Shown here: piece after piece, positions 1 through 64,000 of the stretch
Position numbering within the stretch: position 1 is the first letter of the stretch
How the letters are laid out: each line of letters opens with the position of its first letter
Source of the DNA: Radicibacter daui
Lineage (GTDB): Bacteria; Pseudomonadota; Alphaproteobacteria; Radicibacterales; Radicibacteraceae
Direction of reading: 5' to 3'
Length of the DNA: 64,000 bases
NCBI GenBank assembly: GCA_030657355.1
Contig: CP131056.1
Coordinates: forward strand, 3,554,501-3,618,500
Notes under the pieces: generated by a model
The model's database searches: none
What the model was told of the DNA's origin: nothing
What the model saw: the letters and a program-made list of their open reading frames with translations, nothing else
Program-made: the position numbers and the translations under genes

Positions 1-1229
<1,229 letters not shown>

Positions 1230-1266
1230 GGGCAGGGCCGCCTTTCCTGGCGCCGGGACATATCCA

Positions 1267-1290
1267 CCCGGTAGCGGATAGATTACCGGG
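1267..1290. promoter_or_regulatory. Inverted repeat upstream of the histidine kinase
   Basis: The arms CCCGGTA and TACCGGG are separated by 10 nt and centred about 50 bp upstream of the kinase start. It could be an operator or an mRNA leader hairpin. The assignment rests on symmetry and position only. Confidence 0.35.
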
Positions 1291-1476
1291 ATAATTCGAT
1301 AACCTTGCCGCCGGGCAGAGCAAGGCGTTTGCGCAACCCTCTGGCAAGCGCTTCTTTCAATTCACTTTATACGTAAGCAGCACTCCCGCTCGTGCGCCCT
1401 CCGCACACAGCCACAGGCTGAAAAACATGCGACTCGACTTTACCCGAGGTACTGAAACCCGCAGCCAAGCCGATTT

Positions 1477-2502
1477 TCAGATCTCGATGATCGCCTTGAT
1501 GAGCCCGCTCTTGGTCTCCGCCCAGCGTGGCAAATCCTCCACCGCGCCTTCCAGCGTGGTGCGGTGGGTGGCGAGCAGGTCAAGCGGCACGAGGCCGGCG
1601 GCGATACTCGCCGTTACATGCCCGAAATCCACCTTCGTGGCATTGCGGCTGCCGATCAGCATCATCTCGCGCTTGTGGAATTCGGGATCGGCAAAGCTGA
1701 TCTCATCCTTCACCACACTGATCAGCACATAGGCCCCGCCATGGGCCACGAACCGGAAGCCGTTCATGATCGCCCCGGCATTGCCGGTGGCATCGAACAC
1801 CACCTCATAACCCTCGCCGCCCGTGCGGCGCATCAGCTCCTCATTGCTGCCGGCGCCGAGTTCCACCGACTGGCCAAAGCCCAATTTGTCTGCCGCAAAC
1901 TCCAGCCGCTCGGCGCTGGCATCCAGCAGCGTCACCTCAAACCCGGCGATGCGGGCAAAAAGTGCGGCGCCAAGGCCGATGGGGCCGATGCCCACCACCA
2001 GCGCCCGGGCGCCCTTCGGCGCAAGCGAACGGCGCACGGCATGGGCGCCGATGGCCAGAAACTCCACCATCGCCGCATCGCGCAGGTTGAGCGCACCGGC
2101 CGGATAAAGGTTCCTTTCCGGCACCACCAGCTGCCCGCACATGCCACCATCCCGGTGCACGCCGAGTACGCTGATGGCCGTGCAGCAATTGGCCTTGCCG
2201 GCGCGGCAGGCAATGCAGCTTCCGCAGGAAATGTAGGGGTTGACGATCACGCCGGTGCCAACGGCAAGGCTGGTGCCTTCCCCGCCCTGCCGCACGGTGG
2301 CGGAAAGCTCATGCCCCATTACCCGGGGATAGGCCAGGAACGGATGTTTGCCGCCCCAGATGTGATAGTCGGTGCCGCAGATGCCGATATGGCTGATATC
2401 GATCAGCACCTCGCCGGGCCCCGGCGCCAATCCCGCCGATAGTGGCGCCGGGCGCTCCTGCAGCTCAAGCCGGCCCGGCTCCAGACAGACGAGTGCCTTC
2501 AT
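1477..2502 (-). CDS. Zinc-dependent alcohol dehydrogenase, LgoD-like L-galactonate 5-dehydrogenase
   Basis: Medium-chain zinc dehydrogenase of 341 residues. It closely resembles E. coli LgoD (YjjN), which oxidises L-galactonate to D-tagaturonate. Visible features are the catalytic zinc site GICGTDYHIWGG with GHE, a structural zinc cysteine cluster (CGSCIACRAGKANCC), the Rossmann segment VVGIGPIGLGAA and the conserved C-terminal GSRNATKVDF. ATG 2502 is preferred over GTG 2517 because GGAG sits about 9 nt upstream of it. It is last in a leftward operon after uxaB and uxaA, whose products continue the same route (tagaturonate to altronate to KDG). L-idonate or L-gulonate oxidation is an alternative; the substrate is inferred from the neighbours. 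Confidence 0.85.
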   Translation of the reverse strand: MKALVCLEPGRLELQERPAPLSAGLAPGPGEVLIDISHIGICGTDYHIWGGKHPFLAYPRVMGHELSATVRQGGEGTSLAVGTGVIVNPYISCGSCIACRAGKANCCTAISVLGVHRDGGMCGQLVVPERNLYPAGALNLRDAAMVEFLAIGAHAVRRSLAPKGARALVVGIGPIGLGAALFARIAGFEVTLLDASAERLEFAADKLGFGQSVELGAGSNEELMRRTGGEGYEVVFDATGNAGAIMNGFRFVAHGGAYVLISVVKDEISFADPEFHKREMMLIGSRNATKVDFGHVTASIAAGLVPLDLLATHRTTLEGAVEDLPRWAETKSGLIKAIIEI

Positions 2503-2542
2503 CGGGTCATCTCCCACCCTTGTTTTTTGAGTTTCAGTCGCC

Positions 2543-4063
2543 TTAGAGCGTCGGCCCCAGGCGCCAGGGCACGAACTCGTTGTCGCCGTAGCCGAAGAGC
2601 TCGCTTTTGCTCGGTTTGCCGGAGGCGGTGTCGACGATCAGGTCGAAGATGCGGTGCCCCAGCTCCTCAATCGTCGCTTCGCCGCTGGCAATGGTGCCGC
2701 AGTCAAAATCCATGTCCTCTTCCATGCGGCGATAAAGATCGCTGTTGGAGGTAAATTTGAGCGACGGCGTCGGCCGGCAGCCAAAGCAGGACCCGCGGCC
2801 GGTGGTAAAGGCGATGATATTGGCGCCGCCCGCCACCTGCCCCGTGGCGGAAACCGGGTCGTAACCGGGCGTATCCATATAGACGAGCCCGTGCGCCTCC
2901 ACCTTCTCGGCATAACGGTATACGGCCTTGAGGTCCGTCTGCCCGGCCTTGGCCACCGCGCCCAGCGACTTTTCAAGAATGGTCGTCAGGCCGCCGCGCT
3001 TGTTGCCCGGCGAGGGGTTGTTGTCGAGCGAGGCGCTGAAGATCTCGACATGGCGCTCCCACCATTTGATCAGCTCATCGAGTTTGGCCGCCACTTCCGG
3101 GGTGGCACGCGAGGTCAGCAGATGTTCGGCGCCATAAATCTCCGGCGTTTCGGAGAGGATGGCGGTGCCGCCCGCCTGCACCAGAATATCCACCGCCGCG
3201 CCCAGCGCCGGATTGGCCGTGACGCCCGACATGCCATCGGAGCCGCCGCATTGCAGGCCGACGATGATCTCGCTGACCGGGATATCCACACGGGTCTGGC
3301 GGCTGGCGGCAGCGGCCACCGCGTCCAGCTGGGTGAGCGCCTGAGCGACGGCGTGGCGGGAGCCACCGACATCCTGGATATTGAAGCTGGAGCGCAGGGA
3401 CTTTTCCTTGTCCATGCCATAAAGCGCCAGCTGGTTCACCTCGCAGCCAAGCCCCACCATCAACACACCGCCGAAATTGGCGTGGCGGGCATAACCATTC
3501 ACCGTCCGGTGCAGCACCTGCATGCCCTCGGCGGTGCCGCCGCTCATGCCGCAGCCCTGGTCATGGATGATGGGCACGAACCCATCGATGCCGGGATATT
3601 TCGGCAAAAGGTCGCGGTTGGCGGCATCGGCAATTGCCCGGCACACGGTGGTGGAGCAATTGACGCTCGCCACCACGCCGATGAAGTTGCGCGTCGCCGC
3701 CCGCCCGTCGGCCCGGCGATAACCCTTGAAGGTGCGCGCCAGCTCGTCTTCCCGCGCCTTGACCGGCGCCGGATGGCCGCCGGCGGAAAGGCGGGCATTG
3801 TCGAAGGCCAGATTATGCGAGTGGATGAACTCGCCCGGCGCCACCGCCTTTGTGGTACGGCCTATCACCTGGCCGTATTTCACCACCGGCGCACCGGCTT
3901 CAAGCGCGGTGAGCGCCACCTTGTGTCCGCGGTCAATCGCCTCGGCGGTTGCGGCGCCGCCCGGCAGCGGGGCGCCTTTTTCGAGCGTTGTGACGGCAAT
4001 GGCGACATTGTCGGCCGGGGAGAGCTTGAGGGCGCGCGGCGCGTCCAGAACAGCGGTTGTCAT
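2543..4063 (-). CDS. uxaA: Altronate dehydratase
   Basis: Dehydrates D-altronate to 2-keto-3-deoxygluconate. The protein has 506 residues with the usual two parts: an N-terminal SAF domain (about residues 10-90, with EFIHSHNLAF) and the UxaA catalytic region, opened by GYRRADGRAATRNFIGVV and containing HDQGCGMSGGTAEG and GLQCGGSDGMSG. ATG 4063 is chosen because the longer version from 4114 lacks a ribosome site and overlaps uxaB, whereas a GGAG lies upstream of 4063. It sits between uxaB and the zinc dehydrogenase with short gaps of 25 and 40 bp, so it is surely part of the same mRNA. Confidence 0.93.
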   Translation of the reverse strand: MTTAVLDAPRALKLSPADNVAIAVTTLEKGAPLPGGAATAEAIDRGHKVALTALEAGAPVVKYGQVIGRTTKAVAPGEFIHSHNLAFDNARLSAGGHPAPVKAREDELARTFKGYRRADGRAATRNFIGVVASVNCSTTVCRAIADAANRDLLPKYPGIDGFVPIIHDQGCGMSGGTAEGMQVLHRTVNGYARHANFGGVLMVGLGCEVNQLALYGMDKEKSLRSSFNIQDVGGSRHAVAQALTQLDAVAAAASRQTRVDIPVSEIIVGLQCGGSDGMSGVTANPALGAAVDILVQAGGTAILSETPEIYGAEHLLTSRATPEVAAKLDELIKWWERHVEIFSASLDNNPSPGNKRGGLTTILEKSLGAVAKAGQTDLKAVYRYAEKVEAHGLVYMDTPGYDPVSATGQVAGGANIIAFTTGRGSCFGCRPTPSLKFTSNSDLYRRMEEDMDFDCGTIASGEATIEELGHRIFDLIVDTASGKPSKSELFGYGDNEFVPWRLGPTL

Positions 4064-4088
4064 CTTGGGGTCAAAACTCCGGAAAGGC

Positions 4089-5234
4089 TCAGGCGGCGGC
4101 GCGGGCCGCGACAAGCGCTGAAAGTCGGGGTTGGTTCAGGGGGCTACGCTCGCCTTTGCCAGCACTTTTGCCTGTATTGCACCAGGCCAGAAAATCGCCG
4201 ATCCGCCGGGCCACCTTGCTCACATGGTTCTGCGCAATATCGCTCACCAGATGGTCGAGGAACGGGTTTTCAAAACGTTCCAGCGTGGTGGCCACATAAG
4301 CATCTGCCTCCCGGGCAAGGCCATGGCGGGCAAAACCGGGCAGCACTTCCTCGCGGTAGATTGTCTCCAGCCAGCCGCGAATACCGGCATCGGCCAGCAT
4401 CTCGCGCACGGTGACGCCCGGCGTGGCACCCGCCTGCAACCAGCGCTCGGCCAGCAGCGTGTGGCCCAGATTGAGGATATGCAGTTTCAGCCGCTCATAG
4501 GGCTCCAGATCCGCCACCACACGGATCGCCTCATGCTTGCAGGGCGGCACAAAACCCGGCTGGTCCTCGATGGCCCAGAGCGCATAAGGCTCGGCCACCG
4601 CGCCTGCCGGCTCCAGCGGCGCGGAGACGATACGGTCCACAAGGCTGCTGACCCACAGGCACTCATCCTCCAGCCAGCGCACCAGCGAGGCGGCGGCCCC
4701 GCTGCGATGGGCAAGGCCCAGCACCAGTTCCCGCAGCCGGTCGCCATTACGGGCCACCAGCTCGCAGGGCAGCAGGGTCAGCCCCGGCTGGCCGGCGCGG
4801 TGGCGGGCAGCCAGCAGCGCCAGCAGCTTGGCGATGAAGCTGCCGGGTGCTGCTTCCGGCGTCACCGTCAGGTCCAGCCGCTCATCCTCCGGCACGGCAA
4901 AACCGGCATCGCTGGTGTTGGAGACGATCCAGCGCGCCTCGTCGGTCACGATGCGCACCAGCTCGGCCCAGTCATCAAGGGCGGAAAGGCCGCGCGCCAC
5001 GCTCACCACCCGCACCTCGCGGTCCACCACCGCGCCCTTTTCACGCCCGCGCACGATGACCGGAAAACCTTCTGGCGCGGAAAAGGCGGCAAGCCGCCCG
5101 GCGCGTCCTGCCGCGCCGGTGGTCTGCACGATGGTAATCTGCGCGCGGCCGCCGGCCTCGCTTACAAACAGGTCGGCATGGGCCTGCAGAAACCGGCTGG
5201 TGCCGAACTGCACGATGGGTGTTGCTGTGCTCAA
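4089..5234 (-). CDS. uxaB: Tagaturonate reductase / altronate oxidoreductase (mannitol dehydrogenase family)
   Basis: NAD-dependent polyol dehydrogenase that interconverts D-tagaturonate and D-altronate. The protein has 381 residues, shorter than E. coli UxaB. The N-terminal Rossmann part begins IVQFGTSRFLQAHAD, and the C-terminal catalytic domain has the family signature KLHILNLGH (K-x4-N-x2-H). The only sensible start is TTG 5234; no ATG or GTG lies in frame upstream and no strong ribosome site is seen. It is the first gene of the leftward sugar-acid operon, divergent from a GntR regulator across 223 bp. Neighbouring uxaA supports the altronate assignment; fructuronate reductase is the main alternative. 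Confidence 0.85.
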   Translation of the reverse strand: MSTATPIVQFGTSRFLQAHADLFVSEAGGRAQITIVQTTGAAGRAGRLAAFSAPEGFPVIVRGREKGAVVDREVRVVSVARGLSALDDWAELVRIVTDEARWIVSNTSDAGFAVPEDERLDLTVTPEAAPGSFIAKLLALLAARHRAGQPGLTLLPCELVARNGDRLRELVLGLAHRSGAAASLVRWLEDECLWVSSLVDRIVSAPLEPAGAVAEPYALWAIEDQPGFVPPCKHEAIRVVADLEPYERLKLHILNLGHTLLAERWLQAGATPGVTVREMLADAGIRGWLETIYREEVLPGFARHGLAREADAYVATTLERFENPFLDHLVSDIAQNHVSKVARRIGDFLAWCNTGKSAGKGERSPLNQPRLSALVAARAAA

Positions 5235-5358
5235 AGGTAGCGTCCAGTCGGCTTGGCGTTTCCGGGGTCGGGCTCTTTTTTGGGGCGGCGTCGGCTCAGC
5301 GGCCGCGCCCCGCCCTTTTTCTGTCCCTTATTCACAAGAGACAACAGGAGCGCGTCAA

Positions 5359-5380
5359 GGTTTTTTATGGACAAAAAACC
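5359..5380. promoter_or_regulatory. Palindromic operator candidate between uxaB and the GntR gene
   Basis: A perfect inverted repeat, GGTTTTTT-ATGGAC-AAAAAACC, lies in the divergent intergenic region, 125 bp from uxaB and 78 bp from the regulator start. Its symmetry and position suit binding of the adjacent GntR/FCD regulator. A second ATGGACA copy follows the right arm. Function is inferred. Confidence 0.5.
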
Positions 5381-5457
5381 AAATGGACACCAGCCTTGCG
5401 GTCGTGGGAGAGAAAAGCCCTCCCTTCCCCTCAAGGACCGGAACCGGCCCCGCCTTA

Positions 5458-6402
5458 ATGACCAAGCCGCGCACTCTTTTCAAGGAAGCCTACAACAACT
5501 GCCTTCGCTTGCTGGAGGCGGATGACAGCCTGCCCTCCGAGCCGGAGCTGGCAGCGCGCCTTGGCATCAGCCGCACCACCGTGCGCTCCATCCTCACCGG
5601 CCTGTCAGAAGCCGGCATCATCGTGTGGAACAAGCGCGACAAGCAGCTGCTGCGCCGGCCGGTGGCCAAAGACTTTTACCCCGAGGACGAGACCAGCAGC
5701 CTCTCCTCGATCATCGAGCGCAGCTTCATGCAGCGCATCCTTGCCGGCGGTGCCCGGGCGGGCGACCAGATCAGCGAGCTGGAGCTGGCGCGCCAGATCG
5801 GCGTCGGCACCTCGGCCCTGCGCGAATTCCTCATCCGCTTCAGCCGCTTTGGCCTCATCGAAAAACGCCGCAACAGCCAATGGGTGCTGAAGGGCTTCAC
5901 GCTGGACTTCGCGCTGGAACTGGCGGATGTGCGCGAGATGTTCGAGCTGCGCTCGGCCCGCGCCTTCGCTGAGCTGCCGCCGGGCCATCCGGCCTGGACG
6001 CAGCTGGCGGAGATGGAAGCCGAACATCACCAGCTGGCCGCGCAGATCGACGCGCGTTACGCCGACTTCTCGGCGCTGGACGAGCGTTTCCACCGCATGG
6101 TGCTGGAAGCCTCGCGCAACCGCTTCATCATCGATTTCTACGACGTGATCGCCATGGTCTTCCACTATCACTACCAGTGGAACAAGGCCTCGGAGAAGGA
6201 GCGCAACAAGGTCGCGCTCGGCGAACATCTCGACTACATCCGCGCCCTCAAGGCCGGTGATGTGGCGGCCGTGGATGCGGCCTGCCGCAAGCATCTGGCC
6301 TCGGCGCGGGCGACATTGTTGATGTCGGTGCCGGAGAGTGAGGCGGCGGGGGAGCTGCCAACGCCTAACGCCGAAAGACAGTTAAGTGCACTGTCACCGT
6401 AA
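5458..6402 (+). CDS. GntR-family FCD regulator with two winged-helix domains
   Basis: Transcription regulator of 314 residues, probably repressing the divergent uxaB-uxaA-dehydrogenase operon in response to a sugar acid. The first GntR-type wing-helix spans about residues 22-60 (LPSEPELAARLGISRTTVR). A second one spans about 84-145 (ISELELARQIGVGTSALREF). An FCD ligand-binding domain fills about 150-290 (ELADVREMFELR, ERFHRMVLEASRN). Most FCD proteins have a single wing-helix, so the tandem layout is unusual. The final residues QLSALSP and the stop codon are encoded by the first copy of a repeat (6382-6405), so the native C-terminus has been replaced or extended. ATG 5458 is chosen because the domain starts immediately after it. 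Confidence 0.88.
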   Translation: MTKPRTLFKEAYNNCLRLLEADDSLPSEPELAARLGISRTTVRSILTGLSEAGIIVWNKRDKQLLRRPVAKDFYPEDETSSLSSIIERSFMQRILAGGARAGDQISELELARQIGVGTSALREFLIRFSRFGLIEKRRNSQWVLKGFTLDFALELADVREMFELRSARAFAELPPGHPAWTQLAEMEAEHHQLAAQIDARYADFSALDERFHRMVLEASRNRFIIDFYDVIAMVFHYHYQWNKASEKERNKVALGEHLDYIRALKAGDVAAVDAACRKHLASARATLLMSVPESEAAGELPTPNAERQLSALSP

Positions 6403-6405
6403 CTT
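6382..6405 (+). repeat. Short dispersed repeat, copy 1
   Basis: Core AGTGCACTGTCACCGTAACT. It overlaps the end of the GntR gene and supplies its stop codon. It is the first of three same-orientation copies on the left side of the islet. Confidence 0.85.
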
Positions 6406-6431
6406 TAAGTGCACTGTCACCGTAACTTCGT
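6405..6431 (+). repeat. Short dispersed repeat, copy 2
   Basis: Identical to copy 1 over its full length and abutting it, forming a tandem pair with a period of 23 bp. Confidence 0.85.
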
Positions 6432-6462
6432 GAGGCGGCCAGTGCCTGACACAGCGGGATGG

Positions 6463-6500
6463 TTTAGTGCACCGTCACCGTAACTTCGTCACCGTAACTT
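6463..6500 (+). repeat. Short dispersed repeat, copy 3 with partial duplication
   Basis: TTTAGTGCACCGTCACCG followed by TAACTT, then a second CGTCACCGTAACTT. A further degenerate CCTGTAACTTC follows at about 6501-6511. It shows one base change from copies 1 and 2. Confidence 0.8.
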
Positions 6501-6539
6501 CCTGTAACTTCACAAAGTAAGTTTTGTTAGGAGGTGAAA

Positions 6540-7283
6540 ATGAGCACCGATGGAGATGAAGAAAATAAAGTAAATAAAATTTATAGAACGTCAATCTTGA
6601 AAAGATCTCTTCTTGATTATGAACTAATGTTGGATTCCGAGACTCATAGGGGCTTCTTTTTAAATAAAGATACTTTAAAATCACTTTTTTCCGAGCAAAA
6701 AGAATTAATAAAAAAGTTAAACATTACTTATTTGGTAACCGCTGTCGGCGCTTCCATAGTTTTTTTAGGACCGTTTCCTGCTGATGTTAAAGTCAGTGCG
6801 GGATCGTTTGAGGCGCCCGTCAATATTATACCTCAACAGATATTTTCTCTAGTTACGTCGATATTTTTTGGGCAACTCTTAGTGTACATGGCATCTTTTA
6901 TAATATTAAACACCATGATAACAAAAATTTTACAGAAGGAAGGCGTAGAGGCTTGGCATTTCTTTTACGGAGGTTTTGATGCGACACATTTATGGACTAC
7001 GTTGGTGGCTCCAAGAAATGTTGGGTATAAATCACCAAAAAGGCACTGGGCCCTTGTGGTTTTAGTTCTTCTCACAACCTTTATATCAATTCTAACCTGT
7101 TCTGCCGTTGTCCTGATTTCTGCCTTTCTATCTTTTAAATCGGCACTGAATTCAGACATTTTTTACTTAAAGTTTTTTGGATTTGTTGGACTATTTGTTG
7201 ATATTGTATCGATTTTTTGTTTTTTGTTTATGATCATCATCCCGATTCCGTTCAGGTTGTCGAAGAATAGTGAAAAGAGCTGA
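6540..7283 (+). CDS. AT-rich four-helix membrane protein of unknown function
   Basis: I do not recognise this family. The protein has 247 residues. A charged cytosolic N-terminus of about 60 residues is followed by predicted membrane helices at about 61-79, 101-124, 170-198 and 210-236, with a hydrophilic loop (125-169) containing WHFFYGGFDATHLW. ATG 6540 is set by an excellent ribosome site (TAGGAGGT, 4-5 nt upstream); an in-frame GTG at 6534 overlaps it. Base composition is strikingly AT-rich, with many ATA, AAA and TTA codons that are rare in neighbouring genes, which indicates recent transfer. It lies inside the repeat-bounded islet. Small membrane proteins in such islets sometimes act as defence effectors, but nothing here proves that. 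Confidence 0.75.
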   Translation: MSTDGDEENKVNKIYRTSILKRSLLDYELMLDSETHRGFFLNKDTLKSLFSEQKELIKKLNITYLVTAVGASIVFLGPFPADVKVSAGSFEAPVNIIPQQIFSLVTSIFFGQLLVYMASFIILNTMITKILQKEGVEAWHFFYGGFDATHLWTTLVAPRNVGYKSPKRHWALVVLVLLTTFISILTCSAVVLISAFLSFKSALNSDIFYLKFFGFVGLFVDIVSIFCFLFMIIIPIPFRLSKNSEKS

Positions 7284-7458
7284 GCGTAAGACTATGATTT
7301 TTATTGCTTATTCAGATAGGGAGATTCGGTAATACTGCATTATATATAGGTTCTTGAAATGGCCAGCACCTAAAACGACGTCTCGGTGAGACCGACCACC
7401 GATTGTGGATCGACAAGCCACCCAATATAGGCTAAAAATCCTAATGTCACCCAAAAGC

Positions 7459-7495
7459 GGAAGGAAAAGGACAAAATGCCTGTCTCCTTCCTTTT
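7459..7495 (+). terminator. Probable terminator after the islet membrane protein gene
   Basis: The outer stem GGAAGGA / TCCTTCC encloses an inner GGACA / TGTC pairing and is followed by TTTT. It lies about 180 bp after the stop codon, so it is only moderately convincing. Confidence 0.4.
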
Positions 7496-7530
7496 AAAGC
7501 TCGCACCTCGCGCCCACGAGCAATGCCTCC

Positions 7531-7558
7531 GGAATTCGGTGACACTGCACTAAATTAG
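7531..7558 (-). repeat. Short dispersed repeat, inverted copy 4
   Basis: AATTCGGTGACACTGCACTA is close to the reverse complement of copies 1-3 (GGTGACAGTGCACTTAA). A shorter TTTCGGTGAT follows immediately. Confidence 0.75.
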
Positions 7559-7706
7559 AATTTCGGTGATGAGTTGTTCGACACCCTCATCATGGCACAG
7601 CGATGCCGATACAGCGGCCGCCCCCGTCATCGAATTGGGTATTCCGTGCATGTAATCGCGATTATCGCACGCTGTGGCGCTGGATAATGTGTTTTAGGGT
7701 TATGCG

Positions 7707-8159
7707 ATGAGCAACGAGAAGCAGTTAGTAGGTAATACCGGAGTCTATCATGTTGCCCGCGAGCTTTCGCGGCATGGATGGAATGTCATGCTGACGGTTC
7801 GAAATGCGCGCGGAGCTGACCTCTATGCCGTGTCTGGTTGCGAGAGCATCGCGCATCCTATCCAGATTAAGGCGCATAGCGGGAAACCTAACGACGTGCG
7901 CATGGGCCTAACGCCGGAAACCCTTGTCACTCCTTGGTGGGTGTTTGTCGCTCATGCCCTTTCCGATGCGCCAAAGTGCTACGTTGTTTCCATCGACGAC
8001 ATTCGGGAACGAATGACCCGTGATCCTGGCACACGGTCAGGTAAACCGGAGCATGAACGGGCATATTGGTTTGACCGGCGATATTTCACTCCAGGCAGCG
8101 ACCGCGAATTGGTCGATGCCTGCGAGGCTTGGCGCCGGCTGGGCGATCCGAACCGCTAA
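7707..8159 (+). CDS. PD-(D/E)XK nuclease-fold protein, islet cargo
   Basis: The protein has 150 residues. The N-terminal part matches the general pattern of small restriction-endonuclease-fold proteins: a helix (GVYHVARELSRHGW), then strands with Asp38 in NARGADLYAV and a Q53-I-K55 strand (PIQIKAHSG). This is the D...(E/Q)xK metal and catalytic arrangement with Gln in place of Glu. Similar stand-alone proteins are usually annotated hypothetical. The C-terminal third (residues 100-150) is polar and unrecognised. It lies between two inverted repeat copies and downstream of an AT-rich membrane protein, so it may act on DNA in a defence or mobility context. The fold call comes from motif spacing only, and activity is unproven. 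Confidence 0.65.
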   Translation: MSNEKQLVGNTGVYHVARELSRHGWNVMLTVRNARGADLYAVSGCESIAHPIQIKAHSGKPNDVRMGLTPETLVTPWWVFVAHALSDAPKCYVVSIDDIRERMTRDPGTRSGKPEHERAYWFDRRYFTPGSDRELVDACEAWRRLGDPNR

Positions 8160-8173
8160 GCGGGCCCCAAAAA

Positions 8174-8200
8174 GATCGGTGGCAGTGCACTAAATTCCAA
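8174..8200 (-). repeat. Short dispersed repeat, inverted copy 5
   Basis: GATCGGTGGCAGTGCACTAA, the reverse complement of the left-hand copies with a few changes. It marks the right edge of the islet, 30 bp from the end of uup. Confidence 0.75.
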
Positions 8201-8229
8201 ATTCCTGCCGCAAACGAGAAATACCGGCC

Positions 8230-10080
8230 TTAGCCGCCGGCCAGTTCTTCCCGCTTCATTTCCAGCTCAAGCCAGCGCTCTTCGGCGGCAGCATGTTCGC
8301 CATGGGCCGCCGTCAGCCGGGCGGTGGCGGCATTAAAGCCGGCAGGGTCGCGGGTATAAAAATCGGCGCCCGCCAGTTTCTTTTCCAGCGCGGCGATTTC
8401 CGCCGTCAGCTTTTCCATCTGCACCGGCAACTGGTCGAGCTCGCGCTGCTCCTTGAAGGAGAGTTTGCCGGAGGGTTTGCTGGCCGGTTTGGCCTTTGCC
8501 GCGCCACTGCTGCCGGAGGCCGGCGGCGCCACCGAGCCCACGCGGGTGTCGGACGCAAAACCATCCGTACCACGCCCGGCGATGCGCTGGTGGCGGGCAT
8601 CGGTAAAGCCGCCGGCATATTCCATCGCTTCGCCCTCCTCCACCCAGATGGTGCTGCTCACCACACGGTCGAGGAAGTCGCGGTCATGGCTCACCAGCAA
8701 GAGCGTGCCGTCATAATCGCTCAGCACTTCTTCCAGGAGGTCCAGCGTCTCCATGTCGAGATCGTTGGTCGGCTCGTCGAGGATCAGCAGGTTGGAGGGG
8801 CTGGCGAGCGCCTTTGCCAGCAGCAGGCGGTTGCGCTCGCCGCCGGAGAGCGAACCCACCGGCTGCCTCGCCTGCTTTTCATCAAACAGGAAGTCGCGCA
8901 GGTAAGAGACGACATGGCGCGGCTTGCCGCGCACCATCACCTGGTCACCGCCGCCGCCAATCTCGCTGTGCACCAGCGCATCCCACAGCGTCTGGGTCGG
9001 GTCGAGCGTCTCGCGCTTCTGATCGAGATAAACCGGCGTCAGGTTGGTGCCGAGCTTCACCTTGCCGTGGTCCGGCGCCAGATGGCCGGTCAGCATGCGC
9101 AAAAGCGTGGTCTTGCCGGCACCATTGGGGCCGACGATGCCCACCGCATCCCCGCGCTGGATACGGGTGGAGAAACTGCGGATGATCGTGCGGCCTTCAT
9201 AATCCTTGCCGATGGCCTCAGCTTCCACCACCAGCTTGCCGGAGACGGCGCCGGTCTCGATCTCCAGCGCGGCGGTACCGGCACGGGAAATCTGCGCCGC
9301 GCGCTGCTCGCGCAGGTCCCCCAGCGCGCGAAGGCGCCCCTGGTTGCGCTTGCGCCGCGCGGGGATGCCGCGCTTGGCCCATTCGGTTTCCTGCGCAATC
9401 AGCTTGTCGAGCTTGGCGCGCTCCACCTCTTCCTGCGCCCAGATGCCCTCCTGCCAGTCGGCAAAGCCGTGGAAGGGGCCATCCATGCGCCGCAGCACGC
9501 CGCGGTCGAGCCACAGTACGCCATTGGTCACGCGCTCCAGAAAAGCGCGGTCATGGCTGATGACGACCATCGCACCGCGAAAACCGGAAAGCTCCTCTTC
9601 CAGCCACTGGATGGCCGGCAGGTCGAGATGGTTGGTCGGCTCGTCCAGCAGCAGGATATCGGGCTCACCCACCAGCGTGCGGGCCAGCGCCGCGCGGCGC
9701 GCCTCGCCGCCCGAAAGCCCGTCCGTGCCGCGGGTCGGCTCAAGGCCGAGCGCATGCAGCAGCGCTTCGGCGCGGTAGGTCTCGTCCGCTTCCGCCTCCG
9801 GCAGGCCGCCGGCGGCATAATCAAGCACGGTTTTGTAGGCCGAAAGGTCCGGCTCCTGCGGCAAGTAAGCGGCGCGCATGCCGCCCTGCTGCACCCGCTC
9901 GCCCCGGTCCGGTTCGATCAGGCCGGCAACAACCTTCAGAAGCGTGGATTTGCCCGACCCGTTGCGGCCGACCAGCGCCATGCGGTCGCCGGCGGCAATG
10001 CCGAGATCGAAACCATCAAAGAGGGTCGTCTCGCCGAAACCGAGCGAGAGATCCTTGAGCGTGAGAAGCGGGTTGGCCAT
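8230..10080 (-). CDS. uup: ABC-F family ATPase, Uup-like
   Basis: Cytosolic ABC-F protein of 616 residues with no membrane domain. Uup-type members act on ribosomes or DNA structures and affect precise transposon excision in E. coli. Nucleotide-binding domain 1 has Walker A GRNGSGKST (about residue 38) and signature LSGGEARRAALA. Domain 2 has GPNGAGKTT (about 317) and LSGGERNRLLLAKAL. Walker B motifs read LLLDEPTNHLDL and LILDEPTNDLDME. The inter-domain linker is charged. The C-terminal extension from about residue 540 is a Lys/Glu-rich coiled coil, as in Uup. It faces the islet tail to tail and is an ordinary single gene. Confidence 0.93.
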   Translation of the reverse strand: MANPLLTLKDLSLGFGETTLFDGFDLGIAAGDRMALVGRNGSGKSTLLKVVAGLIEPDRGERVQQGGMRAAYLPQEPDLSAYKTVLDYAAGGLPEAEADETYRAEALLHALGLEPTRGTDGLSGGEARRAALARTLVGEPDILLLDEPTNHLDLPAIQWLEEELSGFRGAMVVISHDRAFLERVTNGVLWLDRGVLRRMDGPFHGFADWQEGIWAQEEVERAKLDKLIAQETEWAKRGIPARRKRNQGRLRALGDLREQRAAQISRAGTAALEIETGAVSGKLVVEAEAIGKDYEGRTIIRSFSTRIQRGDAVGIVGPNGAGKTTLLRMLTGHLAPDHGKVKLGTNLTPVYLDQKRETLDPTQTLWDALVHSEIGGGGDQVMVRGKPRHVVSYLRDFLFDEKQARQPVGSLSGGERNRLLLAKALASPSNLLILDEPTNDLDMETLDLLEEVLSDYDGTLLLVSHDRDFLDRVVSSTIWVEEGEAMEYAGGFTDARHQRIAGRGTDGFASDTRVGSVAPPASGSSGAAKAKPASKPSGKLSFKEQRELDQLPVQMEKLTAEIAALEKKLAGADFYTRDPAGFNAATARLTAAHGEHAAAEERWLELEMKREELAGG

Positions 10081-10155
10081 GGCCAGCGTCTATGGCCCAA
10101 CGCCCGCCTGCGCGCAAGGGGCGCCACATGCGGATCAGCCCTGTCCGCCCCGCTC

Positions 10156-10800
10156 TCAGGGCCCGGCCCCGACCGCCGCGATGAAGCCGGTATAGTTGGC
10201 GATGCTGGAAGCGGCAAAGGAAGGCCCGATGGTCGAGGGCGGTGCGACGAAGCCTGTCAGGGCCTGCGCCTCGGCAGTCGTGCGGGTGGAAGCCTGCAGC
10301 GTGGCAAGATTGTCGAGCGCCGCCGACAGCACCATTGCCTGCTGCTGGACGGGCGTAGCGGCAAAGAAGGTCGGCGCCAGCCAGGCCTGCCAGTTGTTGG
10401 TCCTGACAGCCAGCAGCTCCAGCCCGCCATCGCCAGTATAGAACGGCGCCGCCGTCGCGTCCGCCGCGCAGGTGACGGTCAGATAATTGGGGCTGGAGAG
10501 GAAATTGACCTGCAGCAGGTTGAGGTTGACCGTTACCTCGGTCCAAGGCCCCGGCGCGTAGCTGCCGAACCAGGTCTGGTACGGCGCCCAGCTGTTGGTC
10601 AGAATGGCCTGTTTGTTGGCGCCGATCTGGACGTTCGTGAGGTTGATCGCCGTATCGAGCGCGGTGAACAGGGAGGTCAGCGCCGTGAGCTGCTGGGCGG
10701 TGCAAGGGACTGCTGCGAATGGGTTGGGAACGATCTGCTGAGCATCGGCCGGGCGGGTCAGCAGGAACAGGCCCGTTACAATCAAGGCCACAAGGCGCAT
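10156..10800 (-). CDS. Secreted M35-like pseudo-peptidase, paralogue of the upstream gene
   Basis: Exported protein of 214 residues with signal peptide MRLVALIVTGLFLLTRPADA. It is clearly homologous to the aspzincin encoded just upstream: both have ILTNSWAPY at residues 67-75, the next residues run TWFGSY against TWFGAY, and both share a Cys-centred segment and a C-terminal Asn-Tyr block. The zinc-binding HExxH is absent (ALDNL lies near that place) and the GTxDxxYG block is also lost, so it cannot be a metallopeptidase of this type. A 26-nt stretch is identical in the two genes (10583-10608 and 11293-11318). ATG 10800 follows a GGGAGG site. The gap to the peptidase gene is 89 bp, on the same strand, so the two are likely co-transcribed. 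An inhibitor, chaperone or binding partner of the peptidase is possible but untested. Confidence 0.75.
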   Translation of the reverse strand: MRLVALIVTGLFLLTRPADAQQIVPNPFAAVPCTAQQLTALTSLFTALDTAINLTNVQIGANKQAILTNSWAPYQTWFGSYAPGPWTEVTVNLNLLQVNFLSSPNYLTVTCAADATAAPFYTGDGGLELLAVRTNNWQAWLAPTFFAATPVQQQAMVLSAALDNLATLQASTRTTAEAQALTGFVAPPSTIGPSFAASSIANYTGFIAAVGAGP

Positions 10801-10889
10801 GAGAACCTCCCTCTCCGGGGCAGGAACATCGACAGGAACAGGCCCGCACGGACGGAACGGCAGACAAGCCGCCCCGTCCGGCACCGGCC

Positions 10890-11510
10890 TCAGTTGATGT
10901 CTTCGTTGAAGAACTCGTAGTTGTCGGCGTTTACCACGGCGAAGGCCGGGTTGTTGGTCGCAAGCCACTGGGCTTGCTGGGTGCCGTATTCAAGATCATC
11001 CGTGCCGCCGACGGCGTGGGAGAATTCGTGAATAACGGTCCCGGCCTGCGTATCGTATCCAGCCGACGGCGGCAGGGTGAAGAAAGTGGTGCAGAACCAC
11101 ATTTCCACGTCACCATCCTGATCCAGCACGGTTGCCGCGATGTCCCCGATCTCGTCGCAGGGCGGCGTGCCGTCCGCCGGGCAATTGACCACCAGATTGG
11201 CGCTGGAGGTCAGCTTCGTGGAAATGCTGCCCATGACGTTGTTCACGCGTGTCAGCCGCCCGGCATCATAAGCACCGAACCATGTCGTGTATGGCGCCCA
11301 GCTGTTGGTCAGAATGGCGGCGGTGTTCGTTGCGATATTGTTGATGGTGTTGCCGGCCCAGGTGGTCGCGGTTGTTGCGGCGTTGCCGATGGTGGTGGCC
11401 TGTGCCCCCGAACAACCGCTGGCGACCACAATCTGCATGTTCGCGGTGGCGGTTCCGGCAATCCCAACGATGGAGGCGATAAGGGAAAGGGCAATAAGAT
11501 AACGGCGCAT
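10890..11510 (-). CDS. Secreted M35 (deuterolysin/aspzincin) family zinc metalloendopeptidase
   Basis: Exported peptidase of 206 residues. The signal peptide ends near Ala22-Ala24 (MRRYLIALSLIASIVGIAG...). The aspzincin active site is complete: HEFSH at 161-165 and GTDDLEYG at 169-176, whose Asp172 would be the third zinc ligand. Members of this family often cut at lysine and are common in fungi and scattered in bacteria. Cysteines at 33, 110, 118 and 140 could form disulfides in the periplasm or outside. ATG 11510 is preceded by GGGAG at a good distance. It is the first gene of a two-gene unit with an inactive paralogue. No other protease genes are near, and the substrate is unknown. Confidence 0.87.
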   Translation of the reverse strand: MRRYLIALSLIASIVGIAGTATANMQIVVASGCSGAQATTIGNAATTATTWAGNTINNIATNTAAILTNSWAPYTTWFGAYDAGRLTRVNNVMGSISTKLTSSANLVVNCPADGTPPCDEIGDIAATVLDQDGDVEMWFCTTFFTLPPSAGYDTQAGTVIHEFSHAVGGTDDLEYGTQQAQWLATNNPAFAVVNADNYEFFNEDIN

Positions 11511-11863
11511 GAGGGTGCTCCCTTGAGACATAAAAAAGGAGCTGGCCGCACCGTGCGTGTCCGGAACGAGGCCCGGCCAGCACGTAAAGGTTTTTTCTTG
11601 AGATATAATTTGCAATTTTAATCAGAGCGCAGGAATAGAAGCCTGCGTGCGCCCCTTTCGCGGCGGCACCGTTGCTATCTGTTGTCACAGATCAAGTCGG
11701 GGAGGCGGCGGCGGGTGTATTCTGTACGGCGACTCAGGCGGCGCCGGACCGAAGCCGGCGGCAGTTGCTGCGACCCGTCAGCCAATCCGCCTTGCAGGCC
11801 GTAGCGTCATCGGGAATGATGACGCAAAATCCAACGATACAAAGCCTTTGAGGAACGCACCCC

Positions 11864-13807
11864 ATGTCGGACAGCCCCCAGCTCATCAAGGTCAAGGACA
11901 GCATCGCCAAGGGCGCCAAGGTCACCAAGGCGCAGTACGAGACGATGTACAAGCGCTCCATCGACGATCCGGACGGCTTCTGGGGCGAGATGGGCAAACG
12001 GCTCGACTGGATGAAGCCCTACACGGAAGTGAAGGACGTCCTTTATTCGAAGGACGATGTGCGCATCCGCTGGTATGGCGACGGCACGCTCAATGTGGCG
12101 TGGAATTGCATCGACCGGCACCTGCCCAAACGCGCGCAGCAGACGGCGCTGCTGTGGGAAGGCGATGACCCCAACGTTTCGAAGCACATCACCTATGCCG
12201 AGCTGCATGAGAAGGTCTGCCGCCTCGCCAATGTGCTGAAGGCCCATGGTGTCAAGAAGGGCGACCGGGTCTGCATCTACATGCCGATGATCCCGGAGGC
12301 CGCCTATGCCATGCTGGCCTCGGCCCGCATCGGCGCCGTGCATTCCATCGTTTTTGGCGGGTTTTCGCCCGACAGCCTGAAGGACCGCCTGATCGATTGC
12401 GGCGCCACCGTGCTGATCACCGCGGATGAAGGCCTGCGCGGCGGGCGCGGCGTGCCGCTCAAGATCAATGCCGATGTCGCGCTCAAAAGCGCACCGGACG
12501 TCAAGACCTGCATCACCGTGCGCCACACCGGCGGCAAGGTTGACTGGGTCGAGGGCCGCGATGTCTGGTACCATGAGGAAATCGCAAAGGTTTCCGCCGA
12601 CTGCCCGGCGGAGGAGATGAATGCGGAAGACCCGCTTTTCATCCTCTACACCTCCGGCTCGACCGGCAAACCCAAGGGCGTGCTGCACACCACCGGCGGG
12701 TATCTCGTCTACGCCTCGATGACGCATGAATACGTCTTCGATTACCGCGAGGGCGATGTTTACTGGTGCACGGCGGATGTGGGCTGGGTTACCGGCCATA
12801 GCTACATCGTCTATGGCCCGCTCGCCAACGGCGCCACCTCGCTGATGTTCGAAGGCGTGCCGACCTGGCCGGATGCCGGCCGCTTCTGGCAGGTGATCGA
12901 GAAGCACAAGGTCAACATCTTCTATACCGCCCCCACCGCCATCCGCGCGCTGATGCGGCTGGGCGAGGATCCGGTCAAGAAACATGACCGCTCGTCCCTG
13001 CGGGTGCTCGGCTCGGTGGGCGAGCCGATCAATCCGGAAGCCTGGCTCTGGTATTACCGCGTGGTGGGCGAGGAGCGCTGCCCGGTGGTGGATACCTGGT
13101 GGCAGACGGAGACCGGCGGCATCCTCATCACCCCGCTACCCGGCGCCACCGATCTCAAGCCCGGCTCGGCCACCCTGCCCTTCTTCGGGGTGAAGCCGCT
13201 GCTGGTCGATAATGACGGCAAGCCGCTGGAAGGCGCGACGGAAGGAAATCTCTGCATTGCCGACAGCTGGCCCGGCCAGATGCGCACCGTCTATGGCGAT
13301 CACCAGCGCTTCATCGCCACCTATTTCCAGCATTTCCCCGGCCTCTATTTCTCCGGCGATGGCTGCCGGCGCGATGAGGACGGGTATTACTGGATCACCG
13401 GCCGCGTGGATGACGTGCTGAACGTCTCCGGTCACCGCATGGGCACGGCCGAGATCGAAAGCGCGCTCGTCGCCCACCCCAAAGTGGCTGAGGCCGCGGT
13501 GGTGGGCTATCCGCACGAGATCAAGGGCCAGGGCATCTATGCCTATGTCACGCTCAATGTCGGCATCGATCCGACGGAAGAGCTGCGCAAGGAACTGGTG
13601 CAGTGGGTACGCAAGGAAATCGGCCCCATCGCCAGCCCGGACCTCATCCAGTGGGCGCCCGGCCTGCCCAAGACCCGGTCGGGCAAGATCATGCGCCGCA
13701 TCCTGCGCAAGATTGCCGCCAACGAGCATGACAGCCTCGGCGACACCTCCACCCTCGCCGATCCCGGCGTGGTGGGTGAGCTGGTGGATAACCGCATGAA
13801 CCGCTGA
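11864..13807 (+). CDS. acs: Acetyl-CoA synthetase
   Basis: Activates acetate with ATP and CoA to acetyl-CoA via acetyl-AMP; cytosolic. The length of 647 residues is normal for Acs. Visible motifs are the P-loop-like [21 protein letters not shown], the hinge region [20 protein letters not shown] and the C-terminal [15 protein letters not shown], whose lysine is the usual regulatory acetylation site. The ATG at 11864 follows TTTGAGGAACG. It stands alone, divergent from the peptidase pair and followed by a strong terminator. Confidence 0.96.
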
Positions 13808-13826
13808 CCCTTCAGCACCGGAAGCA

Positions 13827-13860
13827 AAAAGCCCCGCGGCTCATGGCTGCGGGGCTTTTC
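13827..13860 (+). terminator. Rho-independent terminator of acs
   Basis: Stem GCCCCGCGGC / GCTGCGGGGC with a 4-nt loop (TCAT), flanked by AAAAA and TTTTCTTT. It can serve acs and, less well, the convergent SDR gene. Confidence 0.85.
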
Positions 13861-13882
13861 TTTGACTGGTCCTGAAGGGCGC

Positions 13883-14683
13883 TCAGCTTGCTTGCCGCAG
13901 CCCGGCCCGCGCCTGGATTTCCGGCATGCGGATATCCACTTCCTGCCCGTGCAGATCGGCTGCGGCCATGCTGCACAGCCAGCAGATGAGTTCCGCCGGC
14001 GCTTCAGGCGGGAAATGGTCGGCCGGCGTCATGCGCGAGACGCGGTTATCGATGCCGGAGGCACGGATCTGCTGCTGCATGCGCGTCTCCACCGTGCCGG
14101 GGCGCAGGCCGATGATGCGGATGGCGCTGCCGTCCACCTCCTGCGCGGCGGCGCGGGTCAGCATGGCGGCGCCGGCCTTACCGGTGCAGTAGGCGGCCCA
14201 GCCTTCCATCGGGTTATGGGCCGCACCGGAGCTGATATTGATGATGGCGCCGCCATTGCCCTGCGCCTGCAGCACTGGCAGTGCGGCGCGGATGCCGTGA
14301 TATGGGCCCAGCAGGTTGATCTTCAGCGCCCGCGCCCAGTCCGCCGGTTCGCTGGCCGCGATGCTGCCCATCGGGTCGATGGTGCCGGCATTGTTGATGA
14401 GGAAATCGAGCCGGCCGAACCGGTCGAGCGTGGCGGCCACCGCCGTTTCCACCTGCGTATAATCCCCCACATCGCAGCTGATCGCCCGCGCCTGCCCCCG
14501 TGCGCCCTTCGGCGCGCCGGCCGCCGCCGCGTTGATCTCGTCCACCAGTTCCAGCAGTGACCCCATATTGCGGGCGGCAAGCACCACATTGGTGCCACGG
14601 TCGGCAAAAGCCCTTGCAGTCGCCGCACCGATTCCCCGGCTGGCGCCCGTTACCAATGCCACCTTGCCCGCGTAGTCCTGCAT
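13883..14683 (-). CDS. SDR-family oxidoreductase
   Basis: Classical short-chain dehydrogenase/reductase of 266 residues. The cofactor loop TGASRGIG is near the N-terminus and NNAG at about residue 96; the catalytic residues are Ser in NISSGA, Tyr in YCTGK and the following Lys. The Arg after the glycine motif hints at NADP. The substrate cannot be told from sequence, and no pathway partners are adjacent. It is convergent with acs and separated from it by that gene's terminator. Confidence 0.88.
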   Translation of the reverse strand: MQDYAGKVALVTGASRGIGAATARAFADRGTNVVLAARNMGSLLELVDEINAAAAGAPKGARGQARAISCDVGDYTQVETAVAATLDRFGRLDFLINNAGTIDPMGSIAASEPADWARALKINLLGPYHGIRAALPVLQAQGNGGAIINISSGAAHNPMEGWAAYCTGKAGAAMLTRAAAQEVDGSAIRIIGLRPGTVETRMQQQIRASGIDNRVSRMTPADHFPPEAPAELICWLCSMAAADLHGQEVDIRMPEIQARAGLRQAS

Positions 14684-14826
14684 CTGGCTGCCCTTTCCTG
14701 GCGATGGTTGTTAACGAGGTCTTAACACCATCGCCCGCGCGCATACCAGAGTGTCAGGACGGCAAGAGCCGTCCCCGCCGGCCAAACCGCGAGGCAAATA
14801 TCTGGAATAGCTTCTTAAAAAAAATT

Positions 14827-15345
14827 TCAGCCGAAATGCATGAAGGTCATCACCGCCAGCGCGCCCAGAATGATGGCGAACACGGCGATGATGGCATGCT
14901 CCACAAGGCTGCGGCGCTCCTGCTTTTCGCGCTGGCGCTGCTCGACACGGTGCTGGCGCTCCTGGCTGCTGCGTGTGCGCCGCAGCGCCTTTTGCAGGTT
15001 GTCGCCAAGGGCAAAGGGCTTGCCGTTGCGATAGGCAATGCGAATCCCCTCGCCTCGCTCGAACAGCAGCAGATCGCGCTCCAGCATCACGCAACTGGTG
15101 CCCCCGTCGCGGCTCTGCATCTGCGCCGTTTCGGCGGCCGCCTGCAGCGTGTCGAAGCGCTTGGCCGGCACCAGCCGGTTCTCCAGTACCTGGCACACGA
15201 CAAAGAGATCGGCATCGGCATCCTGCTGCGCCTCATCCGACCACAAGCTGGTATCCACGGCACTATGGCGTGTTGCAGGACCCTGCCGTGCGGCCCCCCG
15301 GACCGGCTGCGCTGACGTTCGGACGGGATTGGTGATGCCGGCCAT
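14827..15345 (-). CDS. Hypothetical tail-anchored protein
   Basis: I do not recognise this family. The protein has 172 residues: a low-complexity N-terminus (about 1-35), a compact central domain (about 40-115) with LFVVCQVLENRLVPAKRF and RIAYRNGKPFALG, a very charged Arg/Gln/Glu helix (about 118-147), then one membrane helix at the C-terminus (about 148-168). That layout suggests a cytosolic domain tethered to the inner membrane by its tail. Neither neighbour suggests a role. Codon use is typical of the region. Confidence 0.6.
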   Translation of the reverse strand: MAGITNPVRTSAQPVRGAARQGPATRHSAVDTSLWSDEAQQDADADLFVVCQVLENRLVPAKRFDTLQAAAETAQMQSRDGGTSCVMLERDLLLFERGEGIRIAYRNGKPFALGDNLQKALRRTRSSQERQHRVEQRQREKQERRSLVEHAIIAVFAIILGALAVMTFMHFG

Positions 15346-15574
15346 GCTCGTACCCCTGCCATGCCTTGATTGCCGGCCTTGTCGAGGGGTCTTGGCGCCA
15401 CCTGATACCGGTTAGCGGGCAGATATAACGCGGGGCATTTTAGACAAAAGCGAGAATCGTATTTTTCATATAATCGTAGTCAAAATTCTATCCGACATAA
15501 ACCTGGGGCGTAGTGCTGCAACCGCTAAAACCTAACGCTGTATGATGCGGCAGCCGGTCGCAGGCGAATCATAT

Positions 15575-15599
15575 CCGGCCACGCCGGCCGGCCCTTTTT
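15575..15599 (+). terminator. Terminator-like hairpin at the 3' end of guaD
   Basis: CCGGCC-ACGCC-GGCCGG followed by CCCTTTTT. The T run is on the + strand, although guaD ends here on the - strand, and no + gene is seen upstream. Weak support. Confidence 0.25.
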
Positions 15600-16914
15600 A
15601 TGCCGCTGCGGGGCGCTGGTGCAGGCAGCGCCCGCCTGCCCAGGTGGCCACGACATTGCGCTCGTCGCCCAGCGTCATCAGTACGAACAGCTGGTCTTCC
15701 ACGCTCTCGCACTGCTCCATGCGAAACTTCATGAGCGGCGTCGCGCCCGGATCGATCACGCAGAAATCAGCTTCGCTGCCGGCATCGAGCGATCCGATAT
15801 CCGCCTCCAGCCCCAGTGCCCGCGCACCGCCCAGCGTGGCGAGGTAGAAGGCACGAAGTGCCGAGAGCACATGGCCTTGCAGCTGCATGACCTTGTAGCT
15901 TTCCCCCAGCGTCTTGAAGATCGAGAAGCTGGTGCCGCCGCCCACATCGGTACCGATGGCAAGCTTGACCGGCCGGCCGGCTTTCTGGACCGCATTGAGG
16001 TCCAGCAGGCCCGACCCGATGAAGGTGTTGGAGGTCGGGCAGTGGGCGATGATGGCGCCGGCCTCATGGAACTGGCGCAGTTCCTCCTCATCCAGCCACA
16101 CCCCATGAGCGTAGACGGCCCGCTCGCGCAGAAGGCCGTAATGGGCATAAACCTCGGTGTAGCTGCGATGCTGCGGGAACAGGCGCCTCACCGTCTCGAT
16201 CTCGGCGCGGTTTTCCGACACATGGCTCTGGATGAAGGTATCCGGCGCCTCTCTGGCCAGTGCCCCCGCCAGCTCCAGCTGCTCCTCGGTAGAGGTGATG
16301 GCAAAACGCGGGGTGATGCCATAGAGGAGCCGCCCCTTGCCGTGCCAGCGGTCGATGAGCGCCTTTGACTCGTCATAGCCCCCCTGCGCCGTATCGCGCA
16401 GGCTCGCCGGGGCATTGCGGTCCATCAGCACCTTGCCGGCGATCATGCGCAGGCCAAGGCCGTCCGCCGCGGCAAAGAACTGGTCCACCGAGACCGGTGA
16501 GGATGTGCAGAAGACGCCGGCCGTCGTCACCCCGTTCTCCAGCAACTGGCCGAGGAAAAGTTCCGCAATCAGCCTGGCATGGGCGGGGTCGGAGAATTTC
16601 TGCTCGGCGGGAAAGGTGTATTTTTCCAGCCATTCGAGCAACTGGGTGCCGAAAGCGGCAATCACTTCCATCTGCGCATAGTGAACATGGGCATCGATGA
16701 AGCCTGGCAGGATGAGATGGCCGCTGTAATCGGTGATCTGAGCCCCTGCCGGCAGCGTAGCACTGACATCCCTCCAGTCCCCGATCGAGGTAATGCGCCC
16801 TTCCTCGATCACCATGCCGCCGTCAGGCCAGTAATGCCGGCTTGCCTCGGCCCCGACCAGAAAAGGATCGTCGGCAAAGCTCAGCAGTGCGCCCCTCACG
16901 GCGGTCACGGTCAT
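15598..16914 (-). CDS. guaD: Guanine deaminase
   Basis: Hydrolyses guanine to xanthine and ammonia; a cytosolic zinc enzyme of the amidohydrolase superfamily with 438 residues. Metal-site motifs are PGFIDAHVHYAQ, QSHVSEN, IAHCPTSN and IGTDVGGG, in the order expected for GuaD, and LEWLEKYTFPAE after the first motif is typical. ATG 16914 (MTVTAVRGALL) is chosen over an upstream in-frame start at 16959 that only adds non-conserved residues. It stands alone here, with no xanthine dehydrogenase or purine transporter inside the window. Confidence 0.92.
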   Translation of the reverse strand: MTVTAVRGALLSFADDPFLVGAEASRHYWPDGGMVIEEGRITSIGDWRDVSATLPAGAQITDYSGHLILPGFIDAHVHYAQMEVIAAFGTQLLEWLEKYTFPAEQKFSDPAHARLIAELFLGQLLENGVTTAGVFCTSSPVSVDQFFAAADGLGLRMIAGKVLMDRNAPASLRDTAQGGYDESKALIDRWHGKGRLLYGITPRFAITSTEEQLELAGALAREAPDTFIQSHVSENRAEIETVRRLFPQHRSYTEVYAHYGLLRERAVYAHGVWLDEEELRQFHEAGAIIAHCPTSNTFIGSGLLDLNAVQKAGRPVKLAIGTDVGGGTSFSIFKTLGESYKVMQLQGHVLSALRAFYLATLGGARALGLEADIGSLDAGSEADFCVIDPGATPLMKFRMEQCESVEDQLFVLMTLGDERNVVATWAGGRCLHQRPAAA

Positions 16915-17117
16915 TTCATCTGGCTCCGGCAGGTGACGGGGAGTACTGGTGCGAGGCACTTCACGTTCGCGAGTGCGTGAAGCGCAACACAGCGTCGTGA
17001 GTTTTCAGGCTCACCGGCGCCGGCGTCAACGTGATAGGGTGCGTGCCTTTCCGGAAGTAAGCCCTATCTCACTGGGTGGAACAACCGGCAGCAAGAGCTT
17101 TCAAGAGAACGACCACC

Positions 17118-17765
17118 ATGGCCGAGCAGAAGAAGATCATCGCCGCCCCGCTCAGCGTCGCCACCCCGGCCGCGCCCGAAGCCGACGTCACCCGTGAAGA
17201 AGCGATGGATGCCGTGCGCACGCTGCTGCGCTGGGCCGGCGACAATCCTGTGCGCGAAGGCCTTGCCGACACCCCCAAGCGTGTGGTCGAGGCGTTTGGC
17301 GAATGGTTCGGCGGTTATGATGTCGACCCGCGCGCGTTGCTCGCGCGCACTTTCTCCGAGACCGATGGCTATGACGAGATCGTTGCCCTGCGCGGCGTGC
17401 GGTTCTCCAGCCATTGCGAGCACCACCTCGCCCCCATCATCGGCAAGGTGCATATCGGCTACCTGCCGCGTCGCCGCGTTGTCGGTATTTCCAAGCTTGC
17501 CCGCGTGGTCGAGGCCTTCGCCAAGCGCCTGCAGATCCAGGAGCGGCTGACGAGCCAGATCGCCGACACCATCCAGGACGTGCTGGATCCGCTCGGCGTT
17601 GCCGTGGTGGTTGAAGCACAGCATCACTGCATGACGACCCGCGGCGTGCACAAGCCGGGCGTGGTGATGACCACCAGCCGCATGCTGGGGTCCTTCCGCT
17701 CCAACCCGGATACAAGGCGCGAGTTCCTCTCCATGATCGAACCGGACCGGCTCAAGGCGGAATAA
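17118..17765 (+). CDS. folE: GTP cyclohydrolase I
   Basis: Converts GTP to 7,8-dihydroneopterin triphosphate, the first step of tetrahydrofolate synthesis; cytosolic decamer. The protein has 215 residues. The zinc site is formed by Cys and His in SSHCEHHL and by the Cys in [10 protein letters not shown], and [16 protein letters not shown] is conserved. ATG 17118 is used; a GTG at 17076 in frame adds 14 residues not expected in the family. It is followed on the same strand, after 170 bp, by an unknown gene. Confidence 0.95.
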
Positions 17766-17935
17766 CCCCGCTGCCGGGCACTTTGCGACGCCGACCCTAA
17801 CCCGGCGTGCCGGTGCCCCATACGATTGGGGCACTTGGCGCATAAGGCATCGCGCGTTAATCTCATCCGGAAGATATATCAGGAACCCTGCCCAGCCCGT
17901 TGGGCTGCCGACAACCGAGGCGGACCGCATCCCCC

Positions 17936-18469
17936 ATGCTGAACACGTCTGAAGAGCGCCAGAAGGAACGCGAGAAGACCATCGTGAATGGCATGCTCGC
18001 AACGCTCGACGGCGACGTCTCGGCGATCAATGTGCTCGCCGAGACCGAAGAGATAACCAAGTTCCACCGCTACAAGGAAGTGCGCCACATCTACAAGCAG
18101 ATCCAGCAGCTCATCGAGCAGTTGCTGGCGCGTGTGCGCGAGAAGCCTGATCTGGTGCCGGAAGGTACCGAAAATGTGGTGATGAAGCAGAAGATCGCGG
18201 CGCTCAAATCCTTCACCGCGCTGTGCGTCTATTTCTTCCGCAATGCTCCGCCGACGGTGACCCGCGCTATCGGTGCGCGCGAACTGCTGATCGACGAGCA
18301 GCGCAACTTCACCAACGCGCATGAATATTTCGACATGATGCTGTTTGAAGCCGGCATCGACGACAAGACGGCCGACGCGCTGGAAGAAACGCGCACCCAG
18401 ATCGAAGAGATCATGGGCCTCGTCGCCACCCTGCTCGAGAAAAGCCCCGCCAGCCTTGAAGAATTCTGA
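17936..18469 (+). CDS. Hypothetical helical protein
   Basis: Not recognised. The protein has 177 residues, acidic and predicted almost wholly helical, with no signal peptide and no membrane segment. Segments such as HIYKQIQQLIEQLLARVRE and a C-terminal amphipathic helix suggest a coiled coil or helical bundle. The ATG at 17936 is preferred because upstream in-frame codons look non-coding. Its last codons overlap the probable TTG start of the flavoprotein gene, so the two are likely translationally coupled and in one operon. Confidence 0.65.
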   Translation: MLNTSEERQKEREKTIVNGMLATLDGDVSAINVLAETEEITKFHRYKEVRHIYKQIQQLIEQLLARVREKPDLVPEGTENVVMKQKIAALKSFTALCVYFFRNAPPTVTRAIGARELLIDEQRNFTNAHEYFDMMLFEAGIDDKTADALEETRTQIEEIMGLVATLLEKSPASLEEF

Positions 18470-19697
18470 TCCCGCACCGCATGTCGCGGTGATTGGCGGC
18501 GGCCCGGCCGGGCTGATGGCCGCCGAAGTGCTTTTGCGCCAGGGCATCGCCGTTACCATTTTCGATGCGATGCCGACTTTCGGCCGCAAGCTGCTGATGG
18601 CCGGACGCGGGGGCCTCAACCTCACGCACAGCGAGCCGCTGGAAGATTTTCTCGGGCGCTATGCCGGCGCGCGCAGCTGGCTTGCCCCGCTCGTGGAAAA
18701 ATTCTCTCCCGATGTCCTGCGCAGCTGGGCGGCCGGGCTCGGCATCGAGACTTATGTCGGCAGCTCCGGCCGGGTATTCCCCACCGAAATGAAGGCAGCC
18801 CCGCTGCTGCGCGCCTGGCTTGGCCGCCTGTCGGCGGGCGGCGCCACCTTCAGGCCGCGCCACCGCTGGCTGGGTTGGGGGGCGGACGGCACCAGCCTGC
18901 GCTTCCAGGGGCCGGCGAGCCCCTTCGAACAACATTTTGACGCAACGCTGCTGGCCCTTGGCGGTGGCAGCTGGCGGCGGCTTGGGTCGGACGGCAGCTG
19001 GGCACCGCTGCTGAAGGAGCGCGGCGTTGGCACCACGCGCTTTCGCCCCAGCAATTGCGGCTTTTCCGTCGGCTGGAGCCAGCATCTGCGCGAGCGTTTT
19101 GCCGGAGCGCCCCTCAAGCCGCTGGGGCTCAGTTTCGGCGGCCGCAGCCTTGTGGGCGAGGCTGTCATTACCAGCGAGGGCATCGAGGGCGGAGCCATCT
19201 ACGCCCTCTCGGCTGCGCTGCGTGACAGCCTGGAGCAGACGGGCGAGGCAACCCTGATGCTCGACCTTGTGCCAGGCCGCAGTGTCGGGCAGTTGACCGA
19301 AGCCCTTGCCAAACCGCGCGGCGCCAAATCGCTTTCCAATCACCTGCGCCGTGTCGCCGGTATCGAAGGCATCAAGACGGCGCTGCTTTATGAGCTGCTG
19401 GAGCCCGAGATTCTGAACCGGCCCACCGCTCTTGCCGCCGCCCTGAAGGCCTTGCCGCTCGGCCTCGCCGCCCCGCGACCGATTGACGAAGCCATCAGCA
19501 CGGCCGGTGGCGTGAGCCTAGACGCGATAGATGCCCGGCTGATGCTGCGCGCCTTGCCCGGCATCTTCTGTGCCGGTGAGATGCTGGACTGGGAAGCGCC
19601 GACGGGCGGCTATCTGCTGACGGCCTGCCTTGCCACCGGCCTTGCCGCGGGCGAAGGTGTCGCCGCATGGATCAAGGCAACGAAAGAAGCGGCTTGA
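18456..19697 (+). CDS. FAD-dependent oxidoreductase of the HI0933/YhiN (TIGR03862-like) family
   Basis: Flavoprotein of about 413 residues. The N-terminal dinucleotide-binding motif VIGGGPAGLMAAEVL is followed by GRKLLMAGRGGLNLT, typical of the HI0933-like group, and the C-terminal FAD segment reads GIFCAGEMLDWEAPTGGYLLT. The function of this group is poorly defined; roles in RNA modification or quinone reduction have been suggested for relatives. No ATG lies near the right place. TTG 18456, overlapping the previous gene by 14 bp, gives the expected start, while the longer open frame reaches into non-homologous sequence. It is coupled to the next gene by a TGATG overlap. Confidence 0.82.
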   Translation: MKNSDPAPHVAVIGGGPAGLMAAEVLLRQGIAVTIFDAMPTFGRKLLMAGRGGLNLTHSEPLEDFLGRYAGARSWLAPLVEKFSPDVLRSWAAGLGIETYVGSSGRVFPTEMKAAPLLRAWLGRLSAGGATFRPRHRWLGWGADGTSLRFQGPASPFEQHFDATLLALGGGSWRRLGSDGSWAPLLKERGVGTTRFRPSNCGFSVGWSQHLRERFAGAPLKPLGLSFGGRSLVGEAVITSEGIEGGAIYALSAALRDSLEQTGEATLMLDLVPGRSVGQLTEALAKPRGAKSLSNHLRRVAGIEGIKTALLYELLEPEILNRPTALAAALKALPLGLAAPRPIDEAISTAGGVSLDAIDARLMLRALPGIFCAGEMLDWEAPTGGYLLTACLATGLAAGEGVAAWIKATKEAA

Positions 19698-20146
19698 TGC
19701 CCGAGCTCTATATCGACGGCGATGCCTGCCCGGTGAAGGAGGAGGCGCTGAAGGTGGCCCTGCGCCACAATATGCGCACCCATCTCGTCTCCAACCAGTG
19801 GCTGCGCGTCACCGAAATCCCGACACTGAACCGGGTCGTGGTGACGGATGGCTTCGATGCCGCCGACAACTGGATTGCCGAGAACATCAAGGCCGGTGAC
19901 ATCGCCATCACCTCCGATATTCCGCTGGCGGCGCGCTGCCTGGAAAAGGACGCCACCGTGCTCGGCCCCACCGGCAAGCCTTTCCACAAGGAAGGTATCG
20001 GCATGGCGCTTGCCATGCGCGACCTGATGAGCCACCTGCGCGATACCGGCGAAGTCAGCGGCCACAATGCCAGCTTCACCAAACAGGACCGCTCGCGCTT
20101 CCTGTCGGCCCTGGAAACAGCGGTGCAGCAGGCCAAACGCCGCTAA
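19697..20146 (+). CDS. YaiI/YqxD family protein (DUF188)
   Basis: Protein of 149 residues in the YaiI/YqxD family, which has a PIN-like nuclease fold but no settled function. Conserved features are YIDGDACPVK at the N-terminus, VTDGFDAADNWIAE and ITSDIPLAARCLEK, whose acidic residues would hold a metal. The start ATG at 19697 shares its A with the stop of the flavoprotein gene (TGATG), so translation is coupled. It converges with the ABC exporter gene 8 bp downstream. Confidence 0.88.
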   Translation: MPELYIDGDACPVKEEALKVALRHNMRTHLVSNQWLRVTEIPTLNRVVVTDGFDAADNWIAENIKAGDIAITSDIPLAARCLEKDATVLGPTGKPFHKEGIGMALAMRDLMSHLRDTGEVSGHNASFTKQDRSRFLSALETAVQQAKRR

Positions 20147-20154
20147 GACGGCGT

Positions 20155-21987
20155 TCAGCCCGCCTCTGCGAAGCCGCCGGTCTGCCGGTCCCACAGGCGC
20201 GCATAAAGCCCACCGGCCGCCACCAGTTCGGCGTGGCTGCCCATCTCGGCAATACGGCCCTTGTCCATCACCACCAGCCGGTCCATGCGGGCGATGGTGG
20301 AGAGGCGGTGGGCAATGGCAATCACCGTCTTGCCCCGCATCAGGTTTTCCAGCTGCTCCTGGATGGCGGCTTCCGCTTCGCTGTCGAGCGCGGAAGTTGC
20401 CTCGTCCAGCACCAGGATCGGCGCGTCCTTCAGCAACACGCGGGCGATGGCGATACGCTGGCGCTGGCCGCCGGAAAGTTTGACGCCACGCTCGCCGACA
20501 TAGGCGTCGTAGCCGGTGCGGTCACGATTGTCGGAAAGGGTCGGCACAAAGTCATGCGCCCGCGCCTGCCGGGCTGCGGCCACCATCTGCTCCTCACTCG
20601 CGCCGGGGCGGCCATAGAGCAGGTTGTCGCGGATGGAGCGGTGCAGCAGCGAGGTATCCTGCGTTACCACGCCAATCTGGGCGCGCAGGCTTTCCTGCGA
20701 CATCAGCGCGATGTCCTGCCCGTCGATAAGGATACGCCCGCCTTCAAGGTCATAAAGGCGCAGCAGCAGGTTCACGAGGGTGGACTTGCCGGCGCCCGAG
20801 GGGCCGACAAGGCCGATCTTCTCGCCGGCGCGGATGTTGAGGTCCAGCCCCTCGATCACCCCGCCTTCCTTGCCATAGTGGAAGCGGATGTTTTCGAAGC
20901 GGATAGCACCCTCGCGGATGGCAAGGCCGCGCGCTTGCGGCGCATCCAGCACATGGCGCGGCTGCGAGATGGTCTCGATGCCATCCTGCACGGTGCCGAC
21001 ATTTTCAAAGATGCTCGTCACCGTCCACATGATCCAGCCGGCCATGTTGTTGATGCGGATGACAAGCGTGCTCGCGAGCGTGATGTCCCCCACCGTGATC
21101 GCGCCGCGATCCCACAGGAAGAGCGCCAGACCGGACGTCACCACAATCAGCAGGCTGCTGGAGATGGTGATGAGGGTCTCCAGCAGCGTGATGAGGCGGG
21201 TGGCTGCCCGGTGCTTTTCCGTCTGCTCCAGCATCGCCTCGCGCGCATAGTCCTGCTCGAAGGAAAAGCGCGCGAAAAGCTTCAGCGTCATGATGTTGGT
21301 GTAACCGTCGACGATGCGACCCATGAGCTTGGAACGCGCTTCGGACTGTACCCAGGAGCGGTGACGGATGCGCGGCACGAAGAGGCGCAGCAGCCATACA
21401 TAGGCAATGACCCACAGCACAAGCGGCACCGCGAGCCACTTGTCTGCCTGCATGAAGAGATAGATGGCGCCGCCGGTATAGGTGATGACGAACCAGACAG
21501 CGTCGATCACCTGCAGGGTGGATTCCCTGAGCGCCCCGCCCGTCTGCATGATGCGGTTGGCGATACGGCCGGCAAAGTCGTTCTGGAACCAGCCGATGGA
21601 CTGGCCCATCACATAACGATGGTTCTGCCAGCGCACGAAATTGGTGAGCGACGGCGCAATGGTCTGGCGCACCAGAAGCCCATGCAGCGCAAACACCACC
21701 GGCCGGAACAGCAGCGTCACCACCGCCATCCAGAGCAGTTCCCGCCCATGCAGGGCGAAGAATTGCCCGTTCGGCGCCTCGCGCACCATATCGATGATCG
21801 AGCCGATATAGCGGAAGAGCAGCACGTCGAGCACGGCCGCCGCAAGGCCGATAACCAGCAGCGCCGCCAGCGCCCGCCAGGCCTGCTTCAGGAAATGATG
21901 ATAGAAGCGCCAGACATTGACCGGCGGCTGCACGTCTGCACCCGGCAGAAACGGATCGATGAGATTTTCGAACCAGCGAAAGATCAT
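20155..21987 (-). CDS. ABC exporter, fused permease and ATPase
   Basis: Half-size ABC exporter of 610 residues, expected to work as a homodimer in the inner membrane. Six membrane helices lie in the first 330 residues. The ATPase domain begins near 365, with Walker A GPSGAGKST (about 396), signature LSGGQRQRIAIARVL (about 504), Walker B LVLDEATSALDSE and H-loop AHRLST. It belongs to the multidrug/lipid export group. The substrate is unknown and no adjacent gene indicates one. Confidence 0.9.
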   Translation of the reverse strand: MIFRWFENLIDPFLPGADVQPPVNVWRFYHHFLKQAWRALAALLVIGLAAAVLDVLLFRYIGSIIDMVREAPNGQFFALHGRELLWMAVVTLLFRPVVFALHGLLVRQTIAPSLTNFVRWQNHRYVMGQSIGWFQNDFAGRIANRIMQTGGALRESTLQVIDAVWFVITYTGGAIYLFMQADKWLAVPLVLWVIAYVWLLRLFVPRIRHRSWVQSEARSKLMGRIVDGYTNIMTLKLFARFSFEQDYAREAMLEQTEKHRAATRLITLLETLITISSSLLIVVTSGLALFLWDRGAITVGDITLASTLVIRINNMAGWIMWTVTSIFENVGTVQDGIETISQPRHVLDAPQARGLAIREGAIRFENIRFHYGKEGGVIEGLDLNIRAGEKIGLVGPSGAGKSTLVNLLLRLYDLEGGRILIDGQDIALMSQESLRAQIGVVTQDTSLLHRSIRDNLLYGRPGASEEQMVAAARQARAHDFVPTLSDNRDRTGYDAYVGERGVKLSGGQRQRIAIARVLLKDAPILVLDEATSALDSEAEAAIQEQLENLMRGKTVIAIAHRLSTIARMDRLVVMDKGRIAEMGSHAELVAAGGLYARLWDRQTGGFAEAG

Positions 21988-22136
21988 GGCCGCCTTGTCC
22001 CCAACTCTCCGGCCGGCGCCCCCCGGCTGCCGGTAAAAGGGGTGGGACTATAACGCCAAAGTAAGCGGCCAATGGTGGCGCGCTTCACGGCGCCCTGCGA
22101 TTGCGGGCAGTCTGTGCCCCGGGGGCAACGGCGTTC

Positions 22137-22172
22137 AAAACAAAGCGGCGGCTTCCCTACGAAAGCCGCCGC
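22137..22172 (-). terminator. Terminator of the cysD-cysNC operon
   Basis: A 10-bp perfect stem (GCGGCGGCTT / AAGCCGCCGC) about 30 bp after the cysNC stop codon; on the - strand it is followed by TTTGTTTT. Confidence 0.75.
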
Positions 22173-22197
22173 GGTGCAGGAGTTCGGTCCCGGAGAG

Positions 22198-24111
22198 TTA
22201 GATGATGCCCTGCTCGCGCAAATAGGCAATCACCTCATTCGACAATGTTTCCGGGTCCTTGGCACAGGTATCGAGCACGATTTCCGCATTTTCCGGCGGC
22301 TCGTACTTGGAATCGAGCCCGGTGAAGTGGGGCAGATCGCCGGCGCGCGCCTTGGCATAAAGCCCTTTCGGGTCGCGCTTTTCGCACTCGCTCTGCGGTG
22401 TGCTTACATAAACCTCGACGAACTCGCCCGGCGCCACCAGTCCCCGGGCCATCTGCCGCTCGCTGCGGAACGGCGAGATGAAGCTCACCAGCACGATCAT
22501 GCCGGCGTCAACGAAGAGGCGCGCGGCTTCTGCCGCCCGGCGGATATTCTCCACCCGGTCTTCGTCGGTGAAGCCGAGATCGCGGCTGAGGCCATGGCGG
22601 ATATTATCGCCATCCAGCACATAGGCATGGCGCCCGAGGCTGAAGAGCTTCTTTTCCACAAGGCTGGCGACAGTGGACTTGCCGGCGCCAGAAAGACCGG
22701 TGAACCAGAGCATCGCCGGTTTCTGGCCCTTGATGGCGGCGCGCTGCTGCTTGTCGACTTCCAGCTGCTGCCAATGCACGTTGGCGTCACGGCGCAGGGC
22801 GAAGTCCAGCGTCCCGCAGCCGACCGTGGCGTTGGTCAGCCGGTCCACGATGATGAAGCCGCCCATCATCCGGTTCTGGGAATAGGGGTCGAAGACCAGC
22901 GGCCGGTCGAGCGTCAGATTGCAGACACCAAGCTCGTTGAGCTCCAGCCTCTTGGCCGCCAGCTTCTCCAGCGAATTGACGTTGATCTTGTGCTTGATCT
23001 CGGAGATCTGCACACCCGCCGACTGGCTGTGGAGGCGCAGTTCATAAAACCGGCCCGGCAACATGGGTTCAGGCGCCATCCACAAGATATGGGCGGCTGC
23101 CTGTTCGGCAACAACCGGGACCGCCCCGGAAGCAATCACGCTGCCGCGGCTGACATCGATCTCGTGGGCAAGCGTCAGGGTAACGGCCTCACCGGCCCCG
23201 GCGACTTCCAGTTCGCCATCCTGGGTGACAATGCTGGTGACCTGGCTGGTGCGACCACCCGGCAGCACGGTAACCGTATCCCCCTTGCGCACCAGACCGG
23301 CAGCAATGGTGCCCGAATACCCGCGGAAATCGAGATTGGGGCGGTTCACCCATTGCACGGGAAAACGCAGGCCAAGGCTGTCTTCCGGCCGCTCGATACG
23401 AACCGTCTCCAGGAAGGGCAGCAGCGCCTCGCCCTTGTACCAGGGCGTGTTTTCACTGGCGCCGGTGATGTTATCGCCGTTGCGGGCGGACATGGGGATG
23501 GCCGTCACATGGCGGATGCCCAGCCCCTGCGCGAACTGGCGATAGTCGGCAACGATGGTGTCGAAAACCTTCTGGTCGAAATCGACCAGATCCATCTTGT
23601 TGATGGCCAGCACGACGTCACGGATGCCCATCAAGGAGACGATGAAGCTGTGCCGGCGCGTCTGCTCCAGCACCCCCTTGCGGGCGTCGATCAGCAGAAC
23701 GGCGAGGTCGGCGGTAGACGCTCCGGTCGCCATGTTGCGCGTGTACTGCTCATGGCCCGGCGTATCGGCAACGATGAACTTGCGCTTGTCGGTGGCGAAG
23801 AAGCGGTAGGCCACGTCAATGGTGATGCCCTGTTCGCGCTCGGCGGCAAGACCGTCCACCAGCAGCGAGAAGTCGAGCCCGCCATCGCTCACCGAGCCGG
23901 AGTGGGTGCTGTCCTTCTCCAGCGCCGAGAGCTGGTCGTCGAACAGCTGCCGGCTGTCATAGAGCAGGCGGCCGATAAGGGTCGACTTGCCATCATCCAC
24001 GCTGCCGCAGGTGATGAAGCGCAGGAGATCCTTGTTCTCGTTGCGGTGCAGATAGGCCTCGAAGTCTTCCGCGGGCGGGAGCTTCATGTCGTTGCCGGCA
24101 ATATCGGGCAT
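22198..24111 (-). CDS. cysNC: Bifunctional sulfate adenylyltransferase GTPase subunit / adenylylsulfate kinase
   Basis: Fusion of 637 residues (NodQ/CysNC type). The N-terminal half is the GTPase subunit that drives APS formation: P-loop GSVDDGKST (about 37), ADTPGHEQYTRNM and NKMDLV, then translation-factor-like beta barrels. From about residue 455 comes APS kinase, with its own P-loop FTGLSGAGKST (about 470) and DGDNIRHGLSRDLGF, which makes PAPS. It overlaps cysD by one base (TGATG), so the two are coupled. The proteins form the ATP sulfurylase complex for sulfate assimilation or PAPS supply. Confidence 0.95.
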   Translation of the reverse strand: MPDIAGNDMKLPPAEDFEAYLHRNENKDLLRFITCGSVDDGKSTLIGRLLYDSRQLFDDQLSALEKDSTHSGSVSDGGLDFSLLVDGLAAEREQGITIDVAYRFFATDKRKFIVADTPGHEQYTRNMATGASTADLAVLLIDARKGVLEQTRRHSFIVSLMGIRDVVLAINKMDLVDFDQKVFDTIVADYRQFAQGLGIRHVTAIPMSARNGDNITGASENTPWYKGEALLPFLETVRIERPEDSLGLRFPVQWVNRPNLDFRGYSGTIAAGLVRKGDTVTVLPGGRTSQVTSIVTQDGELEVAGAGEAVTLTLAHEIDVSRGSVIASGAVPVVAEQAAAHILWMAPEPMLPGRFYELRLHSQSAGVQISEIKHKINVNSLEKLAAKRLELNELGVCNLTLDRPLVFDPYSQNRMMGGFIIVDRLTNATVGCGTLDFALRRDANVHWQQLEVDKQQRAAIKGQKPAMLWFTGLSGAGKSTVASLVEKKLFSLGRHAYVLDGDNIRHGLSRDLGFTDEDRVENIRRAAEAARLFVDAGMIVLVSFISPFRSERQMARGLVAPGEFVEVYVSTPQSECEKRDPKGLYAKARAGDLPHFTGLDSKYEPPENAEIVLDTCAKDPETLSNEVIAYLREQGII

Positions 24112-25025
24112 CAGAAATAGCCTTCCTGCTTCTTCTTTTCCATCGAGGCCGACTGATCATGGTCGATCACGCGGCCTTGCCGTTCAGAGGTACGTGCCAG
24201 CAGCATCTCGCGCACGATCTCGGGCAGGGTTTCCGCTTCGCTCTCAACGGCCCCCGTCAGCGGATAGCAGCCGAGGGTACGGAAACGCACCGTACGCATC
24301 TGCGGAGCCTCACCCGGCTTCAGCGGCATGCGTTCATCATCCACCATGATGAGCGCGCCGTCACGTTCCACAACCGGGCGCGGCTTGGCAAAGTACAGCG
24401 GCACCACGGGAATATTCTCCTGCATGATGTACTGCCAGATGTCGAGTTCGGTCCAGTTGGAGAGCGGGAAGACGCGGATGCTCTCTCCCTTGTTGATACG
24501 GCCGTTGTAGACGTTCCACAGCTCCGGGCGCTGCATCTTGGGGTCCCAGCGATGAGCGGCCGAGCGGAAGGAAAAAACACGCTCCTTGGCCCGCGACTTT
24601 TCCTCGTCGCGCCGCGCCCCGCCGATGGCGGCATCGAAGCCATATTTGTCGAGAGCCTGCTTGAGCGCCTGCGTCTTCATCACATCGGTATGGACCGTCG
24701 CCCCGTGCGTAAACGGGCCGATGCCGCGCTCCACGCCATCCTGGTTGATATGGACCAGCAGATCGATGCCGAGATCCTTCGCGCGCTGATCGCGGAAGGC
24801 AATCATCTCCCGGAACTTCCAGGTCGTGTCGACATGCAGCAGCGGGAAAGGCGGCTTGGAGGGATAAAAGGCCTTCATCAGCAGATGCAGCAGCACGGCG
24901 CTGTCCTTGCCGATGGAATAAAGCATGACCGGCCGCTCGAACTGCGCCGCCACCTCGCGCAGGATGTGAATGCTCTCGGCCTCCAGAAGGGCGAGGTGCG
25001 TAAGCTTCTTATCGATGACGGACAT
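24111..25025 (-). CDS. cysD: Sulfate adenylyltransferase subunit 2
   Basis: Catalytic ATP sulfurylase subunit of 304 residues that makes APS from ATP and sulfate together with CysN. The PP-loop is SIGKDSAV near the N-terminus; [19 protein letters not shown] and the C-terminal [10 protein letters not shown] are typical. It is the first gene of the cysD-cysNC operon. The 130 bp upstream is AT-rich and holds its promoter, but I could not assign a CysB-type site. Confidence 0.96.
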
Positions 25026-25154
25026 TTCCGGAAGACACTTTCACTGAAGAGACCGGGTGATTGATCATGATTTAACAACCCACCATTCGGCTCACAATGA
25101 AAAAACACACACTGACGGTAAAATTCGCTTCTTATTTAACACTAAAAAATTGCT

Positions 25155-25577
25155 TTAATCAAAACCTGGCTTCGTTGAACGCATGGCCTTGGTTGCGGAA
25201 CGTTTGCTTTTTCCCTCGAGCCGCCGCTGTTTGGAGCCCAGCGTCGGACGGGTCGCCCGGCGCAGCTGGGGGCGCACGGCGGCCTGCCTGATGAGTTCAA
25301 CGAGCCGGTCCCGTGCTTCCTGCCGGTTGCGCTCCTGCGTGCGATGATTTTGGGCGATGATGATCAGCACCCCCTCCTGCGTCAGCCGCCTCCCTGCCAG
25401 TTTGACAAGCCTTTCCCGTACATCTTCCGGCAAAGAGGGTGAGTTGGCGACGTCGAAACGCAACTGCACCGCGGTTGAGACCTTGTTGACATTCTGCCCG
25501 CCAGGGCCGGAAGAGCGCACGAAGCTCTCCTCGATCTCGTCGTCCTCAAGACGGATCCGGTGGGTCACGAAAATCAT
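25155..25577 (-). CDS. arfB: Alternative ribosome-rescue peptidyl-tRNA hydrolase ArfB
   Basis: Releases peptides on ribosomes stalled without a stop codon. The protein has 140 residues. The GGQ motif is in RSSGPGGQNVNKVST near residue 25, and the C-terminal tail (about 110-140) is rich in Lys and Arg, as needed to probe the empty mRNA channel. It has no codon-recognition domains, which separates it from RF1 and RF2. It is monocistronic, divergent from the META-domain genes. Confidence 0.93.
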   Translation of the reverse strand: MIFVTHRIRLEDDEIEESFVRSSGPGGQNVNKVSTAVQLRFDVANSPSLPEDVRERLVKLAGRRLTQEGVLIIIAQNHRTQERNRQEARDRLVELIRQAAVRPQLRRATRPTLGSKQRRLEGKSKRSATKAMRSTKPGFD

Positions 25578-25661
25578 CTCACAATACTCCGCTGGCGGTC
25601 CGCTATCCTCACCGCCATCATGGTCGCTGTCATCTGCGGTCTATCCGATTGATCTTGGCGA

Positions 25662-26276
25662 ATGGCCTCTCCTGCCATATCACATCCGTTCCATAGCCAC
25701 ATCTTGCGAGGTCGGCCCGCGTTGAGCCGGTACAGTGCAACATCGGGGCTCGTTCCCGGATTTCGCCTTCTGCCGCTGACGGCAACCCTGCTTGCTGCCG
25801 GTCTGCTCGCTGCCTGTGCAGGCGGCACGCCGGAAGACCGGCCGCTGCCCGCCGTTACGGACAGCGCAGCCCCTCCGGCACCCGCCGCCCGTCCGGCGCC
25901 ACCAGTCCCGGCCCCTTCGCCAGCCACGTCGCCCCTCGCCAACAGTTCCTGGACTTTCGTGGAAATCATGCACCGGCCGCTGCCCGCCGGGGTGACGGCT
26001 GCACTTGCCTTTCACCAGCCGGCGGACGGGGCAGAACAGATTTCGGGCAGCACGGGCTGCAATCGTTTTACCGGGACGGCCAACAGCAAACCGGGTGAAC
26101 TGCATTTTGGCGTGCTGGCCCTGACGCGCATGGCCTGCGTCGGCGCTCATCAGTCGACGGAAAACGCCGTGCTCGATGTCTTCCAGCAGACGGCAGCTTA
26201 TACACGCAGCGGGCCGTCGCTGACACTGCGTGATGCCGGGGGCAATATCCTTGCCCGGCTGCAGCGCGCCTCATGA
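25662..26276 (+). CDS. META-domain lipoprotein 1
   Basis: Probable lipoprotein of up to 204 residues. A lipobox-like LLAAC lies near residue 51 after a hydrophobic stretch, so either the N-terminus is extended or the true start is downstream. A Pro/Ala-rich linker follows, then a META domain (about 90-200) with SWTFVEIMHRPLP and STGCNRFTG, the family core (HslJ-like). META proteins are envelope-located and often stress-linked, with no enzyme role known. It overlaps the next gene by ATGA, so the pair is an operon. Confidence 0.8.
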   Translation: MASPAISHPFHSHILRGRPALSRYSATSGLVPGFRLLPLTATLLAAGLLAACAGGTPEDRPLPAVTDSAAPPAPAARPAPPVPAPSPATSPLANSSWTFVEIMHRPLPAGVTAALAFHQPADGAEQISGSTGCNRFTGTANSKPGELHFGVLALTRMACVGAHQSTENAVLDVFQQTAAYTRSGPSLTLRDAGGNILARLQRAS

Positions 26277-26845
26277 TACGGCTGCCGTCAAAGCTCGTCC
26301 CGGCAGCCTTCAGCTTTCTGGCGCTTGCCCTTGCGGCTTGTGCCACGCCCCAGGTCTACGTGCCCCCCCAGGGCGGCACTGGCATTGGCCCGCAAGATAG
26401 AGCCCCGACTACACCGGACAAGGCCGGTCCCACCCCTGTTGAAACGGGCGATGCGGCAAGCGACGGCAGCGAGAAGGAGCCCCCCGCTGCGGGGCCGGAA
26501 GGACCGCTGGTGCCGCTGCTGGACAGCGACTGGATCGTGACCGAGCTCTCTGGCGCCCCGGTGCCTGACAGCATCAATATGACGCTCAGCTTCTATATCG
26601 ACCGGACCATCGCCGGCATCTCCGGCTGCAATCGTTATTCCGGTGCGGCAGATATGGATTACGAGACGCTGCGGATCACCGCCCTGGTTTCAACGGGGGT
26701 CAACTGCCCGGCAAAATCGGGCACCCTGGAGCGCGATTTCCTGCACGCCCTTGGCGATAGTGCCAGTTACCGCATCGACGGACCGGCGCTGCAGATCATG
26801 GGCCGCGATGGTCAGGTTCTGGCCAAACTGCGGACCGCGGGCTAG
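26273..26845 (+). CDS. META-domain lipoprotein 2
   Basis: Second envelope lipoprotein of the pair, 190 residues. The signal peptide ends with lipobox LALAAC (Cys at about 23), followed by a Pro/Gly/Glu-rich linker (about 25-80) and a META domain (about 85-190) with DSDWIVTELSGAPVP and SGCNRYSGAA. Its start overlaps the previous stop by 4 bp. The two domains are diverged, so the duplication is old. It converges with the GH18-like gene 14 bp downstream. Confidence 0.83.
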   Translation: MIRLPSKLVPAAFSFLALALAACATPQVYVPPQGGTGIGPQDRAPTTPDKAGPTPVETGDAASDGSEKEPPAAGPEGPLVPLLDSDWIVTELSGAPVPDSINMTLSFYIDRTIAGISGCNRYSGAADMDYETLRITALVSTGVNCPAKSGTLERDFLHALGDSASYRIDGPALQIMGRDGQVLAKLRTAG

Positions 26846-26859
26846 GCACGCACTCTGGC

Positions 26860-27876
26860 CTAACAGCCGGAGTGCCCGAGCCCCCGGCAGATCGCTGCTG
26901 CGGCAGTTTCACCATCGGGCCGTGCTGGCGACGGGCTGCCCGGCGGCGCCTGCTCAATGGAATAGAGCATCACCCCTCCAAGCCGTTCTCCGCGCTGGCT
27001 GCCGGCATAGTGGCTGAGGACGGGCAGGGTATATTCAAGCCCGCCGCTGCCATCGGGCGGTACCATCGCCCCCAGCAGGAGCGGTCCTTGCCAGACCGCC
27101 CTGTAAGCGGCCAGTGCCCGCTCCGGATCGAAATTCGGCCCGGCTTCATAGGCCATGACCGAGACAAGGTCGATTTCCCGGGCAGCAGGCTCCCGTCCAA
27201 GCCAGAGCATGGAACCGGTATAACGACCGGCGGGCTGGTCGGCGGCAAAGGTCCCGGCGCCATAGGCGCCAATGCTCCATCCCGGCACGGTCAGCAGCGC
27301 AGGGCGGGGCAACACGGCCCTGGTGCGAACCACAAGGTCGCTCCAGCGGGCATCGCTCTGGCAGCGGACCGACGGCGCGCCGGCAATCTCCGCCGGTTCG
27401 CAGCCCGGCCAGGCCGGCTCATAATCAAGATCAACGCCATCCAGCCCCAGGGCTTTGACGAGGCCGGCGATGGCCGACGGATTATAACGATCCCAAAGGG
27501 AGGCGTAGGCGGACCCGCCGATAGCCAGCAGCACCCGCATTGACGGATGGCGCTCGTGCAGCGCCGCTACGGCCCCTGCCAGTACCCGCCCGCCATAGGG
27601 TGCCTGCAAGCCCGTCAATGAAAGATCATCCGGCCTCAGCGGATCAAACTGCGCATCGGGCCGGGCGAAGCCCAGCACGACGATGTCCAGATAGGAAGGG
27701 AGAGCGGCAATCCGCGTTGCCTGCGGAATTTCGGCCGGTTGTTCCGCCCAGCTGCCGAAATAGGCCATCAGCAACGGCCCCGGCGGCAGCGCATTCGCCG
27801 CCCGCGCGGGTTGAGGAATGAGCAGCAGACAGGAAAGGCAGGCCACCGCGCAACAAACAACCCGGCCCCAACCCAT
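26860..27876 (-). CDS. Secreted GH18-like glycoside hydrolase in the exopolysaccharide locus
   Basis: Exported protein of 338 residues with a signal peptide (about 1-27). The GH18 active-site signature DxxDxDxE is present as DGVDLDYE near residue 150, with the catalytic acid Glu retained. ALLTVPGW and LVSVMAYEAG correspond to further barrel strands. GH18 enzymes cut beta-1,4-linked GlcNAc polymers, so a role in trimming or degrading a hexosamine-containing exopolysaccharide is plausible. It is last in a leftward unit after the priming transferase and the flippase, 16 bp from the former. Confidence 0.8.
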   Translation of the reverse strand: MGWGRVVCCAVACLSCLLLIPQPARAANALPPGPLLMAYFGSWAEQPAEIPQATRIAALPSYLDIVVLGFARPDAQFDPLRPDDLSLTGLQAPYGGRVLAGAVAALHERHPSMRVLLAIGGSAYASLWDRYNPSAIAGLVKALGLDGVDLDYEPAWPGCEPAEIAGAPSVRCQSDARWSDLVVRTRAVLPRPALLTVPGWSIGAYGAGTFAADQPAGRYTGSMLWLGREPAAREIDLVSVMAYEAGPNFDPERALAAYRAVWQGPLLLGAMVPPDGSGGLEYTLPVLSHYAGSQRGERLGGVMLYSIEQAPPGSPSPARPDGETAAAAICRGLGHSGC

Positions 27877-27892
27877 TATGCCTGCCCCTTCA

Positions 27893-29350
27893 CTAAAAGA
27901 CGTTGCGCCCCCAAAGGCCCGCGAACAGCGTGCGCGCCATAATCACGATGTCGAGCCAGGGTGACCAGCTGGAAATATAGTCCAGATCCAGTTCAACGCT
28001 GCGCCGGGCGCGTTCCTCCGTATGGATGCCGCCACGCATGCCGCTGATCTGGGCAAGGCCGGTTATGCCCGGCTTCACCCGGTGCCGGGCGGTATATTCC
28101 ACCACAGCCTCGTAATAGACCTGATTGCCAACCAGCATGTTGGGCACATGTGCGCGCGGGCCGACAACCGACATCTCTCCGCGCAGCACGTTGAAGAGCT
28201 GCGGCAACTCATCGATGCTGTACTTGCGGATAAACCGGCCTACCCGCGTGATACGCGGGTCATCCTCACTCGTTCCGCGCGCGCCATCGTCGTAAGGGTC
28301 GATGCGCATCGAGCGGAATTTGAAGATATCGAATTCGCGATTGTTGAAGCCGATGCGCCGCTGCCGGAAGAGGACGGGCCCGCCGCCTTCAAATTTGAGG
28401 GCAACGGCCGTGGCAATCATGATCGGCGAGGTCAGGATCACGCCGATGGTCGCGACGATATAATCCTCGATCACCTTGATGAGGGCGCGCGAGCCCACCA
28501 GCGGACGCCGGGCCACCTGCAGGAAGGAATAACCGTCGACATCGCGCAGTTTTACCTCCTTCACATTCAGCCAGTTCATCTCCATCAATAGTAGAATATC
28601 TGCCGGAATTGAATTCAACTTTTGCAACATTGAGGCAATCCGCTCGCGCGCCAGCAGCGGCAGCGCGACGACGATCACGTCAACGCGGTTCCGGCGGGAG
28701 AATTCGATCAGCGCATCAATACCCTGCGTCACCTCAATGCCATTGAGGTTCTGCTGGCGCCGTGCTGCCCGGTCATCGAAAATGCCGACGATTTCATAGG
28801 CATTGCCACTCAGCCGGTCGCTCTGCAGCAGGCGCACGACGGCCTCGCCTTCGTCCGAAGCGCCGATGATCGCAACGCGGTGGGTCAGCACCTTGCGGGC
28901 CTGCATGACGCGGACAAGAAGCCGGATGCTGAGACGCAGCGCACCGGTGCACAGAAGGGCCGTCACGCTCCAATGCGTCAGCCAGGGTGTCGTCACTGTG
29001 CCATCGTGAAACACCCGCAGGAAAAGCCAGGCAACAAGACTGGCCGCAACCAGTCCGATCAGCAGGTCTGCCAGTTCCCGTGCCAGCGACTGATAATGGT
29101 CCCAGCGGTAGACCCGGCGATTGCCGCTGACGGTGCGAAACGGATAAAGCGCCACCAGCGAAATCAGCAGCGACTGAAGCAGGGTTACCGATGTCGGCGC
29201 CGTACTGGCAACGATCCCTGCCGCACACAGGCAGAGAATGTCGCCAAGCTTGACGGCGTTGTTGATCAGGCCATGCGACAGAAGCGAGCGCTGGCGCATC
29301 ATCTGCTCCAGCGCAGCCGTGCTGCGGGCGAATTCAACCGGATCGGGCAT
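27893..29350 (-). CDS. Undecaprenyl-phosphate sugar phosphotransferase (priming enzyme)
   Basis: Polyprenyl glycosylphosphotransferase of 485 residues (WcaJ/GumD/PssY type) that puts the first sugar phosphate on the lipid carrier to start exopolysaccharide repeat synthesis. The N-terminal part has about four membrane helices and a Rossmann-like nucleotide-binding region (VAIIGASDEGEAVVRLL). The C-terminal catalytic domain carries FRQRRIGFNNREFDIFKFRS, GRFIRKYSIDELPQLFNVL and SVVGPRAHVP. The sugar is probably glucose or galactose by family, but this is not proven. It lies 6 bp after the flippase gene. Confidence 0.92.
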   Translation of the reverse strand: MPDPVEFARSTAALEQMMRQRSLLSHGLINNAVKLGDILCLCAAGIVASTAPTSVTLLQSLLISLVALYPFRTVSGNRRVYRWDHYQSLARELADLLIGLVAASLVAWLFLRVFHDGTVTTPWLTHWSVTALLCTGALRLSIRLLVRVMQARKVLTHRVAIIGASDEGEAVVRLLQSDRLSGNAYEIVGIFDDRAARRQQNLNGIEVTQGIDALIEFSRRNRVDVIVVALPLLARERIASMLQKLNSIPADILLLMEMNWLNVKEVKLRDVDGYSFLQVARRPLVGSRALIKVIEDYIVATIGVILTSPIMIATAVALKFEGGGPVLFRQRRIGFNNREFDIFKFRSMRIDPYDDGARGTSEDDPRITRVGRFIRKYSIDELPQLFNVLRGEMSVVGPRAHVPNMLVGNQVYYEAVVEYTARHRVKPGITGLAQISGMRGGIHTEERARRSVELDLDYISSWSPWLDIVIMARTLFAGLWGRNVF

Positions 29351-29356
29351 CGGGCA

Positions 29357-30742
29357 TTAACCTGTAAAATAGGAACGCAGCTTCAGCGGCATAGAGGGGG
29401 CGAGGAACGGGGCGGCCTCAGGCACCAGCAGCCGTGCCACAGCCGCCGTGCCAATTCCGCCCTGCGCCGTGCACACGGCCGTGGCGATGGCCGCGCCCAT
29501 GGCGCCAAAGACCGGGATCAGCACAAGGCCCAGCAACGAGATGACGCTGAACTGGACGATGTTGAGCAGGCGCAGGGCCGGTCCATGCCCGGTCATTGCC
29601 AGGAGCACATCCTGCCCACTGTAGAGGGCGTTCACCATCTGCCCAGATGCCATAACGACTAATACCAAAGAACCATCGGCAAACCCCTGCCCCAGCAACG
29701 AGAGTAGGGGAAAGGCGGCAACGGCCAGAATGAGGCTGAGACCGCCGCCGATCACTGCGCCGGCAAGCTGGATACGATGGTTGAGAGCCTTCAGATCATC
29801 CGTGAGCCGTTTGCGGTGCAATCCGGCGTACCGCGGAGCCGCCATGGTGCCAAGGCTGATGAGCACGACAAGCACCAGCATCGAGGCACGCGAGGCCACT
29901 GAAAAAATACTGACCGCGCCGGCATCGGCAAACATGCCAAGGATCAGAACGGGTAAAGAGGCGATGGAGACTTGAACCAGTTCGACGACATAGAGCGGCG
30001 CCGCCGTCGCCCGCATTCCCGGCAGCAGCCCGGCATCCGGCGGAAGCGGTTCGTCCGCCGCAAGGCTGCGGCGGTCCGCCAGCAGGGCGGCGAGACCGCA
30101 GGCAACAGTCAGCAGCATGGTGACGGCAAGTGTGGCAATCAGCCCTTCGGCCTCTCGCTGCCCCATCAGCAGACCGGCCAGAAGCCCCGCCGGCCAGAAG
30201 ACATTTTGCAGCAACTGGGCGCTTACCGTGCGCCCCAGCCCCGTCATGATGCCTGTGATGGTGAAAGCGAGTGCCATTCCCGGAATGACGAGACCGCTCA
30301 TGCGCAAGGCCGGGCCGGCTGCTGCATCATGAAACAGAAGATCGGCAGCAAGGGGGGCCGCAACCATCGTTGCCCCGCCGAGTACCAGCCCGGCCGCAAG
30401 CACCACAAGGGCCCCGCGGATGGCCAGATGGCGCGCCTTGAGGCCCTGGCCGATAGCAAGTTCTGCGGCAACCAGCCGCGTCAGGGCCTTTTCCACCCCC
30501 AGCCGGCTGCAGGTGGCCGCCAGATGTCCCCAGGTCATGGCCAGAAACAGAAAGCCGCTCTCCGCCTTGCCAAGCAGATGGGCCGCCAGCATGTAGAGCA
30601 GGAATTTGCAGCCGACCTCGAGCCCGCGCACGGCAAATCCACCCAGGGCATGGCGCAGCACGGAACCACGCCCGGTGGTTCCACGCGACACGACACCCTC
30701 AGGAGATTCCACTGCCGACGGTCGGACCTTTCCGGCGCCCAT
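29357..30742 (-). CDS. Polysaccharide flippase, Wzx-like
   Basis: Membrane protein of 461 residues with about 12-14 hydrophobic helices, in the polysaccharide transport / MOP superfamily. It would flip lipid-linked repeat units to the periplasm. Context decides the call: it is first in a unit with the priming transferase and divergent from the chain-length regulator. ATG 30742 is followed by a polar N-terminus of about 28 residues, then GGFAVRGLEVGCKFLLYMLA as the first helix. It is a probable partner of the polymerase gene at 34786-36150. Confidence 0.82.
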   Translation of the reverse strand: MGAGKVRPSAVESPEGVVSRGTTGRGSVLRHALGGFAVRGLEVGCKFLLYMLAAHLLGKAESGFLFLAMTWGHLAATCSRLGVEKALTRLVAAELAIGQGLKARHLAIRGALVVLAAGLVLGGATMVAAPLAADLLFHDAAAGPALRMSGLVIPGMALAFTITGIMTGLGRTVSAQLLQNVFWPAGLLAGLLMGQREAEGLIATLAVTMLLTVACGLAALLADRRSLAADEPLPPDAGLLPGMRATAAPLYVVELVQVSIASLPVLILGMFADAGAVSIFSVASRASMLVLVVLISLGTMAAPRYAGLHRKRLTDDLKALNHRIQLAGAVIGGGLSLILAVAAFPLLSLLGQGFADGSLVLVVMASGQMVNALYSGQDVLLAMTGHGPALRLLNIVQFSVISLLGLVLIPVFGAMGAAIATAVCTAQGGIGTAAVARLLVPEAAPFLAPSMPLKLRSYFTG

Positions 30743-31037
30743 TCACACTACCAGGTTAATCTTGATGCCTGTATTGTTTATGGCCGATGGATTAACACTC
30801 AGTGAACATATGGGATTATTCGAAAAAATTTACGCCGAACGTTAACTACCTCCATTAACGGTTTGCTAAATATGCAGAATTAGATTTCAGCCCGCGAACG
30901 CTCGTGTAGAGTGCCACCAACCTCACCCGCCCAGATCGACGGTTAAGACCGAATGCAGCTGCCCATTTTCGGGTACCAGACCATCAGGCCCGGCCAGACC
31001 ATCGCCGCCTCCGGAAGATCGCGGAGGCGATAAGCTT
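30743..31037. promoter_or_regulatory. Divergent promoter region of the exopolysaccharide locus
   Basis: A 295 bp gap between the flippase and the chain-length regulator, AT-rich near the flippase. It holds the inverted repeat CGTTAA-N9-TTAACG at 30840-30860 and a second TTAACAC word nearby at 30791. No gene was found. The repeat is a candidate regulator site; a CtrA box (TTAA-N7-TTAA) does not fit because the spacing is 9. Confidence 0.45.
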
Positions 31038-33155
31038 TTGTCGTTGATGGGAGAACAGACGCCGGCCGAGCCGATTGCCCCACATCGCGTAGCAGGAACG
31101 CTACGCGATCTCGTTGTCGTCGCCTTTTACCACAAGCGCATCATCGTCTCCGTAATCCTGCTCGCCCTGGCTGCGGCAGCAGGGGTGTGGGCTGTTACAC
31201 CCGTTCGTTTTCTGGCCAAGGCCCAGCTGCTTGTTCTGACCGGCCGCGACAGCAGTGAGGCACAGGCGCTGGGCGGGCTCACATCGCTTCTCTCGATCGA
31301 CGCCGGAAGCGCCACGCAGTCCGAAGCCGAATTTCTGAGGGACCGCGCCGTCGTGCGCGCGATGGTGGAGCAGATCGGCCCGGAAGTGATCGATCCGGAG
31401 ATTGCCAAACGCCGCCTCTTCGGCCTCATCCCGCCCCGCCCGCCAGAGGAGCGGCTGGAGGCAGCGGTCGACTTTGCCGAGAAGTGGCTAAGCGTCAACG
31501 TCCCCCCCGGCTCCAACATCATCGTCGTGACCTTCACGCACGAAAACCGGGAGCTGGCACTGGAAGCAACCGATACGCTGGTCGAAGGGTACCTGAAGCG
31601 CCGTTCGGCGCTTTATCGCAGCCTGCATTCGCCCTTCCTGCGGGAAAGGGCCAGCGCCTACGCCGACCAGCTCAAGGAGATCGAGGACAAGCTGGAGGCC
31701 GCGCGCAGAAAATACAACGTGCTCGACATCAAGCAGGAGGTCCTGCTGGCACTCAATCAGGTCGACACGCTCGAGCAGCGCCAGCAGCAACAGACCCAGC
31801 GCCAGAAGGAAATCGCCGCCGAGACCAGCACGACACAGGAAATCATCGGCCAGCTCAAACCAACGATCTTCGACTTCACCGAAACCGGCAGCCACGTCTC
31901 TACCGACGAGGCTGCCGACCTCCTGGCTAAGCTGCATCTCGAGCAGGATAATCTGAGCCACAATTACACGGCCGATTTCCCACGGCTTGCCGAGGTCAAC
32001 CGCCAGATCAAGCTGCTGGACGACCTGCGCAAGGAAAACCAGAGTCAGTTGCCGACGACGCGCGAGGTCCGCAACCCGACGCTCGACATCATGAACAATC
32101 ATCTGAGCCAGCTCAAAACCGAGGCGGCCGCGGTGGAAAGTTCGCTGACCGAGCTGGACCGGCAGGAAACCGAGGCCCGCAAGCGGGTGGACGAACTGCG
32201 CGATGCCGAGCGCGCCATCGGCGAACTCCAGCGCTCGCAGACCATCGTCGAGCAGCTTTACAAGGAAACCAACCAGAAGGCCGAAGCCGCCCGGCTTGAG
32301 GAGGCCTCCACCGCCTCGCAGACCGATAATATCCAGGTCATCGACAAGGCCGACGCCTCCCTGCGCGGCATCAGCAGCCGGACCAACCTGGCCCTTGCCG
32401 TGCTGGTAGGCGGCTTCATGGCTGCCGGCGCGCTGACGCTGATGGCGGCCTGGAACCGGCGCATCCTGCTGCTGCCTGAAGAAGTGGGCCGCGACCTCAA
32501 GCTGCCTCTGCTCGCCACCTTCAACGAAGGCGACCGCTTCGACAGCTCCAGCGCCCAGGCCCAGATCATCTATCTCGCCGGCCAGCTCGCCTTTACCCGC
32601 AAGCAGGCCGCCCGTAGCGAGAAAGTTCAGGTCATCTCCTCCGGGCGCGCCGAACAACGCTCTGTTTTCGCCGCCGCGCTCGCCATCGAGCTTGCTCAGG
32701 GCCAAAGCCAACGCACGCTGCTGCTCGATCTGGTGGGTGACGGCAACGACCATGCCGAACGTTTCAACAGCACTGACGCCAAGCCGCACCGGAACAGCAG
32801 CATCAATATCGCCTCCACGCCGGTGCCGGGGCTGCATGTCAGTGTCGGAGCGTCCGCCGGTGAGGTGAACTGGCTGCGCGCCAACGGCGATGCCTTCAGC
32901 ACTCTCTTCAATGCGCTTGGCGACGATTATGACATGATCCTGATTGACGCCCCGGCAGCGCGCGACAGTCTGGTCGGGCTCAGGCTTGCCTCGGTCGTCG
33001 ATGGTTCCATCCTTGTGCTGCGCGCCGAACATACGCGCATCCCTGTGGTCGAACATCTGTGCGGCCAGATCCTGGGTGCCGGCGGCGACCTCTTCGGCGC
33101 CGTCGTAACCGGGCGCCAGTTCCACGTACCCAAGGCGATCTACCGATGGCTTTAA
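31038..33155 (+). CDS. Exopolysaccharide chain-length regulator, Wzc/GumC-like with degenerate kinase domain
   Basis: Inner-membrane protein of 705 residues. It has a Wzz-type domain between membrane helices at about 32-53 and 449-472, long periplasmic coiled coils (about 200-430), and a C-terminal cytosolic domain resembling BY-kinases. The Walker A position (about 531-545) reads VISSGRAEQRSVFAAALA in place of the usual G-x4-GK-[ST], so the essential Lys is missing, and no C-terminal Tyr cluster exists. Walker B-like YDMILIDAP remains. It likely sets chain length without kinase activity. The start is either TTG 31038 (GGAGG 10 nt upstream) or ATG 31047. It overlaps the Wza-like gene by 10 bp. 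Confidence 0.88.
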   Translation: MSLMGEQTPAEPIAPHRVAGTLRDLVVVAFYHKRIIVSVILLALAAAAGVWAVTPVRFLAKAQLLVLTGRDSSEAQALGGLTSLLSIDAGSATQSEAEFLRDRAVVRAMVEQIGPEVIDPEIAKRRLFGLIPPRPPEERLEAAVDFAEKWLSVNVPPGSNIIVVTFTHENRELALEATDTLVEGYLKRRSALYRSLHSPFLRERASAYADQLKEIEDKLEAARRKYNVLDIKQEVLLALNQVDTLEQRQQQQTQRQKEIAAETSTTQEIIGQLKPTIFDFTETGSHVSTDEAADLLAKLHLEQDNLSHNYTADFPRLAEVNRQIKLLDDLRKENQSQLPTTREVRNPTLDIMNNHLSQLKTEAAAVESSLTELDRQETEARKRVDELRDAERAIGELQRSQTIVEQLYKETNQKAEAARLEEASTASQTDNIQVIDKADASLRGISSRTNLALAVLVGGFMAAGALTLMAAWNRRILLLPEEVGRDLKLPLLATFNEGDRFDSSSAQAQIIYLAGQLAFTRKQAARSEKVQVISSGRAEQRSVFAAALAIELAQGQSQRTLLLDLVGDGNDHAERFNSTDAKPHRNSSINIASTPVPGLHVSVGASAGEVNWLRANGDAFSTLFNALGDDYDMILIDAPAARDSLVGLRLASVVDGSILVLRAEHTRIPVVEHLCGQILGAGGDLFGAVVTGRQFHVPKAIYRWL

Positions 33156-33925
33156 AAGGCTCTCCCGCTCGCCCCGCATTGCGCCGGCCCCTGATGGCCG
33201 CAGCGCTTGGCCTCGCCGCCCTGCTCGCCGGCTGCGAAACCGGCCAGCACATCGAACCCGTCGGCGCCCGGGGGCCCACACCGGAAGAAGCCCCGCTCTC
33301 CGCCCGCTTTGCCCCGTGGCAGAATTACGAGCCACCCTATCACATCGGTGAAGGCGACAAGCTGAAGCTGCTCTTCATCCGCACGCCCGAACTGAACCAG
33401 GACGCTCTGGTCAGGCCGGATGGCATGATTACCGTGCCCTCCGCCGGCGAGGTGGAGGTGGCGGGCATGAAACCGATCGATGCGGCCGCTGAGCTTGAGA
33501 AAAAATCCGAACGTTTCCTGCGCGATCCGCGCATCACGCTGGAAGTGGTCGATCCGGTTTCCGCCAAGATCTATATCGGTGGCGAAGTGCATGATCCCGG
33601 CCCCTACCGCATTCTCGGCCCCATGGACCCGATTGCCGCCCTGCAATTGGCCGGCGGCGCACTCGATACCGGCAAGATCAACGAAGTGATCCTGATCCGC
33701 CGTGGCCCGGATGACCGGGCGATGCTGCGCCTGCTGGATGTGCGCGGCCTGCTGGAAGGGCGCGCACCGGGCGATGTGCGTATCGTGCCCAGTGACATCC
33801 TCTATGTGCCGCGCACCCGCGTTGCCGAAGCCGGCCTCTGGGTCGACCAGTTCATTAACAAGATCGTGCCGTTCCAGCGCAGCTTCAGCTACTCGAAGAG
33901 CGCAGACCAGAACACCAGCAACTAA
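33146..33925 (+). CDS. Polysaccharide export lipoprotein, Wza-like
   Basis: Outer-membrane export protein of 259 residues. The lipoprotein signal ends in LLAGC (Cys30). A poly-export domain follows (about 65-140, with YHIGEGDKLKLLF and RPDGMITVPSAGEVEV), then an SLBB-type domain (about 150-225, KIYIGGEVHDPGPYRI). It would form the channel that joins the Wzc-like protein. ATG 33146 lies inside the end of the previous gene, so translation is coupled. It is shorter than Wza, like many alphaproteobacterial homologues. Confidence 0.9.
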   Translation: MALKGSPARPALRRPLMAAALGLAALLAGCETGQHIEPVGARGPTPEEAPLSARFAPWQNYEPPYHIGEGDKLKLLFIRTPELNQDALVRPDGMITVPSAGEVEVAGMKPIDAAAELEKKSERFLRDPRITLEVVDPVSAKIYIGGEVHDPGPYRILGPMDPIAALQLAGGALDTGKINEVILIRRGPDDRAMLRLLDVRGLLEGRAPGDVRIVPSDILYVPRTRVAEAGLWVDQFINKIVPFQRSFSYSKSADQNTSN

Positions 33926-33952
33926 CCCAGCCCTCCAGCCGCGAGCCACCCC

Positions 33953-34789
33953 ATGCCCCCGGTCTCCCCTGCCCTCGATGCCACCCTCAAGCGCATGGAG
34001 CACTACCATCGCAAACTGGCGCGGTCCGTCTCCGGCTGGCTGGCGCCGGAGAGCGCAGAGGTTGTCACCCATATCGCCGGCCAGCAGATCACGGCGGGCC
34101 TCAAGGGCGGCGTCGGCGAAATCGGCATTCATCACGGCAAGCTCTTCCTGCTGCTCTACCTCTCGCTGCAGGAGGATGAGCGCTCCTTCGCCCTCGACGT
34201 ATTCGAAGACCAGCAGTTCAATATCGATGCCTCCGGCCTTGGTGACCGGGGTATCTTCATGGCGAACCTTGCCAGGGTGGGGGGCGACGAGCGCCGCGTC
34301 AGCGTCTTTGCGCAGGATTCCTGTTCAGTCACCGCCGCAGACCTTGCCGTGGCAACCGGCCCGCTGCGCCTGATGAGCGTGGATGGCGGCCACACCGAGG
34401 AGATCACCCACAACGACATGCGCCTTGGCGAAGAGTTGCTGCTTGATGACGGCGTGCTGGTGCTGGACGACGTCTATCAGGAGCGCTGGCCCGCTGTTGC
34501 TGCCGGCGCCTTCCGTTTCGTGCTCGAGCCCGGCCGCCAGCTTCGCCCCTTCGCCATCAGTCCGAACAAGACCTACTTCTGCAAAAGCCCCTCGGCTGCC
34601 GCCCGCTATCGCGGCGCACTTGCCGAAGCCTTTCCGGAACTGCGCCTCGGCGAGGTCACCATGTTCGGCAGCGAGGTGCTGATCCTGGGGCGGCGCACAC
34701 TCGTCAACCGCGTGCGCAATCACCCGCTGGTCAAGGACAATCCGGCACTTTACCGCCGGCTTTCGGCCCTGCTGCACAAGCTGCGCTAA
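33953..34789 (+). CDS. SAM-dependent methyltransferase-like protein of the exopolysaccharide locus
   Basis: Protein of 278 residues resembling Methyltransf_24-type enzymes. A SAM-loop-like GGVGEIGIHHGKL (about 48) is followed by an acidic strand end (FALDVFEDQ) and MSVDGGHTEEI plus DDGVLVLDDVY, which match the later Rossmann strands where Asp and His hold metal in related O-methyltransferases. Its likely role is to decorate the polymer or a lipid-linked intermediate. It is the third gene of the rightward unit, 27 bp after the export lipoprotein, and it overlaps the convergent polymerase gene by 4 bp. The substrate is unknown. Confidence 0.7.
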   Translation: MPPVSPALDATLKRMEHYHRKLARSVSGWLAPESAEVVTHIAGQQITAGLKGGVGEIGIHHGKLFLLLYLSLQEDERSFALDVFEDQQFNIDASGLGDRGIFMANLARVGGDERRVSVFAQDSCSVTAADLAVATGPLRLMSVDGGHTEEITHNDMRLGEELLLDDGVLVLDDVYQERWPAVAAGAFRFVLEPGRQLRPFAISPNKTYFCKSPSAAARYRGALAEAFPELRLGEVTMFGSEVLILGRRTLVNRVRNHPLVKDNPALYRRLSALLHKLR

Positions 34790-36150
34790 CGGCCGGGGCG
34801 CCACCAGCGCCGGTTGAGATACAGCAGGAGCGCCGTCACCATGGACATCTCGCCGGGCGTGAAGACCGGCGAGTAGACCGCCGTTACCACCAGAAGGTAA
34901 ATGCCATAGGCATGCAGCGCGCCATAGAGCGCCGTCTGCCTGAGCGCCTCTTCTGTCTCCACACTCTCCGGCACCTTGAGCCGCAGCGGCTGGCGGATGG
35001 CGGTGACATAAAGCAGCAGCAGCAGCAGGCCGCCAAAAACACCATATTCGAACAACACGCCCGCCCAGCCGAGGTCAGCGAGGTAAAAATCCTTGCGACC
35101 AATGATGTCTGCCATGGTGACGGAGCCAAAGCGGGTGGTACCGCCGGCACCGAAGATCCAGCGCACCGGCTCATCCAGCAGAAATTCCGTCAGCAGCCGC
35201 ATCGATGTCTGGCGGATGGAGAGCGAGGCACCAAGCGAGTTCGAAACGCCCTGGGAATGGTGCATCAGCAGGATGGCGCCGCCGACGGCACCGACGCCGG
35301 CAAGCGCCAGAGCGACGGTGCGCAGCGCCTTGGGCAGATTGATCAGCACGATCCAGCCCACCATCAGCACGGTTGCTGCAATGGCAAGCCGCTGCTTGTA
35401 GATCATCAGCATGCTGATGATGCCGAACGGCGCCAGCAGCAGATGCCACATCGCCGGGCGCTGCAGCATCCGGTGGGTACAGTAGAAGACAAGGATGATG
35501 GTGAAAGTTTCCGGCAGATAGATGCGATAGCCGCGCTCATACTCGAACAGGAAGAGCTTGCTGACCGTCGGATCCATCGCATAGTGGCTGCGCGGCACGA
35601 TGATCCACAGCCCCCACAGCACGGCAAGGCTGACGAGCCCCAGGATGAGCAGTGCCTGCCTCAGCAGTGCCGGAGAGGGCTTCAGGAAGGCCAGCACCGC
35701 CAGCATGCTGAAATAATAGCAGAGCGGCCAGACCTTGATCGTGGTGCCCATGGCATCCACGAAGCCGTTCCCCAGCCAGTAGATGGAGAGTGCCGGCGTG
35801 ATCGCCAGCACATAGATCAGACAGGCAATGTAGAGATTGTGGTGGGGTGTGCGCAGCGCCACCAGCGCATAGACCGCCAGCGGCAGGGTCAGGAACGGCC
35901 AGGCTTTGGAGAGGTAATAGAAGGGCCCGGCATCCACCATGTAGTGGAAGAACTCGCCGAAGAGCGGCAGCATCAGGATAAAGCCGACAAGCAGCGAGCT
36001 TCCGGCCTGTCGCACTGCGGCGCCCGTCCTGGCTCCGCTAGGATCAGCAGAGGGGGTTATGTCGCGCACCCGCCCGGCGTGGCTCCCACCAAACACCCGA
36101 ACCCGCCCGCGGCGCAGCTGATCCGACCGTACCTGGCCCTGTATTTTCAT
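34786..36150 (-). CDS. O-antigen/exopolysaccharide polymerase-like membrane protein
   Basis: Protein of 454 residues with about 10-12 hydrophobic helices. A polar N-terminal tail of about 50 residues precedes the first helix (SLLVGFILMLPLFGEF). Wzy-type polymerases have little sequence signature; helix count, length, a large polar loop near the C-terminal half and the surrounding Wzx, Wzc and Wza-like genes support the call. It joins repeat units in the periplasm. It lies 94 bp after the FkbM gene in a leftward unit. Another integral membrane role cannot be excluded. Confidence 0.68.
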   Translation of the reverse strand: MKIQGQVRSDQLRRGRVRVFGGSHAGRVRDITPSADPSGARTGAAVRQAGSSLLVGFILMLPLFGEFFHYMVDAGPFYYLSKAWPFLTLPLAVYALVALRTPHHNLYIACLIYVLAITPALSIYWLGNGFVDAMGTTIKVWPLCYYFSMLAVLAFLKPSPALLRQALLILGLVSLAVLWGLWIIVPRSHYAMDPTVSKLFLFEYERGYRIYLPETFTIILVFYCTHRMLQRPAMWHLLLAPFGIISMLMIYKQRLAIAATVLMVGWIVLINLPKALRTVALALAGVGAVGGAILLMHHSQGVSNSLGASLSIRQTSMRLLTEFLLDEPVRWIFGAGGTTRFGSVTMADIIGRKDFYLADLGWAGVLFEYGVFGGLLLLLLYVTAIRQPLRLKVPESVETEEALRQTALYGALHAYGIYLLVVTAVYSPVFTPGEMSMVTALLLYLNRRWWRPGR

Positions 36151-36244
36151 CCGCCCCGGTTCCTCAACACACCGCGCCCTGCCGTCCGCAGGACCGTGCG
36201 AACGGCAATGGTCGAAGTTTGTGAAGAGATCATAACCGCTCGTC

Positions 36245-37033
36245 TTATCCGGCGGCAGCCCCGTCGGCAGAACAAAGCGCCATGCGGCGCGGGGTCATCA
36301 TGATCGCGTTGAGGTTCCGGGTTACCTGGGGGCGGAATTGCCCGTTCTCCAGCGCCACTTCCTGATATCCGAGTTCGCCAAGAAGCTTCGGCACCCGCTC
36401 ATCACCCCAGAATTTCTCGATCATGATTACGGGCTCATGCCGGCGTACCGTCTCCAGCCCGCCCATCAGCACGTCATACTCAAAACCTTCCACGTCGATC
36501 TTCATGAAGGTCGGCGCAAGATCGAGCTCGTCGAGACGTTTCAGGTGGCAGCTCATTTCACTGACGCTGCGGTGTTTCTCGTTGAAGAAATAGAGCGTCC
36601 GGTCACTGAGGTAATTCTCGGCATTTTCCCGCGAGAAGGTGGAAATGCCGTCATAGACGAAACCCCGGTAGCTCGGCGTGAACAGCGGCAGCGTCGCCTC
36701 CTGCTGGGCGAGGCCATAATTGCGCACCTCAAGCCGGGGATCCTTGCCGAAACGCCGCACAATCTCGTCATACAGATAAGGGTTCGGCTCGAAGGAGATG
36801 ATCTTCATGTCCTGGCGGAAGATGCGCATGGACAGGATGCTCTGGCCGTGATTGCCGCCGACATCGAGATAGAGGTCATTCTCAAGGCGCGGCAGCAATT
36901 TGAGCACTGCAAACTCGCGCTCGTGAGGAATGCGCAGATATTTGCGGCTGTAATAGTAAAAATCGTTCTTCAGACCTTCCAGCCCCGGGAAGTAGTTCTG
37001 CAACGTACGGATCGCCTTGCGAAAGTCAGGCAT
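36245..37033 (-). CDS. FkbM-family methyltransferase
   Basis: Protein of 262 residues with the FkbM fold: NDLYLDVGGNHGQSILSMR forms the SAM-binding loop (about 50), ISFEPNPYLYDEI the acidic strand end, and FMKIDVEGFEYDVLMGG the conserved C-terminal motif. It would O-methylate a sugar of the exopolysaccharide or its lipid precursor. It starts 2 bp after the WecB/TagA-type gene ends, so it is in the same unit. Confidence 0.87.
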   Translation of the reverse strand: MPDFRKAIRTLQNYFPGLEGLKNDFYYYSRKYLRIPHEREFAVLKLLPRLENDLYLDVGGNHGQSILSMRIFRQDMKIISFEPNPYLYDEIVRRFGKDPRLEVRNYGLAQQEATLPLFTPSYRGFVYDGISTFSRENAENYLSDRTLYFFNEKHRSVSEMSCHLKRLDELDLAPTFMKIDVEGFEYDVLMGGLETVRRHEPVIMIEKFWGDERVPKLLGELGYQEVALENGQFRPQVTRNLNAIMMTPRRMALCSADGAAAG

Positions 37034-37035
37034 GT

Positions 37036-37914
37036 TTACTGGCCCCGGGGATGGTTGTCGCTGTTCGCCGCGGCGTCGCCGGCAGCCGGCAGAATGCGGG
37101 CCTTGCCGATGCGCGCGGCGAGAATGATGCCGAGGATCGGCATGGATTCCACGAACACACGCTTGAAGTGGGATTTCGGCCGCTGAAGCAGCCGGAAGAG
37201 GCCTTCAAGGCCGGCCTGCTGCACCCATTTAGGCGCCCGGCGAACAAGACCCGTCGAGAACAGGAGCGAGCCGCCGATACACATGGCAACTCCAGTGACG
37301 CCCTCCCGTTCCGTCAGCATGCGGGCAAGGATCTCCGACTGCGGAGAGCCGACGGCAAGGAAGATGTAGCGGGCCGGGTGCCGGGCGATGAAATCCACAC
37401 AGGCGGCAACCGCCTTGGGATCGCGGATGAACCCGAAGGGCGGGTCGTAAAGGGCAAGGCCGCGAAGGCCGAACTTTTCCGTGAGCGCCTTTTCCAGCCG
37501 CTCTCCACCGCCAATGACGGTCACGCTGTCATCAGGCTGGATATAGTGGGTCAGCAGCGTGTGGGTCAGATCGCTGCCGGAGGCGTGCGGCAACCGGGCA
37601 CCGAGAACCCAGCGCGCAAAACGCTGCACCACCCGCCCGTCGGCCAGTACCAGCCAGGCGCGCGAATAGGCGCTGCGCCAGGCACCGTCACCGCGGGCAA
37701 GGCGCACCATGTGCTGGGCATTGGGGGTTACGACATAGGCAAGGGGGGCCGAGGCATCACGCCCGGCAACGAGCATCGCTGCTTCCTGGGTGCCGATGTC
37801 GCTTATCGGCAGGCCAAGAAAATCAATGACGGGAACCTGCTGCTGGGACAAGAGGCTGAACCTTTTGAACACATTAACCGTTTCGCGACCGCCGCGCCCG
37901 GGCGCACATAACAT
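37036..37914 (-). CDS. WecB/TagA/CpsF-family glycosyltransferase
   Basis: Family GT26 transferase of about 292 residues, which adds a sugar (often ManNAc, glucose or GlcA) to the lipid-linked primer. It has VVTPNAQHMVRLARGD, VLADGRVVQRFARW, SGSDLTHTLL, VTVIGGGERLEKAL and IFLAVGSPQSEILARML, all typical. The start is uncertain: ATG 37914 has no ribosome site, and TTG 37971 is an upstream alternative, but homology begins near VPVIDFLGLPI well inside either. It is first in the leftward unit with FkbM and the polymerase, and the only recognised transferase besides the primer. Confidence 0.87.
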   Translation of the reverse strand: MLCAPGRGGRETVNVFKRFSLLSQQQVPVIDFLGLPISDIGTQEAAMLVAGRDASAPLAYVVTPNAQHMVRLARGDGAWRSAYSRAWLVLADGRVVQRFARWVLGARLPHASGSDLTHTLLTHYIQPDDSVTVIGGGERLEKALTEKFGLRGLALYDPPFGFIRDPKAVAACVDFIARHPARYIFLAVGSPQSEILARMLTEREGVTGVAMCIGGSLLFSTGLVRRAPKWVQQAGLEGLFRLLQRPKSHFKRVFVESMPILGIILAARIGKARILPAAGDAAANSDNHPRGQ

Positions 37915-38022
37915 GGCATGCGCCCAGCGGTAACGATCAAAGATTGATATCCGGTGAATGCGCCCCGGCAACGGGCAGCAGCGAGCCTGATATTGTTGCC
38001 CAAAAATACGGGTCCCGGGGGC

Positions 38023-38099
38023 TGGTGTCCCCGACAGGATTCGAACCTGTGGCCTTCGGATTAGGAATCCGACGCTCTATCCTACTGAGCTACGGGGAC
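38023..38099 (-). tRNA. tRNA-Arg (anticodon CCT)
   Basis: A complete cloverleaf on the - strand with acceptor GTCCCCG / CGGGGAC, discriminator A and encoded CCA. The anticodon stem TCGGA / TCCGA encloses the loop TTCCTAA, so the anticodon is CCT (reads AGG). The T arm GGTTCGAATCC is canonical. It sits between the exopolysaccharide locus and pspC, with no sign of an integrated element. Confidence 0.97.
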
Positions 38100-38140
38100 G
38101 GCGCGCGGGAGAATAGCACGCCGTCCCGGTATGAAAAGCC

Positions 38141-38884
38141 TTATGAGGCGGCTTTTCCGTCCTCGCCACTATCGGGCGTCTGCATGCGGCCAAATTCGCG
38201 CCGCAACTCCGCCTCGCCGCTGGTCACACTGTCCTCCATGTGGCCGGCCCGCTCCTCAAGGTCGCGGAATTTCGCTCTCAGAGTGGCAAAACTCAGCTCC
38301 GGTGGCAGGTCCCTGCCGGCGCCCGGCCCCGTACCGACGTTTGCATCGGCACTTTGGCGTGCTTCCCGCTCCTCCTGGCGACGTTCCCGCCGTCCGCGAC
38401 GACGGCCTCGCGCTTCGTCTGCACGCTCGCGCATCTGTTCGGCCCGCTCGTTCCAGCGCTCGGCCGCTTCGGCATGGGCAGCGGCTCGCGCCGCGGCATA
38501 GGGGGCATCCTCACCGGCGATATCTTCCGGGCCGCCTTCCACGCCTTCCGCCTCATCACCCGGCAGACGCCAGCTGTCGCGCGGAATGATCCAGGTCGCG
38601 GCAACATAGGCAATGACGGTAAGCGGGGCGTTGACGAAGAAGCCGATGACCGTCGCCAGCCGCACAAGGCGAAGGCTGATGCCGGTGTAGCGGGAGATAC
38701 CGGCGCAAACACCGGTCATCATGCCCCGCAGCGTGTCGCGCCGCAGGTCCTCCGGCAACAGGCCGCGCAGCCAGCTGCGCGGACCACCCTGGCGGTGGGG
38801 ACCAAAACCGCAGAACGGCCCCCAGCCCCGCCCGTAATGACGCCCGAAGCCGCCCCGGCCGGGCCTTCTTTCCTCTCGGGTCAT
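38141..38884 (-). CDS. pspC: Phage shock protein C family, long charged C-terminus
   Basis: Envelope-stress membrane protein of 247 residues. The PspC domain is at about 45-105 (DTLRGMMTGVCAGISRYTG, then a hydrophobic stretch and ATWIIPR). Residues 1-44 are Gly/Arg-rich, and 120-247 form a long charged Ala/Glu/Arg region predicted to be coiled coil, longer than in E. coli PspC (119 aa). ATG 38884 overlaps the pspB stop by 4 bp. With PspB it senses inner-membrane damage and releases PspA from PspF. Confidence 0.9.
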   Translation of the reverse strand: MTREERRPGRGGFGRHYGRGWGPFCGFGPHRQGGPRSWLRGLLPEDLRRDTLRGMMTGVCAGISRYTGISLRLVRLATVIGFFVNAPLTVIAYVAATWIIPRDSWRLPGDEAEGVEGGPEDIAGEDAPYAAARAAAHAEAAERWNERAEQMRERADEARGRRRGRRERRQEEREARQSADANVGTGPGAGRDLPPELSFATLRAKFRDLEERAGHMEDSVTSGEAELRREFGRMQTPDSGEDGKAAS

Positions 38885-39108
38885 GACGATCTGCCTCTCC
38901 AGCCCGGCGCCTCGGCGTCGAGCAGCTTCTCCAGTGTGGCGACACGCTGTTCCAGCCGGTGGGCCAGCGTCCACATGTCGGCAAGCGCACTCTCCTCGAT
39001 ACGGGCAGCGCGCTTCTGCTGCTTCCACACGGTCACATAGTGAAAGATGAGCCACAGGATGAGGGGCACAAACAGGAAGTGAAGAAGATCGTTGAGATCG
39101 AAGTGCAT
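38881..39108 (-). CDS. pspB: Phage shock protein B
   Basis: Small inner-membrane protein of 75 residues. A single N-terminal helix (LLHFLFVPLILWLIFHYVTVW) is followed by a charged heptad-rich cytosolic tail. Size, topology and position between pspA and pspC match PspB. It is translationally coupled to pspC through an ATGA overlap. Confidence 0.9.
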   Translation of the reverse strand: MHFDLNDLLHFLFVPLILWLIFHYVTVWKQQKRAARIEESALADMWTLAHRLEQRVATLEKLLDAEAPGWRGRSS

Positions 39109-39140
39109 GGTCCCCTGCCCCGTTTCATCGGCTTTTGCGC

Positions 39141-39180
39141 GCCCCGGCCCTGGCCTGCCTTGCAGGTGATTGGCCGGGGC
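39141..39180. promoter_or_regulatory. Nested hairpin in the pspA-pspB spacer
   Basis: A perfect 9-bp stem (GCCCCGGCC / GGCCGGGGC) encloses a second stem CCTGC / GCAGG. No T run follows in the pspB direction, so it is more likely a mRNA stabiliser or processing site favouring PspA than a terminator. A smaller GTTACC-N6-GGTAAC repeat lies at 39194-39211. Confidence 0.55.
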
Positions 39181-39228
39181 CGGTCATGGTGATGTTACCG
39201 GCGATGGTAACAGTCACCCGGCGCTTTC

Positions 39229-39915
39229 TCATTGCCCGTTTGCACCGGTATCGTCTTTTCCCGACACCTTGCGCTTGAGGGCGTCCAGCTCGTCATCCAG
39301 CCCGCTCTGGGCCTGCAGATCGGCAAATTCCTGCTCGAGCGAGCGGCCCTTGCCCATCTCGAAGGCCTCCGCCTCGCCTTCCAGTTCGTCGATACGACGA
39401 TGCAGCAGATCGTAACGGGCGAGCGCTTCGTCAATACGCCCGTCATGCAACGTGCGCTTGATCTGCACCCGCTTCTGCGCGGTCTGCATGCGGATGGCGA
39501 GCGCCTTCTGCTTGGCCTTGGCTTCCTCAAGCTTGGCCTGCAGGCGGGCGAGATCGGCATCATGCTTGCCCAGCGCCTCTTCGGCGGCGGCCAGCTCGGT
39601 GCCCAGCACTTCGCCGCTTTCCGCCAGCTTGCGCCGGGCCATCAGGGCGCCACGTGCCAGATCGTCCCGCCCTTTGGAAACTGCAAATTCCGCCTTTGCC
39701 GCCCAGTCGCGCTGCGCGTCTTCCAGCTGGCCCAGCCGGCGCACGATTTCCTTGCGGTCCGCAATGGCCCGAACGGCAGCCGAACGCACCTCGACGACCG
39801 TATCTTCCATCTCCTGGATCATCAGCCGGATCATCTTTTCAGGATCCTCGGCCCGGTCCAGCAGCGAATTGATGTTGGCATTCACGATATCGGTCAGCCG
39901 CGAAAAGATACCCAT
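39229..39915 (-). CDS. pspA: Phage shock protein A
   Basis: Peripheral membrane protein of the PspA/Vipp1 (ESCRT-III-like) family, 228 residues. It binds PspF in resting cells and forms membrane-supporting rings under stress. It begins MGIFSRLTDIVNANINSLLD, an amphipathic helix, followed by EDPEKMIRLMIQEMED and long coiled-coil helices to about residue 190. The C-terminus is acidic and longer than strictly needed. ATG 39915 gives the canonical MGIFSR start (the in-frame codon at 39924 adds three residues). It is second in a sigma-54 operon. Confidence 0.95.
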   Translation of the reverse strand: MGIFSRLTDIVNANINSLLDRAEDPEKMIRLMIQEMEDTVVEVRSAAVRAIADRKEIVRRLGQLEDAQRDWAAKAEFAVSKGRDDLARGALMARRKLAESGEVLGTELAAAEEALGKHDADLARLQAKLEEAKAKQKALAIRMQTAQKRVQIKRTLHDGRIDEALARYDLLHRRIDELEGEAEAFEMGKGRSLEQEFADLQAQSGLDDELDALKRKVSGKDDTGANGQ

Positions 39916-40020
39916 GGTTCTCACTCACTCCTGCTCATCGGACCGGTGGCTCTTGCCGCCGGCTCCGCCATTACACCCGCGGGCTTCGCGGACCTTTCGG
40001 TCCCCTGCCCCTGAAACGCG

Positions 40021-40182
40021 CTAAAGCAACACTCCGCCGGCCAGAGCCGCGGCAAACAGCAACAGCCAGTCGATCACCGCCAGCCGCGAGAAATAACCAA
40101 GGAGCGTCGGCCATTCCCGCTCGTCCTCGCTCTTTTCCCCGCGCTGCCAGAAGCGCGACCGCCATCCCTCATCACCGCTCAT
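40021..40182 (-). CDS. Small membrane protein, first gene of the psp operon
   Basis: Protein of 53 residues: a polar, charged N-terminal half (MSGDEGWRSRFWQRGEK) and one hydrophobic C-terminal helix (about 34-53, LAVIDWLLLFAAALAGGVLL), ending right after the helix. ATG 40182 has a strong GGAGG site. It is the first gene after the sigma-54 promoter, before pspA. E. coli has small PspD and PspG membrane proteins, but not in this position and not with this sequence. It may be a lineage-specific Psp component. Confidence 0.75.
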   Translation of the reverse strand: MSGDEGWRSRFWQRGEKSEDEREWPTLLGYFSRLAVIDWLLLFAAALAGGVLL

Positions 40183-40229
40183 TTTCTCCTCCTTGCCCCG
40201 GCGGCATCTCTGCGTTTGAGGTAAGGATG

Positions 40230-40244
40230 GCAAGAGGCGTGCCA
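40230..40244 (-). promoter_or_regulatory. Sigma-54 promoter of the psp operon
   Basis: On the - strand: TGGCACGCCTCTTGC, matching TGGCAC-N5-TTGC, with the -24 GG and -12 GC separated by exactly 10 nt. The start point would be near 40218, leaving a leader of about 36 nt before the small membrane protein gene. PspF, encoded divergently, is the expected activator. Confidence 0.9.
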
Positions 40245-40254
40245 CAGAAGATTT

Positions 40255-40269
40255 CCTTGAAATTCAAGG
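40255..40269. promoter_or_regulatory. Palindrome next to the psp sigma-54 promoter
   Basis: CCTTGAA-A-TTCAAGG, centred about 44 bp upstream of the predicted start. It is too close for a standard enhancer and may bind a second regulator. The AT-rich run between 40269 and 40300 is a possible IHF bend site. Confidence 0.5.
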
Positions 40270-40308
40270 CATTATAAAATTCGATAAAATTTCCAAAACT
40301 AAAATCGA

Positions 40309-40323
40309 TAGCGATAATCGCTA
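40309..40323. promoter_or_regulatory. Likely PspF enhancer site, also near the pspF start
   Basis: TAGCGAT-A-ATCGCTA, a perfect 7-bp palindrome centred about 98 bp upstream of the psp start point, the range used by PspF in E. coli. It ends 20 bp before the pspF start codon, so binding should also repress pspF itself. Confidence 0.7.
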
Positions 40324-40343
40324 ATACAGACTAAAATCGCCAC

Positions 40344-41354
40344 ATGACGAATCTCGATTTCGCCACCTCGCCCGAACCGCCCCAACTCCTGGGGACAGAC
40401 CCGGCCTTCCTGCAGATGCTGGAGCAGGTCTCGCGCCTCGCGCCGCTGGAACGCCCGGCGCTCGTCATCGGCGAGCGTGGCACCGGCAAGGAGCTGATTG
40501 CCGCGCGGCTGCATTTTCTCTCGCGCCGCTGGGATATGCCCTTCATCAAGCTGAACTGCGCCGCCCTGCCGGAAAACCTGCTGGAGAGCGAACTTTTCGG
40601 CCATGAGGCCGGAGCCTTCACCGGTGCGCGCAGCCGCCACAAGGGGCGGTTCGAAAGAGCCCATGGCGGCACGCTTTTTCTCGACGAGATCGCCACGGCT
40701 TCACAGCGCGTGCAGGAGCAGATTCTGCGCGTGGTCGAGTATGGCGAAATGGAGCGGCTGGGCGGAGAAGCCCCGCTTCATGTCGACGTGCGTATCATCG
40801 CCGCCACCAACGTGGATTTGCCGGCGCTCGCAGCGGAAGGAAAGTTTCGCGCCGACCTGCTCGACCGGCTTTCCTTCGACGTGGTTACGGTTCCACCCCT
40901 GCGTGCCCGGCCGGCCGACATTCTGCTGCTCGCCGAGGCTTTTGGCCTCAGCATGGCCAAGACGCTCGGCCATGACCTGTTTGCCGGCTTTTCAGCCGCT
41001 GCCGAGCAGGCTCTCCTGAACCATCCCTGGCCCGGCAATGTGCGCGAGCTGCGCAATGTCGTGGAGCGGGCCCTCTATCTGACCGGGCCGCAGGACGAAC
41101 CGCTGGAGATGCTGCGTTTCGACCCGTTTGACAGCCCCTGGCGCCCTGGCACTGCGCTTCAGGCAGTCCCCCGGCCAGATGAAACATCGCTTCGCCTGCC
41201 TGAGCAGGGCTTTGCCGGTGCGGTTGCCGACTTCGAGCGCGGGCTTCTCGATCGGGCAATGGAACAAAGCGGCGGCAGCCAGCAGCGCGCCGCCGAGGCG
41301 CTGAAGCTGGGGTACCACCAGTTACGGCGCCTGCTGGGCAAATACCGCTCCTGA
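40344..41354 (+). CDS. pspF: Phage shock operon activator PspF
   Basis: Sigma-54 activator ATPase of 336 residues with no N-terminal receiver domain, as in PspF. Walker A is GERGTGKELIA (about 48), the sigma-54 contact loop is GAFTGA (about 93), Walker B is GTLFLDEIA, and the arginine-finger region reads FRADLLDRLSF. A C-terminal Fis-type helix-turn-helix follows (SQQRAAEALKLGYHQLRRLL). PspA normally inhibits it. It diverges from the psp operon across 161 bp holding the promoter and the two palindromes. Confidence 0.95.
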   Translation: MTNLDFATSPEPPQLLGTDPAFLQMLEQVSRLAPLERPALVIGERGTGKELIAARLHFLSRRWDMPFIKLNCAALPENLLESELFGHEAGAFTGARSRHKGRFERAHGGTLFLDEIATASQRVQEQILRVVEYGEMERLGGEAPLHVDVRIIAATNVDLPALAAEGKFRADLLDRLSFDVVTVPPLRARPADILLLAEAFGLSMAKTLGHDLFAGFSAAAEQALLNHPWPGNVRELRNVVERALYLTGPQDEPLEMLRFDPFDSPWRPGTALQAVPRPDETSLRLPEQGFAGAVADFERGLLDRAMEQSGGSQQRAAEALKLGYHQLRRLLGKYRS

Positions 41355-41372
41355 AAAGCGGCGGATCGGGCC

Positions 41373-42065
41373 TCAGGCCGGCACGATCTCGATAAAAACC
41401 GGCCCGGCGAGCAGATGGGTTCCGCTGAGGCGCGTGTCGCTCGTCTCGATGCGCAGCAGCAATCCGGCATCCGGCGCCACCGGCTCCGGCAGGAAGGCCA
41501 GCGCGCCATCTTCCATCCGCACCTCAAGCCGCCGGCCGCTTACTTCCAGACCAGCGCCGAAAATGCGGCGCAGTTGCAGAAATCCGGCGGCCAAATCCGA
41601 TATGGTGACGGTGGCGCTGGCAATTGAGGCTGTGCGCTCTGCGTTGCCGGCACTACCCCTGCCCTTCATCCGGCGGGCATCATGCTCCTGGAGCGGGCGG
41701 ACCGAGACGCTACTGCCAGGCAGCGGCGGCGTCCTTACGGTTTTCCATGGCTCCGGACGGCTCAGCAATCCCATGAAGCGGCGGACCACCGGTTGCTGCA
41801 CCGCCGGCAACCGGCCACCGTCCGCAAGCCCCCGGCGCGCCTCTTCAAACCCCTCGGCCATCGCCACATGAAGCTCGACAGGATGATCGGCAGAAGTGTC
41901 GTGCGGAACGAAATCGATATGCGAAGCCCCGATCCCCGCCCGCAGCCCGCCGCCCGGCAGGCGCGAGAGCCGGGCCAGTGCATCGAACCCTGCCGCTTCC
42001 ATATCGCGTCGCAGCGCCGGCCAGGCCACTACGGCCACCGGGATGATCACGTGATGAAGACGCAT
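41373..42065 (-). CDS. Glyoxalase/VOC-like domain protein of unknown function
   Basis: Protein of 230 residues. The opening MRLHHVIIPVAVVAWPALRRD and the distant repeat of strand-helix patterns (SASVTISDLAAGFLQLRR-like half near 140-190) suggest two VOC modules, but the metal ligands are not clear. ATG 42065 is chosen because upstream residues are Gly/Arg-rich and not conserved-looking. It ends 18 bp from pspF, convergent, and lies 40 bp after thpR on the same strand, so it may share its transcript. The fold assignment is tentative. Confidence 0.5.
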   Translation of the reverse strand: MRLHHVIIPVAVVAWPALRRDMEAAGFDALARLSRLPGGGLRAGIGASHIDFVPHDTSADHPVELHVAMAEGFEEARRGLADGGRLPAVQQPVVRRFMGLLSRPEPWKTVRTPPLPGSSVSVRPLQEHDARRMKGRGSAGNAERTASIASATVTISDLAAGFLQLRRIFGAGLEVSGRRLEVRMEDGALAFLPEPVAPDAGLLLRIETSDTRLSGTHLLAGPVFIEIVPA

Positions 42066-42105
42066 CCTTCCTCCCCTGCCCTGGCACCTGCCGGCCCCGC
42101 CTGGT

Positions 42106-42663
42106 TCAGCCCGGCGCACCGAGCGGATAATCGGCCAGCGGCTGATAGTCTGGCCCGGTGCTGCCCCGCTGGCTGCGCATCAGGGCGAAACTCCCCACCG
42201 GAATATCCGGCACCCTGAAACCGCCTGCCTGCTCCAGCCATTGTGCAAGCCGCCCGCCCGGGCGCCGCCCGCGGCTGGCTGCCGGACGGCCGAGCGTGAC
42301 ATGCGGCGTATAGCGCTGCCGTTCTGGCTCCAGCCCTGCCGCCATGACGGCTCGCTCCACCTTCGCTTGCAGGTGCATCAGCGCCGCCGAACCCTCCACC
42401 CCTGCCCAAAGCACCCGCGGGCGTTCCACCGTACCGAAAATGCCAACCCCGGACAGGCCCAGATCAAAGCCCGGCTCCGCAATGCCGGCGAGCGCTGCAT
42501 CGATATCTGCCGCCACCGGCTCCTCCACCTCGCCGATGAAGCGCAGGGTCAGATGCAGGTTCTCCGGCCGCGTCCAGGCAACACCCTCTATCCCGCCCTG
42601 CAAGAGCCGCAGGCGCTCACGCACGACCTCCGGGAACCGGATGGCAACAAAGAGCCTCAGCAT
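42106..42663 (-). CDS. thpR: RNA 2',3'-cyclic phosphodiesterase (2'-5' RNA ligase family)
   Basis: 2H phosphoesterase of 185 residues. Both catalytic HxTx motifs are present: HLTLRFIG (about 36) and HVTLGRP (about 122), with the typical opening LRLFVAIRFP. ThpR opens 2',3'-cyclic phosphates on RNA ends. ATG 42663 is preferred to 42678 because the conserved N-terminus starts MLRLFVAI. It precedes the VOC-like gene on the same strand. Confidence 0.92.
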   Translation of the reverse strand: MLRLFVAIRFPEVVRERLRLLQGGIEGVAWTRPENLHLTLRFIGEVEEPVAADIDAALAGIAEPGFDLGLSGVGIFGTVERPRVLWAGVEGSAALMHLQAKVERAVMAAGLEPERQRYTPHVTLGRPAASRGRRPGGRLAQWLEQAGGFRVPDIPVGSFALMRSQRGSTGPDYQPLADYPLGAPG

Positions 42664-42702
42664 ATCTTCCCCTGGCACCTCTCGCCCGGGAGCCCACCTC
42701 CG

Positions 42703-43746
42703 TCAGGGGCAGGGGTTCGGGATTTCGCGATGTACCGCTTCGATTTCCGCCAGCACGTCCGCCGACAAAACGAGTTCGGCGCTGTCAATGTTCGACTTCA
42801 GCTGCTCAAGCGACGTCGCCCCGATGATGTTGGCGGTCACGAAGGGCTGCCGGGTCACGAAGGCCAGCGCCATCTGCGCCGGATCGAGCCCATGACGGCG
42901 GGCGATCGAGACATAATGTTCCGAAGCTTTCCAGCCCAGCGGCTTCTGGTAGCGCTGGAAACGCTCGAACAGGGCAAGGCGCGTATTGGGCGGGAAAACC
43001 CGCCCGCCCTCGAACTTGCCGGAAAGAACGCCCATAGCAAGCGGCGAATAGGCCAGCAGGCCGCACTGCTCGCGGATGGAAACCTCCGCCATACCGATCT
43101 CGTAGCTGCGGTTAAGCAGGCTGTAAGGGTTTTGCACCGACTGGACACGCGGCAGGCCATGACGTTCGGCCTCACGCAGGAAGCTCATGGTACCCCAGGG
43201 CGTCTCGTTGCTGAGGCCGACGAAACGTACCTTGCCCGCCTTCACGACCTCTTCCAGCGCCCGCAAGGTTTCCTCGATCGGGGTCGCCTGCTCGGCCGGA
43301 TCATATTCGAAGCCAAGCTTGCCGAAGAAATTGGCGCGGCGGTCGGGCCAGTGCAGCTGATAGAGGTCGATATAGTCCGTCTGCAGGCGGCGCAGATTGT
43401 CCTCCACTGCGGCGATGATGTTCGCCCGGTCAAACCGGGTCTTGCCGCCCCGCACCCAGGTGTTGCTGGCTTCCGGGCCGATGATCTTCGTCGCCATGAC
43501 GATGTCGGCGCGCTTGCCGGTCTTCTTGAACCAGCTGCCGATATAACGCTCGGTCAGGCCCTGCGTCTCCGCGCGGGGCGGAACCGGATACATTTCCGCC
43601 GCATCGAAGAAGTTGATCCCGCGCTCGACCGCCATATCCATCTGGGCGTGGGCTTCAGCTTCGGTGTTCTGCTCACCCCAGGTCATGGTGCCGAGGCAGA
43701 TTTCGCTGACGGAAAGGCCGGAGACGCCGAGAGGACGGTACTTCAT
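42703..43746 (-). CDS. Aldo/keto reductase, Tas-like
   Basis: NADP-dependent reductase of 347 residues with a TIM-barrel fold. The catalytic tetrad is visible: Asp and Tyr in FFDAAEMYP, Lys in VMATKIIG and His in YQLHWPDR. It resembles E. coli Tas and YajO-type proteins. Its substrate is unknown (probably small aldehydes or ketones). It is a single gene, 39 bp upstream of thpR on the same strand. Confidence 0.9.
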   Translation of the reverse strand: MKYRPLGVSGLSVSEICLGTMTWGEQNTEAEAHAQMDMAVERGINFFDAAEMYPVPPRAETQGLTERYIGSWFKKTGKRADIVMATKIIGPEASNTWVRGGKTRFDRANIIAAVEDNLRRLQTDYIDLYQLHWPDRRANFFGKLGFEYDPAEQATPIEETLRALEEVVKAGKVRFVGLSNETPWGTMSFLREAERHGLPRVQSVQNPYSLLNRSYEIGMAEVSIREQCGLLAYSPLAMGVLSGKFEGGRVFPPNTRLALFERFQRYQKPLGWKASEHYVSIARRHGLDPAQMALAFVTRQPFVTANIIGATSLEQLKSNIDSAELVLSADVLAEIEAVHREIPNPCP

Positions 43747-44133
43747 GGGAGGATCGCTGCCCTGATTCTTGCGGACGGGAATGACGAAAAGGGGGCGATC
43801 ATAAAAGGATAATTCGGCTGCGAACAGAGTTCTGCGTTATTCACAGCCTGCGCCAGTCCACCGCAGCCGCCCGGCAGGTAATTTGCCGCTGTTCGTTAAC
43901 GACCGCTTAATTGTTCCTGAGGCAGGATGCCGGGGTCAGGCCCCCGCCTGCAAATCCACGTAAAATTTTCACAAAACACTCGATACCGGCGCGGCCCCGT
44001 TCTACGGAAATGGCGGGACGCCGCAATCTTCGGTATAGCCGTTGGGCAACGAACGTTTCAGTTAGAGACAACAGACCCGCAGCCATGAAATATTAACTCG
44101 TGGACAGCGGAGCAATGGACAGGCCTTGAAATA
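43747..44133. other. Intergenic region between the aldo/keto reductase and the EAL-like gene
   Basis: 387 bp with promoters for both divergent genes. It holds a compact nested hairpin at about 43922-43951 (GCAGG, CGGGG / CCCCG, CCTGC) and a TTAACGACCGCTTAA word at 43897-43911. No RNA gene or ORF is convincing. Confidence 0.5.
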
Positions 44134-45453
44134 ATGCAGCAACCACGCAGCCGTTCAGCCAGCGGGTGGGGCCGCCCACCGGCAGAGCGCAGTGCCGGCG
44201 CTCCCCGCGACGACGCCCCGACCATCCAGGACGGCGGCTCCGAGGGCGGCATTGTTGAGTACGACAACCAGAAGCTCCTGAAATTACTGCAATCCGCCAA
44301 GGGCGAATTGCAGGGCCTGCGCCTCGTCCATCTGCACCTCTCCCTCCTGGAAAATTCAGGTTATTCCGCACCGTTCGTCGTCAAGAACGTGTTGCAGGAA
44401 GTTGCCCAGAAGGCTTCGTTTTTCCAGACCTTCAACATGTCGAATGGCGACATTCTGCTGCTCTACAAGGGCCTGAAACTCTCGGCGATCACCGAGGTCT
44501 GCCAGCGTATCGAGCAGCTGTTCCTGTCCAAGAGCGCCATGGTGCGGCCCAATCCGTACAAGGAATGGTCGCTCTATTCGATCATGGAGCTGTCGCTCAA
44601 TTTCGTTAACGTCATGCGGTTCATTGAATCGCTCGACATCAACGCCAACACCTCCGAGCGCCAGACCAAGCCCCCGATCACGCTGGAAGAACTCGCCAAG
44701 CTCGAACGCTCGATGCAGATGTTCGACCTGTCGCCCTTCCTGCTGAACCAGCAGGTTGTCGACCTTTCGGCCGACAAGGAAGATTCGCAGGTCTATTTCG
44801 AGCTCTTCATCTCGGTGAAGGCGCTGGAAGATCGCCTCAGCCCGGAATTCGATCTGACGGCCAACAAGTGGCTGTTCCAGTACTTTACCGCCGGCCTCGA
44901 TCGTTCGGTGCTGAAAAGCCTGAACTACGGCATGGATTTCATGGCCGGCAAGCGCATCGGCATCAACATCAACCTCTCGACCGTCATCTCCTCCGCCTTC
45001 GTCAAGTTCGACGAGACGCTGCCGGCCAACTACCGCGGCAATGTGGTGCTGGAGATCAACAAGGTCGACATGATCGAAAATCTCGGCCTCTACCGCGAAG
45101 TCGTCGATTTCGCGCAGGAGCGTGGCTACAAGATCTGCATCGACGCGCTGAACCCGTTCTGGCTCACGCATCTGGATGTCGAATTCCTCGATTGCGATTT
45201 CGCCAAGATTTTCTGGACGCCCGACATCCGCGACATGGATGACGAGCTGGCCCGCGTGTTCCGCGAGCGCTGCAACCAGCAGGACAATTGCCGCCTGATC
45301 CTGGCACGTGCCGAAACGGTGGACAGCCTTGTCTTCGCCAAGGGCTGCGGCATCAACCTTGTGCAGGGCCGGGCCGTCGACAACATCACCCGCAAGGGTG
45401 TTTCCGTCGTCGATGCGGTCAAGGCCGCCGCTGACATGGATGAAGCCTTCTGA
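44134..45453 (+). CDS. Degenerate EAL-domain protein
   Basis: Protein of 439 residues. After a low-complexity N-terminus (about 1-40) comes a domain resembling a worn GGDEF fold (about 60-150, with FNMSNGDILLLYKGLK) and a degenerate EAL domain (about 240-435). Recognisable EAL landmarks are ININLS, LEINKVDM in place of ExTE, CIDALNP in place of DDFG, AKIF in place of KID, RAETVDS in place of EGVE, and GINLVQGR. The second Asp of the DD pair and the EAL motif itself are missing, so it cannot hydrolyse c-di-GMP; it may bind a ligand or protein. It is monocistronic with its own terminator. Its role is unknown. Confidence 0.72.
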   Translation: MQQPRSRSASGWGRPPAERSAGAPRDDAPTIQDGGSEGGIVEYDNQKLLKLLQSAKGELQGLRLVHLHLSLLENSGYSAPFVVKNVLQEVAQKASFFQTFNMSNGDILLLYKGLKLSAITEVCQRIEQLFLSKSAMVRPNPYKEWSLYSIMELSLNFVNVMRFIESLDINANTSERQTKPPITLEELAKLERSMQMFDLSPFLLNQQVVDLSADKEDSQVYFELFISVKALEDRLSPEFDLTANKWLFQYFTAGLDRSVLKSLNYGMDFMAGKRIGININLSTVISSAFVKFDETLPANYRGNVVLEINKVDMIENLGLYREVVDFAQERGYKICIDALNPFWLTHLDVEFLDCDFAKIFWTPDIRDMDDELARVFRERCNQQDNCRLILARAETVDSLVFAKGCGINLVQGRAVDNITRKGVSVVDAVKAAADMDEAF

Positions 45454-45480
45454 CGGTTCGCCTGACATAAGGCGATTGGA

Positions 45481-45511
45481 AACCCGGCCTTGCGAAAGCG
45501 GCCGGGTTTTT
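45481..45511 (+). terminator. Terminator between the EAL-like gene and dctR
   Basis: Stem AACCCGGCC / GGCCGGGTT with a 10-nt loop, followed by TTTTTC. It lies 27 bp after the EAL-like stop; its A-rich partner side could also serve the convergent dctR gene. Confidence 0.85.
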
Positions 45512-45513
45512 CT

Positions 45514-46173
45514 TTACCTCAGGCCCCCGAGCCTCAGCGGCCCCACCAGATTGGCCAGCTCCACCGCATTGCTGACCCCCATCTTCTCGAAGACGCGCGA
45601 GCGATGCACCTCGACCGTGCGCATGGAAACACCGAGTTGATCGGCGATCTGCTTGTTGAGCTTGCCGGCCAGCAGCAGTTCCATGACCTCGTTTTCGCGC
45701 TGGGTCAGGCTGGCAAGCTGGCCGCCGACCAGATCACGCCCCTTGAGGGCCTGGTGGCGTTCTTCAGCCTCGATCAGCGCTGCGACGATACGGTCCACCA
45801 GGGCATTGTCATTGAAGGGCTTTTCAACGAAATCGAAGGCGCCCTTCTTGAGCGCGTCGACGGCGATCGGCACATCGGCGTGGCCGGTCAGAAAGAGCAC
45901 TGGCAGGCGCACGCCCTTGTGATGCAACGCATCGAGCGTGGCAAGCCCGTCCATCCCGCTCATGCGCATGTCCAGCACAACGCAGGCAACCGGCGAGCTT
46001 TCCTCGGCCGATATGCCGGACAGAAACGCCTCGCCCCCCTCCCACTGGCGGCTGGCAATGCCGCGGGACTTCAAAAGCCAGGCAAGGCTGTCGCGGATGG
46101 CAAGATCGTCATCCACGATATGCACAAGCGCCCCTGCCGGGGCGATACGACTGGTCTCGGCGCTGGCACTCAT
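45514..46173 (-). CDS. dctR: FixJ-family response regulator, DctR-like
   Basis: Response regulator of 219 residues. The receiver domain (about 15-130) has the acidic pair in HIVDDD, phospho-Asp in VVLDMRMSGMDG, Thr in LFLTGHAD and Lys in VEKPF. A LuxR/FixJ helix-turn-helix (about 150-210, LTQRENEVMELLLAGKLNKQIA) follows. It overlaps the kinase gene by ATGA, so they form a pair. It probably activates the divergent dctPQM operon, as in Rhodobacter DctS/DctR. Confidence 0.9.
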   Translation of the reverse strand: MSASAETSRIAPAGALVHIVDDDLAIRDSLAWLLKSRGIASRQWEGGEAFLSGISAEESSPVACVVLDMRMSGMDGLATLDALHHKGVRLPVLFLTGHADVPIAVDALKKGAFDFVEKPFNDNALVDRIVAALIEAEERHQALKGRDLVGGQLASLTQRENEVMELLLAGKLNKQIADQLGVSMRTVEVHRSRVFEKMGVSNAVELANLVGPLRLGGLR

Positions 46174-48182
46174 GCCGCCTCCACGCCGGTTTCGACCGGC
46201 AATGTCACGGTAAAGATGGTGCCACCGCCCGGACGCGGGGCGTGGGTCAGCCGGCCGTGATGCAATTCGACGATGGAGCGGCAGATATTGAGGCCGATGC
46301 CCATGCCCTCGGCTTTTGTGGAGACAAAGGCATCGAACAGGCGCCCATCCACACTGGCATCGATCCCGCCGCCGCGGTCAGCAACATTGAGGCGGATTTC
46401 GCCGCCCTCCCGCTCGGCACTGACGACCAGCACCCGCTCACGCTGACTGAGGGCCCGCGGGGCCGCCACCATCGCTTCCAGCCCGTTGCGCACCAGATTG
46501 AGCAGCACCTGTTCCAGCAGCACCCGATCGGCCGTCACCCCCGGCAAGTCGGGCGCGATCATCGTCTCCACCCGGATGCCCGCGTTGCGCGCTTCCGGGT
46601 CGGCAAAGGCCACGGCCTGCTCCACCACGCTGGCAACCGCTACCGGGCCGAATGTGGGCTCGCGCTTGCGCACGATATCCTGTACGCCGCTTATGATGCG
46701 GCCGGCGCGCTCGGCCTGACGGGCGAGTTTCTCCAGCGCCCCCACCACCTCGGCCGTCTCGAACGCACCGCCCTGCATCATGTTGAGCGAGCCTGCTGCG
46801 TAGGAGGCGATTGCCGCCAGCGGCTGGTTCAACTCATGCGCCAGGGTGGAAGCCATCTCCCCCAGCGTCACCAGCCGCCCGGTGCGTTGAAGGGTCTCTG
46901 CCTGCCGGCGTGCCAGTTCGGCCGCCATCTTGCGGTCGGTGATATCGATGATCGATCCCATCCAGCCATGGGCCACACCATCGGCATCCACCAGGGGCGC
47001 TTCATAGAGCAGGGCATCGAACACGCTGCCGTCGCGACGGCGAAAACGCGTCTCCCAGCTCTTGGGCTTGAGCTCGCCCTTGATCTGGGCATCGTGGCGG
47101 GCACGGGTTTCCTCGATCTGGTCGGGCAGCCAGTAGGGCATGGGCGGCTTCTTGCCCACCAGCTCCCCGGCCTGAAAACCGACCATGCGGCAGAAGGCCG
47201 AATTCACATAGATGATGCCGCCATCAAGGTCGCGCGCCCGCATGCCGATGGTCAGGCTGTTTTCCATCGCGCGGCGGAACACGGTTTCGGTCCTGAGGCG
47301 CTCTTCCACCCGGCGCCGGCGCAGCACGTCGCGCTGCAAGGCGGCCAGCGATACCAGTGCCAGCAAGGCCAACCCGATGATCGCCGCCACCAGCAGGCGC
47401 GGCCGCCCCGTAGCCGGCAACCGGTAAGGCGCGATGGAAAGGAAGGTGCCCGGGATGGGCGGGTCGAAGGCGATGCGGTGCACGAGAGACGGGTCCAGCG
47501 GTTCGACCCGGTTCTTTTCCGCCAGCACCTCGCCAGCGCTGTTTTCCAGCCTGACGGCATATTTTTCGGCAATCCACCACGGGATCTGCCGCGCCACCAG
47601 CGTGGTCAGGGAAACCGTTGCCACCACGGCGCCGGCCTGCGCTTCTTCGCCGGGCACCGGCACGGCGACATCCACCACCAGTGCGCCGTCGGGCATGCGG
47701 CGCAGATCGCCATAGACGGGTCGGGCGGAAAACTGCGCCATGTGTTTGGCGCGCATGATTTCCGGCGGTACCGCCGTATCCGCCAATGGCGGCACTGCTG
47801 CCACCGGATGCCCATCGGCCTTGAGCCAGGCAATGGCGATCAGCTCGGGATTGTTGCCGAGCATGACCCGCACACGATCGAGGAAAACACCCACTTCCGG
47901 ATCGGGCCGGCCGGCATCGAGCGCGAGGCGGGCCAGCGTGTCTTCATCCATACCCAGCTGGAAACGCAGTGTCTGTTCGACCCAGAGCGCATCGCTGATC
48001 AGCGTCGTATGGGCGACATCGCGCTCGTCGCGGCGCAGGATCCAGAGCAGGAGGCCGATCAGCACGACCAGAAGCACGATGGCACAGACCGGCATGACGG
48101 CCAGCAGCGCTTCGCGGCGCTGACGCTCACGGCCCGGCGTTACCACCGGCAGACTGGTCGATGACGGCGTTTCCTGCGGCAC
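46170..48182 (-). CDS. dctS: C4-dicarboxylate sensor histidine kinase, DctS-like
   Basis: Membrane sensor kinase of about 670 residues. Two membrane helices (about 27-50 and 262-282) bracket a periplasmic sensor domain that would sense dicarboxylates. A PAS domain follows (about 305-425), then the H-box TLAHELNQPLAAI and an ATPase domain with intact NLVRNGLEA, VADRGGGID and GMGIGLNI. GTG 48182 has a GGGAAGGG site; the longer open frame begins at TTG 48245 and cannot be excluded. It is coupled to dctR and divergent from dctP, a classic arrangement. Confidence 0.88.
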   Translation of the reverse strand: MPQETPSSTSLPVVTPGRERQRREALLAVMPVCAIVLLVVLIGLLLWILRRDERDVAHTTLISDALWVEQTLRFQLGMDEDTLARLALDAGRPDPEVGVFLDRVRVMLGNNPELIAIAWLKADGHPVAAVPPLADTAVPPEIMRAKHMAQFSARPVYGDLRRMPDGALVVDVAVPVPGEEAQAGAVVATVSLTTLVARQIPWWIAEKYAVRLENSAGEVLAEKNRVEPLDPSLVHRIAFDPPIPGTFLSIAPYRLPATGRPRLLVAAIIGLALLALVSLAALQRDVLRRRRVEERLRTETVFRRAMENSLTIGMRARDLDGGIIYVNSAFCRMVGFQAGELVGKKPPMPYWLPDQIEETRARHDAQIKGELKPKSWETRFRRRDGSVFDALLYEAPLVDADGVAHGWMGSIIDITDRKMAAELARRQAETLQRTGRLVTLGEMASTLAHELNQPLAAIASYAAGSLNMMQGGAFETAEVVGALEKLARQAERAGRIISGVQDIVRKREPTFGPVAVASVVEQAVAFADPEARNAGIRVETMIAPDLPGVTADRVLLEQVLLNLVRNGLEAMVAAPRALSQRERVLVVSAEREGGEIRLNVADRGGGIDASVDGRLFDAFVSTKAEGMGIGLNICRSIVELHHGRLTHAPRPGGGTIFTVTLPVETGVEAA

Positions 48183-48403
48183 TGTCCCTTCCCTGTCCCA
48201 CCTTGTCCGGCGGGACTTGTGCTTTGTCTTTTCTGGTCGTCCCAAGGGGCACAGCTATAGCCGCCGACACAATCCCGCCCCATTTCGGAAATCCACAATA
48301 GCGGAGGGCCGGCAGGCCGGGCTAGTCATCTGGGTGATAAGCGGTCCCGAGCGGGAAGCCGCAGGACAAAACCTCATAAGCTCCAACAGGGGAGGAGTTC
48401 CAG

Positions 48404-49426
48404 ATGAAGTCGACCCGTCGCACCCTTATGGTGGCCGGTGCCCTCGCCGGCGTTTGCGCCCTCGGTCTTTCCATGACCGCCGGCAGCGCTTCTGCCGCTG
48501 ACAAGATTGTCATTCATTTCAGCCACGTGGTGGCTCCCGACACGCCCAAGGGCAAGGCCGCGGACAAGTTCAAGGAACTTGCCGAGAAATACACCAACGG
48601 CCGTGTCGAAGTTCAGGTGTTCCCGAACTCGCAGCTCTACAAGGACAAGGAAGAGCTTGAGGCCCTGCAGCTCGGCGCCGTCGAGATGCTGGCTCCGTCG
48701 CTCGCCAAGTTCGGTCCGCTCGGCATCAAGCAGTTCGAAGCCTTCGACCTGCCGTTCCTGTTCCCGGACTACGACACCCTGCACAAGGTGACCCAGGGCC
48801 CGGTCGGCAAGGAGATGCTCGGCCTTCTGGAAAGCAAGGGCATCGAAGGCCTTGCCTACTGGGACAACGGCTTCAAGATCATGAGCGCCAACAGCCCGCT
48901 GCATAAGCCGGATGATTTCCTTGGCCTCAAGATGCGCATCCAGTCCTCCAAGGTGCTGGAAGCCGAGATGAACGCGCTTGGCGCCGTGCCGCTCGTGATG
49001 GCCTTCTCCGAGGTCTATCAGGGCCTGCAGACCGGCGTGGTCGACGGCACCGAAAACCCGCCGTCGAACATGTACACGCAGAAGATGCACGAAGTGCAGA
49101 AGTACGCGACCCTCTCCAACCATGGTTATCTGGGCTACGCCGTCATCGTGAACAAGAAGTTCTGGGACGGCCTGCCGGATGACGTGCGCGGCGAACTCGA
49201 CAAGGCGATGAAGGAAGCCACCGACTACGGCAACGGCATCGCCAAGGAAGAGAACGACAAGGCGCTCGCCGCCATGAAGGCTGCCGGCACCACCGAGTTC
49301 AGCGAGCTGACCCCGGATGAGCGCAAGGCCTGGGTCAAGGCCCTGACGCCGGTCCGCGCCCAGATGGCCGACCGTATCGGCGCTGACACGATCAAGAAGA
49401 TCGAGGACGCCGTCGGCACCAACTAA
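48404..49426 (+). CDS. dctP: TRAP transporter substrate-binding protein, C4-dicarboxylates
   Basis: Periplasmic binding protein of 340 residues. The signal peptide ends SASA-AD (about 31). The DctP fold is shown by HFSHVVAPDTPKGKAADKF, GLKMRIQSSKV, whose Arg contacts the substrate carboxylate, and QTGVVDGTENPPSN. Context with DctS/DctR and DctQM suggests malate, fumarate or succinate. A very strong ribosome site (GGGGAGGAG) precedes the ATG. It is the first gene of dctPQM and followed by a long hairpin. Confidence 0.94.
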   Translation: MKSTRRTLMVAGALAGVCALGLSMTAGSASAADKIVIHFSHVVAPDTPKGKAADKFKELAEKYTNGRVEVQVFPNSQLYKDKEELEALQLGAVEMLAPSLAKFGPLGIKQFEAFDLPFLFPDYDTLHKVTQGPVGKEMLGLLESKGIEGLAYWDNGFKIMSANSPLHKPDDFLGLKMRIQSSKVLEAEMNALGAVPLVMAFSEVYQGLQTGVVDGTENPPSNMYTQKMHEVQKYATLSNHGYLGYAVIVNKKFWDGLPDDVRGELDKAMKEATDYGNGIAKEENDKALAAMKAAGTTEFSELTPDERKAWVKALTPVRAQMADRIGADTIKKIEDAVGTN

Positions 49427-49438
49427 ACCGCCTGAAGC

Positions 49439-49484
49439 AAAAAGGGGGCGGGTGAGCCGTTGAAAGCCCGCCCGCCCCCTTTTT
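49439..49484 (+). terminator. Intercistronic hairpin between dctP and dctQ (partial terminator or stabiliser)
   Basis: A 14-bp stem (AAAAAGGGGGCGGG / CCCGCCCCCTTTTT) with an 18-nt loop and a following T run. As dctQ and dctM follow on the same strand, it probably attenuates transcription or protects the dctP message, giving excess binding protein. Confidence 0.8.
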
Positions 49485-49532
49485 CTTTAAAAGCCTTTCG
49501 CGCCCGCCCCGACAGCAGAAAGCCGCCCCCGA

Positions 49533-50183
49533 ATGCTGCGCCTTCTCGACCGCCTCGAGGAGATCCTGATCTCCTTGCTGATAGCGCTGGCGACGCTGAT
49601 CACCTTCGTGTCGGTAGCCCAGCGTTACACGCTGAGCCTGCTGGCCGACTTTGTCACCTTCTCCCGCGCCCACCAGATCACCTGGTTCTATGACGTCTCG
49701 AAGGCGACCTACTTCTTCGTGCGCTCGCTAAACCTGGTCTGGTCGCAGGAAGTCTGCATCATCTTCTTCGTCTGGATGGCGAAGTTCGGCGCGGCCTACG
49801 GCGTGCGCACCGGCATCCATGTCGGCATCGATGTGCTGATCAACAAGCTCGACCCGCAGCGGCGCAAGCTCTTCATCTTCATCGGCCTTGCCGCCGGCGC
49901 CTTCTTCACCGCCGTCATCGGAACGCTGGGCGCCAACTTTGTGGCCCACATGTATCACACCGGCTCCACGGCAACCGACGTCGACGTCCCGATGTGGATC
50001 GTCTATCTCGCCGTGCCGCTCGGCTCCTTCCTCATGTGCTTCCGCTTCCTGCAGGTGGCTTTCAACTTCGCCCGGTCGGGTGAACTACCGCACCACGATC
50101 ACGGCCATGTCGACGGCATGGAGGAGGAAGATGCCTCTGCCCAGGCCATCGCTGCCAGCCCGCTGACGCCGAAGGAGCACTGA
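49533..50183 (+). CDS. dctQ: TRAP transporter small permease
   Basis: Inner-membrane protein of 216 residues with four helices (first: EEILISLLIALATLITFVSVA) and the DctQ signature around EVCIIFFVWMAKFGAAYGVRTG. An extra hydrophilic segment between helices 1 and 2 and a His-rich C-terminal tail (ELPHHDHGH) make it longer than many DctQ proteins. It is 4 bp upstream of dctM. Confidence 0.92.
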   Translation: MLRLLDRLEEILISLLIALATLITFVSVAQRYTLSLLADFVTFSRAHQITWFYDVSKATYFFVRSLNLVWSQEVCIIFFVWMAKFGAAYGVRTGIHVGIDVLINKLDPQRRKLFIFIGLAAGAFFTAVIGTLGANFVAHMYHTGSTATDVDVPMWIVYLAVPLGSFLMCFRFLQVAFNFARSGELPHHDHGHVDGMEEEDASAQAIAASPLTPKEH

Positions 50184-50187
50184 TCCC

Positions 50188-51513
50188 ATGGACGCCCTGC
50201 TCATTTTCGGTGGCCTCATCGCCCTCATGCTCACCGGCATGCCGATTTCCATCGCACTCGGCCTGACGGTGCTCGGTTTCCTCTTCACCATGACGACGGT
50301 GCCTATCGACACCGTTGCCCTCAAGCTTTTCACCGGTATCGAGAAGTTCGAGATCATGGCGATCCCGTTCTTTATCCTCGCCGGCAATTTCCTGACGCAT
50401 GGCGGCGTGGCTCGCCGCATGATCAACTTCGCCACGGCGATGGTCGGGCACTGGCATGGCGGCCTCGGCCTCGCCGGCGTCATCGCCTGCGCCCTCTTCG
50501 CTGCCGTCTCCGGCTCCTCGCCGGCAACTGTGGTGGCCATCGGCACCATCATCCTGCCGGCCATGGTCAAGCAGGGCTTCCCCGAGCGTTTCGGTGCCGG
50601 CGTCATCACCACCTCGGGCGCGCTCGGCATCCTCATCCCGCCCTCGATCGTGATGGTCATGTACGCCGTCGCGACCTCCGGCATGCAGGTCACCGGCCCT
50701 AACGGTGAGATCGTCTCTTCCGCTTCGGTCGGCCAGCTCTTCATTGCCGGCGTCGTGCCCGGCCTCTTGCTGGCAACGCTGCTCGGCCTCACCACCTGGT
50801 GGCGTGCCCGCAAGCACAACTACCCGCGCCAGCCCAGGGCCAGCTGGCAGGAGCGCTGGATTGCCTTCCGCAAGGCGATCTGGGGCCTCTTGCTGATCAT
50901 CATCGTCATCGGCGGCATCTACACGGGTGTCTTCACCCCCACCGAAGCAGCGGCGATGAGCGCGGTCTATGCCTTCGTCATCGCGGTCTGGGTCTACAAG
51001 GACCTCAAACTCTCCGACGTGCCCAAGGTGCTGCTCTCCTCGGCCAACATGTCGGCGATGCTGCTCTACATCATCACCAACGCCGTGCTGTTCTCCTTCC
51101 TCATGACCCATGAGGAAATCCCGCAGGCGCTGGGGGCGTGGATGGTCTCGACCGGGCTTTCCTGGTGGATGTTCCTGATCGCGGTCAACATCATCCTGCT
51201 GGCCGCCGGCAACTTCATGGAGCCGAGCTCCATCGTGCTGATCATGGCCCCCATCCTGTTCCCGGTGGCGGTCAAGCTCGGCATCGATCCGGTGCATTTC
51301 GGCATCATGATCGTCGTCAACATGGAAGTCGGCATGTGCCATCCGCCGGTCGGCCTCAACCTCTATGTCGCCTCCGGCATTACCAAGATGGGCATTACGG
51401 AACTCACCATCGCCGTCATGCCGTGGCTGCTGACGATGCTGGGCTTCCTGCTGCTGATCACCTACGTGCCGCAGGTAACGCTGTTCCTGCCGAGACTGCT
51501 GGGGATGATGTAG
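50188..51513 (+). CDS. dctM: TRAP transporter large permease
   Basis: Sodium-coupled transport subunit of 441 residues with about 12 helices. Typical segments are GMPISIALGLTVLG at the N-terminus, PFFILAGNFLTHGGVARRMI and SGSSPATVVAIGTIILPAM. Together with DctQ and DctP it imports C4-dicarboxylates. It is the last gene of the operon and is followed at once by a strong terminator. Confidence 0.95.
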   Translation: MDALLIFGGLIALMLTGMPISIALGLTVLGFLFTMTTVPIDTVALKLFTGIEKFEIMAIPFFILAGNFLTHGGVARRMINFATAMVGHWHGGLGLAGVIACALFAAVSGSSPATVVAIGTIILPAMVKQGFPERFGAGVITTSGALGILIPPSIVMVMYAVATSGMQVTGPNGEIVSSASVGQLFIAGVVPGLLLATLLGLTTWWRARKHNYPRQPRASWQERWIAFRKAIWGLLLIIIVIGGIYTGVFTPTEAAAMSAVYAFVIAVWVYKDLKLSDVPKVLLSSANMSAMLLYIITNAVLFSFLMTHEEIPQALGAWMVSTGLSWWMFLIAVNIILLAAGNFMEPSSIVLIMAPILFPVAVKLGIDPVHFGIMIVVNMEVGMCHPPVGLNLYVASGITKMGITELTIAVMPWLLTMLGFLLLITYVPQVTLFLPRLLGMM

Positions 51514-51532
51514 CCCCAGCTCAAAAACGCAT

Positions 51533-51566
51533 AAAAGCCCGCAGCCCAACCGCTGCGGGCTTTTTT
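51533..51566 (+). terminator. Terminator of dctPQM
   Basis: A 13-bp stem (AAAAGCCCGCAGC / GCTGCGGGCTTTT) with a 6-nt loop and a six-T run, 20 bp after the dctM stop codon. Confidence 0.92.
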
Positions 51567-51623
51567 GTTTCAGCCGGATCCGGCCGAGCCACCTCGCTCA
51601 CCTTCTTGTCCCGATACGTAGAC

Positions 51624-51643
51624 GTTATTACATTGGTAATAAC
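51624..51643. promoter_or_regulatory. Operator of the toxin-antitoxin operon
   Basis: The perfect inverted repeat GTTATTAC-ATTG-GTAATAAC lies 15 bp before the antitoxin start, the usual place for autoregulation by the AbrB-type antitoxin alone or in complex with the toxin. Confidence 0.7.
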
Positions 51644-51658
51644 ATCGTGGAGAGGATC

Positions 51659-51886
51659 ATGGTCGAACTCAAGCTGCGCAAGGTTGGCAACTCCCTCGGT
51701 GTGGTGTTGCCCAAGGAAGTCGTCTCTCGCCTGAATGTCCAGGACGGCGAGACGCTCTATCTCGCCGAGGCGCCGGATGGCGGCTATCGCCTGCTCCCCT
51801 TCGATCCCAGTTTCGAAAAGAAGATGTCGAAGGCGGAAGACATCATCAAACGCTACCGCAATACCCTGCATGTGCTGGCGAAGTGA
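51659..51886 (+). CDS. AbrB/MazE-family antitoxin
   Basis: Protein of 75 residues. The N-terminal swapped-hairpin DNA-binding domain (about 1-48) has LRKVGNSLGVVLPKEVVSRL and DGETLYL, typical of AbrB/SpoVT-type antitoxins. The C-terminal tail (about 50-75) is the presumed toxin-binding part. ATG 51659 follows GGAGAGG; a GTG at 51647 is an alternative. It overlaps the toxin gene (GTGA). Confidence 0.9.
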   Translation: MVELKLRKVGNSLGVVLPKEVVSRLNVQDGETLYLAEAPDGGYRLLPFDPSFEKKMSKAEDIIKRYRNTLHVLAK

Positions 51887-52287
51887 AAGAGCCGCTCTGG
51901 ATCGATGAGCGAGACGCGCTGATCCTGCATGAGCGATTGCTTTCGCTCCATGGCGGCGCCCCCGGTATGCGCGATCCGGGCCTGCTCGCCTCCGCGCTGG
52001 CGCGCCCGAGGCAGCATCTGGTTTATGCAGGCACCGCCGACATCGTAAATCTGTGCGCGATATACACCGCCGGGATCCTGCAAAATCATCCGTTCATCGA
52101 CGGAAACAAGAGAACGGGCTTCATCGTCGGCATCCTCTTCCTTGAACTCAATGGCTACCGCTTCACCGCCACTGAGGAAGATGCCGCCGAAATTATCCTC
52201 GCGATGGCTGCCGGACACATCGATGAAAGCGGATATGCTGCCTTCCTGCGAGACAACATTTCTGTGGAAGGTCCGGCAGAAGGTTAA
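51883..52287 (+). CDS. doc: Doc-type toxin (Fic fold)
   Basis: Toxin of 134 residues with the Doc motif HPFIDGNKRTGF (about 69-80), in which the changed anion-hole sequence makes Doc phosphorylate EF-Tu rather than AMPylate. RDPGLLASALARP near the N-terminus is also conserved. The GTG start at 51883 overlaps the antitoxin stop. Doc is classically paired with Phd; here the partner is AbrB-like. It overlaps the convergent esterase gene by 4 bp. Confidence 0.9.
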   Translation: MKEPLWIDERDALILHERLLSLHGGAPGMRDPGLLASALARPRQHLVYAGTADIVNLCAIYTAGILQNHPFIDGNKRTGFIVGILFLELNGYRFTATEEDAAEIILAMAAGHIDESGYAAFLRDNISVEGPAEG

Positions 52288-52991
52288 CCGCCGGAGGCGA
52301 GCAGCTTCTCCACAGCCGGCAACATCTTGCCGACGATCACGGCCACACCGTCCTTGTTCGGGTGAATGCCGTCGGCCTGATTGAGTTTCGGGTCAGCCGC
52401 CACACCGTCGAGATAAAACGGGTAAAAATCGAGCCCGTATTTTTTTGCGAGGTCAGGATAGAGCCCATTGAAGGCCTGCTGATAGTCCGGCCCCAGGCTG
52501 GGCGTTGCCATCATGCCCACCAGCAGCGTCTTGACCCCGGCCTTCTGCAGGCCGGCCAGAATGGCATCGATATTCTCCCGGGTTTTGGCGGGGTCGAGCC
52601 CGCGCAGCATGTCGTTGGCGCCGATATTGACGATGGCGTAGCCGGGATTATCGGCAAGCGCCCAGTCCAGCCGCTCGCGGGCGCCGAGGCTGGTATCGGC
52701 GGAAACACCGCCATTGATGATACGCACATCCTCCCCGTCCGCTTTCAGCGCTGCCTCCAGCTGCGGCACGAAGCCCTGCCCTTCCGGCAGGCCGTAACCG
52801 GCGGTCAGGCTGTCGCCCAGCGCCAGGATCACCTTTGTTCCGGCAGCCATTGCTGGGGAGGCGGCGAGCACCAGAACCGCAAGGGCCACCATCACCAGCG
52901 CCGCTGCCTGAGCCCGCGCCACGCGGAAAGGAAAAGTGACCCGCTTCATAGCCGGGGCATGCTGCATTGAAATGCCATTACGCTGGGCCAT
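52284..52991 (-). CDS. tesA: Arylesterase / lysophospholipase, TesA-like SGNH hydrolase
   Basis: Periplasmic esterase of up to 235 residues with a hydrophobic signal segment (about 28-48, ending PAMA-AG). The SGNH blocks are all present: ALGDSLTAGYG with the nucleophile Ser, the Gly block INGGVSADTS, GANDMLRG, and the catalytic Asp/His in DGIHPN. The start is uncertain: 52991 or ATG 52949, neither with a good ribosome site. It diverges from a YbbA/YbbP-like ABC system, the same neighbourhood as in E. coli. Confidence 0.9.
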   Translation of the reverse strand: MAQRNGISMQHAPAMKRVTFPFRVARAQAAALVMVALAVLVLAASPAMAAGTKVILALGDSLTAGYGLPEGQGFVPQLEAALKADGEDVRIINGGVSADTSLGARERLDWALADNPGYAIVNIGANDMLRGLDPAKTRENIDAILAGLQKAGVKTLLVGMMATPSLGPDYQQAFNGLYPDLAKKYGLDFYPFYLDGVAADPKLNQADGIHPNKDGVAVIVGKMLPAVEKLLASGG

Positions 52992-53128
52992 ATGCCTGTT
53001 GATACCTTCTCTTTTCTGGCTTTCCTCCGGCCGACCGCCTTACGGCAAAAGGCCGTGTGATCGCTCTTTCCCCCGCGGCCGATGGCCAGCAAACCGATGC
53101 CCCCTGACGGAAGGACACCCCGCTGCCC

Positions 53129-53851
53129 ATGCCCGCTTCCCCGTCCCCCGCCGCTCAAAACCCGGTCGTCCGGGTCAGCGACCTGCATGTTACCCTCGCC
53201 AGTGCCGCCGGTCCGGTCAACATCCTGCGCGGGATCGACCTTGAAGTCGAAGCGGGCGAAACGGTCAGCATCGTCGGGCCCTCCGGGTCGGGTAAATCCA
53301 CGCTCATGATGGTCATCGGCGGGCTGGAACGGGCTTCTTCCGGCAGTATCGAGATTGCCGGCCAGCCGCTCGGCGGACTGGGTGAAGACGCTCTCGCACT
53401 GCTGCGCAGGGATCATATCGGCATCGTCTTCCAGGATTTCCACCTCGTGCCGACAATGACGGCGCTGGAAAACGTCGCCCTGCCGCTGGAACTGGCCGGC
53501 GCGGATGATGCCTTTGCCCGGGCGGAGGCAGAGCTGAAGGCCGTCGGCCTCGGCCACCGGCTGACGCATTACCCGGCCCAGCTTTCCGGCGGCGAGCAGC
53601 AGCGTGTTGCCCTTGCCCGCGCCGCCGCCCCGCGCCCCTCCCTGCTGCTGGCGGACGAGCCGACGGGCAACCTTGATGGCTCAACCGGCCACATCATCAT
53701 CGAGCTGCTGTTCGAGCGTGCCCGCTCCAGCGGCTCCACGCTGGTGCTCATCACCCACGACCCGCAACTGGCCGAGCGCTGCGGACGGCAGATCGCCATG
53801 CGCGACGGCATTGTCGAGAAGGACAGCCGGGCCGGGAGCGCCGCAGCGTGA
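53129..53851 (+). CDS. ABC transporter ATPase, YbbA/LolD-like
   Basis: ATPase of 240 residues. It has Walker [10 protein letters not shown] (about 51), the Q-loop [16 protein letters not shown], signature [14 protein letters not shown], Walker [13 protein letters not shown] and H-loop LITHDPQLA. It belongs to the MacB/LolD group that powers mechanotransmission or lipoprotein handling with a large FtsX-type permease. It overlaps that permease gene by 4 bp. The tesA-ybbA-ybbP layout suggests an envelope role. Confidence 0.92.
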
Positions 53852-56430
53852 GCGCCGCGAGCTGGAAACAAAGCCTCAAACTCTCCCTCACCATTGCCCG
53901 GCGCGAACTGCGCGGCGGCCTGACTGGCTTTCGCCTGTTCATGGCCTGCCTTGCCCTCGGCGTCGGCGCCATCGCCGCAGTGCAGTCGCTCTCCCTTAGC
54001 GTGCTCGCCGGCATGCAGCGCGACGGGCGCGCCATCCTGGGCGGTGATGCGTCGGTACAGATGATCTACAACGAAGCCCCGCCGGCCATGCGGCAGTTCT
54101 TTGAGCAAAGCGGCCGCACCTCGCTGGTGGCGGAGCTGCGATCAATGGCGCGTCGCCTCGACGTCAATGACGAGACGGCGGAGAGCGAAGAGAAGGCAGG
54201 CCATCTCGGCGCCGTACTGGCCGAGGTAAAGGGTGTCGACAGCGCCTATCCTCTCGCTGGCAGAATGAAACTTGCCGATGGCAAAGACTTTGCCGACGCG
54301 ATTGCCCGCCAGAGCGACGGTCTCTGGGGGGCGGTGGTCGAGCCCGGGCTTCTTGCCCGCCTCGGGCTTGCCGTGGGCGACCAGATTTCGCTCGGCGACA
54401 TCCATCTGCGCCTGACGGCCGCCATCGATCATGAGCCCGACAGACTTTCCGGGCAGGGTTTTTCCATCGGCCCACGTGTGCTGCTCTCGCTGAACGCCCT
54501 CAAGGAAAGCGGCCTGATCCAGCCGGGCAGCCTTGTTTACTGGCGCTACCGGATCGATCTCGGCAACAACGCGGCCCCTGCCGCCTGGCAGCAGAAGGCG
54601 GAAGCCGCTTTCCCCGATGCCGGCTGGCGTATCCGCCTTTCCAACGATGCGGCACCGCGCGTGGCCCGCTTCATCGACCGGCTCGGCCAGTTCCTCACCC
54701 TCGTCGGCCTCACCTCGCTGCTGGTGGGCGGCATCGGCGCTTCGAACGCCGTCACCGCTTATCTGGATGGGCGCCTTGCGACCATCGCCACCCTCAAGGG
54801 CATCGGCGCGTCGGCACGCATCATCTTCAGCGCCTACCTCATCCAGATTCTGGTGCTGACCGCGGGCGCCATCGTGCTTGGCCTGCTGGCCGGCGCCCTG
54901 CTGCCCATGCTGGCCATCCTGGGGCTCAACAAGCTCCTGCCGGTGGAAGGGGTGATCGGGCTTTACCCCGGCGCCCTTGGCCTTGCCGCCCTCTTCGGCT
55001 TGCTCACCTCGCTCACCTTCTCGCTGGTGCCGCTCGCCCGGGCGCAGGCAACCCAGGCGGCGGCTCTTTTCCGCGGGGCACTGGGGGCACGGCAGCCCTT
55101 GCCGCCAAGGGCCTGGATCGCCACCGGCATCAGCGGCGCCCTGCTGGCCGCGCTTGCCATCGCGAGCGCGGACAACAAGCTCTTCGCCCTCGGTTTTGTC
55201 GGCGGGGCGGCGCTGTCGCTCGGCCTCTTCCGCCTTGCCGCCCAGGGCGCCGTTGCCCTTGCCGCACGCCTGCCGCGTCCGCGCCGGGCCTCGCTACGGT
55301 TGGCGCTTGCCAATCTGCACCGGCCGGGAAATCCCACCGCCACCATCGTGCAGTCCCTTGGCATTGGCCTTACGGTGCTGGTTGCCATTGCCCTCATCCA
55401 GGGCAATTTCAGCAAGCAGGTCGCCGAAGGGCTGCCGGAAGATGCGCCCTCCTTCTTCTTCCTCGACGTACAATCCTCTGACGCTGCGCGTTTCAACGAC
55501 GCGCTGAAGGGGTTGCCGGGCGTCGAGAGTGTGGAAGAAACGCCGATGCTGCGCGGCAATCTCATCGCCATCAACGGCGTGCCGGCCGATCAGGCGCATC
55601 TGCCCGGCGCGCCGGACTGGCTGCTGGAAGGCGACCGCGGCGTCACCTACGCCGCCGGCCCGCCGGCAAAGACAAATGTCGTGGCCGGCACCTGGTGGCC
55701 AACGGATTATCAGGGCGAGCAGCTCGTCTCCGTCTCCCAGGATTTTGTCGAGCAGTTTGGCATCAAGGTCGGCGACGAGCTGACGGTGCGGGTGCTGGGG
55801 CGCGAGATCAAGGCACGCATCGCCTCCATCCGCGATATCGACTGGTCCACCATGGCGATGAATTTCGCCATGGTCTTTTCCCCCGGCATTCTGGCGAAGG
55901 CGCCCCATACCGTGCTGGCAAGTGCCCGCACCAGCGAAGTGGCGGAACTGCCAGTGATGACCGCTGTGGGCCGGGATTTCCCCAATGTCTCGACCATCCG
56001 CCTGCGGGAAGCGCTGGCCGAGGTAAACCGCCTGATCGGCAACATCGGCATTGCGGTGCGGGTAACGGCCGCCGTCACCCTCATTTCCGGCACGCTGGTG
56101 CTGGCGGGCGCCATTGCCGCCGGTCATCGCCGCCGCGTCTATGACGCTGTAGTGCTGAAGGTGCTGGGGGCAACACGGCGCGATCTTATGAAGGCCTTCC
56201 TGACCGAATTCGGCCTCATCGGGCTACTGACGGCCTCCATCGCCGCCGTCATCGGCACGGCGGCGGCCTGGGCGGTCATGCGCTGGATCATGCCGATACC
56301 CTGGCAGTTCCTGCCGCTGCCGGTCATCGCGACGGCCCTGATTGCCGCCGCCATCACCCTTGTTGCCGGTTTTGCCGGCACTTGGATTGCCCTGGGTCAG
56401 AAGGCCGCGCCCCTGCTCAGAAATGAGTAA
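53848..56430 (+). CDS. FtsX-domain ABC permease, YbbP-like
   Basis: Inner-membrane protein of 860 residues. An N-terminal helix (about 28-50) is followed by a large periplasmic domain, an FtsX module (about 270-415), further helices, a second periplasmic domain, and a second FtsX module at the C-terminus (about 730-850). The start is GTG 53848, in the end of the ATPase gene. It works with that ATPase. The substrate is not known for this family; esterase and transporter together may handle a lipid or acyl compound. Confidence 0.9.
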   Translation: MSAASWKQSLKLSLTIARRELRGGLTGFRLFMACLALGVGAIAAVQSLSLSVLAGMQRDGRAILGGDASVQMIYNEAPPAMRQFFEQSGRTSLVAELRSMARRLDVNDETAESEEKAGHLGAVLAEVKGVDSAYPLAGRMKLADGKDFADAIARQSDGLWGAVVEPGLLARLGLAVGDQISLGDIHLRLTAAIDHEPDRLSGQGFSIGPRVLLSLNALKESGLIQPGSLVYWRYRIDLGNNAAPAAWQQKAEAAFPDAGWRIRLSNDAAPRVARFIDRLGQFLTLVGLTSLLVGGIGASNAVTAYLDGRLATIATLKGIGASARIIFSAYLIQILVLTAGAIVLGLLAGALLPMLAILGLNKLLPVEGVIGLYPGALGLAALFGLLTSLTFSLVPLARAQATQAAALFRGALGARQPLPPRAWIATGISGALLAALAIASADNKLFALGFVGGAALSLGLFRLAAQGAVALAARLPRPRRASLRLALANLHRPGNPTATIVQSLGIGLTVLVAIALIQGNFSKQVAEGLPEDAPSFFFLDVQSSDAARFNDALKGLPGVESVEETPMLRGNLIAINGVPADQAHLPGAPDWLLEGDRGVTYAAGPPAKTNVVAGTWWPTDYQGEQLVSVSQDFVEQFGIKVGDELTVRVLGREIKARIASIRDIDWSTMAMNFAMVFSPGILAKAPHTVLASARTSEVAELPVMTAVGRDFPNVSTIRLREALAEVNRLIGNIGIAVRVTAAVTLISGTLVLAGAIAAGHRRRVYDAVVLKVLGATRRDLMKAFLTEFGLIGLLTASIAAVIGTAAAWAVMRWIMPIPWQFLPLPVIATALIAAAITLVAGFAGTWIALGQKAAPLLRNE

Positions 56431-56534
56431 GGGAGAAGGCATAATTTCGCCATCAGTCCAAAGCATATTGAAAACTTGTCGCACGTCTCCAATATGACGG
56501 GCAAAGGATCAACTGCGATAGATGAGGAAATGCC

Positions 56535-57260
56535 ATGGCCACCGGCCCTGATTTTCGGATGAACCCGAGCTACACCGGGTCCGTTGACCGGGCGAGCTAT
56601 GACGCCGGTCTGCGCTCCCACATGATGCGCGTGTATAATTACATGTGCGGCGGTCTGGTGCTGAGCGGGCTGATTGCCTACTTCACCGCCAATACGCCGG
56701 CCCTGCTGCAGGCCATCTTCGGCAGCCCGCTGGGCATCGTGGTGATGCTCGCGCCGCTCGGTCTCATCTTCTTCGCCAGCATGCGCCTGCACGCCATCAA
56801 GGCCAGCACGCTGCAGACCATCTACTGGGTGTTCTGCGGCCTCATGGGCCTGTCGCTTGCCAGCGTGTTCGTGATCTACACCGGCACCTCCGTGGCGCGG
56901 GTGTTCTTCATCACCGCCGGCATGTTCCTCGGCACCAGCCTTTATGGCTACACCACACGCCGCAATCTTGATGGCATCGGCTCCTTCCTGGTGATGGGCC
57001 TCATCGGCATCCTGATCGCCGGCCTCGTGAACATCTTCGTCGGTTCCTCGGCGCTGCAGTTCGCGATCTCCGTGATCGGCGTGCTGGTCTTCACCGGCCT
57101 CACCGCCTGGGACACCCAGCGCATCAAGGAAACCTATGCCGAGGGCCTTGGCCAGGAGACCTCCACCAAGATGGCCGTCTTCGGCGCCCTGCAGCTCTAT
57201 CTGGACTTCATCAACCTGTTCCAGTTCCTGCTCGCGCTGATGGGTAACCGCCGCAGCTGA
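56535..57260 (+). CDS. Bax inhibitor-1 / YccA family membrane protein
   Basis: Protein of 241 residues with seven predicted helices and the family pattern: short polar N-terminus, RSHMMRVYNYMCGGLVLSGL, MGLIGILIAGLVNIFVGS and C-terminal TGLTAWDTQRIKETY with conserved Asp residues linked to proton or calcium leak in BI-1 proteins. Bacterial YccA binds FtsH; the role here is inferred. It is monocistronic with its own terminator. Confidence 0.93.
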   Translation: MATGPDFRMNPSYTGSVDRASYDAGLRSHMMRVYNYMCGGLVLSGLIAYFTANTPALLQAIFGSPLGIVVMLAPLGLIFFASMRLHAIKASTLQTIYWVFCGLMGLSLASVFVIYTGTSVARVFFITAGMFLGTSLYGYTTRRNLDGIGSFLVMGLIGILIAGLVNIFVGSSALQFAISVIGVLVFTGLTAWDTQRIKETYAEGLGQETSTKMAVFGALQLYLDFINLFQFLLALMGNRRS

Positions 57261-57286
57261 TCGCTGACGGACAGGCACGACCAAAG

Positions 57287-57321
57287 AAAAACCGCCCGGT
57301 GTTTCCACCGGGCGGTTTTTT
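57287..57321 (+). terminator. Terminator of the Bax inhibitor-1 family gene
   Basis: A 14-bp perfect stem (AAAAACCGCCCGGT / ACCGGGCGGTTTTT) with a 6-nt loop and a T run; it can act in both directions and may also end the convergent amidohydrolase operon. Confidence 0.92.
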
Positions 57322-57364
57322 GTTGCCTGCGAGAGACGGCGCAGGGCGTTCAGCCGGCACCGGC

Positions 57365-58849
57365 CTAGAAGGCAAAGAGATCGCGCTCCACACCGGTGGC
57401 CTTGAAGATCCGGTCCCGGCTTGCCTCGATCTCCCGCGTCAGGCGCGGGATATCGAAGCCCAGCAACTGGCCCTGCCATTTCCTGATTTTGCCGGCCACC
57501 ATCACCGTGTCGACATTGGAGCGCTCCATCAGCGTTACCACCGCACCCGGCGCGTTGTTGAGCGGGGCGACATTGAGAGCGCCGGCATCGAGCAGGATGA
57601 TGTCGGCGGCTTTGCCCGGCGTCAGGCTGCCCGTCACCTTGTCGAGCCTCAGCCCCCTCGCCCCCTCGATGGTGGCGTGCCGCAGCGCATCGGCGCACTG
57701 CATCAGATCCGGATAGTTCGGGGCACCGCCCAGCGCCTTTTCATTCACCGCCATGCGCTGCAGCGTCATCAGCGCCCGCATCTGGGTAAACATGTCGGCC
57801 GTCATGGTGCATTCCACGTCTGACGACAGCGACAGCCCCATGCCAAGATCGAGCGCCTTCTGGATCGGCGGGGTGCCATGGCGCATATGCATCTCGATTG
57901 GCACGGCCAGCGACACGTGCGCCCCGGCATCGGCAGCATATTTCCAGCCCGCGTCCGACATGCCGGTCATGTGGATAAAGATATTGTCCGGCCCGAAGAG
58001 CCCGGCGGCACCAAGCTCATCGAAGGTCGGCTGCATGCCGAAAGTGCCGACGACATGCAGGGCAATCGGCAGCCCCAGCTCGCGCCCCACCTTCCAGGCT
58101 TCTTCATATCCCGGCAGGTAGATTTCGCCGCCCATCACCATGGTCAGCATCTGGTCGGCGGAGGAGAAGTATTGTTGCTTCAGCCTTCTGGCATCGCCGG
58201 GATAGCGCGCCCGGTCGCCCCAGCCTTCAAAATACCCGAAGACGCCGCGCCGGCCGGCATCCCGCAAGCCTTCGACGGCGGCGTCGGAATGCTCCGGGCT
58301 GTGGTGGATCTGGCTGACATCCATCACCGTCGTCACGCCGGCATCGAGCTGCGCGATACCGCCGAAAAGCTCATTGATATAAACATCGTCCGGCGTGTAG
58401 CCGAGCGAGAGCTTCTGCAGCACGGTTTCATAATAATTGCTGGCATTAACCGGCCTGCCGTCATTGATGAGGATGGCGTGGGCCAGCTGGCTGCGCAGCG
58501 CGGTTTCGAACTGGTGGTGATGGGTGTCGATGAAGCCGGGCATGACGATCTTGCCGGTCGCATCGATCACCGCCGCCTCCGGCGCCTCGATCCGGGCGGC
58601 GACGGCAGATATCCGCCCGTCCTCGACCAGCACATCCCCGACGGGGAAATTGCCGACCGCGTCATCGATGGGCAGCACGATGCCGCCCTTGATCAGAAGC
58701 GGGCGCTTGCCGTCCTTCACACCCGCCGGCAGCGCGGCCTCGGCCATGGCCTGCCGCGCCTCGATCAGCGATGCCACCTCACCGGACAGATAGCTGCGGG
58801 TTATCGGGCAGGGCACCTCGGGGTGCCCTGGGTCACAAAGCCTGCACAT
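57365..58849 (-). CDS. Amidohydrolase (ATZ/TRZ/cytosine-deaminase-like), catabolic cluster
   Basis: Metal-dependent hydrolase of 494 residues. The first metal motif is PGFIDTHHHQFETAL (about 105), a later His lies in PIALHVVGT, and an Asp in SLSSDVECT; the beta-sandwich parts at both ends resemble SsnA/ATZ-type deaminases. It begins MCRLCDPGHPEVPC, a Cys-rich head that could bind metal and is not needed by the fold. ATG 58849 follows GGGAGGA. It lies 43 bp after the IclR gene and behind the ring-cleavage dioxygenase, so it may deaminate or dehalogenate a ring substrate. The substrate is unknown. Confidence 0.8.
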   Translation of the reverse strand: MCRLCDPGHPEVPCPITRSYLSGEVASLIEARQAMAEAALPAGVKDGKRPLLIKGGIVLPIDDAVGNFPVGDVLVEDGRISAVAARIEAPEAAVIDATGKIVMPGFIDTHHHQFETALRSQLAHAILINDGRPVNASNYYETVLQKLSLGYTPDDVYINELFGGIAQLDAGVTTVMDVSQIHHSPEHSDAAVEGLRDAGRRGVFGYFEGWGDRARYPGDARRLKQQYFSSADQMLTMVMGGEIYLPGYEEAWKVGRELGLPIALHVVGTFGMQPTFDELGAAGLFGPDNIFIHMTGMSDAGWKYAADAGAHVSLAVPIEMHMRHGTPPIQKALDLGMGLSLSSDVECTMTADMFTQMRALMTLQRMAVNEKALGGAPNYPDLMQCADALRHATIEGARGLRLDKVTGSLTPGKAADIILLDAGALNVAPLNNAPGAVVTLMERSNVDTVMVAGKIRKWQGQLLGFDIPRLTREIEASRDRIFKATGVERDLFAF

Positions 58850-58892
58850 CTTGTCCTCCCCGAAAATTCTTGTTTTGGAAACGGAGCCTGCC

Positions 58893-59696
58893 TCAGGCCC
58901 GAAGTACCGTGGCAAGCAGGGGGTAACGCATCATGTGATGGGCAATCCGCGAGGCGGTGATCCTGAGTTCCGGCAGCCGCTCCTCCACCAGCGCCTCCGG
59001 CGTCACCATGCCGGTGTAGCCGGAGCTGTTGAGGGCGGCGACGGTGTTGCCCTCGGCATCGCGCACCGGCACGGCAATGGCGGTAATGCCGTAATCGAGC
59101 TGATCGACGGTGGTGGCATAACCTTCCTCGCGCACCCGCCGCACTTCTTCACGCAGCGCCGCCTTGTCCGTGCAGGTCTTGGCGGTCAGGGCTTCCGGCT
59201 CCAGCGCCGCAAGCCAGCTCTCGAAGGCCGCCTCTTTCATGCCCGCCAGCAGCACCCTGCCCATCGAGGTGGCAAAGGCCGGGTAGCGAGCGCCCACCAC
59301 AGCGGCGGCACGGCGGGCACGCTGCTGGGAATAGTGGGCGATATAGATGACATGGTGTCCCTCAAGGGAGGCCACTGACGAGGCATCGCCAAAGCGCTCC
59401 ACCAGGGCGCGCAGGTCGGGCTGCAGTACTTCCTCAATCCGGGCGGAGAAGTAGAAGGAAGCGCCGAGCCCCATGATCTTGGGCTTGAGGTGAAAACGTT
59501 TGCCCTCCTGCCCGACATAACCCAGCGCCTTGAGCGTCAGCAGGCTGCGGCGGGCGGCGGCCGGCGACAGACCCACCAGCCGCGCCACCTCGCTCAGCGT
59601 CATCTCGGGATGCACGGCATCAAACGCTTCCAGGATCGCAAGCCCCTTGGCCAGGGCCTCTACGAATTCCCGGTCCTTTTCCTCTTCAGCCGCCAC
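58893..59696 (-). CDS. IclR-family regulator, PcaR/PobR/PcaU type
   Basis: Regulator of 267 residues. A winged helix-turn-helix occupies about 10-70 (LSEVARLVGLSPAAARRSLL), and the effector-binding GAF-like domain about 85-260 (AFATSMGRVLLAG, AIAVPVRDAEGNTVAALN, SGYTGMV). This subgroup controls aromatic ring-cleavage pathways, often as activators. GTG 59696, with an AAGGA site, lies 4 bp after the dioxygenase stop. The three-half-site operator at 60684-60709 is its probable target. Confidence 0.9.
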   Translation of the reverse strand: MAAEEEKDREFVEALAKGLAILEAFDAVHPEMTLSEVARLVGLSPAAARRSLLTLKALGYVGQEGKRFHLKPKIMGLGASFYFSARIEEVLQPDLRALVERFGDASSVASLEGHHVIYIAHYSQQRARRAAAVVGARYPAFATSMGRVLLAGMKEAAFESWLAALEPEALTAKTCTDKAALREEVRRVREEGYATTVDQLDYGITAIAVPVRDAEGNTVAALNSSGYTGMVTPEALVEERLPELRITASRIAHHMMRYPLLATVLRA

Positions 59697-59700
59697 GGCG

Positions 59701-60564
59701 TCATCCTTGCGGTGCGAGCACAAAGTCGAACTCGAACATCGCATCGGGCCGATGGTCGAGCTCGAAATCGAACGTGTCGGACGCCTTTACCGGCTTTACC
59801 TTGGCGATCAGCGACTTGCGCACCCCGAAGACGGCATCGTTTTCGATATATTCGCCGTTCTCGAAGAACACTTCAGTCGTGATGCTGCGCATGCCCGGAG
59901 ACCGGACGATGAAATGCAGGTGGGCAGCCCGCCAGGCATGGCGGTCACCGGCCCGCAAAAGCTTTCCGACCGGACCGTCATAAGGAACGGTATAGGGCTT
60001 GGGCAACACTGTCGTGTAGCGGTAGCGGCCCTGATCGTCGCAGGTGAACTTGCCACGCAGGTCATACTTGTCCTGCCCGTGCTCCTGTTCCTGGATCGGA
60101 TAGGTGCCGCTGGAATCGGCCTGCCAGGTATCGACGATCGCCCCCGGCAGCGGCTTGTGCAGGATGTCGGTCACCTTGCCCTGCACCAGCACGGTCACGC
60201 CCTCGCGCCCGTCGGCCAGATGGGCGCCGAGTTGTTTTTCCGGCGCATTGTCGAGATAGAACGGGCCGAGATTGGACCCCTCGGTACCGCCGCCGCGCGT
60301 GTTGATCATGTCCACAAGGGCGGAAAAGCCCAGCACATCCGACAACAGGATGAATTCCTGCCGCTCCGGCGTGGAGATCTTGCCGCACTCGTAAAGGAAG
60401 GTCAGCACCCCCATCCACTCCTCGTGGGTGAGGTTCATCTCGCGCGTGTAGTCGTGCAGATGGTCGATCAGCCCCTGCAGCAGCTTCTCGAAACGGCTGC
60501 CCGGCACGGTCCGGAAAGAATCCTTCACCGCCTGGGTGATGCTAAACTGGTTGATATCCCTCAT
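59701..60564 (-). CDS. Intradiol ring-cleavage dioxygenase (catechol/hydroxyquinol 1,2-dioxygenase-like)
   Basis: Non-haem Fe(III) enzyme of 287 residues that opens a dihydroxylated ring between the hydroxyls to a muconate. It has the helical N-terminal domain of catechol dioxygenases (about 20-90) and the catalytic beta-sandwich with ligands Tyr in SSGTYPIQ, Tyr in GRYRYTTVLP and two His in AHLHFIVRSPG; GTEGSNLGPFY is also typical. ATG 60564 follows GGAGG. It is first in a leftward unit with IclR and the amidohydrolase. Hydroxyquinol or a substituted catechol is likely; the exact substrate is not decided. Confidence 0.88.
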   Translation of the reverse strand: MRDINQFSITQAVKDSFRTVPGSRFEKLLQGLIDHLHDYTREMNLTHEEWMGVLTFLYECGKISTPERQEFILLSDVLGFSALVDMINTRGGGTEGSNLGPFYLDNAPEKQLGAHLADGREGVTVLVQGKVTDILHKPLPGAIVDTWQADSSGTYPIQEQEHGQDKYDLRGKFTCDDQGRYRYTTVLPKPYTVPYDGPVGKLLRAGDRHAWRAAHLHFIVRSPGMRSITTEVFFENGEYIENDAVFGVRKSLIAKVKPVKASDTFDFELDHRPDAMFEFDFVLAPQG

Positions 60565-60683
60565 TTTTTCCTCCGCTGAGCATCTTCTGAGGCCTGCTGC
60601 GCCGGCCCGGGCTGTTCCCGCCCTCATCAAACTGGTCCCGCTTTGGGGTTGCCTAAATCTACGATTATATTTATTTTCTACAA

Positions 60684-60709
60684 GCGAAAATATTTTCGCA
60701 TATCGAAAA
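60684..60709. promoter_or_regulatory. Three-half-site operator between the divergent catabolic operons
   Basis: A perfect 16-bp palindrome GCGAAAATATTTTCGC (60684-60699) is followed by a third half-site TATCGAAAAG, which also pairs with TTTTCG as an inverted repeat. Three 10-bp half-sites, two palindromic and one direct, are the known layout for PobR and PcaU operators. On the - strand a TATAAT box (60664-60669) sits 17 bp below, so the site overlaps the -35 of the dioxygenase promoter. Confidence 0.75.
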
Positions 60710-60718
60710 GAGTTTATA

Positions 60719-61534
60719 ATGCGTATCGGGAAACAGGGAAACGCCTACACGGCCATCGCCACCTCCGACGCGGACAGCATTACCGTGCGTGGAGAGGACC
60801 TTTGCCGGGACCTCATCGGCAAGATCAACTTCACGGACTATTTCTGGCTTCTGGTGCTGGGCAGCCGCCCCACGGATATCCAGCGCCAGATGATGGATGC
60901 GTGCCTTGTGGCCATTGCCGAGCATGGGCTGGTCCCCTCCGTGCAGGCAGCACGCATGACCCTTGCGGCCGGCCCCGACGCCTGGCAGGGCGCCATGGCC
61001 GCCGGCCTTCTGGGCATGGGCAGCGTGGTTGCCGGCAGTTCCGAATCCGCCGGGCGTTATCTGGCCGGATTGCTTGCCGAAGCCGATGCCGGAAACGGCG
61101 ACCTTGAAGCAGCCGCCATCTCCAGCCTCCAGGACCTCAAGGCCCGCCGCGAGAAGGTGCCCGGCCTCGGCCATCCGCAGCACAGCGGCGGTGACCCGCG
61201 GGCGGACCGGCTGCTTGCCATTGCTGACGAACTGGGGGTTTCAGGCCGTTACATCGGGGCGCTGCGCACCCTTGCCCGGCACGCCCCGGGCATCATCGAG
61301 CGCCCGTTGCCGATCAATGTTTCCGGTGCCATTCCCGCCTGCATCCTCGACGCGGGCTGGCCACTGGAAGCGCTGAAGGCAGTGCCGCTGCTGGCGCGCG
61401 CCGCCGGCCTTTCCGCCCATCTCTACGAGGAAGCGCAGCGGCCGATCGGCTTCATCATGTCCCACAAGGCCGATCTGGCGATCTCGTATGACGGCGCGCC
61501 CTCGAGCGCCGCGGCCGACAAGAAACCCGAGTGA
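60719..61534 (+). CDS. Citryl-CoA lyase / citrate synthase-like protein
   Basis: Protein of 271 residues in the citrate synthase superfamily, but shorter than true citrate synthase (about 430) and of the citryl-CoA lyase type. It has TAIATSDADSITVRGEDL at the start, KVPGLGHPQHSGGDPRADRL with the catalytic His region, and FIMSHKADLAISYDGAP at the end. It would split a CoA ester of a citrate-like acid into acetyl-CoA (or analogue) and a keto acid. No strong ribosome site is seen, and the operator lies 10 bp upstream. It is first in a rightward operon with the CoA transferase gene, 10 bp apart. Confidence 0.8.
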   Translation: MRIGKQGNAYTAIATSDADSITVRGEDLCRDLIGKINFTDYFWLLVLGSRPTDIQRQMMDACLVAIAEHGLVPSVQAARMTLAAGPDAWQGAMAAGLLGMGSVVAGSSESAGRYLAGLLAEADAGNGDLEAAAISSLQDLKARREKVPGLGHPQHSGGDPRADRLLAIADELGVSGRYIGALRTLARHAPGIIERPLPINVSGAIPACILDAGWPLEALKAVPLLARAAGLSAHLYEEAQRPIGFIMSHKADLAISYDGAPSSAAADKKPE

Positions 61535-61544
61535 AGGGGCAAAG

Positions 61545-62690
61545 ATGGTCAAGATTCTGAAGGATATCCGGGTCGTCGAACTCGGCACCTACATCACCGG
61601 CCCCGCTGCCGGCATGCATCTGGCCGACCTTGGCGCCGATGTCATCAAGGTCGAGCGGCCGGATGGCGGCGACCCGTTCCGCGCCTTCAAGGGCGGGCTC
61701 TACTCCCCGCATTACCAGACCTATAACCGCAACAAGCGCTCCATCGCGCTCGATACCCGCGACCCGGCTGACCTTGCCGTCCTGCAGGAACTGGTCGCCA
61801 CCGCGGATGTCTTTATCCAGAACTTCCGCCCCGGCGTGGCCGAAAAGCTGGGTGCCGGGGAAGAAGCGCTGCGCAGGATCAACCCCGGTCTTATCTACTG
61901 CGCCATTTCCGGCTTCGGCATTTCCGGCCCGGCACGGGACCGGCCGGTGTTCGATTCCGTTGCGCAGGCTGCCAGCGGTTATCTGCGCCTGCTGACCCCG
62001 CCCTCCAATCCGCGTGTCATCGGCCCGGCGATTGCCGATGCCGTGACCGGACAATATGCCGCCATGGCCGTGCTGGCCGCGCTGCTTGAACGGCAGAAGA
62101 GTGGCAAGGGCCGCCGCGTCGACATCTCGATGCTGGAGGCGATGGCCCACTTCAATCTCGACAGCTTCACCCACTATTTCTCGGTCGGCGAAGTGATGGG
62201 CCCGCTCTCCCGCCCGGTCGTCTCGCAGTCCTACACCTTCGAATGCGCCGACGGTAAATGGGTCGCCTTTCACCTCTCCTCCCCCGTCAAGTTCTGGGAG
62301 GGGCTTCTGGAAGCCACCGGCCAGCAGCAGCTCGCCGCCGACCCGCGCTTTGCCGAGCGCCCGGGCCGCATCGCCCATCAGGACGAGCTCATCGACATCT
62401 TCACGCCTGTTTTCAAACAGCAGCCGCGTGACGAATGGTGCCGCCGACTGGAAGCGGCCGAGGTGCCCTATTCCCCTGCCTACGATTCCAGCGAGGCGCT
62501 GGAAGACCCGCAGGCCCGGCATCTGCACATCAAGGTCAGCGCCGAGCACGCCGAGATGGGCACCTTCACCACGGTGCGCCCGCCATACAGCTTCGATGGC
62601 GAACCCGACCTCAGCGTGCTGCCGCCGCCGACCCTCAATGAACATGGCGACGAAATCCGCCGGGAACTGGCCCGCAGAAAGGCCGGCTGA
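61545..62690 (+). CDS. CaiB/BaiF family III CoA transferase
   Basis: CoA transferase of 381 residues. The family core is plain: VVELGTYITGPAAGMHLADLGADVIKVE, NRNKRSIALDTRDP, and VSQSYTFECADGKWVAFHL further on; the Asp that carries the acyl group lies in the GPAIADAVTGQYAA region. It would move CoA onto an organic acid, matching the need of the adjoining lyase for a CoA ester. ATG 61545 follows AAGGGG. It is followed after 30 bp by a YciI-like gene. Confidence 0.9.
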   Translation: MVKILKDIRVVELGTYITGPAAGMHLADLGADVIKVERPDGGDPFRAFKGGLYSPHYQTYNRNKRSIALDTRDPADLAVLQELVATADVFIQNFRPGVAEKLGAGEEALRRINPGLIYCAISGFGISGPARDRPVFDSVAQAASGYLRLLTPPSNPRVIGPAIADAVTGQYAAMAVLAALLERQKSGKGRRVDISMLEAMAHFNLDSFTHYFSVGEVMGPLSRPVVSQSYTFECADGKWVAFHLSSPVKFWEGLLEATGQQQLAADPRFAERPGRIAHQDELIDIFTPVFKQQPRDEWCRRLEAAEVPYSPAYDSSEALEDPQARHLHIKVSAEHAEMGTFTTVRPPYSFDGEPDLSVLPPPTLNEHGDEIRRELARRKAG

Positions 62691-62720
62691 AACAGCAAAA
62701 ACAAAACAGGGAGGATGAAA

Positions 62721-63125
62721 ATGGGCGACAGCGAGAACCCGCAATCCGTACCGGCCGCCGCCGTGCGCGAGGCCGGCAAGGGCATGCTGCAAAAGCAGCT
62801 CTACGCCATCTTCACCACACCGACGAACGGGCTGGGGCCCGTCTTCGCCAACATTGAAGAACATCTGAAATTTCAGGTCGGGCTGGAAAAGCAGGGCGTC
62901 ATGTTTGCCGCCGGCCCGCTCTGGACCGATGACGGCGAGGCCTGGGAGGGCGAAGGCCTCGTCATCGTGCGCGCCGCCTCGAAGGACGAGGCACGGGCGA
63001 TTGCCGAGCGCGACCCCATGCATGTCAGCGGCGCACGCAGGTTCCGTATCCGCCCGTGGATGATCAACGAGGGGTCGCTCACCGTCCGCCTCGATTTCTC
63101 GACGCAGAGTTTCGTCATTTCCTGA
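62721..63125 (+). CDS. YciI-like protein
   Basis: Protein of 134 residues with a YCII domain (about 25-115): KQLYAIFTTPTNG, HLKFQVGLEKQGVMFAAGPL and an acidic stretch DDGEAWEGEGLVIV; His and Asp in RDPMHVSGARRFRIRPW are typical of the dimeric ferredoxin-like fold. This fold is shared with muconolactone isomerase, and YciI-like proteins occur in aromatic pathways (for example TftG). ATG 62721, not 62715, has the proper gap to GGGAGG. It is the third gene of the rightward operon. Confidence 0.85.
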   Translation: MGDSENPQSVPAAAVREAGKGMLQKQLYAIFTTPTNGLGPVFANIEEHLKFQVGLEKQGVMFAAGPLWTDDGEAWEGEGLVIVRAASKDEARAIAERDPMHVSGARRFRIRPWMINEGSLTVRLDFSTQSFVIS

Positions 63126-63159
63126 TCGCTTCAAAAAACAAGACAACAGGGAGGAAAGA

Positions 63160-64000
63160 ATGAAAGCACTGTTCGGACTGGTAACGGCCGGCCTTCTGGC
63201 CCTGCCCGGCACCCTCCTCGCCCAGGAAAGCATCAAACTGACGGTGGCCTCCAGCCACCCGACGGTCGTGCCCTGGGTCGGCATGATCAAGACCCATTTC
63301 ATGGCCCGGACCGACGAGATTCTCGCCAAATCCGGCCATTACAAGATCGACTGGACCGAGGCTTTCGGCGGCCAGATCTATCAGGCCAACGCCACCCTCT
63401 CCTCGGTCGAGGAAGGCATCACCGATATCGGCTGGGTGTTCTCCTTCCTGGAGCCGGCGCAGCTTCCGCTGAGCCAGGTTTCCACCAACACCCCGTTCAG
63501 CACCACCAACGTGCCGGTGCTGCTGGAAGTGATGCAAAACCTGCTGGAGACCAACACCGCCTTCCGCAAGGAATGGGAAAGCCACAATCTCAAGGTGCTC
63601 GGCCTTACCGCCACCGACCTTTACGACATCTACACCAAGAAGCCGCTCACCGGCATTGACGACATCAAGGGCATGAAGCTCTCCGCCCCCGGCGTGCTCG
63701 GCAACTGGCTGCGCGGCACCGGCGCCAATGCCGTCGATGGCGCGCTGACAACCTTCTACACCAACGTGCAGACCGGCGTTTCCGACGGCGTGCTGTCGCT
63801 GGCGCTCGGCGCGCTGCCGATCAAGCTTTACGAGGTTGCGCCCTACATCAACCGCTTCGATGCGGCGGCGGCCTTCTCCGGCGCCATCGCCATCAACAAG
63901 GATAGCTGGGACCGGCTGCCGGCAGAGGTGCAGGAGGCCATGATCGAGGCCGGCAAGTACTACACCAAGAGCCACGGCGAGGACATGGTGAACGGCCATG
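63160..64000 (+). CDS. TRAP transporter substrate-binding protein, cut by the window edge
   Basis: DctP-type periplasmic binding protein; 280 residues are visible and the C-terminus lies beyond the window. Signal peptide MKALFGLVTAGLLALPGTLLA, then KLTVASSHPTVVPWV, GMKLSAPGVLGNWLRGTGA and TFYTNVQTGVSDGVLS. The usual carboxylate-binding Arg position (K-x-R-[IV]) reads MKLSAPG here, so the ligand may not be a simple carboxylate bound in the standard way. GGGAGG precedes the ATG. As fourth gene of the catabolic operon it probably brings in the pathway substrate; permease genes should follow to the right. Confidence 0.9.
   Translation, partial: MKALFGLVTAGLLALPGTLLAQESIKLTVASSHPTVVPWVGMIKTHFMARTDEILAKSGHYKIDWTEAFGGQIYQANATLSSVEEGITDIGWVFSFLEPAQLPLSQVSTNTPFSTTNVPVLLEVMQNLLETNTAFRKEWESHNLKVLGLTATDLYDIYTKKPLTGIDDIKGMKLSAPGVLGNWLRGTGANAVDGALTTFYTNVQTGVSDGVLSLALGALPIKLYEVAPYINRFDAAAAFSGAIAINKDSWDRLPAEVQEAMIEAGKYYTKSHGEDMVNGH

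Follow-up and report, generated by a model that had tools for sequence, protein, structure and literature searches.

In a window of 64,000 nt (the whole stretch of DNA that was analysed), tandem duplication of the gene for an exported, propeptide-less metallopeptidase of family M35 (aspzincins) has produced a second gene, whose product, here called the twin, has no active site; sequence comparisons together with a fold model suggest that it is a maintained periplasmic pseudoenzyme with the M35 fold. Inactive M35 relatives are already known in fungi (Pra1; PMC3386192); an adjacent bacterial pair of an active and an inactive member, with identical patches in both, is new as far as the material searched shows, and comes from one genome.

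The two genes and their products

Both genes lie on the minus strand with intact frames, and each has a good ribosome-binding site and an N-terminal signal sequence (Table 1). The product of the upstream gene matches PF14521 with 95.3 bits (curated cut-off 30) and, among proteins of known structure, GfMEP (1g12, E 4.8e-19) and AsaP1 (2x3a, E 2.9e-17). It contains what defines an M35 aspzincin, namely HEXXH and the third Asp ligand in GTXXDXXYG; the HEFSH and GTDDLEYG that the initial annotation had read in this protein are indeed there. The catalytic domain directly follows the signal sequence, so that the propeptide, usual in bacterial members though no strict criterion of the family, is absent.

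Table 1. Features of the peptidase gene, the twin gene and the spacer between them
Feature	Coordinates	Strand	Basis
M35 (aspzincin) metallopeptidase CDS, 206 aa	10890..11510	-	PF14521, PDB matches, ribosome-binding site and ORF
Peptidase ribosome-binding site AAGGGAG	11518..11524	-	sequence
Predicted peptidase signal sequence, aa 1-23, cut after TATA by eye	11442..11510	-	sequence
HEFSH zinc-binding/catalytic motif, peptidase aa 161-165	11016..11030	-	sequence; H161, E162, H165 invariant in alignment A5
GTDDLEYG motif with third zinc ligand Asp, peptidase aa 169-176	10983..11006	-	sequence; D172, Y175 invariant in alignment A5
Patch 1 in peptidase, aa 65-74, AILTNSWAPY	11289..11318	-	8/9 informative codons same as in twin
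Patch 2 in peptidase, aa 102-115	11166..11207	-	same codon as in twin at all 9 identical residues
Strong intercistronic hairpin, 49 nt, -38.6 kcal/mol, no U run	10841..10889	-	z -2.9 vs shuffles (89-nt spacer)
Twin CDS, putative M35-fold pseudoenzyme, 214 aa, intact frame, no HEXXH, no His	10156..10800	-	homology searches, alignment, tree, fold model
Twin ribosome-binding site AGGGAGG	10806..10812	-	sequence
Predicted twin signal sequence, aa 1-20, ADA/QQ cut by eye	10741..10800	-	sequence
Patch 1 in twin, aa 65-74	10579..10608	-	codon comparison with peptidase
Patch 2 in twin, aa 102-116	10453..10497	-	codon comparison with peptidase

The twin has no match to any Pfam family at E up to 10, PF14521 included, and neither protein has a match in NCBIfam; the profile of M35 alignment A5 matches the twin with E 1e-5. 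Both motifs are missing from it, as had been noticed initially, and with HEXXH and the third Asp ligand it has lost the catalytic Glu and every zinc ligand; in addition, the mature twin contains no histidine at all. What it keeps is the Trp-Phe-Gly core (WFG) and, as C33 and C111, the first of the two Cys pairs, which is near-invariant among M35 proteins, while both members of the pair that matches C118 and C140 of the peptidase are lost; the putative disulfides are assigned after the pattern of GfMEP. The composition of the twin is charge-poor, with 7 acidic and 3 basic among 194 residues.

The initial annotation regarded the proteins as secreted, which is doubtful. In the complete 5.06-Mb genome, in which control families were found, neither a secretin (PF00263) nor GspF/T2SSF (PF00482) had a match; a type II secretion system is therefore not apparent, and a periplasmic location becomes the likelier one. 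Judging from their Sec-type signals, both proteins probably reach the periplasm, and release from the cell is unsupported.

The stop codon of the peptidase gene and the start of the twin gene are 89 nt apart. The strong hairpin in this spacer was rejected as an intrinsic terminator by the terminator scan because no U run follows it; it resembles an intercistronic mRNA-stabilising element. A promoter scan found none. In the leader of the peptidase gene, at about 11530-11585 (minus strand), a hairpin followed by TCCTTTTTT is terminator-like, and attenuation is possible there.

Descent, retention and fold of the twin

The duplication proposed in the initial annotation is supported by several comparisons. 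The local alignment of twin and peptidase scores 175 against 41±7 for shuffles; a profile search of its own genome with the twin returns the peptidase as the only match (E 1.7e-13); and when the twin sequence by itself is compared with 34 M35 domains in hhalign, residues 3-149 align with a probability of 97% (E 8e-11). Chance similarity is rejected by the shuffle scores and by hhalign. As to the extent of the alignment, which had been described as covering the N-terminal half and a C-terminal block, the former is certain with patch 1 (169 vs 36±7 shuffled) and without it (86 vs 32±6), whereas the C-terminal block by itself is marginal (32 vs 23±4, P about 0.04). A tree of 53 rows groups twin and peptidase as sisters in 200 of 200 bootstrap trees (support 99/77); the branch of the twin is extremely long, the asymmetry being about 10 vs 0.73 for the peptidase, and long-branch attraction is a possible cause of the sisterhood. 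The two proteins also have in common the ILTNSWAP stretch and its insertion, which no other M35 row displayed in the alignments contains.

Part of this stretch is identical at the nucleotide level. Positions 10583-10608 equal 11293-11318, an exact identity of 26 nt as first reported, and resampling both proteins by codon usage gives a run of at least 26 identical bases with P = 0.0066. Within patch 1 the same codon is used at 8 of 9 positions where 4.3 are expected; outside it, identical residues share their codon in 25 of 51 cases (expected 27.4), that is, as often as codon usage predicts, and synonymous sites are therefore saturated. The initial annotation had pointed to conservation or gene conversion of one patch, which is suggestive in its main point but missed the second patch at aa 102-115: when the order of matches is permuted, the longest run has P 0.07, and the occurrence of two runs of nine identical codons has P 0.005. 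That ILTNSWAPY stands at equal residue numbers, also remarked upon there, is correct (it starts at residue 66 in both) but means little, since the two signal peptides are of unequal length and indels make up for the difference. The codon patterns thus lend moderate support to local homogenisation of the patches, be it by short gene conversion events or by a nucleotide-level or other local constraint, two causes that are inseparable from one genome.

The twin gene has the appearance of a coding gene, and its retention as such, assumed from the outset, is supported. It contains no stops and no frameshifts; GC by codon position is 0.60, 0.53 and 0.84, like that of neighbouring genes; codon usage is host-like, and the in-frame codon likelihood is as good as that of the peptidase gene. 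Had the peptidase gene drifted neutrally until each site had one substitution on average, about 4.7 stops would be expected (P of none 0.005), with a GC3 near 0.66. Frame, GC3 and codon usage also led us to reject a sequencing or frameshift artefact. The lack of stops, the GC3 of 0.84 and the codon usage argue that, for most of the time since it arose, the twin was under selection for its protein product; they speak to the past of the gene and do not show present-day selection.

An AlphaFold model of the twin guided by a 48-row M35 alignment, from which four plasmid-record rows were left out, has a pLDDT of 74.5; without an alignment the value is 35.2 and the model uninformative. Compared by VIA-align, the guided model, which depends on the M35 alignment, superimposes on AsaP1 with Z 15.9 (158 residues, rmsd 2.5) and has Z 14.7 to GfMEP and 14.0 to Pra1, unrelated rows reaching about 6 or less. 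The model thus suggests that the twin folds as an M35 domain.

M35 proteins elsewhere and possible roles of the twin

A search for the pair in other genomes, as had been proposed, brought up no second genome with a twin; this is a weak test, as the search for relatives in this sparsely sampled lineage offered nothing nearer than the same class. At the sensitivities used, relatives of the twin were found neither in 58, 385 and 398 genomes (overlapping draws) nor in plasmids and genome contigs; two weak matches in one genome search with the twin were an M35 peptidase and a stretch with four stops. The peptidase has no match in phages, and in viral contigs none when searched alone, alignment A2 finding one distant M35 there. 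Few genomes of the class have M35 at all (6 of 385), and the source genome as a whole encodes one M35 enzyme and one twin.

Among the M35 matches found, loss of the motif is exceptional. Some 125 other M35 matches, tandem pairs included, keep HEXXH in all but one unrelated lone case, and some 100 M35 domain matches from genome-contig, plasmid, viral and class loci, two-copy loci included, all lie in ORFs that keep it. Among the phylum loci L150 alone lacks HEXXH, and it has no specific relation to the twin. This 222-aa M35 homologue (L150:1462-2127, genome G404) represents an independent bacterial M35 pseudoenzyme; no M35 neighbour is present within its 3.5-kb locus, so that M35 proteins without HEXXH may act alone.

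Most bacterial M35 relatives carry an N-terminal propeptide of 150-200 aa. Enzymes that lack it and have no twin nearby occur in 13 genomes of one genus, in Rhizobium (L029) and in Ruegeria (L023); L029, L023 and L118 are without propeptide like the peptidase described here. This type of enzyme thus has no general need of a twin. In one alphaproteobacterial genus, the majority of the genomes sampled share a conserved, single propeptide-less M35 peptidase (L118, L119 and L121-L130).

With its HEXXH, GTXXDXXYG, WFG and all four cysteines, the peptidase resembles GfMEP, AsaP1 and the bacterial members of PF14521, most of which differ from it in having a propeptide; the twin shares the fold of these aspzincins in its alignment-guided model and differs in the loss of the catalytic residues and of one Cys pair. 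Our preferred reading is that the twin is an M35 pseudoenzyme that works by contact with other proteins, the likeliest targets being the neighbouring peptidase or the substrates of that enzyme. The roles proposed initially, namely inhibitor, folding helper, substrate decoy or heterodimer partner, are all conceivable. Since other propeptide-less enzymes manage without a twin, this partner role is put forward tentatively and falls short of probable, and a binding role independent of the peptidase is a serious, if somewhat doubtful, alternative. According to the latter, the M35 fold would have been reused for binding in the periplasm or envelope, with a function unrelated to the peptidase, for which the very long, asymmetric branch of the twin, its shortage of charged residues and the existence of the HEXXH-less homologue without M35 neighbour (L150) can be cited, as well as Pra1, an inactive M35 relative with a function of its own (PMC3386192); yet the genes are adjacent, on the same strand and identical to each other in the patches, and this hints at a constraint that the two still share, or at conversion. 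Pra1 of Candida albicans, a zincophore with HRXXH in place of the motif and a relative of deuterolysin, is an exported protein of the M35 fold that has no peptidase activity, as the twin is predicted to be; unlike the twin, Pra1 keeps both motif histidines and binds zinc, and it is fungal and not described in PMC3386192 as the partner of an active M35 enzyme. Neither HRXXH nor His-rich zinc sites occur in the twin, and a role as zinc carrier, very unlikely for a protein without histidine, was rejected.

That the twin is a relic, a redundant inactive duplicate which drifts and has no present function, would agree with its occurrence in one genome only, with the loss of every catalytic residue and with a C-terminal half that is barely alignable; we consider it unlikely, as neither stop nor frameshift has appeared in spite of saturated synonymous divergence, GC3 and codon usage are those of the host, and one Cys pair was kept as a pair while the other was lost as a pair. 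Far less credible still is that active-site residues have moved to other positions and the twin catalyses another reaction: such migration is on record for some proteins called pseudoenzymes by motif (PMC10211241), but the twin has no histidine and few acidic residues left, and its sequence suggests no other metal or nucleophile site.

The scheme behind the partner role is as follows. After tandem duplication the product of the second gene lost zinc ligands, catalytic Glu and one Cys pair. The twin is probably made from the transcript of the peptidase, a common transcript being assumed, at a level differing from that of the peptidase, and because of its position between the genes the hairpin may be what sets the unequal amounts. 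In the weakest step of the scheme, the twin would then hold the peptidase inactive or help it fold, in trans, and so take on the job that the propeptide has in most bacterial relatives; the two patches would form a surface that both proteins have and that conversion or selection keeps similar. Inhibition is the role described for the propeptides of peptidyl-Lys enzymes of M35 (PMC11985622), and inactive metallopeptidase homologues can assemble with an active one, as in the M16B heterodimer of the mitochondrial processing peptidase, where an active metallopeptidase is joined by a homologous inactive partner (alpha/beta; PMC11266112). The M16B heterodimers differ in fold and family and are obligate, whereas twin and peptidase are a candidate pair; this 2024 review of inactive metallopeptidase homologues does not mention M35, and the examples considered from it are mostly eukaryotic. 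The fully specified version, in which a propeptide-less peptidase is controlled by the dead paralogue next door and two surface patches are kept identical by gene conversion, is improbable taken as a whole. A bacterial M35 peptidase and its own dead copy would make a simple two-gene system for asking how pseudoenzymes acquire regulation; should the twin stand in for the absent propeptide, the pair would illustrate a shift of zymogen control from cis to trans, and bacteria would offer an example of a paralogue taking over the job of a propeptide.

Neighbourhood of the pair

Downstream, on the same strand, the pair is followed by the gene of an ABC-F ATPase; upstream lies that of an acetyl-CoA synthetase in the opposite direction. 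An ORF at 8293-10920 was rejected as a gene, for it overlies the ABC-F gene in antisense and is a mechanical ORF. An ORF at 6534-7283, membrane-like and without a Pfam match, is part of an AT-rich island (6500-7500; 35-39% GC vs 63% GC for the window) that is probably acquired DNA.
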